NCBI GenBank assembly: GCA_003695825.1
Contig: RFHK01000153.1
Location: 1-34,751, forward strand
From: Gammaproteobacteria bacterium
GTDB taxonomy: Bacteria > Pseudomonadota > Gammaproteobacteria > Thiohalobacterales > Thiohalobacteraceae
Length of the DNA stretch: 34,751 nucleotides
Direction of reading: 5' to 3'
This document shows, in pieces, positions 1 to 34,751 of the stretch. The notes under the pieces are model-generated. The model was not told where the DNA came from, ran no database searches, and saw only the letters and a program-made list of their open reading frames with translations. The position numbers and the translations under genes were made by a program. How positions within the stretch are numbered: position 1 is the first letter of the stretch; the number at the start of each line of letters is the position of its first letter.

Positions 1-171
1 ATATGTCAGGAATTGCCAGCACGCGATCACATGCACACCAGTAAAACCGAGAGATGGGGCAAAGAATGCTAACGGTTTGGCAAAAATGCCATGTCGGAAG
101 CTGACAAGGAGAACTGACAGAAACTGCCTTTCATTCGCACGGGGAGCTGTGCCGCGGGGCTTGGTCAAGAC

Positions 172-188
172 TGGCATGCGAGTTGCAT
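172..188 (+). promoter_or_regulatory. Putative sigma-54 (-24/-12) promoter of the cytochrome cluster
   Basis: The sequence TGGCAT-gcgag-TTGCAT has GG at 173-174 and GC at 185-186, exactly ten bases apart, which is the invariant sigma-54 signature (consensus TGGCAC-N5-TTGCW). Only the last base of the -24 box differs. Transcription would start near 198-200 and leave an 85-90 nt leader before the ATG at 286. The upstream stretch is clearly less GC-rich than the rest of the window. It holds a small inverted repeat (GGCA-aaaa-TGCC, 79-90), a direct repeat CTGACA (101-106, 114-119) and a repeated octamer GGAATTGC (9-16, 192-199). Any of these could bind an enhancer-binding protein, but none is a recognised operator. 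No other gene is visible in 1-285. Confidence 0.6.
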
Positions 189-285
189 TTGGGAATTGCG
201 GCACATGGCCTGTGACAGGAGGTCCGGGCCGGGATGAACACCATCCGGATGAGAACTGGATGACGCGTTGGAGGAGGAACCGAAA

Positions 286-3200
286 ATGCAACGAACCGGT
301 AGACCCAGGAAAAGGCGGCTCGTGGCTGCGGCCGCCCTGGGGATGGCCGCCGCACTGGCCCTCCCTGCCGTGCAGGCGGATCCCCACAAGCACCACACCA
401 AGACCGAGAACAAGCACAAGGGCCTGGTCGCCAAGCCCAAGAACGCCTTCAACATCCTGATGAACTACGAGCTCGGCATGCACTGCACCGGGTTCGAGTT
501 CTCCTACTGCTGCGTACTGCCGCCCTACAACTCGATCCTGGCGCAGGTGGTGCGCACCGAGAAGGTGGGCGACACGCCCCAGCTGCTCGAGGCCGATCCC
601 AACGTGGGACTCGACTTCCTCGGCCGGCCCACGGTGGTGCGTGACACCCAGCTCGACCAGAACGGCAACTTCAAGAAATACGTCATCAAGTACTGGCACG
701 AGGCCCAGCCGCGCAACGACGGGCGCGGGGCGCCGCAGGTGGATCCGCTCATCAGCCTGGTGGAGGGCAATTCCCTGCTGATGTGGAACACCCGCTTCGA
801 TGCCGCGGCCACGGACAGCAACAATGCCCTGGTGACCGGGACCATCGACGGGGCGACCAACGTGGTGGTGGGCGACGGCGACTATGCCGATCCCGAGGAC
901 AACTACGCCAACGCCTGGCTCAACCACCTCTACATCTACGCCGACCTGGAAGGCAGCAACCCCACCGGCGGCAGTGCCGAGAAGGACAAGATCCGCCTCG
1001 GCCTGCGCAACCTGACGGCCAACGTGCAGTTCAGCACCGTCCTGCCGGACAACTCGGGACCCGCCTTCCATCCCATGGGGCCGGGCGCGGTCAACGGGCT
1101 CAACAACGTGCTGACCTTCTCGGGTGACAAGGGCACGGTGGTCTTCACCCAGATGAAGGTGCTCGAGAACCTGCCCATCATGCTCACCTCGCCCCGCATC
1201 TGGGAGGCCCTGGGTCTGCCCCTGACGCCGTTCGAGGACACCATCAACTTCTTCGGCGATCCCGGGGCCATCGACGAGGGCTCCATCCGCCCCTACGTGG
1301 CGATGAAGGCGCAGCTCTTCGAGTACGACCCCAACGCCCCGGATGGGGCCGGCAAGCCGGTGCTCGACAACGGCAACCCGGTGATCGGTTTCGGCACCGC
1401 GCCGATCGACATCCCCAACTGCGAGCGCTGCCATGCGCTGGGTGACGGGGCCTCGGTCAACAGCGCCAACAACGGCCACCCGGAAATCGCCGCCATGGTG
1501 CAGGAGGAGATCGATTTCTGGAACGCCTACTACAACGTGGACGTGGCCGCCGGGGACTCCGACTGGTATTCGCGCCTCAAGGCCGCTGCCATCAGCATGC
1601 TGGCGTTGCATGACCAGCAGCATGGCACCTCGTTCACGGCCAACTTCCCGGCCACTGGCATCGACGCCAACGGGAACCTCACCGGGGATACCAGCGACCG
1701 TCCGCAGAACACGCGCCTGGGACACCAGACGGTGCTCTGCCAGCGCTGCCACGCCGACAACGTGGTTGCAGCCGTCAAGTCGGCCAACCGGGCCGACACC
1801 GGAAAGCTCATCCCGCCGCTCACCGAGGCCATCCACAACAACCACAAGGACGTGGTGTTCGACGATGCGCACGGGCGCAGCGGTTCCTGCCAGGGTTGCC
1901 ACCCGGCGCACCGTTCGGACGGCGACATGGCGGGCTACCCGATCACCGAGCTCGGGCTCAACGCCTATGCCGGTTCGGACAACCGGGATGCCGCCGGGGG
2001 TTGCTACGTGGGCCGCGACGCCCATTCCAACCGCAACCGCAACGCCGACTGTCCCACGCCGAGCCACCTCAATGCCGTCGGCAAGTGGCTGGTCCAGAAC
2101 GTCTCCCTCGACACGGGGACGGACAAGGGCATCTGGTGCACCAACTGCCACACCCAGCTCAGCCAGGAGCTGTGGAAGAAGGAGGACTGCCCGGACCTGG
2201 TGCACGGCAAGTGCAACGTCAACCCGCGCGGCGGGGCCACCCTGGCCGACGTGGCCGCGGCCGTGGGCGTGACCGAGGCACAGGCCATCGCCTGGCTGGA
2301 TCCCAAGACCAACGACGACATGGCGGCGATCTGGAAGCCGGACCCGGGCCTGTGCCAGTACGTCGGCTCGCTCTTCGGCGGTCCCGTGGACTGGGCCCAG
2401 GACGCCAACGTGGCGACGATCGAGGTGGCCCTGCCGGGCCAGGCCTGCAGCACGGGGGCCAGCGCCCCGGGCCCGGACTGCAACGGGGACGGTGCGCCGG
2501 ACTTCCAGATCTGCGGTACCTACGACGTGGACCACGACTTCAGCGTCAACATCCTGGACTTCTGCACCACGGACCAGTGCGTGGCCGCCGCCCAGGCCAA
2601 GCTGTCGGGGTCCTCGGCCGTGCCGGTGCCCTTCTCGGCAGCCACCGACGGGCGTGACCACTGGCTGGCCGCCGGAGAGCCCCACTGCGCCGACTGCCAC
2701 ACGCCGCCGTTCGTGGAGCAGAGCGGTAACATCAACGCCTTCCCGCCGTTCAACTACCCGCGCAAGGCGTCGTTGTTCCGCTACTCGCGCGGCCACCAGG
2801 ACATCACCTGCCAGGGCTGCCACGAGTCGATCCACGGGCTCTATCCCGTCACGCCCAACGTGGATACCACGACCTATGCCCAGGCGGCGAGCATGAACCC
2901 GGACGGCAGCCACGGTCCGCTCAAGTGCGGTGCCTGCCATGCCTATGACCCGCAGACCGGGGTCATGGCCTGGGCGGACAAGCTGGCCTACAATGGCAAG
3001 CTGATCCGCACCGACTTCGACGCGGCCGTCAGTTGGGCGCACACCTTCACCGACGAGGCCGATCCGCTGAAGGACGTCTGCACCAACTGCCACAGCGACA
3101 AGTCGGCGAAGGTGTCCTCCACCGACCACGAGTGGCTCGAGCATGCCGACAAGGGACGCGTCGGGCGCCGGATCATGGACAAGGTGGAGATGCGCCTGCT

Positions 3201-3393
3201 CGGGCACGTGGCGGGCGATCCCGCGGCCGAGAACCCGTTGACCACCGTGTGTACCTCCTGCCATTCCGATCGCAGCAGCCAGGTCTCCTGCGGCAATCGC
3301 AAGTGGAAGGAGCACATCTCGCGGGGTCGCGTGGCCTACTCGGTCTGGGAGTACGTCTCCACCCAGCTGACCGGTTCCACCTGCGGGTGGTGA
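286..3393 (+). CDS. Exported nine-haem c-type cytochrome (large paralogue)
   Basis: The product is 1035 aa. I chose the ATG at 286 over the upstream in-frame TTG at 268 because GGAGGAGGAA (270-279) is an ideally placed ribosome site. Residues 1-31 form a signal peptide (RKRR, alanine/leucine core, AVQA cut site). Nine CXXCH haem sites begin at Cys379, 485, 535, 618, 801, 842, 881, 932 and 989. About 370 residues before the first haem form a haem-free domain containing Cys67, Cys75 and Cys76 in a block shared with the second cytochrome of the cluster. Residues 731-758 look like calcium-binding acidic loops. The last two haems lie in a tandem repeat. The family suggests periplasmic or extracellular electron transfer. 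I do not recognise it as a named cytochrome, and its partner and substrate are unknown. Confidence 0.93.
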   Translation: MQRTGRPRKRRLVAAAALGMAAALALPAVQADPHKHHTKTENKHKGLVAKPKNAFNILMNYELGMHCTGFEFSYCCVLPPYNSILAQVVRTEKVGDTPQLLEADPNVGLDFLGRPTVVRDTQLDQNGNFKKYVIKYWHEAQPRNDGRGAPQVDPLISLVEGNSLLMWNTRFDAAATDSNNALVTGTIDGATNVVVGDGDYADPEDNYANAWLNHLYIYADLEGSNPTGGSAEKDKIRLGLRNLTANVQFSTVLPDNSGPAFHPMGPGAVNGLNNVLTFSGDKGTVVFTQMKVLENLPIMLTSPRIWEALGLPLTPFEDTINFFGDPGAIDEGSIRPYVAMKAQLFEYDPNAPDGAGKPVLDNGNPVIGFGTAPIDIPNCERCHALGDGASVNSANNGHPEIAAMVQEEIDFWNAYYNVDVAAGDSDWYSRLKAAAISMLALHDQQHGTSFTANFPATGIDANGNLTGDTSDRPQNTRLGHQTVLCQRCHADNVVAAVKSANRADTGKLIPPLTEAIHNNHKDVVFDDAHGRSGSCQGCHPAHRSDGDMAGYPITELGLNAYAGSDNRDAAGGCYVGRDAHSNRNRNADCPTPSHLNAVGKWLVQNVSLDTGTDKGIWCTNCHTQLSQELWKKEDCPDLVHGKCNVNPRGGATLADVAAAVGVTEAQAIAWLDPKTNDDMAAIWKPDPGLCQYVGSLFGGPVDWAQDANVATIEVALPGQACSTGASAPGPDCNGDGAPDFQICGTYDVDHDFSVNILDFCTTDQCVAAAQAKLSGSSAVPVPFSAATDGRDHWLAAGEPHCADCHTPPFVEQSGNINAFPPFNYPRKASLFRYSRGHQDITCQGCHESIHGLYPVTPNVDTTTYAQAASMNPDGSHGPLKCGACHAYDPQTGVMAWADKLAYNGKLIRTDFDAAVSWAHTFTDEADPLKDVCTNCHSDKSAKVSSTDHEWLEHADKGRVGRRIMDKVEMRLLGHVAGDPAAENPLTTVCTSCHSDRSSQVSCGNRKWKEHISRGRVAYSVWEYVSTQLTGSTCGW

Positions 3394-3401
3394 TCAGGCA
3401 G

Positions 3402-3427
3402 GCGGGCCCGGCTTCGGCCGGGCCCGC
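3402..3427 (+). other. Perfect 11-bp hairpin with a UUCG tetraloop
   Basis: The arms GCGGGCCCGGC (3402-3412) and GCCGGGCCCGC (3417-3427) are exactly complementary around TTCG. In RNA this gives the exceptionally stable C(UUCG)G tetraloop. It lies nine bases after the stop of the nine-haem cytochrome. No T-run follows, so it is not a typical intrinsic terminator. A role in protecting the 3' end of the first gene's message, or in partial attenuation so that cytochrome exceeds chaperone, is inference. Confidence 0.7.
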
Positions 3428-3450
3428 GCATCGCCTGGTCTCCGGTTCCC

Positions 3451-3476
3451 GGCCGACCGCACGCGGTGCGGCGGCC
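3451..3476 (+). other. Second GC-rich hairpin ahead of the parvulin gene
   Basis: The inner arms CCGCAC and GTGCGG (3457-3462, 3466-3471) close a GCG loop. The outer arms GGCCG and CGGCC (3451-3455, 3472-3476) extend the stem past a single bulged A at 3456. The structure ends eight bases before the ribosome site GGGAGT (3484-3489) of the next gene, so it could affect translation or RNA processing. No U-tract follows. Confidence 0.5.
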
Positions 3477-3496
3477 TACGTCCGGGAGTACAGAAC

Positions 3497-4912
3497 ATGA
3501 AAGGCATCATCGGAAGAATGGGATCCTGGGCCGGCGCGGCCTGCCTGGCGCTGGGGCTCGTCACGGCCCCGTCTCTCCGCGCCGCGACGGCCCGCGAACC
3601 GGCCGACACCATCGCCCGCGTGGGCGACCAGATCATCCGTTTCAGCGACATCGAGCGCATGATCAACAGCTCCACCATGGTCGGGATCGGCCTGCCGCCG
3701 CCCGGCACGCGGGAGCGCAACACCCTGCGCATCACGCTGCTCGACAAGGCCATCAGCGCCAACCTGCTCTATCTCGACGCCCTGGACCAGAAGGTCGACC
3801 AGCGTCCCGCCTTCCGGCGCGACGTCCAGCGCTTCGCCGAGGCGATGATGCGCTCGATCTACCGGCAGAAGTACCTGATCGGCGAGATCCGGGTCTCGGA
3901 CGAGGAAGTGCTGGACTACTTCCACAAGCACATGGACAAGGACACGCCCTTCACCTCGACGCTCGGTGAGGCCATCCGTGCGCGCCTGCGCAAGGCGCGC
4001 TACCTGGAGCGCCAGCGCCAGTTGCGCCGCCTGATCCGGGCCGGCGTCGAGGTCTCCATCGAGATGGACCAGCTCGATCCGGCCGGGGACGATGCACGTC
4101 CCGACGACGCCGTGGTGGCGAGGTATGCATCGGACGGCAAGGTGACCTGGAAGGCGTTGCGCGCCGCCCTGGCCGGCAAGAAAGCCGACGACGTCTCCGC
4201 GCGCGTGCGCATCCTCGACCGACTGATCGACGACCGCCTGCTGCTCATGCATGCCCGGGCCGCGGGCATCGAGAAAGACCCGCTCTACCGGGCGCGGGTC
4301 GACGAGTTCCGCAAGGTGCGGCTGATCAACCTCCATCGCACCGAGCTGGTTCAGCGCATGCAGCCCACCGACGCGGAGGTGCGGGCCTTCTACCGCGAAC
4401 ACCGCAAGGAGATCATGCTGCCCGAGGCACGCAAGATCCAGATGGTGGTGCTGCGCACCCGCAAGGAAGCCGAGGAGATCAAGCGGCGGATCGAGTCCGG
4501 TGAGCTGACCCTCTACCAGGCGGCTCGGGACTATTCCATCGACCCCAATGCCAAGAAGACGCTGGGCGAGATGGGCTGGGTGGCCAAGGGCACGGGCTTT
4601 CCCGAACTGGACCGCTTCACCTTCTCGCTGGAGAAAGGCGTGCTCGGCGGGCCGGTGCATTCACCGGCCGGCTGGCACCTGGTCAAGGTGCTCGACATCC
4701 GCCCGGCGGCCTTCGACGACATCGAGGATCCGGCCACCTTCCGCAAGGCGCGCCGGTTGCTGATCCATCGCCGGCTGGCGGCGTACGTCGTCGAGCTCCG
4801 CAAGAAGAAATACCCCGTGACCGTCTACGAGGATCGGTTGCGCCGGTTCCTCGAAGAGGATCTGCAGAAGGGCAAGCAGCAGGAGGCGACCGGCGCGGCC
4901 GCCGCCTCCTGA
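3497..4912 (+). CDS. Exported parvulin/SurA-like foldase with an altered active site
   Basis: The product is 471 aa with a signal peptide (residues 1 to about 30). A SurA/PpiC-type helical region follows (about 38-190), then a second similar helical segment (about 215-310), and one parvulin-type domain (about 310-400) ending in the family motif GWHLVKV with His394. The first catalytic histidine of parvulins (the 'HIL' strand) appears as Gln315 in 'RKIQMVV', so prolyl isomerase activity may be weak or lost. A lysine/glutamate-rich tail follows. It sits between two homologous multihaem cytochromes, which suggests a dedicated periplasmic chaperone for these long, cysteine-rich chains; that job is inferred from context. 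ATG 3497 follows GGGAGT at a normal distance. Confidence 0.85.
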   Translation: MKGIIGRMGSWAGAACLALGLVTAPSLRAATAREPADTIARVGDQIIRFSDIERMINSSTMVGIGLPPPGTRERNTLRITLLDKAISANLLYLDALDQKVDQRPAFRRDVQRFAEAMMRSIYRQKYLIGEIRVSDEEVLDYFHKHMDKDTPFTSTLGEAIRARLRKARYLERQRQLRRLIRAGVEVSIEMDQLDPAGDDARPDDAVVARYASDGKVTWKALRAALAGKKADDVSARVRILDRLIDDRLLLMHARAAGIEKDPLYRARVDEFRKVRLINLHRTELVQRMQPTDAEVRAFYREHRKEIMLPEARKIQMVVLRTRKEAEEIKRRIESGELTLYQAARDYSIDPNAKKTLGEMGWVAKGTGFPELDRFTFSLEKGVLGGPVHSPAGWHLVKVLDIRPAAFDDIEDPATFRKARRLLIHRRLAAYVVELRKKKYPVTVYEDRLRRFLEEDLQKGKQQEATGAAAAS

Positions 4913-4924
4913 CGCGGCCCGCCC

Positions 4925-7285
4925 ATGGGGTACGTGCTGTACCAGCCCTCCATGCCCGGGCGCCGGCGGTGGGTGCCGTGCCTGTTGCTCGCCGCCTGGG
5001 CCGTGCTCGCGTCCGCACCGGCCGGCGCCGGCCTGGGTGACTGGCTGCGCGAGAAGCTCGATGACGAGCGTCCTCCGCCGCGCGACTACGTCATCCTCAT
5101 CAACTACGAGCTCGGCATGCACTGTACCGGGTTCGATTTCTCCTACTGCTGCGTGCTGCCGCCGTACAACTCCATCCTCGCTCAGGTGGTACGCACCGAG
5201 CGCCATGCCGACCGGCCCCGGCTGCTGGCGGCCGATCCGCGGGATCCGACCGTGCTGGTGGATGGCAAGCGCCGTTTTCGCCTGGCCTACACCCACGAGG
5301 ACCCGGCCGGCGTACCCAACACCTACTCGGCCACCAAGAAACTGGACTACTGGGGCCTGGGGTACCGGGGCGGGCAGCTCCCCAACCACGAGTTCGCCCA
5401 CCTCTACGTCTACGACCCGGCCGACGGGGGCAGCCATCCCCGCACCACGGCGGACCGCAAGAAGCGCCACATCGGGCTGGACACCCCGATCCACATCAAC
5501 GAAGGGCCCACCGGGCAGCACGTTGGCAAAGGGTACCTGCGCTACAGCGGCCGGGAAGGCACGGTGGTCTTCACCGACTCCCCGGTGATGGAAAACGTGC
5601 CCATCCATCTCACCGGGCCGGGGATCTGGGAGGCCCTGGGGTTGCCGCTGACCCCGTTCAACGACCGTTTCACCTCGCTGATCACCGTGCAGGAGCGGCA
5701 GGTGCAGCCCTTCCAGCGCGCCGTGGTGACCCTGGTGGACGCGGACACGGGTGAGCCGGTGATCGATTCCAGTGGCCAGGTGGTGCGCTACTTCGGCGTC
5801 AATCCCATCGACATCCCCAATTGCGCGCGTTGCCACGCCGGCCCGGAGGCCAACGGGGAGAAGTACCGCAAGTACCAGGAGGAATACGCGTTCTGGCGCG
5901 GGATCCGCGGCGCCAGCGACTGGTACGCCCGCCTCAAGGCGGCCGCCATCTCCATCCTGGAGATCCACGACGACCGCAACGGCACGAATTTCCTGGCCCA
6001 CTGGCCGGCCGGGCCGGGCAGCCACACGCGGCTGGGACGCGACCCGGTGGTGTGCCAGGACTGCCATGCCGACAACATCATCGGGCGCCTCGTCTCCCGG
6101 CACGTGGGCGAGATGCGCCCGGAGGACGTGCGCCCCGGTGCGCCCTCCCTGCCGCCGCCGGAGCACCTGATCTCGCCGCTCAGCGAGGCCATCCACAAGG
6201 TCCACCTGCGCGCCCGGCCCCTGGGGGACGCCGAGGGCCTGGCGGGCAGTTGCCAGGCCTGCCATCCCGGTCATCGCAGCAGCCGCACCCTGCAGGACTT
6301 TCCGCTCGACGAGGAAGGGCGCTACACCTACCGCAAGGGCGACATCCGCGGCACCCGCGGCTGCTTCACGCAGCGCGACGCGCACGGCAATCCCGACTTC
6401 GGGGGCGAGGACCTGGCACGTCCCGACCCGCTCACTCCCGTGGGACGTTACCTGCTGCTCGAGGTGATGCAGGACGACCGCCGGGGCCGGCGCGGGCTCT
6501 ATTGCACCCACTGTCACAACCTGCTCTCGCGCGCCCTCTACCGGGCGGACCACCTGGCCTCGCCGTTCGATCCCGAGGCGGGGCGCAGCCTGCGTGCCCT
6601 GCCGCTCGAGCGGCTCGCCCAGGCACTCGGCATGGATCTCCACAGGCTCCTGCACTTCGCGCTCGATCCCCGCGTGCCCGCACGGGGTCCGGACACCCGC
6701 AGCGGCGTCTACCACGTCTGGGATCGTACCGGGCAGCGCGTGGCCGATCTCGCCCGCATCCGGGTCGATGCCGAGGGCCGGACCCTGCGCACGCCGCCGG
6801 ACGAGGACGGGGACCGTTCCCTGGTCCTGCTCGATCCCGACCCGGAGGCCAAGGGTGGGGTGCCGCTCTCCTACGACGAGGCCACGCACGGGCGTGACTA
6901 TTGGCTGGCACCGGGAGAGCCCCACTGCGCCGACTGCCATGCGCCGCCCTTCGTGGAGGATCTCGGCGGTGCCAACTTCCCCATCGACCAGCCCGGCAAG
7001 TACGCGCTCATGCGCCATTCGCGCGGCCATCGCGGCATCACCTGCCAGGGGTGTCACGAGTCCACCCACGGCCTCTATCCCGTCAACCCGGCCGTGGACG
7101 TGACCGGGTACCAGCAGGCGGCCCAGCTCAACCCGGACGGTTCCCACGGCCCGGTCAAGTGCCAGGCCTGCCACCGCGTCAATGCGCAGGGGGTGCCGAC
7201 CCGCCACCCGGACTACATCGCCCGTGACAGCGTCTACTGGAAGGACTATGGCAAGGCGGTGGAGTTGCAACATGAACTACGCTAG
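4925..7285 (+). CDS. Exported seven-haem c-type cytochrome (small paralogue)
   Basis: The product is 786 aa from ATG 4925. ATG 4952 is an alternative that gives a cleaner signal peptide (MPGRRRW, leucine/alanine core, PAGA); neither has a clear ribosome site. CXXCH motifs begin at Cys300, 377, 443, 527, 668, 707 and 746. Their order and context match the first seven haems of the 1035-aa paralogue, including EPHCADCH-PPFVE and ITCQGCHES-HGLYPV. The N-terminal block with Cys67, Cys75 and Cys76 is almost identical to the one there. This copy lacks the acidic calcium-loop insert and the two C-terminal repeat haems. The gene starts 12 nt after the parvulin gene and overlaps the following lipoprotein gene by 14 nt, so it is cotranscribed. 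It is probably an electron-transfer partner or subunit of the larger cytochrome (inference). Confidence 0.92.
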   Translation: MGYVLYQPSMPGRRRWVPCLLLAAWAVLASAPAGAGLGDWLREKLDDERPPPRDYVILINYELGMHCTGFDFSYCCVLPPYNSILAQVVRTERHADRPRLLAADPRDPTVLVDGKRRFRLAYTHEDPAGVPNTYSATKKLDYWGLGYRGGQLPNHEFAHLYVYDPADGGSHPRTTADRKKRHIGLDTPIHINEGPTGQHVGKGYLRYSGREGTVVFTDSPVMENVPIHLTGPGIWEALGLPLTPFNDRFTSLITVQERQVQPFQRAVVTLVDADTGEPVIDSSGQVVRYFGVNPIDIPNCARCHAGPEANGEKYRKYQEEYAFWRGIRGASDWYARLKAAAISILEIHDDRNGTNFLAHWPAGPGSHTRLGRDPVVCQDCHADNIIGRLVSRHVGEMRPEDVRPGAPSLPPPEHLISPLSEAIHKVHLRARPLGDAEGLAGSCQACHPGHRSSRTLQDFPLDEEGRYTYRKGDIRGTRGCFTQRDAHGNPDFGGEDLARPDPLTPVGRYLLLEVMQDDRRGRRGLYCTHCHNLLSRALYRADHLASPFDPEAGRSLRALPLERLAQALGMDLHRLLHFALDPRVPARGPDTRSGVYHVWDRTGQRVADLARIRVDAEGRTLRTPPDEDGDRSLVLLDPDPEAKGGVPLSYDEATHGRDYWLAPGEPHCADCHAPPFVEDLGGANFPIDQPGKYALMRHSRGHRGITCQGCHESTHGLYPVNPAVDVTGYQQAAQLNPDGSHGPVKCQACHRVNAQGVPTRHPDYIARDSVYWKDYGKAVELQHELR

Positions 7286-7757
7286 CGAAACTTCCCTGCA
7301 CGTGGACGCGGCGCGCCGGCGTCGCATCACCGGGGGCGTGCTCGGGTTGCTGTGCCTCGCGGCGGCCGGTTGCGTCCATGCCCCGGGAACCCCGCCGGGT
7401 ATCTCGGCGCCGGTGCACCGGTTCTCCGAGGTGCCCCTGCGGGACTTGCGTGCCGACCCGCGGCGCTGGATCGGTACCCGCTTCGAGGGCCGTCTCAAGT
7501 ACTACCGGCTCTATCACGGCCCCGAGCGGGCACGGCCCGGCAGCCGGGAGCAGGTGGTGCGCGGCAAGACCCATTTCACGGCCCGGCCGCTCGAGCAGAT
7601 GAACTACGTGATCCAGGTGCTGGTGACCCCGGCCCAGGAGGCCTGGCTGCGCGCCCATCACGTCCAGCGCCAGGACACCCTCTGGGCTCGCCTGGAGTTC
7701 ACCGGCCTCGCCCCGGGTGAGGCCTTGGCGTTTCGACTGCTGGAGGTGCATCGATGA
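7272..7757 (+). CDS. Small lipoprotein of unknown function in the cytochrome cluster
   Basis: The product is 161 aa. ATG 7272 is chosen because GGTGGAG (7258-7264) lies 7 nt upstream, inside the end of the cytochrome gene. The N-terminus has RRRR at 15-18, a hydrophobic core and the lipobox AAGC with Cys34. The -3 position is Ala rather than the usual Leu, so lipidation is likely but not certain. The mature part (about 50-161) alternates short strands, for example WIGTRFEGRLKYYRLY and YVIQVLVTP, and could be a small beta-barrel such as an OB fold, which is inference only. No haem motif is present and Cys34 is the only mature cysteine. I do not recognise the family. Its 14-nt and 4-nt overlaps with its neighbours tie it to cytochrome export or anchoring. 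Confidence 0.72.
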   Translation: MNYASETSLHVDAARRRRITGGVLGLLCLAAAGCVHAPGTPPGISAPVHRFSEVPLRDLRADPRRWIGTRFEGRLKYYRLYHGPERARPGSREQVVRGKTHFTARPLEQMNYVIQVLVTPAQEAWLRAHHVQRQDTLWARLEFTGLAPGEALAFRLLEVHR

Positions 7758-8269
7758 ATCGGACCAGGGTGCTGCGTGGCGGATGGCTGCTGCTGGCGCT
7801 GTGCGTCACGGTCGCCGGGGCGGCCCCCCGCCGTCCGGAATTCGCCCTGCGCGACCTGCAGGGCAAGGTCCATCGTCTCTCCGACTACCGGGGCAAGTGG
7901 GTGATCGTCAACTACTGGGCGACTTCCTGTCCCCCCTGCCGGCGGGAGATCCCGGAACTGAGCCGCTTCCACGACGCGCACAAGGACCGGGATGCGGTGG
8001 TCCTGGGACTCGACCACGAGGAGATGCCGGACCTCTGGCTAAAGGAATTCGTCCGCCAGATGAAGCCTTCCTACCCGATCCTCAAGGCCGGGAGCGCCAC
8101 CCTGACCCCCTTCGGCCCGGTCCGGGTCCTGCCGACGACGTTCATCGTGCGGCCGGACGGCACGCTGCTCGGTCGACACCAGGGGATGGTCACGGCCGAG
8201 GCGCTGGAGCGCTTCCTCGCCGCCCAGGAGAAGGCGGCGGCGAAGGCCAAGACGAAGAAAGACCCTTGA
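7754..8269 (+). CDS. TlpA/ResA-like periplasmic thioredoxin
   Basis: The product is 171 aa with a signal peptide or anchor at 1-24, then a thioredoxin fold of the TlpA/AhpC-TSA type. The active site is Cys59-Pro-Pro-Cys62 within NYWATSCPPCRRE, and the cis-proline loop is VLPTTFIV. The residue before Cys59 is Ser, where this family usually has Trp. ResA- and CcmG-type members keep apocytochrome CXXCH cysteines reduced for haem attachment. Its position as the last gene after two multihaem cytochromes, overlapping the lipoprotein gene by 4 nt (ATGA), fits that role; alternatively it may handle the many non-haem cysteines of those cytochromes. A lysine/alanine-rich tail closes the protein. Confidence 0.85.
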   Translation: MNRTRVLRGGWLLLALCVTVAGAAPRRPEFALRDLQGKVHRLSDYRGKWVIVNYWATSCPPCRREIPELSRFHDAHKDRDAVVLGLDHEEMPDLWLKEFVRQMKPSYPILKAGSATLTPFGPVRVLPTTFIVRPDGTLLGRHQGMVTAEALERFLAAQEKAAAKAKTKKDP

Positions 8270-8294
8270 CCCCGCCTGCTTCCGCCTTGGTGCG

Positions 8295-9038
8295 CTATGC
8301 GGGTGGGGCTGCGGCCGGCCGCAGGCGCCGCACCCAGAGTGCCGTGGCCCCCGCCACCGAGGCGGGCATGGCGACGAAGTTGAGGAGGGGCACGAGCGTG
8401 AGCAGCAGGCAGCCCAGGCCGAAGCCGATGCCGAGCAGGCGCCTGTTCTTCAGTCGGCGGTTCGGTTCCGGGAACAGCAGGTGGTGGTTGGCCATCGGGT
8501 AGTCGAGGTATTCGAGCGACAGCATCCAGCCGTTGAACAGGGTCCAGAGCGCGGGTGCGCCCAGGTTGATGCCGGGCACGACGAACAGCAGGGCCAAGGG
8601 AAGGGCGCGCAGCAGGTAGTAGAGGATCTTCTTCACCTCGGCGAACAGGGCCGGCCCGAGCTCGCGCAGGATGCGTCCCCAGCTCGCCTGGGGCGGGGGC
8701 TGCCCAGTCAGGTGTTTCTCCACGGCCTCGGCGAGCAGGCCGTTGAAGGGCGCGGCGATGAGGTTGGCGGTGATGGTGAAGGTGTAGAAGATCACCAACC
8801 CGGCGCTGACGGCGAACAGCGGCCAGAGCACGTACTGCAGCCAGTGCAGCCAGTCCGGGAGCTGTCCCATCAGCCGGTCCATGAGTTGCGCGAAGAAGTG
8901 CCAGGCCACGCCGAGGAGCCCCCCGAAGACCAGCAGGTCGATCGCGAGCGGCACGAGGACGAAGCGCCGCAGCACGGGCCTGCGGATCAGCCGCAAGCCC
9001 TCGAGCACGAAGCCGAAGCCGGCGAAGAAGTCTTTCAT
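8295..9038 (-). CDS. cysZ: CysZ-type sulfate transporter (EI24 family)
   Basis: The product is 247 aa, close to the usual CysZ length of about 250. It has four or more hydrophobic segments, the N-terminal GFGFVLEGLRLIRRP, and the family signature ANLIAAPFNGLLAEAVEKHL after the second membrane span. CysZ is an inner-membrane sulfate permease that feeds cysteine synthesis. A strong ribosome site (GGAGGGAGG) precedes the ATG at 9038. The start codon overlaps the stop of the upstream kinase gene (ATGA), so it is translated from the queF-kinase message. The end converges on the thioredoxin gene with 25 nt between them and no clear terminator. Confidence 0.88.
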   Translation of the reverse strand: MKDFFAGFGFVLEGLRLIRRPVLRRFVLVPLAIDLLVFGGLLGVAWHFFAQLMDRLMGQLPDWLHWLQYVLWPLFAVSAGLVIFYTFTITANLIAAPFNGLLAEAVEKHLTGQPPPQASWGRILRELGPALFAEVKKILYYLLRALPLALLFVVPGINLGAPALWTLFNGWMLSLEYLDYPMANHHLLFPEPNRRLKNRRLLGIGFGLGCLLLTLVPLLNFVAMPASVAGATALWVRRLRPAAAPPA

Positions 9039-10339
9039 CGTTGCACCTCCCTCCAGGCGAGCCGGGCCAGCCGCGCTGCGCCGCAGGCCGCCTCCTGTTC
9101 CCGGGCCAGGGTCACGGGCACGCCGAGCCGGCGTTGCCGGATGGCGCGCCAGACGTCGTTGCGGGCACCGCCGCCCAGGCTGACCACCCGCGTGGGGGCG
9201 GGCGCTCCCAGTGCGGCGAGCCGCCGGTAGCCCAGGCGCTCGATGCGTGCCATGCCTTCCAGCAACCCCTGCAGAAAGCGGGCCTCGTCGCGCGGGCGGG
9301 GCGTCAGTCTCGGGGGCAGTTCCGGGTCGGCCACGGGAAAACGCTCGCCCGGGCCGGGCAGGGGATAGTACTCGAGGCAGAGGGGCCGGCGGGGGTCGAT
9401 GCGCCGGCCCAGGCGCTCGATCTCCTCCGGCGAGAAATGCTGCGCCAGGACCCGGCCCCCGCTGTTGGAGGCGCCGCCGGCCAGCCAGAGCCCGTCGGGC
9501 AGGCGATGGCTGTAGACGCCACCGGGGGCGAAGAAGATCGGGCGCGGCGAAGCGACCTTGAGCACCAGGGTGCTGCCCAGCACGGTGACGGCCTCGCCCG
9601 CCGCCTGGACCCCGGTGGCGAGCACGGCCGCGGTGCTGTCGGTGGTGCCGGCGGCCACCCAGGGCGGCCCGGTCATCTTCCAGCGCCGGGCGAGGTCCGG
9701 GGCGAGGCGGCCCAGCGGCGTGCCGGGGGCGTGTACCCGGGGCAGGCCGGTACCGGCCAGGGCCCGCACCCAGTCCGGCCAGGTGCGGCGGACGGGATCG
9801 TAGCCGGTCTTCAGTGCCGTGTGCGCGTCCGTGATGCCGAACCGCCCGCCGAGCAGGCGGCCGATCAGCCAGTCGGCCTGGTGGAGGATGCGCGCGCCGG
9901 GATGGTGGGCGCGCAGCCAGAGCCACTTGGCCAGGCCGGCGGAAGGGCCCAGGGCCGCGGCGGCGGGATCGCGCGGATCCCCGGGAGCCACGGCCAGCAC
10001 CCGCTCCGCCGCGTCCCCGGCGCGGCGGTCGTCGTACATCAGCGCCGGGCCGAGCGGCCGGCCCCGCGCGTCTGTGGCCAACAGGGTGGCGGCCGTGGCG
10101 TCCAGCGCCAGCGCGGCGACCGCTGCGAGCGGCTGCCGCGCGGCCAGGCCGTCGACGGCGGCGAGCAGGGCCGCCCACCAGGCCTGCGGATCCTGCTCGG
10201 AGTGCGTGCCCGAACGCCGCCCCGGCGGCAAGGGCACGGCCGAGAAACCACGGCGGCGCCCGGCCTGGTCGAGCAGGCAGGCGCGCACGCCGGAGGTGCC
10301 GACGTCGATGCCGAGGAACAAGGGGCCGGGGTCGGCCAT
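9035..10339 (-). CDS. FGGY-family sugar kinase, D-ribulokinase-like
   Basis: The product is 434 aa, shorter than classical xylulokinases (about 480-500) and like the compact SePSK/AtXK-1 group, which was shown to phosphorylate D-ribulose. The N-terminal phosphate loop GIDVGTSG (10-17) contains Asp12. The central GTTDSTAAVLATG carries the probable catalytic base Asp234. GSTLVLKV, GGVYSHR and GGASNSGG follow as in that group, and VSLGGGARND is the C-terminal nucleotide site. The expected reaction is D-ribulose + ATP to D-ribulose 5-phosphate; the substrate is inferred from family resemblance. It starts 5 nt after the queF stop and overlaps cysZ by 4 nt. No sugar transporter or dehydrogenase is nearby, so carbon catabolism is not evident; metabolite salvage is possible. 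Confidence 0.85.
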   Translation of the reverse strand: MADPGPLFLGIDVGTSGVRACLLDQAGRRRGFSAVPLPPGRRSGTHSEQDPQAWWAALLAAVDGLAARQPLAAVAALALDATAATLLATDARGRPLGPALMYDDRRAGDAAERVLAVAPGDPRDPAAAALGPSAGLAKWLWLRAHHPGARILHQADWLIGRLLGGRFGITDAHTALKTGYDPVRRTWPDWVRALAGTGLPRVHAPGTPLGRLAPDLARRWKMTGPPWVAAGTTDSTAAVLATGVQAAGEAVTVLGSTLVLKVASPRPIFFAPGGVYSHRLPDGLWLAGGASNSGGRVLAQHFSPEEIERLGRRIDPRRPLCLEYYPLPGPGERFPVADPELPPRLTPRPRDEARFLQGLLEGMARIERLGYRRLAALGAPAPTRVVSLGGGARNDVWRAIRQRRLGVPVTLAREQEAACGAARLARLAWREVQR

Positions 10340-10344
10340 TGGGA

Positions 10345-10734
10345 TCAGGGCAGGGTCACGGGTGGCGGGGGGTGCCAGCCGGGCTGGCGGTGTTCCGCGA
10401 CGACGGTGGTATAGATGCCGCCGCGCACGTTGAATTCCGCGGTCAAGCGCATGAAGCGGGGCTGGGTCGCGGCGACCAGGTCGTCGAGGATGCGGTTGGT
10501 GACCGCCTCGTGGAAGGCCCCTTCCTCGCGGAAGGACCAGACGTAGAGCTTGAGCGACTTGAGCTCCACGCACAGGCGGTCGGGGACGTACTCGATGTGC
10601 AGGGTGGCGAAGTCGGGCTGCCCGGTCTTGGGGCACAGGCAGGTGAACTCCGGCACCCGGATGCGGATCGTGTAGTCACGCCCCGGCTCGGGGTTCTCGA
10701 AGGTCTCCAATTCCTTGCTGGGCTGGGTCGGCAT
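10345..10734 (-). CDS. queF: NADPH-dependent 7-cyano-7-deazaguanine reductase QueF
   Basis: The product is 129 aa, the short single-domain (T-fold) form. QueF reduces the nitrile preQ0 to preQ1 in queuosine tRNA synthesis. The catalytic Cys34 lies in [11 protein letters not shown] with Asp41 seven residues on. The QueF signature [12 protein letters not shown] (57-68) separates it from GTP cyclohydrolase I relatives. It is followed by [16 protein letters not shown]. The N-terminus [15 protein letters not shown] is the normal start for the family, which fixes ATG 10734 even though no ribosome site precedes it. It is the first gene of a queF-kinase-cysZ operon and diverges from smc. Confidence 0.95.
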
Positions 10735-10741
10735 GGCGCGG

Positions 10742-10771
10742 ACGATACCCGATGCGCGGCACGGGTGACAA
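10742..10771 (-). promoter_or_regulatory. Putative sigma-70 promoter of queF
   Basis: Read on the minus strand: TTGTCA (10771-10766), 18 nt, TATCGT (10747-10742). The -10 box ends 7 nt before the queF ATG, so the predicted first transcribed base is at or next to the start codon. This agrees with the absence of a ribosome site. Confidence 0.45.
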
Positions 10772-10796
10772 GCGCCGCGCGGGTTCCGGGGGACGT

Positions 10797-10824
10797 TTGA
10801 CTTGCCCGGGGAAACTCGTATCCT
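10797..10824 (+). promoter_or_regulatory. Putative sigma-70 promoter of the smc operon
   Basis: TTGACT (10797-10802), a 16-nt spacer and TATCCT (10819-10824). The -10 box ends 7 nt before the smc ATG at 10832, and no purine-rich ribosome site lies between them. A leaderless or nearly leaderless transcript is predicted, mirroring the queF side of the same intergenic region. Confidence 0.5.
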
Positions 10825-10831
10825 GCGCTCC

Positions 10832-13800
10832 ATGCGCCTGACCAAGCTCAAGCTCGCCGGCTTCAAGTCCTTCGTCGATCCGACGACGATCTCCTTCCCG
10901 AGCAACCTGGTCGCCATCGTCGGCCCCAACGGCTGCGGCAAGTCCAACATCATCGACGCCGTGCGCTGGGTGATGGGCGAGTCCTCCGCCAAGCACTTGC
11001 GCGGAGACTCCATGGCCGACGTCATCTTCAATGGCTCCAACACGCGCAAGCCGGTGGGGCGTGCCAGCGTGGAGCTGTTGTTCGACAACACCGAGGGCAA
11101 GCTCGGCGGGCAGTATGCCCGTTTCAGTGAAATCTCGGTGCGCCGCGAGGTCGTGCGCGACGGCACCTCGCACTACTATCTCAACGGGCGGCGCTGCCGG
11201 CGGCGTGACATCATGGACGTCTTCCTGGGAACCGGTCTCGGTCCCCGCAGCTATTCCATCATCGAGCAGGGCACCATCTCGCGCCTCATCGAGGCCCGGC
11301 CCGAGGAGCTGCGTGTCTTTCTCGAGGAGGCCGCGGGCATCTCCAAGTACAAGGAGCGGCGCCGGGAGACCGAGCACCGCATGCGCCACACCCTGGAGAA
11401 CCTGGCACGCCTCGAGGACCTGCGCCAGGAACTCGCCAAGCAGCTCGAGAAGCTCAAGCGCCAGGCCCGCACGGCCGAGCGCTATCGGGAACTCAAGGCC
11501 GAGGAGCGCCGGGTGCGCGGGGAGCTGATCCTGCTGCGCCACCGTGCCCTCGCCGAAGCGTTGGATGCCTCCCGGGAACGCATCCATACCACGGAACTCG
11601 CCGTGGAGGAGACGCGCACCCGGTTGCGTGCCATCGAGCGTGAACTCGAGACGCTGCGCGTGCGACAGGCCGAGGCCGGCGAGGCCCATGGCGAGGTCCA
11701 GGCGCGTTACTACGAGGCCGGCGCGGAGATCGCCCGGCTCGAACAGTCACTCGCCCATGCCCGCCAGAACCGCGAACGCCAGGAGCGCGAGCGGCGCGAG
11801 GCCGAGCGGGCGCTGAGCGATGCCGAGGCCCATCTCCGGACCGATCGCGAGCGGATCGCCGGCCTCGAGGCGGAACTCGAGCGCCTGCAGCCCGAACTCG
11901 AGCGCGCGCGCCGGCGGGCAGAGGCCTCCGGTTCCGACCTGCGGGCGCGCGAACAGGCCCTGCGGGAGTGGCAGGCCGACTGGGAGGCCTTCCATCGCGA
12001 ACGTTCCACCTGCCGGCAGAATGCCGAGGTGGAACGTACCCGGCTCGACCAGCTCGCGCGCCAGCAGGAGCGGATCCGGGCCCGCCTGGCGCGCATCGAC
12101 GACGAGGCCCGTCACCTGGATCCCGCCCCCCTGGCGCAGGAGCGTGCGGCGCTCGCCGAGGAGATCGCCCGGGTGGAGGGCCAGCTCGCCGACCGGGAGG
12201 GAGAGCGCGCGCGGCTGCAGGCCGCCATCGAGGCGGAACGGGTCCGCCAGCGCGAACTGGCCCATTCGATCGACACCGAGGCCCGGGCCCTGCAGGCCGA
12301 CCGCGGTCGGCTGGCCTCGCTCGAGACGCTCCAGCAGGCCGCGCTCGGCAAGGACGACGCCCGTCTGCAGGCCTGGCTGCGTGACCAGGGCCTGGAAGCG
12401 GCCCCACGTCTGGTCGAGCGGCTGGAAGTGGAACCCGGCTGGGAGCGGGCCGTGGAGACCGTGCTCGGCCACGCCCTGGAGGCCGTGTGCGTGGAGGAAC
12501 TCGATGCGCTGGTCCCGCGGGCGTCCGACTGCCAGGGCGAGGTGCTCTCGCTCTGGCAGGGACGCGCGGCGGTGGAGTCCCCGGCCCCCGACAGCCTCGC
12601 GGCGAAGGTGCGCGCGCCCTGGCCGCTCAGCTCGCTCCTGGCCGGGGTGCGCACGGCGGACACCCTGGAGGAGGCGCTTGCACGGCGTCCGGCCCTCGAG
12701 CCGGGCGAGTCCCTCGTGCTCCCCGACGGGCTCTGGCTGGGACCGGACTGGCTGCGACAGGTGCGTCCCGGCGAAGGTCGTGGCGGGCTGCTGGAACGCG
12801 AACAGGCCATCCGCACCCTCTCGGCGACGCTCGAGCAGCGCGAACGCCGGCTCGCCGGGCTGCGGGAAGAGGCCGAGGCCGTCCGCGCCCGCCTGGCGGA
12901 GTGCGAGCGACGGCGGGACGCCGTGCAGGGCGAACTCCATGCCCTGCACCGGCGCCACCACGAGCTGCGGGGGCGCCAGACCGCCCTGAACGACCGGCTC
13001 GAACAGTTGACCCGGCGCCGCGAGGCGCTGGAGGCGGAACGGGTCGAGCTCGGCGCCCAGCAGGAGGAGCTCGAGGCCGAGGCGGCAGCGGCCCGCACGC
13101 GACTGCACGAGGCGCTCGAGGCACTCGAACGCCTCGCGGAAGAACAAACGGTCCGGGAGCAGACACGCGAACGCCTCGAGGGGGCCCTGGAAGCCGTGCG
13201 CAGCCAGGCGCGCCAGGACCAGGAGGCACTCCACCGGCTCACCGTCAAGGTGGAATCCACCCGCACGGCCTTGGCCGAGACGCGCCAGTCCCTGGAGCGC
13301 ATGACCGGCCAGATGGCCCACTTGCGCCAGCGCAGCGAACAGTTGCAGCTCGCCCTCGAGGAAGGGGTACACCCGCTGCGGGAACTGGAGTCGGCCCATG
13401 CCGAGGCCCTCGAGCGGCGTGCCGCGGCGGAGGAGGCGTTGCGCCGGGCACGGGGGCGGGTGCAGGAGATCGAGCATGCCCTGCGCCAGGCCGAGGAGGC
13501 GCGGATGCGCACCGAGGCCCGGCTGGGCGAGCTGCAGGAGCGGCTGCACGCGGCGCACCTCGCTCGGCGCGAGCTGGAGGTGCGCGACCAGGCCCTGCTC
13601 GAGCAGCTACCGGAGACCGGCCACACCCTCGAGGCCCTGGCCGAGGGGCTCCCGGAAGGGGCCGACATTCCCGCCTGGTCGGAACGCCTGGCCGAGATCG
13701 AGGCGCGACTGCAGCGACTGGGCAGTGTCAACCTCACCGCCATCGAGGAGTACGAGAAGGAGCGCCGGCGCAAGGAATACCTCGATGCGCAGCATGCCGA

Positions 13801-14332
13801 CCTCAGCGAGGCGCTGGAGACCCTGCAGAGCGCCATCCGCAAGATCGACCGCGAGACGCGCACCCGTTTCCGGGAGACCTTCGATCGCGTCAATGCCGGT
13901 CTCCAGCGCATGTTTCCGCGCCTCTTCGGCGGCGGCCAGGCCTACCTGGAGATGACCGGGGAGGACCTGCTCGACACGGGCGTGGTGGTCATGGCCCGCC
14001 CGCCGGGCAAGCGCAACAGCAGCATCCACCTGCTCTCGGGCGGGGAGAAGGCGCTCACCGCCGTGGCCCTGGTATTCTCGATCTTCGAACTCAATCCCTC
14101 GCCCTTCTGCATGCTCGACGAGGTGGATGCCCCCCTGGACGATGCCAACGTGGGACGCTTCTGCGACCTGGTGCGTGAGATGTCCGAACGCGTGCAGTTC
14201 ATCTTCATCACCCACAACAAGATCACCATGGAGATGGCCCATCAGCTGACCGGCGTCACCATGCACGAGCCGGGCGTCTCACGGCTGGTGGCCGTGGACA
14301 TCGACGAGGCCGCCCGCATGGCGGCGGTCTGA
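10832..14332 (+). CDS. smc: Chromosome segregation ATPase SMC
   Basis: The product is 1166 aa, the normal bacterial SMC length. The ATPase head is split between the ends: the Walker A motif GPNGCGKS (31-38) at the N-terminus, with the signature LSGGE (1068-1072) and Walker [12 protein letters not shown] (Asp1096, Glu1097) at the C-terminus. Between them lie two long heptad-rich coiled coils and a hinge at roughly 505-655. SMC dimers with ScpA and ScpB organise and separate sister chromosomes; the partners are not in this window. The start [18 protein letters not shown] matches the family. An upstream in-frame TTG at 10802 would add ten atypical residues and overlap the -35 box. It is the first gene of the smc-zipA-ligA operon. 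Confidence 0.97.
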
Positions 14333-14365
14333 AGAGGCAGCGCTGCATTCGGCTGGCCGGAGTAG

Positions 14366-17122
<2,757 letters not shown>

Positions 17123-17126
17123 GGCC

Positions 17127-19370
17127 ATGCAGGAGCACGAGGTCGAAAGGCACGAGGAGGCAGCCGCGGCGGGTACGGTACCGCCTGCGGCCGCCTGGCC
17201 GAGCGCCTGGCGCGAGGCCCTGGAAGACGTCCGGAGGACGGCCCGGCTGCGCCTCGAGCCGCGCATCCAGCAGTTGTTCGAACAGGCCGAGCTCGGGTTG
17301 ATCGACCTGGCGGCCCGCACCGAGGACGAGGCCGCCCAGGAGCGCATCTTCACGGGCATGGCCGCCCTGCTGGGACGCCGGGATGCCTGGCTTCGCCTTT
17401 GCCTCGAGGGCATCGACCAGGGATTCGATGCCTTCGCTGCAGCCGCCGGGGACGGCGCAGTGCAGGGGACGGCCCTGGCGAACGGCATGGCAGCCCATGG
17501 CGTACCGGCGCGTAACCTCGTCACGCGCACCGTCGAGCGCTACCGTGCCTCCCTGCACGGCATACGCACCCGGTTGGCCGTGATGCACGGTGGGCGCCCG
17601 ATCCGGGACGAGGAGATCCCGGCCGGCCCCGTGCAACTCGTGGGCCTCTGGCAACGCCTGCTCGCCGAACTCCCGCTCACGCGTCGCCTGAGCATGGTGC
17701 TCTACGTCCTCTACGACCGCCATGTCCTGCGCACGTTGACCGGTTTCTACGACGAGTACGAGCGGCGCCTCGCCCAGGCCGGGCTGTTGCCGCACCTGCG
17801 CCCGGGCGGAGCGGCCGGCGGGGAAGGGGCTCCGCAGGCCGCCGTGCCGCCCAGCCTCGACCGGCTGCAGGCCCCGGAGCTGGCGCCCTCGGAACGCCAC
17901 GCACTGCTCTCGACCCTGCTGGCCCGCTCGGAGGCTCCCGAACTGCCGGTCGCGGTCGCCGCCCCGCCCGCCGTCGCCGGGGCCCCGGCGCCCGCGGCAT
18001 CCGAGGTCCTGTCTCCCACCGGTGACGAACTCTTCGCAGGGGAGGCCGAGGAGGGCCTGCAGGGGGTCGTCGACCGGGTGCGCCGGGAAGGCCCGGCCAC
18101 GGCCGCCGGGACCGGGGAGGCGCCGCAGGCGATCCTGGCGGCCGAACGCGGGGCCCTGTGCGCGGCCCTGGTCGACGCCGGCCGTCCCCTGGCAGGGGTC
18201 GACGCCGCGCTCCTCGGGTTGGCCGACCGGCTGTTCGATTGCCTGTGCGAGGACGCGACCCTCGATCCCGAGGCGCGCGGGATCCTCGCCCGGCTCTACC
18301 TGCCCTATCTCCAGGCGATACTGGACGAGGTCTCCCTGCTGGCCCGGGAGGAACACCCGGCCCATCGGCTGCTCAACCTGCTCGTCGCCGCCGCGCGGCG
18401 CTGGGGCGCACGCCAGGCGCAGGAAGGGAACCTCGCACCCCTCCTGAACGAGGCCGTGCAGCGTCTGCGCTCGGAGGAGAGGCTCCTGCCGACCGTCTTC
18501 GAGGAGGTGTTCGAAGGCATCGCCTCCCGGGTCCGGGAACTGGAGTACCGCAGCGCCGCCGTCGCCCAGCGCACCCTCGAGGCCCTCGAGGGACAGCGCC
18601 GCCTGGAAATCGCCCGGCATACCGCCCGGGCACACCTCGCGCGCCTGCTCGAGGGCAGCCGTCCTCCATCCGGGTCCGAGTATTTCTTCACCCGCATCTG
18701 GGCCGATGCCTTCACCCTCATCCTGCTGCGCGAGGCCGAGGGCGAGCGAAGCAACCCCTGGCAGCAGGCCACCCGGGTCCTGAAAGGGATCCTCTGGACC
18801 CTGGAGCCCCGGGAGGCGGACGAGGCCGCACACGAGGACCGCGAAGCCGTCAACACGCTCATCGCGGCGGGCCTGCGTGACTTGTCCCGGTACGGGCTGC
18901 GTGACTTCGAGGGGTGGTTCGACCGGATCCGGGCCTGGCAGGAGGCACTGGCACAGGAACCCGGGGTACCCCGCGTGGCCTCCCAGGACCTGGTCGCCCT
19001 GCTCGAGGAAGACGAGGCGGAGTCGCAACCCCGGGAGGACGCGGAGGCCTGCCTGCCCGGGGAGGCGGGGGCACGCATCGGTGTCCTGCAGCCCGGTGCG
19101 CTGGTGGAGATCACGCGGGAGGAGGGGACGCGGCGGCGCTGCCTGTTGCACGTCGACCCGGCGGGAGGCGGCTACCAGTTCGCCGACGTGCTGGGGACAA
19201 GGGCCGAGGCCTTCCGTCCGGCGGCGCTGGCCGCCGCCCTCGAAGCGGGCCGGGTGCGCATCCTCAGCCGCGACGGTCGTCTGCCCGCCTTCCTGGACCA
19301 TGCGCTCGTGCGGCTGCACGGGGAAGGGGCGGGGAAGGAAGTGCTACAGGAGGGGGAAGATGCGGGATAA
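17127..19370 (+). CDS. DUF1631 family protein
   Basis: The product is 747 aa, largely helical, with no signal peptide, so it is probably cytoplasmic. An N-terminal helical region (about 20-230) is followed by a proline/alanine-rich stretch (about 230-320), a second helical domain (about 330-640), and a C-terminal beta-rich segment (RRCLLHVDPAGGGYQFADVLG) typical of DUF1631 proteins. The biochemical function is unknown, and some databases mislabel the family as thymidine phosphorylase. It follows ligA by 4 nt and overlaps the PilZ gene by 11 nt. The tight coupling to a c-di-GMP-binding domain protein suggests the two act together in c-di-GMP-controlled behaviour (inference). Confidence 0.78.
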   Translation: MQEHEVERHEEAAAAGTVPPAAAWPSAWREALEDVRRTARLRLEPRIQQLFEQAELGLIDLAARTEDEAAQERIFTGMAALLGRRDAWLRLCLEGIDQGFDAFAAAAGDGAVQGTALANGMAAHGVPARNLVTRTVERYRASLHGIRTRLAVMHGGRPIRDEEIPAGPVQLVGLWQRLLAELPLTRRLSMVLYVLYDRHVLRTLTGFYDEYERRLAQAGLLPHLRPGGAAGGEGAPQAAVPPSLDRLQAPELAPSERHALLSTLLARSEAPELPVAVAAPPAVAGAPAPAASEVLSPTGDELFAGEAEEGLQGVVDRVRREGPATAAGTGEAPQAILAAERGALCAALVDAGRPLAGVDAALLGLADRLFDCLCEDATLDPEARGILARLYLPYLQAILDEVSLLAREEHPAHRLLNLLVAAARRWGARQAQEGNLAPLLNEAVQRLRSEERLLPTVFEEVFEGIASRVRELEYRSAAVAQRTLEALEGQRRLEIARHTARAHLARLLEGSRPPSGSEYFFTRIWADAFTLILLREAEGERSNPWQQATRVLKGILWTLEPREADEAAHEDREAVNTLIAAGLRDLSRYGLRDFEGWFDRIRAWQEALAQEPGVPRVASQDLVALLEEDEAESQPREDAEACLPGEAGARIGVLQPGALVEITREEGTRRRCLLHVDPAGGGYQFADVLGTRAEAFRPAALAAALEAGRVRILSRDGRLPAFLDHALVRLHGEGAGKEVLQEGEDAG

Positions 19371-19698
19371 GCGTGCGAGCGAACGCCGTCCGGTACCCGA
19401 GAACGTCCCCGTGGTGGAGGAGACCACGGGCCGCCGTCTCGGGACCCTAGTCAACCTCTCGCGCCAGGGCGTGCTGCTGCTGGCCGAACGCCGGGTCGCC
19501 CCGGGGACCATCCTGCAGGTGGAGCTGATGCTGCCGGAGCCGCCGGTGGCCCTGCACCTGGGGCTCGAATCCCTCTGGTCCCTGCCTTCCGACCTGCCGG
19601 GCTATCACTGGATGGGGTGCCAGATCCTCTCGCTCTCGGACGCGGACCTGCACTGCCTCGAGGACTACCTGGAGCGCCTGCCCGCGGACGTCCCCTGA
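19360..19698 (+). CDS. Single-domain PilZ protein, likely c-di-GMP receptor
   Basis: The product is 112 aa. It has both parts of the PilZ c-di-GMP site: an N-terminal RxxxR (Arg5-Arg9 in RASERR) and NLSRQG (Asn32, Ser34, Gly37) matching D/NxSxxG. Beta-barrel strands and a C-terminal helix follow. It would sense c-di-GMP and act on a partner protein; the partner is most simply the DUF1631 protein, whose gene it overlaps by 11 nt. Its last 34 nt overlap the 3' end of glcF on the other strand. Confidence 0.85.
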   Translation: MRDKRASERRPVPENVPVVEETTGRRLGTLVNLSRQGVLLLAERRVAPGTILQVELMLPEPPVALHLGLESLWSLPSDLPGYHWMGCQILSLSDADLHCLEDYLERLPADVP

Positions 19699-20927
19699 GC
19701 CGCACCACGCACCTGGGCCGCCCCGAGCAGCTCCACCCAGTGGACCACCGGCAGGTCGGTGCCGGAGGCGAGTTGCAACTGGCAGCCGAGGTTGGCGGTG
19801 ACGATGGCGTCGGCCTCCGCGAGCGGCAGTCGGGCGAGCCGGGCCTCGAGCAGGCGCCGCGCGAGCCGGGGGTGGAGCAGTGACCAGGCCCCGGCGGCGC
19901 CGCAGCAGCGCCAGGGGTCCGGGTCGGGCAGGAGGGTGAAACCGGCGGCCTCCAGGAGTGCCCGCACGCGCTCCCCGGTGCCGAGCCCGTGCGCCAGGGT
20001 GCAGGGAACGTGAAAGACGAGGCGGCGCCAAGGACTGTGGCGGGCCAATCCCCGCACCTGGTCCGGCGTGACCAGCTCGGCGGGGTCCCGCACCGCCGCG
20101 GCGAAGGCCCGCGCGCGGGCCCCCCATGCGGGGTCCGTTGCGAAATAGTCGCCGTACTCGCGCAGGTGCAGGGCACAGCCGCTGGCCACGGCCAGGATAC
20201 CCAGCGGCCGGCCGACCGCCCGCGACCGCTGCTCCCAGGTGCGGATCCAGGCTTTCATGTGGTCTTCCGCCAGGGGGCGCTGGTCCAGGTGCGCGTTGAG
20301 CGCGCCGCAGCAGGCGGGGTGTTCCAGCTCCTCCAGGGACCAGCCGCCGGCTGCGAGCAGGGTCGCCAGGTCGCGGTTCGTCTGCGGGTGGGTGACCGAC
20401 TGGATGCAGCCGCCCAGCACCAGCAGGTCCGGGGCGGCGGGCGGCGGTCGGCGGGGGAGCAGCCGGCGCGGCGGGAGGCGGCGCCGCAGCCCGCCCGGGA
20501 GCAGGAAGGCGAAGTGGCCGGCCAGGTCCAGCAGGGCGGCCGTGCGCTCCGGCCAGGGCAGCAGCCGCCCCAGGAGGCAGCGCAGCAGGCGCCGGTGGAG
20601 AGGACGGGGATGGCGGACCGCAAGGCGCGGGCGCACCTGTGCCAGCACCCGGTGGTAGGCCACGCCGGAGGGACAGGTCGTCTCGCAGGCGCGGCATTCC
20701 AGGCACCGGTCGAGGTGGCGCAGGGCCTCCGGCCCGCTCGGGCCGCCGTCCAGGAACTGGGCCATGAGATCCAGCCGGCCGCGCGGGCTGTCGTTCTCCT
20801 CGCCCAGCAGCCGGTAGGTGGGGCAGGTGGCCAGGCAGAAACCGCAGTGCACGCAGCGGCGCAGGAGGGCCTCGGGGGAAACCTCCCCGGTCGCGGCGGC
20901 GCCTTCCGTCACCGGGCGATCGGTCAC
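19665..20927 (-). CDS. glcF: Glycolate oxidase iron-sulfur subunit GlcF
   Basis: The product is 420 aa from GTG 20927, placed 2 nt after the glcE stop with GGGGTG upstream; GTG 20936 is a possible alternative. Two [4Fe-4S] motifs of the CxxCxxCxxxCP type use Cys25/28/31/35 and Cys75/78/81/85. Two cysteine-rich CCG-type domains follow (PACCGALN and WRCCGAAGAW). GlcF passes electrons from the flavin subunits to the respiratory chain. The middle of the protein is unusually arginine- and proline-rich (about 110-160). The C-terminal tail, QGTSAGRRSR, is encoded in a 34-nt convergent overlap with the PilZ gene. Confidence 0.93.
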   Translation of the reverse strand: MTDRPVTEGAAATGEVSPEALLRRCVHCGFCLATCPTYRLLGEENDSPRGRLDLMAQFLDGGPSGPEALRHLDRCLECRACETTCPSGVAYHRVLAQVRPRLAVRHPRPLHRRLLRCLLGRLLPWPERTAALLDLAGHFAFLLPGGLRRRLPPRRLLPRRPPPAAPDLLVLGGCIQSVTHPQTNRDLATLLAAGGWSLEELEHPACCGALNAHLDQRPLAEDHMKAWIRTWEQRSRAVGRPLGILAVASGCALHLREYGDYFATDPAWGARARAFAAAVRDPAELVTPDQVRGLARHSPWRRLVFHVPCTLAHGLGTGERVRALLEAAGFTLLPDPDPWRCCGAAGAWSLLHPRLARRLLEARLARLPLAEADAIVTANLGCQLQLASGTDLPVVHWVELLGAAQVRGAAQGTSAGRRSR

Positions 20928-20929
20928 GG

Positions 20930-21988
20930 TCAGCACCCCGGGTGCAGCCGGCCGGGGTTGAAGATGCCGGCAGGGTCGAAACTGCGCTTGACCTGCTGGT
21001 TGAGCCACAGCAGTGTCCCCGAGAGCACCTGCCAGGGCCGAGCCGGTGGTTCCTGCCGGAAGCGCACGGCGTAGCCTCCGAGCGTCTGCGCCAGACGCTC
21101 CGGTCCCGGATCGTCCGGGGCGGCGAGCACCCAGCGCTGGGCGCCGCCCCAGTCGAGCAGGGTGGCCTCCAGGTCGTGCCCGCGCACGGGCGCGTTCGGC
21201 GGCACGGAGAGCCGCCAGAGGACGCGGCGGTCGCGGCGCCGGAAGAAGGCCAGGGTCTGGTCGCGCAGGGCGGTCCAGAAGGCGGGATGCTCTTGTTCGC
21301 CGCCCAGGCGGCGGACGGCGGCCCGCACGGCCGCCTCGGTCCCGGCCAGGCGCAGGTGCAGGCGGCCGCCTTCCCAGGCCGCTCCGGTGACGGGGAAGGG
21401 CCGGCGCAGCCAGCGTGCGAGACACGACTGGGCCGCCTCCGCATCCAGCGTGAAGACCCGGCTGCAGGTGGTCTCCGGCAGGGGCGTCACCCGCAGGCTG
21501 ACCTCGAGGATCAGCCCCAGGGTGCCGAGGCTGCCGCAGAGGAGCCGGGAGACGTCGAAACCCGCGACGTTCTTCATGACCCGGCCGCCGAAGTGGAGCA
21601 CCGAGCCCTTGCCGTCGACGAGCGTCAGCCCCAGGACGTGGTCGCGCACCGCGCCTTGCCAGGGGCGTCCGGGCCCGGCCAGGCCGGCGCCGACGGCCCC
21701 CCCGACGGTGCCCCCGGGCGGGAAGGCGGGGGGATCGAAGGGCAGGGCCTGGCCTTCCCGGGCCAGGAGCCGGACCAGTTCCGGAAGCGGTGTGCCCGAG
21801 CGCACACTGACCACCAGTTCCGCCGGCTGGTAGTCGACCACCCCCGTGTGCCCGGTGGTGGCGAGGGGGCGTGCCCGGCACGGATTGCCGAGAAACCCCT
21901 TGCTGCCGGTGCCCAGGGGGGCGATGGGCGTACGGGTGCGGGCGGCCTCCTGGACCTGTTCGGCCAGTTCGCGGGTGCGGTCGCCCAT
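20930..21988 (-). CDS. glcE: Glycolate oxidase FAD-binding subunit GlcE
   Basis: The product is 352 aa with an FAD-binding type-4 (PCMH/VAO-like) fold: IAPLGTGSKGF near the N-terminus, the FPPGGTVGGAVGAGLAGPG flavin loop (about 90-108), and GGRVMKNVAGFDVSRLLCGS. The C-terminus FDPAGIFNPGRL is the family's usual end. It forms the glycolate oxidase complex with GlcD and GlcF and turns glycolate into glyoxylate at the membrane. The start ATG overlaps the glcD stop (ATGA). Confidence 0.93.
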   Translation of the reverse strand: MGDRTRELAEQVQEAARTRTPIAPLGTGSKGFLGNPCRARPLATTGHTGVVDYQPAELVVSVRSGTPLPELVRLLAREGQALPFDPPAFPPGGTVGGAVGAGLAGPGRPWQGAVRDHVLGLTLVDGKGSVLHFGGRVMKNVAGFDVSRLLCGSLGTLGLILEVSLRVTPLPETTCSRVFTLDAEAAQSCLARWLRRPFPVTGAAWEGGRLHLRLAGTEAAVRAAVRRLGGEQEHPAFWTALRDQTLAFFRRRDRRVLWRLSVPPNAPVRGHDLEATLLDWGGAQRWVLAAPDDPGPERLAQTLGGYAVRFRQEPPARPWQVLSGTLLWLNQQVKRSFDPAGIFNPGRLHPGC

Positions 21989-23469
21989 CAGAAGCGCTCC
22001 AGCTCCGGGTGGGGCAGCCGGCCGCGTTGGACGTGCATGCCGCCCAGCTCCGCGCAGCGGTGCAGGGTCGGAATGGCCTTGCCGGGATTGAGCAGTCCCT
22101 TGCCGTCGAAGGCCCGGCGCAGGGCATGGAAGCGCTCCAGTTCACCGCGTCCGAACTGGATGCACATGGCATCGAGCTTCTCCACGCCGACCCCGTGCTC
22201 CCCGGTGATGGTGCCGCCGGCGGCCACGCAGGCCTCCAGGATGCGCCGGCCCAGGGCCTCGGCGGCCTCGCGCTGTTGCGGGACACCGGCGTCGTAGAGG
22301 ATCAAGGGATGGAGGTTGCCGTCGCCGGCGTGGAAGACGTTGGCCACCGCCAGGCCGTGTTCACGGGCCAGGGCGGCGATGGTCTCGAGCACCTCGCCCA
22401 GCCGGTGTCGCGGCAGAGTGCCGTCCATCACGTAGTAGTCCGGCGCCAGGCGGCCCATGGCCGGGAAGGCCGCCTTGCGTCCGGCCCAGAGTCGGCGGCA
22501 GGCCTCCGGGGTGCGTGCCACCTGGATCTCGACGGCACCGCCTTCGGCGAAGCACCTCGCCACCCGCTGCGCGAGGGCCTCGGCCTCCTCCGCGCACCCG
22601 TCGAGTTCGCACAACAGCAACGCCTCGCATTCCGGGTAGCCGGGCCCGAGGTAGGCCGCCACGGCCCGGAGCGCCAGGCGGTCCATCATCTCGAGGCCCG
22701 CGGGCAGGATACCGGCCCGCAGCACGGCGGCGACGGCGTCCCCTGCGCGGCGCAGGGCGTCGAAGGCGGCGAGCACCACACGCACGGACTCCGGGCGCGG
22801 CAGCAGGCGCACGCGCAGCCGGGTCACCACGCCGAGCAGGCCCTCGGAACCACACACCACCGGGAGCAGGTCGAGGCCCGGCCCGTCGAGCCCGCCGCCG
22901 CCCAGGCGCACGGTCTCGCCGTTCATCAGGACCAGGTCGACCGCGAGCAGGTTGTGTACCGTGAGCCCGTACTTGAGACAGTGCACCCCGCCGGCGTTCT
23001 CCGCCACGTTGCCGCCCAGGGTGCAGGCCACCTGCGAAGAGGGGTCCGGGGCGTAGAACAGCCCGAAGGGGGCCACCGCTTCGCCGAGTTCGAGATTGCG
23101 CACGCCGGGCTCCACGGTGGCCGTGCGGGCCTCGGGATCGATCTCCAGGATGCGGTCGAGGCGCGCGAGCGAGAGGACGAGGGCGTCTTCCCGGGGCAGG
23201 GCCCCGCCGGAGAGCCCGGTCCCGGCGCCCCGCGGCACCACCGGGACCTCCAGGGCGTGACACAGGCGCAGGATCGCGGCCACTTCCCCGGCGTCGGCGG
23301 GCACGGCCACCATGCCGGGGCGACGGCGCCGGGCGGTGAGCCCGTCGCAGGCGTAGGGCGCCCATTCGGCGGGACGGGTGAGGAGTTTCGCCCCGGGAGC
23401 CACGGCGGCGAGCCGGCGGGGCAGGTCGGGATGGCGGGCGAGCAGCGGGGTCGGTTCACGAACCGGCAT
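21988..23469 (-). CDS. glcD: Glycolate oxidase catalytic subunit GlcD
   Basis: The product is 493 aa, the usual length. The FAD-binding loop is PRGAGTGLSGG (79-89), followed by DPSSQVACTLGGNVAENAGG. The C-terminal cap carries VFHAGDGNLHP and TGEHGVGVEKL, the flavin/active-site motifs of the GlcD/D-lactate dehydrogenase family. D-lactate or another 2-hydroxyacid is a possible substrate, but the full glcDEF set favours glycolate. It is the first gene of the operon. No glcC regulator or malate synthase gene is adjacent. Confidence 0.94.
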   Translation of the reverse strand: MPVREPTPLLARHPDLPRRLAAVAPGAKLLTRPAEWAPYACDGLTARRRRPGMVAVPADAGEVAAILRLCHALEVPVVPRGAGTGLSGGALPREDALVLSLARLDRILEIDPEARTATVEPGVRNLELGEAVAPFGLFYAPDPSSQVACTLGGNVAENAGGVHCLKYGLTVHNLLAVDLVLMNGETVRLGGGGLDGPGLDLLPVVCGSEGLLGVVTRLRVRLLPRPESVRVVLAAFDALRRAGDAVAAVLRAGILPAGLEMMDRLALRAVAAYLGPGYPECEALLLCELDGCAEEAEALAQRVARCFAEGGAVEIQVARTPEACRRLWAGRKAAFPAMGRLAPDYYVMDGTLPRHRLGEVLETIAALAREHGLAVANVFHAGDGNLHPLILYDAGVPQQREAAEALGRRILEACVAAGGTITGEHGVGVEKLDAMCIQFGRGELERFHALRRAFDGKGLLNPGKAIPTLHRCAELGGMHVQRGRLPHPELERF

Positions 23470-23503
23470 GCACGGTGCCTTTTTCTGCGGGTGACGAGAC
23501 CGT

Positions 23504-23531
23504 ACTCTATCAGAGCCCCCCGGCGGGGCAA
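23504..23531 (-). promoter_or_regulatory. Putative promoter of glcDEF
   Basis: On the minus strand: TTGCCC (23531-23526), a 16-nt spacer and TAGAGT (23509-23504). The -10 box is preceded by TGA, forming an extended -10 (TGnTAGAGT). The predicted start is near 23497, about 28 nt before the glcD ATG. The divergent methyltransferase gene lies on the other side of the same 99-nt gap. Confidence 0.4.
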
Positions 23532-23556
23532 CCGCGCCCGGGGTGTTCGTTCCCGC

Positions 23557-23564
23557 AAGGAGGT
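23557..23564 (+). promoter_or_regulatory. Consensus ribosome binding site of the methyltransferase gene
   Basis: AAGGAGGT is a full match to the anti-Shine-Dalgarno sequence, 4 nt before ATG 23569. It decides the start among the several in-frame codons further upstream. Confidence 0.75.
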
Positions 23565-23568
23565 CGTC

Positions 23569-24225
23569 ATGGAACCGGAATTCTGGCTCGAGCGCTGGCG
23601 CAACGGACAGATCGGATTTCACCGCGAGACCGTTCATCCGCTGCTGGCGCGTTTCTGGCCCGGGCTCGACCTGACGCCGGGCAGCCGCGTGTTCGTGCCT
23701 CTGTGTGGCAAGAGCCGCGACCTGCAGTGGCTGGCGGCGCAGGGATATCGCGTGACCGGCGTGGAGATCAGCCCCCTGGCGGTGGAGGCCTTCTTCCGCG
23801 AGTCCGGCCTGGAGCCGGAGATCGAGGAAGGGCCGCTGCCCTGCTGGCGTGCCGGCGCGATCGAGATCTACTGTGGCGACTTCTTCGCGCTCCCGACGGC
23901 CGTGATCGGCGACTGTGCAGCCGTCTACGACCGTGCGGCCCTGGTGGCCCTGCCACCGGCGATGCGCCTTGCCTACGCCGCCCGGTTGCGCGAGGCCCTG
24001 GCTCCCGGCACCCGGATCCTGCTCGTCACCCTGGAGTACCCCCAGGCGCGGATGGCGGGGCCGCCCTTCTCGGTCGAGGCCGACGAGGTCCGTTCGCTCT
24101 TCGCCCCCACCCATGTCCCCCGCTGCCTGGCCCGCGAGGACGTGCTCGAGGCGCACGAACGCTTCCGTGCCCAGGGCCTCGATCGCCTCGAAGAGGTGGT
24201 CTGGCGGCTCGATCCGCTCACCTAG
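23569..24225 (+). CDS. tpm: Thiopurine S-methyltransferase family protein
   Basis: The product is 218 aa, the usual bacterial TPMT length. It begins EFWLERWRNGQIGFHRETVHP, the family's substrate-site region. The SAM-binding elements are RVFVPLCGKSRDLQWLA and VTGVEISPLAV, followed by GDFFAL and YDRAALVALPPAMR. TPMT transfers a methyl group from SAM to sulfur; bacterial members are also linked to methylation of selenium and tellurium compounds. The physiological substrate here cannot be told from the sequence. It stands alone between glcD (divergent) and the VWA gene (85 nt downstream). Confidence 0.93.
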   Translation: MEPEFWLERWRNGQIGFHRETVHPLLARFWPGLDLTPGSRVFVPLCGKSRDLQWLAAQGYRVTGVEISPLAVEAFFRESGLEPEIEEGPLPCWRAGAIEIYCGDFFALPTAVIGDCAAVYDRAALVALPPAMRLAYAARLREALAPGTRILLVTLEYPQARMAGPPFSVEADEVRSLFAPTHVPRCLAREDVLEAHERFRAQGLDRLEEVVWRLDPLT

Positions 24226-24310
24226 CCCGTGTTCCCCCGCGATAAAGTTCTGCGCCCTGCGTCCGCTACAGGGAAGGATGGAAGCTGCCGGGGGACGGGA
24301 GGCCGGCGGA

Positions 24311-26170
24311 ATGGACCACGAGGGAAGGGTCGCGCGCAGGCTCGCAGGCAGGCGGTTCCGCCTGTGGGTGCTGTTGTTGCTGTGCACGAGCGGCATGCTG
24401 GTCGCACAGCGCCTGCCGGCGGCCGCGCAACCCACCGACGCCGTCCTGGTGATCGACAGTTCCGGAAGCATGAAGCGCACCGATCCCCGGCGCCTGCGGG
24501 TGCCGGCGGCGCGCCTCTTCGCCCGCCTGCTCGGTCCGGGGGACCGCATCGGGGTGATCAGCTTCAGTGACGCCGGCTACCCGGTCGTGCACCTCACGCC
24601 CAACGACGCGGCCCACCGCGCCCGCATCGAGGCCGGCATCGGCAAGGTCTCCGCGAAAGGTGCCTACACCAACCTTCGGGCCGCCGTGCAGGCAGCCCGC
24701 ACGATGCTTGAGCGGGAAGGAGACCCGTCCCACCAACGGCTCGTCCTGCTGCTCTCCGACGGGCACATGGATACCGGGGACGCCAAGCGTGACGCTCGCC
24801 TCGTCGAGGCCCTGTTCTCCGAGGAGTTGCCGCGGCTGAAACGGGACGGGATCCGCCTGCACACCATCGCCTTCACCGAGGCGTCCGACCTCGAGCTGCT
24901 CGCGCGCATGGCGCACGCCACGGGCGGCATCACGCGCCTGGCCTCCAACGACCGGGCGTTGCACCAGGTCTTCGGCGCCCTCTTCGAGACCGCCAAGCAG
25001 CCGGACATGCTGCCGATCGAGCACGGTGAGTTCCTCGTCGACGACGCGGTGGGCGAGTTCACCGTGGTGGCCTCCAAGGCCCGGCCCGACGTGCGCATCG
25101 TGCTGGAGATGCCCGACGGGCGGCGCATCGCGGCGGTCAACGCCGGGCGGGCCGTGCACTGGTTCCAGTCCGATACCTTCGACATGATCACCGTGGAGGG
25201 GCCGCCCCCGGGTACCTGGCGGCTGCTCGCGGCCGACCCCGCCGGGGGCAACCGGGCCTACGTGGTCACCGACCTGGGCCTGCACGCAGAGATCACACCG
25301 ACCTCACCCCGCCAGGGCGACACCCTGACCGTGCGTGCCTGGCTGACCCGCGGCCAGGCCCGGCTGACCCGGCCGGAGGTCCTGGCCGCCACCGGCTTCC
25401 GGGCCGAGATCGAGCCCGAGCAGGGGCAGGGCCGGGTCCTGCCACTGGCCGACAGCGGGGTGGCCGGTGACGAGCAGGCCGGTGACGCCTGCTACGCCAA
25501 CCAGCTCCGGCTCGCCGACCCCGGCGCCTACCGGGTCCGGGTACGGGCCGAGAGCAGCACCTTCCGCCGCGAGAAGGTGCTCCATTTCGACGTGGCGCCG
25601 GTGCCTGCTTCCGCGGAGGCGGCGGGCGAAGGGCCGGTCCCGGACCGGTCGCCGGCACCGGCACAACCGTCACCGCCGCAGCAGGGCAAGCCGGCGAACC
25701 CCCCGGCGGTGGATGCCGCCGCGCCGCCGGATGGCAAGGGGGCCGCCACCAAGGCTGCCCCCGCCACACCGGCCGCGGCGGTGGAAGAGCCCCTGCTGCC
25801 GCCCGCGGCCCTGGAAGAGGAAGAGACGGTCAGCCTGTGGACGGTACTCGGGCTCTTTCTCGCGCTCAACCTCATCATCGGCGGGGCCCTCGGCGGCTGG
25901 CTGCTGTGGCGGCGACGCCGGCAGGCTGGACAGGCGGAGAAAGACGCGGAGGATCCGACCGACCTCTCCTGGCTCGATCTCGACGAGGAGGACGGGGCGC
26001 CCGAGGCCGCATCGGCAGCGGAGAACGGCGGGGAAACGCCGGCGGAGGGTGATGGCGGCGAGGCGGCGGAAGCGCCCGCCGACGCGGCCGCCGAGGCCGA
26101 AGGCACCGGGTCGGACGTGCAGGAGGCCTCCGGTGAGGCATTCCGCCGGGTGGAGGGGGATGCGGCATGA
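24311..26170 (+). CDS. Membrane-anchored von Willebrand factor A protein
   Basis: The product is 619 aa. ATG 24311 is preferred over ATG 24278 because GGGAGG (24297-24302) is spaced correctly for it. A signal/anchor segment (about 16-40) leads into a VWA domain with an intact metal site: Asp49-x-Ser51-x-Ser53, Thr120 and Asp150. A beta-rich region (about 240-430) resembles extracellular adhesion or carbohydrate-binding folds. A proline/alanine linker follows (about 435-500), then a transmembrane helix (about 509-530), RRRR, and an 80-residue acidic tail. By the positive-inside rule the VWA domain is periplasmic and the tail cytoplasmic. It overlaps the coiled-coil gene by 4 nt. I do not recognise a specific function; it may be an envelope scaffold or metal-dependent adhesion protein. 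Confidence 0.85.
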   Translation: MDHEGRVARRLAGRRFRLWVLLLLCTSGMLVAQRLPAAAQPTDAVLVIDSSGSMKRTDPRRLRVPAARLFARLLGPGDRIGVISFSDAGYPVVHLTPNDAAHRARIEAGIGKVSAKGAYTNLRAAVQAARTMLEREGDPSHQRLVLLLSDGHMDTGDAKRDARLVEALFSEELPRLKRDGIRLHTIAFTEASDLELLARMAHATGGITRLASNDRALHQVFGALFETAKQPDMLPIEHGEFLVDDAVGEFTVVASKARPDVRIVLEMPDGRRIAAVNAGRAVHWFQSDTFDMITVEGPPPGTWRLLAADPAGGNRAYVVTDLGLHAEITPTSPRQGDTLTVRAWLTRGQARLTRPEVLAATGFRAEIEPEQGQGRVLPLADSGVAGDEQAGDACYANQLRLADPGAYRVRVRAESSTFRREKVLHFDVAPVPASAEAAGEGPVPDRSPAPAQPSPPQQGKPANPPAVDAAAPPDGKGAATKAAPATPAAAVEEPLLPPAALEEEETVSLWTVLGLFLALNLIIGGALGGWLLWRRRRQAGQAEKDAEDPTDLSWLDLDEEDGAPEAASAAENGGETPAEGDGGEAAEAPADAAAEAEGTGSDVQEASGEAFRRVEGDAA

Positions 26171-27591
26171 TCCACGTCACCATGAGCGTACTCTACGTGT
26201 TCCTGGCCGCGCTGGAGCTGGTGATCCTGCTCGGGGGTTTGACCGTGCTCCTGGCGCTGCGCTACCGCCGCAGCCGGCGGCGCATCGCCGCGCTCGAGGG
26301 GGCGCTGCGCGAGGCGCGCAGCCGCTTCCGGGTGATCCGCGAGAAGGGGCGTACCGTCAAGGAGGCGGGTGACTATGTGTCGCTGCTCGAGGAACAGATC
26401 CGGCAGAGCCGCGCGCAGCTCGGCGAGGACGTCTTCCAATACCTCAAGCCGGCCGCGGGCGAGGAGGCGGACGACCGCCGGCGACTGCTGGCCGTCCGGC
26501 AGCGCTTCCTGGAGCTCGAGCACCATGCCCAGCAGGTGCGTAACGATCCCCGCGCCCGCGAGACACACTGGGCGAAGGGACTGGAGGACCTGCTCTCCCG
26601 GATCCTGCCGGCGTCTCCGGAACCCGGGCCGGCCGCGTCGCAAGCCGTATCGCCCACGGCCCGGGCCTCTCTGCCGCCCCTGCGCGACGCCCTTCGGGAA
26701 CAGATGACCCTGATCGAGGAACTGCGCGGCCTGCTGGAGACCGAGCTGACGGATTCCGCGCAGGCCGAGGAGATCCTCACGCGCCTGGAACAGGCCGAGG
26801 CACATGCCCGGGAGATGGAGGACCTGCTGGCGCAAATCGAGGCCGGGGACAGCGGGGAAGGGCACGCCGCCGCGGTGGAGGCGGACCAGTTGCGTCGCCT
26901 GGTGGGCAGCCAGGAGGACACCATCGCCCAGCTCGAGGGCATGGTCCAGGGCCTGCTCGCCGGCCAGGACTCGCCCCAGCCACTGGGCGAGATGATCGAG
27001 CGGATCCAGCGCACCAACCGCGAGCTGGGGACCTGCGTGACCGTGCTGGAGGACGAGAACGCCCGGCTGCGTGACGAAATCGCCGGGCTCCAGGAACGGG
27101 TGGCGGAACTCGAGGCGGCCCAGGGCGAGGCGCCGCCGGAGGCACCGGCCGCGCGGGAAGGCGCGGAAGACGCTCCCCCGGGCGCCGACCCCGGGCCGGC
27201 CCACGACGCCTCCCCGGCCGCCATGGCGGCCGCAAGGGCCGAGGACGCTGAAAACACCGAAAACGTCGAAGACGCCGAAGACGTCCAAAGGGCCGAAGAC
27301 GCCGACGAAGTAGCCGAAGAGGCCGAAGACGCGGAGCAAGAGGACGTCGCACCGACCCCGCCGGAGGTGGCCTCCGGGCCCGAGGATCCGCCGGTGCGGG
27401 TGCAGCCGCCGGAAGACATCGACCTGGCGGATACCGTCCCCGCCGACGCAGCCGGTCCGGAACCCGGGGAGGCGGGCGACCCCGCCGAGGCTGCGGGGGA
27501 TGCCGGCGAAGCGGCGCCTTCCCGGACCGGCACCGACGATGCCGGCCTGCCGCCGCGCCGCCCGGCCCCGAGCTGGACCCGCGACCTCTGA
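26167..27591 (+). CDS. Membrane-anchored coiled-coil protein with acidic tail
   Basis: The product is 474 aa. One N-terminal membrane span (about 9-31) is followed by RYRRSRRR, placing the rest in the cytoplasm. Residues 35-110 and 170-320 are heptad-rich coiled coil. From about 320 to the end the chain is disordered and rich in Ala, Glu, Asp and Pro, with a short near-repeat of Ala-Glu-Asp (about 358-393). No catalytic motif is visible. Its 4-nt overlap with the VWA gene and the similar acidic cytoplasmic tails suggest one membrane complex. It is 144 nt upstream of the PBP1B gene, which has its own likely promoter. The function is unknown. Confidence 0.75.
   Translation: MIHVTMSVLYVFLAALELVILLGGLTVLLALRYRRSRRRIAALEGALREARSRFRVIREKGRTVKEAGDYVSLLEEQIRQSRAQLGEDVFQYLKPAAGEEADDRRRLLAVRQRFLELEHHAQQVRNDPRARETHWAKGLEDLLSRILPASPEPGPAASQAVSPTARASLPPLRDALREQMTLIEELRGLLETELTDSAQAEEILTRLEQAEAHAREMEDLLAQIEAGDSGEGHAAAVEADQLRRLVGSQEDTIAQLEGMVQGLLAGQDSPQPLGEMIERIQRTNRELGTCVTVLEDENARLRDEIAGLQERVAELEAAQGEAPPEAPAAREGAEDAPPGADPGPAHDASPAAMAAARAEDAENTENVEDAEDVQRAEDADEVAEEAEDAEQEDVAPTPPEVASGPEDPPVRVQPPEDIDLADTVPADAAGPEPGEAGDPAEAAGDAGEAAPSRTGTDDAGLPPRRPAPSWTRDL
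27240..27345 (+). repeat. Degenerate 9-bp coding microrepeat (GCCGAAGAC)
   Basis: GCCGAAGAC occurs at 27274-27282, 27292-27300 and 27322-27330, with GTCGAAGAC at 27265-27273 and more diverged copies around them. It encodes the Glu/Asp/Ala tract in the tail of the coiled-coil protein. The tract uses GAA heavily whereas the rest of the gene prefers GAG, which suggests recent slippage expansion. Confidence 0.6.
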
Positions 27592-27691
27592 GTCCTGCCC
27601 GCCCGGCGGCCCTTCCCGGCCGCGCGGGTGGCACCCCCTGAAACCCCGGGACCTCGCTGCTACCTGCACGCCCGAGCCAGGCGGTGCGAGC

Positions 27692-27700
27692 TGGTATGAT
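27692..27700 (+). promoter_or_regulatory. Putative extended -10 promoter of the PBP1B gene
   Basis: TGGTATGAT is an extended -10 element (TGnTATGAT). No good -35 box lies 16-18 nt upstream, which is acceptable for this promoter type. The predicted start is near 27707, about 29 nt before ATG 27736. The rest of the 144-nt gap holds only an imperfect GC hairpin (27597-27632). Confidence 0.45.
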
Positions 27701-27735
27701 GGCGGCATCGACCGGCCGTCGCTGTTCCGAGGTCC

Positions 27736-30099
27736 ATGCCCACCGCGCGTCGTCGAGCCGCCTCGCGTCGAACCCGCAAGCGCCGTACTGGCCGCGCCTC
27801 CGCCCCACGGGGCAGCGGGGGGCGCAGGCGTCTGCGCGCACTCCTGTTCCGCTTGCTGCTGGTCTCGGCGGTGCTCTTCGCCGGGCTGCTGGTGCACCTG
27901 GATATGCGCGTGCGGTCCCGCTTCGAAGGCCGCCAATGGTCCCTGCCGGCACGAGTCTATGCCGCGCCCGTGATGCTCTATGCCGGCCGGCGCCTGGCCC
28001 CCGAGGCCTTCGCGGCGCACCTGGCGCGCCTCGGTTACCGCCGGGTGTCGCGGGTCCGGAGACCGGGCGAGTATGCCCGCGACGGCCTGCGTTTCGAGGT
28101 CTACACGCACCCGTTCCGTTTCTGGGACGGCGAGGCGCCGGCACACCACCTGCACCTCGTCTTCGGCCCCCGCCGCCTCGAGCGCCTCACGGCGGCCGAC
28201 GGCCGGGTCCTGGACCTGGTGCGCCTGGAGCCGGAACGTATCGCCAGCCTCTACCCGGGACGCAACGAGGACCGGGAGCTGGTCCGCCTCGAGCAGGTGC
28301 CCACGCGCCTGCTGCGCGGGTTGCTGGCGGTCGAAGACCGGGAATTCCTGCGCCACCACGGTGTATCCCTGCGCGCGATCCTGCGCGCACTGGTCGCCGA
28401 CCTGCGGGCCGGTGCCGCGGTGCAGGGCGGATCGACGATCACCCAGCAGTTGGTGCGCAACCTCTTCCTCGACCGCCGCCGCACCCTCACACGCAAGCTC
28501 ACCGAGGCCCTCATGGCCCTGCTGCTCGAGGCCCACTACGACAAGCGGCGCATCCTCGAGACCTACGTCAACGAGGTCTACCTGGGCCAGGACGGGGCGC
28601 GTGCCATCCACGGCTTCGCCCTGGCCAGCCGCTTCTATTTCGACCGTCCCCTGAAGGCACTCTCGGACGACCAGATCGCACTGCTCGTCGGCCTGGTGCG
28701 CGGGCCGGCCTGGTACGATCCCTTCCGTCACCCGCGGCGCGCGCGCGCCCGCCGCAACCAGGTGCTCGACGTCTTCCAGGCCCAGGGGATCCTGACACCG
28801 GCCGAGGCCGAGCGCGCCCGCCGCCGGCCACTCGGCGTGGTGCGCCCGCGCCACTTCCCCTCCAATGCCTGGCCCGCCTTCATCGACCTGGTACGCCGCC
28901 AGCTCCTGCGCGACTACCGGCGCGAGGACCTGGAGCGGGCCGGGCTGCGCATCTTCACCACCCTCGATCCCCTCCGGCAGGCCGCGCTGGCGCGTCGTCT
29001 ACCACATCGCCTGCGCGTGCTCGAGCGACGGCGCGGGCTGCCCGCCGGCACCCTCCAGGCGGCGGTGATCGTCACCGGGGCACAGACCGGGGACATCCTG
29101 GCCCTGGCCGGGGACCGCGGGGTCCGCGGTGCCGGGTTCAACCGTGCCCTGGCCGCGCGGCGCCCGGTGGGTTCGCTGATCAAGCCGTTCGTCTACCTCG
29201 AAGCCCTGGCGCACCCGGACCGCTACACCCTGGCCACGCGCCTGCAGGACCGCCCCCTGGTGGTGCCCCAGCCCGACGGCACGCGCTGGCGCCCGCAGAA
29301 CTACGATCGGCGCTACCGGGGCGCGGTATTGCTGCACGATGCCCTGGTGCAGTCGCTCAACGTGCCCACGGTCAGGCTGGGGCTGGCCCTGGGGGCGCGC
29401 GCCGTGATCGACCGGCTGCGACGCTGCGGATTGCGGGCCGAACCACGCCCCTGGCCCTCGCTCTTCCTCGGGGCCGTCAACCTCACCCCGCTGGAGGTCA
29501 CCGCGCTCTACCAGACCCTGGCCAACGGGGGGTTCCGGACCCGGCTGCGGGCCATCCGGGCCGTGACCCGGCCCGACGGCTCGGCCCTGCAGCGGTACCC
29601 CATCGCCGTGCGCCAGGTCATCGATCCGCGGGTCTACGTGCTCATCGACCAGGCCCTGCGCGACGTGGTGCGTGAAGGGACGGCCCGACTCGTCGCCGAG
29701 CGCTTTCCAGGGGTGCAGGGGATCGCCGGCAAGACCGGCACCACGGACGATCTGCGTGATTCCTGGTTCGCCGGCTACGATGGTCGAACCCTCACCGTGG
29801 TCTGGGTGGGCCGGGACGACGACGGCCCGACCGGGCTCACCGGGGCGGGCGGGGCCTTGCAGGTCTGGCTGGACCTGGCCCGCGAGCACGGGTTGGTCGC
29901 CCGCCCGCTGCGCCACCCCCGGGGTGTCGAATGGCACCGCATCGATCGCGTGACCGGGCTGCGCGCCGGGCCGGGTTGCCGGGACGTGATCGAGCTGCCC
30001 TTCCTCGCCGGCAGTGCGCCCCGGCGCACCGCCCCCTGCGCGGCACATGGCGCGGACCGTTCCTGGTGGCGGTCGCTCCTGGGCGGGAGGGAAGACTGA
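27736..30099 (+). CDS. mrcB: Bifunctional penicillin-binding protein 1B
   Basis: The product is 787 aa. An arginine-rich cytoplasmic start and one membrane span (about 35-55) lead to a UB2H domain (about 68-150). The GT51 glycosyltransferase follows, with catalytic Glu200 in AVEDREF and GGSTITQQLVRN, and then the transpeptidase with Ser480-x-x-Lys483, Ser540-x-Asn542 and Lys666-Thr-Gly. It polymerises and crosslinks peptidoglycan in the periplasm. The UB2H domain marks it as PBP1B rather than PBP1A and is where lipoprotein activators bind in E. coli. The next gene, a TPR lipoprotein, overlaps by one base and is probably its activator. Confidence 0.96.
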   Translation: MPTARRRAASRRTRKRRTGRASAPRGSGGRRRLRALLFRLLLVSAVLFAGLLVHLDMRVRSRFEGRQWSLPARVYAAPVMLYAGRRLAPEAFAAHLARLGYRRVSRVRRPGEYARDGLRFEVYTHPFRFWDGEAPAHHLHLVFGPRRLERLTAADGRVLDLVRLEPERIASLYPGRNEDRELVRLEQVPTRLLRGLLAVEDREFLRHHGVSLRAILRALVADLRAGAAVQGGSTITQQLVRNLFLDRRRTLTRKLTEALMALLLEAHYDKRRILETYVNEVYLGQDGARAIHGFALASRFYFDRPLKALSDDQIALLVGLVRGPAWYDPFRHPRRARARRNQVLDVFQAQGILTPAEAERARRRPLGVVRPRHFPSNAWPAFIDLVRRQLLRDYRREDLERAGLRIFTTLDPLRQAALARRLPHRLRVLERRRGLPAGTLQAAVIVTGAQTGDILALAGDRGVRGAGFNRALAARRPVGSLIKPFVYLEALAHPDRYTLATRLQDRPLVVPQPDGTRWRPQNYDRRYRGAVLLHDALVQSLNVPTVRLGLALGARAVIDRLRRCGLRAEPRPWPSLFLGAVNLTPLEVTALYQTLANGGFRTRLRAIRAVTRPDGSALQRYPIAVRQVIDPRVYVLIDQALRDVVREGTARLVAERFPGVQGIAGKTGTTDDLRDSWFAGYDGRTLTVVWVGRDDDGPTGLTGAGGALQVWLDLAREHGLVARPLRHPRGVEWHRIDRVTGLRAGPGCRDVIELPFLAGSAPRRTAPCAAHGADRSWWRSLLGGRED

Positions 30100-30596
30100 T
30101 GTGCCGCCACCGTCTCGCCCGTTGCAGGCGTTTGCTCGGTCTGGGGCTGGGGCTCCTGGCCGGCTGTGCCCCGCCGCACCCGGGTCCCGGAGGGCTGCCG
30201 CCGGTGGTCTCGCCCGGAGTCCCCGCGCGGCCGGCACCTGCCGCGACCTGGCCGACCGCGCCCGCGGGTGGTTCCCGGTTGCCCGCGGTGTCCGCCCTGG
30301 CGCACCGTGCCGACCGGGCCCTGGCCGAGAACCGGCCCGAGCGGGCCGCTGCCCTCGTCGAGCGGGCCCTGGACATCGACCCGGCCAATCCCTGGCTGTG
30401 GTACCGCCTGGCGCGGATCCGCCTGCGCCAGGGTGCGCGGGCGCAGGCCGTGGAGCTGGCCCGCAAGGCACGCAGCCTCGCCGGGGGCGACCGGCGCCTC
30501 GAGGATCTCGCCGGGCGGTTGATCCGGGAAGCACACCGCCCGGGCCTGCTAGAATCCGGTCCAAGGGATGCGGGAACCCCCACGGGGAGGCGATGA
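30099..30596 (+). CDS. lpoP: TPR lipoprotein, probable PBP1B activator (LpoP-like)
   Basis: The product is 165 aa with a clear lipobox LLAGC (Cys23). A proline-rich linker (about 25-65) precedes tetratricopeptide-like helices (about 67-145: AERAAALVERALDIDPANPWLWYRLARIRLRQG). The Pseudomonas outer-membrane lipoprotein LpoP, a TPR protein encoded beside the PBP1B gene, activates that synthase; this gene has the same architecture and overlaps the PBP1B stop by one base (TGATG). The symbol rests on context plus architecture, not on a clear sequence match. Its 3' end overlaps the next ORF by 4 nt and contains that gene's probable promoter. Confidence 0.68.
   Translation: MCRHRLARCRRLLGLGLGLLAGCAPPHPGPGGLPPVVSPGVPARPAPAATWPTAPAGGSRLPAVSALAHRADRALAENRPERAAALVERALDIDPANPWLWYRLARIRLRQGARAQAVELARKARSLAGGDRRLEDLAGRLIREAHRPGLLESGPRDAGTPTGRR
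30547..30555 (+). promoter_or_regulatory. Putative internal extended -10 promoter
   Basis: TGCTAGAAT (TGn plus TAGAAT, five of six matches) lies inside the end of the TPR lipoprotein gene, about 38 nt before ATG 30593. No -35 box is found at the right distance. It could let the downstream helicase-tsaB genes be expressed apart from PBP1B. Confidence 0.4.
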
Positions 30597-31114
30597 ACGG
30601 AGAATCGGACCACGAGGCGCAGGGAAGCCCTTTCGCCATCGATCGTCTGGTCGGCGAGGCACGGCGCCTGGCCGCCGAGTACCGGCGGGCGACCGGCAAG
30701 CCGCTGCCGGGCATCAGCGGCGAGATCGCCGGGTACGATGCCGCCCGCTTGCTGGACCTCGAGCTGGTCCGCGATCCTTCCGTGGCCTGGGACGCGGTGG
30801 GACGCGGACGTCGCGCCGGGCGGCGCATCCAGATCAAGAGCCGGGTGATCTTCGACGAGCGCCGCAGCGATCACCGCATCGGCCAGGTGAAGGCGGATCG
30901 CGAATGGGACTCGCTGATGCTGGTGCTCATGGACGAGAACTACGAGCCCGTGGAGATCTACGAGTGTCCCCGGGAGCGCGTGCTCGAGGCCATCGAGGAG
31001 ACCCGGGGCAGCGGGCGCAGCCGACGGGGTGCCATGTCGGTGGCCCGTTTCCGACACATCGCCTGGCTGGCCTGGCGGCGCGGGCTCGGGGTGGTGGACG
31101 AAGAGTGGGAATGA
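30593..31114 (+). CDS. Uncharacterised protein, possible PD-(D/E)XK nuclease fold
   Basis: The product is 173 aa with no signal peptide. Residues 40-125 have the pattern of a restriction-endonuclease-like core: a helix with Glu44 (GEIAGYDAARLL), a strand with Asp68 (WDAVG), then Gln80-Ile-Lys82 (RRIQIKSRVIF), followed by DSLMLVLMDENYEPVEIYE. The D...QxK arrangement is known from Mrr-type nucleases. A helical tail contains ARFRHIAWLAWRRGLG. Nuclease activity is an inference from motif spacing. The gene overlaps the lipoprotein gene (ATGA) and ends 4 nt before the helicase gene, so a DNA-processing role together with that helicase is plausible. GGGGAGG (30584-30590) sits unusually close to the ATG. 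Confidence 0.6.
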   Translation: MNGESDHEAQGSPFAIDRLVGEARRLAAEYRRATGKPLPGISGEIAGYDAARLLDLELVRDPSVAWDAVGRGRRAGRRIQIKSRVIFDERRSDHRIGQVKADREWDSLMLVLMDENYEPVEIYECPRERVLEAIEETRGSGRSRRGAMSVARFRHIAWLAWRRGLGVVDEEWE

Positions 31115-31118
31115 CCAC

Positions 31119-33077
31119 ATGACGGGCGACGGATCCCTCCGGGCGCAGGTCCAGGCCGCCTTCACCGCGGGCGGGCTGCTCGCACGGGGCCTGCCGGGGT
31201 TCGCGCCCCGCTCCGCCCAGCAGACCATGGCCGAGGCCGTCGCCGAGGCCCTCGAGGGACACGAGAACCTGGTGGTCGAGGCCGGCACGGGCACGGGCAA
31301 GACCTACGCCTACCTGCTTCCGGCGCTGCTCGCCGGCCGGACCACGGTGATCTCCACCGGCACCCGGCACCTGCAGGATCGGCTCCATGCCCGGGACCTG
31401 CCTCGCCTGCAGGCCGCCCTGGGCCTGCGACGTCGTACCGCCCTGCTCAAGGGGCGCGGCAATTACCTCTGCCTCTACCGGCTGGACCTGGCGCTTTCCC
31501 AGGGCCGCGGACACGACCGGGAACAGCGCCACCACCTCGAGCTCCTGCGTGCCTGGCAGGGCCGGACGGACACCGGGGACATCGCCGAGGTGGAAGGCGT
31601 ACCGGAGGCCTCGCCCCTGTGGCCCTGGGTGACCTCGACCGCCGAGAACTGCCTCGGCGCCGAGTGTCCGCGGCTTGCCGAGTGTTTCGTGGCCCGGGCG
31701 CGGCGGGCGGCCATGGAGGCCGAGATCGTGGTCATCAATCATCACCTCCTGGCCGCGGACCTGGCCCTCAAGGAGGAAGGGTTCGGCAGCCTGCTGCCGG
31801 AGGCCGAGACGCTGATCGTCGACGAGGCCCACCAGTTGCCGGACACCCTGGCGCGCTTCTTCGGCCGCAGCCTGACCAGCCGCCAGCTCGCGCAGCTCGT
31901 GCGGGACACCCGCCAGGAACACCTCCAGGCCGGCGGCAGCCCGGCCGAGCTCGACCCGCTGGCCGGGGCCCTAGAACGGGCGATGGCCGAGGTCCGCATC
32001 GCCCTCGGTCACGCCGGGCAGCGCCTGCCCTGGAGCCCGGCCCTCGAACGGTCGGTCGGACCGGCCCTGGCGCGCCTGGGGGACACCCTCGAGGCCCTGG
32101 TGGACTGGCTGGAGACGGCAGGACCGCGCAGCCGGGGATTGGCCCAGTGCCGCCAGCGCGCCCTCGGCCTGCACGCGTGCCTCCAGGACGTGCAAGGCGG
32201 GGAGGACGGCGACCAGGTCCGCTGGCTGGAGGTCCACGCGCGCGGTTTCGGCATCCATTTCACGCACCTGGAGGTGGCCACCCTGTACCAGGAGTGCACC
32301 GCGTCGCTGAAGGCGCACTGGATCTTCACCTCCGCCACCCTGGCGGTGGGGCGTTCCTTCGACCACTTCCTCCGGCGGCTCGGCCTGGAGGACGCGCGCA
32401 CCCTGCAACTGCCCAGTCCCTTCGACTATGCCCGCAACGCCTTGCTCTACCTGCCGCCCGACCTGCCGGATCCCAATGCACCCGGGTACAACGCGGCCGT
32501 CATCGAAACGGCCCGCGAGGTGGTCGCCGCCAGCGACGGGCGTGCCTTCCTGCTCTTCACCAGCCACCGGGCGATGGGGGAGGCGGCCGAGGCCCTGCGC
32601 GGGACGCTGGAATACCCGGTCCTGGTCCAGGGCGAGGCCCCCCGCGCGCGGCTGCTGGCCCGGTTCCGCGCGCTCGGCAACGCCGTGCTGCTGGGGACGA
32701 GCAGCTTCTGGGAAGGGGTGGACGTGCCCGGGGAGGCCCTGTCGCTGGTGCTCATCGACCGGCTGCCCTTCGCCGCACCGGGGGACCCGGTGCTGGCGGC
32801 ACGCATCGCGCGGCTGCGCGCCCAGGGCGGCAATCCCTTCCTGGAATACCAGGTGCCCCAGGCCGTGATCGCCCTCAAGCAGGGGGCCGGGCGCCTGATC
32901 CGTTCCACCCGCGACCGGGGCGTGCTGGTGTTGTGCGACCCGCGCGTGCACACCCGGCCCTACGGTCGCCTCTTCCTGGAGAGTCTGCCGCCCATGCCGG
33001 TGACCCGCTCACTGGCGGAGGTGGCCGGGTTCTTCGCTGACCAGGGAGCACCGCGCGATGCGACTGCTGGCCATTGA
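31119..33077 (+). CDS. yoaA: DinG/YoaA-type iron-sulfur DNA helicase
   Basis: The product is 652 aa, a superfamily 2 XPD/DinG-like 5'-3' helicase. Walker A is AGTGTGKT (55-62). Four cysteines of the [4Fe-4S] domain are at 118, 178, 183 and 189. The Walker B/DEAH box is DEAH (235-238). C-terminal motifs include FTSATL, LLGTSSFWEGVDVPG and QGAGRLIRS (motif VI). The short length and absence of an exonuclease domain fit the YoaA branch, where E. coli YoaA works with the polymerase III chi subunit in tolerance of replication blocks; DinG is the alternative name. It overlaps tsaB by 20 nt, and yoaA next to tsaB (yeaZ) is also the E. coli order. Confidence 0.92.
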   Translation: MTGDGSLRAQVQAAFTAGGLLARGLPGFAPRSAQQTMAEAVAEALEGHENLVVEAGTGTGKTYAYLLPALLAGRTTVISTGTRHLQDRLHARDLPRLQAALGLRRRTALLKGRGNYLCLYRLDLALSQGRGHDREQRHHLELLRAWQGRTDTGDIAEVEGVPEASPLWPWVTSTAENCLGAECPRLAECFVARARRAAMEAEIVVINHHLLAADLALKEEGFGSLLPEAETLIVDEAHQLPDTLARFFGRSLTSRQLAQLVRDTRQEHLQAGGSPAELDPLAGALERAMAEVRIALGHAGQRLPWSPALERSVGPALARLGDTLEALVDWLETAGPRSRGLAQCRQRALGLHACLQDVQGGEDGDQVRWLEVHARGFGIHFTHLEVATLYQECTASLKAHWIFTSATLAVGRSFDHFLRRLGLEDARTLQLPSPFDYARNALLYLPPDLPDPNAPGYNAAVIETAREVVAASDGRAFLLFTSHRAMGEAAEALRGTLEYPVLVQGEAPRARLLARFRALGNAVLLGTSSFWEGVDVPGEALSLVLIDRLPFAAPGDPVLAARIARLRAQGGNPFLEYQVPQAVIALKQGAGRLIRSTRDRGVLVLCDPRVHTRPYGRLFLESLPPMPVTRSLAEVAGFFADQGAPRDATAGH

Positions 33078-33747
33078 GACGGCCACGGAGGTCTGCAGCC
33101 TGGCCCTGTGGCTCGACGGGGAGGTCCGGGAGCGGCGGTACCGCCACCCGCGCCAGCATGCCCGCCACCTGCTGCCCTCGGTCGATGCCCTCCTCGCGGA
33201 GGCCGGTCTGGCCCTGGCTTCCCTGGACGCCCTGGCCTTCGGCCGGGGCCCGGGGAGCTTCACCGGGGTCCGCATCGCCGCCGGCGTGGTCCAGGGACTG
33301 GCCCTCGGGGCCAACCTGCCGGTGGTCCCGGTCTCGACGCTGCTCGCCCTGGGCCAGGCCGCCCTCGCCGAGGGGCCTGCCCGGCCGGTGCTGGCCGCGC
33401 TCGACGCCCGCATGGGCGAGGTCTATTTCCTGGCGTGCCGCCCCGGAGCGGAGGGGCTGCTCGCGCCGGCCTCGGAGGAGGGGGTCTATCCCCCGGAACG
33501 GGTGCCCCTGCCGCCGGAGGCGGGCTGGCTGGCGGCGGGCAGTGGCTGGGAGGCCCATGCCGCCCTGCGACACCGGGCGGGGCAGCGGGTCGCGCGGTTC
33601 GTGGAAGGCGTGGTACCGACCGCCGCGGCCGTGGCCCGGCTGGCCGCGCGGGCCTATCGGCAGGGCTGCCGGTTGCCGCCCGAGGCCGCGGTGCCGGTCT
33701 ACCTGCGCGAACGCGTGGCGGACGAACGCGCCCGGGTCGATGGCTGA
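33058..33747 (+). CDS. tsaB: tRNA t6A modification protein TsaB
   Basis: The product is 229 aa, the usual TsaB length. The ASKHA-fold N-lobe begins LLAIETATEVCSLALW, and the family motif FGRGPGSFTGVRIAAGVVQGLA is followed by LDARMGEVYF. TsaB is the non-catalytic partner of TsaD in making N6-threonylcarbamoyladenosine at position 37 of ANN-reading tRNAs. It has lost the metal-binding residues of TsaD, as expected. The start lies 20 nt inside the helicase gene. It ends 34 nt before the convergent cmoB stop, and no terminator is evident between them. Confidence 0.95.
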   Translation: MRLLAIETATEVCSLALWLDGEVRERRYRHPRQHARHLLPSVDALLAEAGLALASLDALAFGRGPGSFTGVRIAAGVVQGLALGANLPVVPVSTLLALGQAALAEGPARPVLAALDARMGEVYFLACRPGAEGLLAPASEEGVYPPERVPLPPEAGWLAAGSGWEAHAALRHRAGQRVARFVEGVVPTAAAVARLAARAYRQGCRLPPEAAVPVYLRERVADERARVDG

Positions 33748-33781
33748 GGTCGTGTCGCTGCTCTCCCGACCGGCAACTGAC

Positions 33782-34751
33782 TCAGCGGCGGGCGAGCACC
33801 AGGGCACGCCGGGGCGCGGGAAGGCCCTCCACGGTCCGGGTCGGATCGGCCGGGTCCAGGCAGCGGTCGAGCGACTCGAAGCGCATCCACTCCGTGCTGC
33901 GCTGCTCCCGCGGGGTGGTGACCGACACGTCGACGGTGCGGGCATCGCGGTAACCGCAACGCGCCAGCCAGTGTTCGAGTTCGGGCACGCTGGGCAGGAA
34001 CCAGACGTTGCGCATGCGGGCATAGCGCTCCCGCGGCACCAGCACCCGGCCCGGCCCGCCTTCGATGACCAGGGTCTCGAGCACCAGGGTGCCGCCGGGC
34101 GCCAGCCGCTCGCGCAACTGCAGCAGGTGATCGAAGGGCGAGCGGCGATGGTAGAGCACCCCCATCGACAGGACGACGTCGAAGGTCTCGCCGGTGCGCG
34201 GGAAGTCCTCCAGCGCCCAGGGGAGGACCAGTGCGCGGACCTCGCCCGCGACGTACTTCCGGAAGGCGAGGTACTGGTGATGGAAGCGCAGCGAGGGGTC
34301 GATGCCCACGACCAGGGCGGCGCCGGCGAGTTGCATGCGCCAGGCGTAGTAGCCGTTCCCGCAGCCCACGTCCAGGACGCGCCGGCCTTGGAAATCCACG
34401 TGCGGGGCCAGGCGGGCCCACTTGAGGTCCGAGCGCCACTCGGCGTCGATGCGCACGCCCGGCAGTTCGAACGGCCCCTTGCGCCAGGGATGCAGCTGCA
34501 TGAGGGCCGAACGCAGCCGTGCCTGCGCGGCGGGTGCCGGCGGCGGGTCCGGGCACCCGGCCGCGACCGCACCGGCCTGGACGCGCAGGGGACCGGGCGG
34601 GAGGTCGGGGAGGGCGGCGACGGCAGCCTGCCAGCGGGGCAGGTCGCCATGGCGGGACGGGTGCAGGCGGGCGGCGAGGCCCTCGGCGCAGGCCTGCGCC
34701 AGGCGGGGGAAACCGGCGCGCGCCACGGCCTCGAACGGCAGGCTGCCGGGC
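33782..34751 (-). CDS. cmoB: tRNA U34 carboxymethyltransferase CmoB (5' end cut by window)
   Basis: The reading frame stays open to the right edge, so the N-terminus is missing. A GTG at 34726 is in frame, but comparison with the E. coli protein (323 aa, PWRKGPF near residue 88) suggests roughly ten more residues upstream. Visible motifs are [21 protein letters not shown], the SAM loop [52 protein letters not shown] and the C-terminal [17 protein letters not shown]. CmoB uses carboxy-SAM made by CmoA to form 5-carboxymethoxyuridine at the tRNA wobble position. CmoA is not in the window and would be expected just beyond the edge. Confidence 0.95.

Follow-up and report, generated by a model that had tools for sequence, protein, structure and literature searches.

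A conserved cytochrome–foldase–thioredoxin gene cluster and its possible role as a periplasmic oxidoreductase system

In the octahaem MccA/SirA systems of Wolinella and Shewanella, a TlpA-type thioredoxin and a quinol module of the NrfCD type are documented to accompany the multihaem enzyme. The Wolinella Mcc cluster also carries a peptidyl-prolyl isomerase. Cytochromes and a peptidyl-prolyl isomerase, UetB, share one locus in the Uet pathway of cathode oxidisers (Tenderiales and Gallionella; PMC10734462). The PCC3 and Mtr/MtoAB conduits are built on exported multihaem cytochromes of lithotrophic Proteobacteria, those of PCC3 having far more haems than the cytochromes studied here (medians 34 and 21) and low complexity (PMC5566968). 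Cytochrome c553o proteins of Methylococcus capsulatus (MCA0421, MCA0423 and paralogues) are located at the cell surface (PMC4831470), and disruption of MCA0421 reduces anodic current (PMC6281684).

Here we compare these systems with a locus of a sulfur-oxidiser-type gammaproteobacterium, lying in an entire contig (C179) of 34,751 bases, the whole stretch of DNA that was analysed, which we call the window; gene absences in it are shown for the downstream side only, as nothing is visible 5′ of base 1. Open reading frames and their translations placed five closely spaced genes for exported proteins on one strand between positions 286 and 8269 (Table 1), and the tight run proposed in the initial annotation was verified for all genes and both haem counts. 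The cluster start given there, position 172, coincides exactly with the first base of a strong sigma-54-like site, the only one that the window contains. P0003 and P0001 are paralogues with 44% identity, and P0001 is extended at its C terminus, where it has two more CxxCH repeats and further cysteines. The lipoprotein matched no Pfam or NCBIfam family, and its homologues (35–44% identity) were found in loci L029–L034 only, which restricts it to the five-gene form and its nearest relatives. A hairpin 3′ of the last gene was no better than in shuffled sequence.

Table 1 Features of the cluster in the window.
Feature	Positions	Strand	Details
Sigma-54-type promoter-like site	172–187	+	TGGCATGCGAGTTGCA; about 100 nt 5′ of P0001
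P0001, nine-haem c-type cytochrome	286–3393	+	Sec signal peptide; nine CxxCH; ATG start at 286, stop at 3393, open reading frame opening at TTG 268
P0002, parvulin-type peptidyl-prolyl isomerase, exported	3497–4912	+	Pfam Rotamase_2 (8e-18) and Rotamase (5e-16)
P0003, seven-haem c-type cytochrome	4925–7285	+	Sec signal peptide; haem-free N-terminal domain with NYELGMHCTGFDFSYCCVLPPYNS, then seven CxxCH
P0004, small lipoprotein	7272–7757	+	Lipobox LAAAGC; in-frame ATG at 7272, stop at 7757; 14 nt overlap with P0003
P0005, TlpA/ResA-like thiol-disulfide oxidoreductase, exported	7754–8269	+	CPPC active site; AhpC-TSA (2e-20); ResA-type NCBIfam (2e-26, under that model's cut-off)

The five-gene order recurred in three other genomes (L029, L032 and L033) and in truncated form in L030 and L031, and this arrangement is a genuine conserved unit rather than a product of chance. 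Orthologues of P0001 in the three complete cases share 69–75% identity; the nine-haem paralogue was found only in the five-gene form, and in a tree the nine-haem proteins formed a clade separate from the seven-haem proteins. The seven-haem family is far broader, spanning Gamma- and Betaproteobacteria, Nitrospinota and Nitrospirota, with 164 loci confirmed in one scan. Its pairing with the helper genes is met again in oxidisers of methane, sulfur and iron, and among the carriers are Nitrospinota, Gallionellaceae, Sedimenticola, methanotrophs and the symbionts of tubeworms. Among loci with room for the gene in question, a foldase homologue adjoined the cytochrome in 70 of 75, and a TlpA-like gene lay within 2.6 kb of it in 46 of 61. 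Neither the seven- nor the nine-haem cytochromes matched a Pfam or NCBIfam family of their own. A search for a close characterised homologue with a defined enzymatic role found none for the window cytochromes, and the open literature that was searched gave no description of the cluster and no assigned role.

An alignment of 66 seven-haem family members (A2) contained exactly seven CxxCH motifs in every protein. Non-haem cysteines at alignment positions 24, 32, 33 and 437 were invariant, and 64 of the 66 proteins had exactly these four. The architecture, as in P0003, consists of a haem-free N-terminal domain of about 250 residues bearing the invariant cysteine motif, with about 106 residues per haem overall. 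Structure prediction, suggested in the initial annotation, was carried out with AlphaFold2 on single chains and gave a pTM of 0.82 and a pLDDT of 77 for P0003 (pTM 0.76 and pLDDT 70 for P0001); the P0003 cysteine motif was modelled poorly, with pLDDT below 50 at residues 24–26. Foldseek, whose sensitivity for haem proteins is limited when the models lack haem, returned no PDB fold match for P0003 (at E ≤ 0.001) or for P0001. By sequence, neither cytochrome matched any PDB entry, including MtrC, MtrA and the nanowire cytochromes.

The genetic logic of the locus resembles that of the MccA/SirA sulfite reductases, with TlpA-like SirH and NrfCD-type SirCD/MccCD as the counterparts, and DsrOP/NrfD-type genes lie beside some family members. 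It is nonetheless extremely unlikely that P0001 and P0003 belong to that family proper. The window proteins have seven or nine haems, not eight; no homology to MccA/SirA was detected, by PDB sequence or fold; and the cluster lacks a dedicated haem lyase gene. In the 70 proteins inspected (66 seven-haem and 4 nine-haem), no CH occurred outside CxxCH, so the defining CX15CH or CX12NKGCH haem site is absent, and on this missing motif we rejected membership.

Could either or both cytochromes instead polymerise into an extracellular wire, with the foldase assisting assembly? The initial annotation had raised a filament as one of two readings, noting foldases beside wire-forming cytochromes. One such relative is documented, UetB of the Uet pathway (PMC10734462), but a foldase by itself does not point to a filament, and unlike the Uet locus the window cluster has no tetrahaem UetA, trihaem UetDEG, undecahaem UetJ, porin UetC or NHL proteins. 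The spacing of about 106 residues per haem and the large haem-free domain also speak against a wire, as do the neighbours, and with neither cytochrome matching a solved filament cytochrome of the OmcS/OmcE/OmcZ type by sequence or, within the limits of Foldseek on haem-less models, by fold, nanowire membership was discarded. We regard a filament as very improbable. The second reading, a dedicated periplasmic oxidoreductase, fits better, because of the haem spacing, the 250-residue haem-free domain with its invariant cysteines, and the quinone-, c4- or oxidase-linked neighbours seen elsewhere.

The judgement that this is no standard Mtr or porin–cytochrome conduit also held. No porin gene was found inside the cluster, on the visible downstream side, and no MtrB/PioB-type porin (PF11854) was detected in the 93%-complete genome, which we probed family by family; with no match to MtrC or MtrA either, Mtr membership was set aside. 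The same annotation's statement that a CymA-like quinol oxidase is missing stands for the cluster but not for the genome, which encodes one NapC/NirT-family protein, and homologous clusters in other genomes have NapC close to the cytochrome.

The sole detectable homologues were proteins of Methylococcales that we term c553o-like from their size, haem count, PKD domain and lineage rather than from identity to a named locus. Profile alignment (hhalign probability 99.4%, E 5e-22, 463 columns) brought the haem motifs, the GMHC...LPP motif and one further cysteine into register. This kinship suggests that the window cytochromes might be secreted, or tethered by the lipoprotein to the outside of the outer membrane, and give electrons to, or take them from, solids or partner cells, in the way that MCA0421 appears to; the surface location and anodic-current phenotype cited above, and the presence of the family in iron-oxidiser genera (L080 and L094), favour this reading. 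Yet the homology is distant, and the c553o-like proteins examined mostly have 8–9 CxxCH and about 1000–1430 residues. The PKD domain of the full-length GMHC-bearing relative tested (L135) has no match in P0001 or P0003, no foldase or TlpA of such kind stands beside the c553o-like loci, and the window genome has no detected porin of the MtrB/PioB type. Cysteines 32 and 33 (the YCC pair) are missing from these relatives, which suggests a function for the pair beyond electron carriage. Given the separate tree branches, the lack of a nearby foldase and the distant homology, we rejected orthology with c553o; a surface carrier remains a serious but, in our estimate, unlikely explanation.

Some neighbours in other lineages point towards sulfur. 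In three Nitrospinota loci (L036, L046 and L052) the cytochrome gene lies within a dsr locus encoding DsrK, which scores over its equivalog cut-off, together with DsrC, CobB/DsrN-like, DsrO/P-like and trihaem proteins; in two more (L035 and L037) it sits beside DsrE2 and TauE/SafE. A PhsA/SoeA-type molybdoenzyme and its Fe-S subunit come next in a Gallionellaceae locus (L080). Elsewhere, NapC/NirT and a dihaem cytochrome c are near the gene in Sideroxydans and Sedimenticola, and CuA-containing oxidase subunits and a dihaem c in Methylobacter-type loci. The five-gene form itself had no visible conserved partner for electron transfer beside it in L029, L032 or L033. Copper ATPase genes near several loci were dropped as evidence for a copper site, because the signal is often confounded by adjacent CuA oxidases, distance or opposite strand.

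An enzyme for a nitrogen compound (hydroxylamine, nitrite or NO) serving low-oxygen use would agree with the nearby NapC in some loci, with NapA (L082) and an octahaem HAO-like protein (L026, L082 and L107), and with the oxic–anoxic boundaries that many carriers inhabit. The Nap and HAO-like neighbours are few, however, and have partners of their own; NapA beside L082 is a single case and was rejected as evidence of nitrate respiration. As P0001 and P0003 also have no NrfA or HAO family match in Pfam or NCBIfam, and the loci in Nitrospinota and Gallionellaceae speak for sulfur, we consider this role improbable.

The window genome encodes DsrA above the curated cut-off, with DsrB alongside, and no pMMO was detected in it. 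Among the carriers of the family, three others of the same class (G062, G084 and G102) also have DsrA. The family occurs without DsrA in the pmo-carrying methanotrophs G185 and G188 and in G189, which means that its reaction is not bound to the Dsr pathway, although SoxABCDXY, SQR and FccAB have been reported in a Methylobacter (PMC13322032).

The pattern TGGCAYGNNNNTTGCW is matched exactly at just one place in the window, by TGGCATGCGAGTTGCA, against a chance expectation of 0.02 from shuffles. L029 has TGGCACAGGTTTTGCT ahead of its nine-haem gene, preceded by genes for a PAS histidine kinase and a sigma-54-activating response regulator. No such site was found ahead of the cytochrome genes in L032, L033 or other family members (83 other loci checked); a site common to the whole family was thus rejected, and sigma-54 control seems to be confined to the window and L029.

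We propose, with a probability of roughly 45%, that these genes specify a periplasmic oxidoreductase system of two cytochromes and dedicated maturation helpers, probably acting on a sulfur compound. Foldase and TlpA linkage, cysteine conservation, and sulfur and respiratory neighbours favour it; the lack of homology to characterised enzymes and of a substrate-specific signature counts against it. Catalysis, substrate, location, electron direction and helper roles are what we infer from these features. The seven-haem protein would be the conserved catalytic or electron-entry core, and its nine-haem paralogue a partner carrier or second subunit; P0004 is probably their anchor in the outer membrane. 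P0002, the parvulin, may aid folding of these long, haem-poor cytochromes, while P0005 would hold cysteines 24, 32, 33 and 437 in the proper redox state, as disulfides or as a metal or substrate site. The TlpA-like protein may be dispensable, since Shewanella sirH has been contrasted with the essential sirEF. Depending on lineage, dihaem c4, a NapC/NirT-type protein or a DsrJ-type trihaem would act as the c-type carrier for electron exchange between the system and the respiratory chain. A periplasmic sulfur compound is the most likely substrate class, and a sigma-54 activator would turn on the window operon.

The four conserved cysteines could simply form two structural disulfides. More speculatively, and in our view less probably, the family may represent a new class of periplasmic multihaem enzyme in at least three phyla. 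Its active site would bind a metal or sulfur and would be made up of the cysteines of GMHC...YCC and the fourth cysteine, clustered next to a haem, as a separately evolved analogue of the MccA haem–copper site. Such an enzyme would supply electrons to, or withdraw them from, the quinone pool, c4 or an oxidase in bacteria that oxidise sulfur, methane or iron.

The family is widespread in ecologically central groups, yet no solved relative or role was found for it. Whether its cytochromes act as an enzyme or as a surface carrier decides between an unrecognised reaction and an unrecognised route of extracellular electron transfer; the question is open to testing in cultured bacteria that carry the family, Methylobacter marinus A45 among them.

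All five genes of the tandem run that the initial annotation had described as encoding exported proteins matched that description. Its starting point, base 172, is base 1 of a sigma-54-like site, TGGCATGCGAGTTGCA, the only strong one in the window (chance expectation, 0.02). The source genome (2.1 Mb, 209 contigs) is 93% complete, and DNA before base 1 is out of view because the window is an entire contig. The downstream genes that we identified are all ordinary (carbohydrate kinase, smc, zipA, penicillin-binding protein and helicase); this stretch also encodes a 776-residue protein with a domain of unknown function, DUF1631 (17040–19370). We found no description of the cluster in the open-access literature searched, although subscription journals could hold one. 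A June 2026 study of extracellular electron transfer in Methylobacter discusses a porin–decahaem locus, which differs from the window cluster, and contains no match to ‘peptidyl’.

Genes of the cytochrome–foldase cluster
Feature	Position	Strand	Export
Nine-haem cytochrome	286-3393	+	signal by inspection
Parvulin-type foldase	3497-4912	+	signal by inspection
Seven-haem paralogue	4925-7285	+	signal by inspection
Lipoprotein	7272-7757	+	signal by inspection
TlpA/ResA-like thioredoxin	7754-8269	+	signal by inspection

A single scan of some 85,000 genomes, with both paralogues as queries, confirmed 164 relatives, of which 80 were kept; as its pattern was a conserved N-terminal peptide, it would overlook any family member without this peptide. 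The full five-gene order recurred at loci L032 and L033 and, except that no TlpA was detected, at L029; L030 and L031 carry fragments of it. Where flanking DNA sufficed, 70 of 75 loci had a foldase within 600 nt of the cytochrome and 46 of 61 had a TlpA-like gene within 2.6 kb. Many lineages carry the seven-haem protein without its nine-haem partner. In a phylogenetic tree, nine-haem proteins formed one clade and seven-haem partners another, with a deep split between them, so the paralogues are old. At L029, PAS histidine kinase and sigma-54-activating response regulator genes (L029:274-3715) lie immediately upstream of the cytochrome–foldase unit, and the nine-haem gene is preceded by a sigma-54-like site, TGGCACAGGTTTTGCT, at 4071. 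Kinase/regulator genes of a similar kind also occur near other loci of the family.

Exactly seven CxxCH motifs occur in each of the 66 aligned seven-haem proteins, whose first 250 residues are haem-free and bear a near-invariant NYELGMHCTGFDF[ST]YCC[VI]LPPYNS. Non-haem cysteines 24, 32, 33 and 437 (alignment numbering) are 98–100% conserved, and 64 of the 66 proteins have no others. The nine-haem protein has two further CxxCH repeats at its C terminus, together with an insert rich in cysteine. AlphaFold2 models were fair (pTM 0.82 for the seven-haem and 0.76 for the nine-haem protein), the cysteine motif being one of their least certain regions. Fold searches of the PDB matched neither at E ≤ 0.001, using haem-free models, on which Foldseek is weak, and no positive control; profile searches of PDB sequences returned short haem-motif matches only. 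The octahaem sulfite reductases SirA/MccA, surrounded by a TlpA-like gene and NrfCD-type partners, follow the same logic as that proposed here, but their defining atypical haem site (CH) occurred in none of 70 proteins examined, and we therefore do not file the family with them.

Methylococcales searches returned proteins that are roughly 1000 residues long and combine nine CxxCH motifs with a PKD domain; they are very probably members of the cytochrome c553o group. Profile–profile comparison related them to the window family (99.4% probability, E 5e-22); haem motifs, GMHC cysteine and fourth cysteine all align, whereas the YCC pair is the window family's and not common to them. Their loci held no foldase or TlpA matching the window's. 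This distant homology, together with the lowered anodic current of an MCA0421 mutant (PMC6281684), speaks for the chief rival explanation, a surface electron carrier. For the filament-forming carrier offered as one reading in the initial annotation, our analysis gave no positive evidence. Another contig of the window genome (C118; L028:1175-3262) carries a gene for a lipoprotein-like multihaem cytochrome (GFNDLGMHCADLDYSVF...) that belongs to the wider c553o-like group; it is cut off where the contig ends and has at least six haems. One Methylococcales genome (G238, contig C1) has an unusually large expansion of about a dozen c553o-like genes in several clusters.

Neighbouring genes differed between lineages. 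In methanotrophs (for example, L079 and L139), genes for CuA-type oxidase subunits II and I and for a dihaem c come before the gene, and Sideroxydans, Gallionellaceae and Sedimenticola loci have a NapC/NirT tetrahaem protein and a dihaem c nearby. In Nitrospinota, the gene is part of a dsr locus, with DsrK (570 bits; cut-off, 400), DsrC, CobB/DsrN-like, DsrO/DsrP-like and trihaem proteins at L036, L046 and L052, and with DsrE2 and TauE/SafE at L035 and L037. At the Gallionellaceae locus L080, a PhsA/SoeA-type molybdoenzyme follows. The Nitrospinota loci L036, L044, L046 and L052 encode, between the DsrP-like and seven-haem genes, an exported protein (about 320 residues; for example, L046:7777-8715) that is conserved but without family, the L036 copy having no Pfam match. 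A few genomes encode, close to the seven-haem gene, an octahaem cytochrome with distant similarity to hydrazine dehydrogenase/HAO (L026:2783-4303, L082:523-1983 and L107:5930-7474).

The window genome encodes DsrA (above cut-off) with DsrB adjoining, one NapC/NirT-family protein and haem-copper oxidases; no pMMO or MtrB/PioB was found in this 93%-complete assembly. DsrA was also present in three other family carriers in a class-wide draw, which gives no background frequency for the dsr association; two pmo-carrying methanotrophs with the family (G185 and G188) had no DsrA. Our preferred reading, inferred from the gene content, conservation, invariant motifs and co-occurrences observed here, is a periplasmic multihaem oxidoreductase whose substrate is probably a sulfur compound. 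The parvulin would provide dedicated folding and TlpA thiol handling, and the enzyme may be coupled, in either electron direction, to the c-type carrier or quinone module present in its host.
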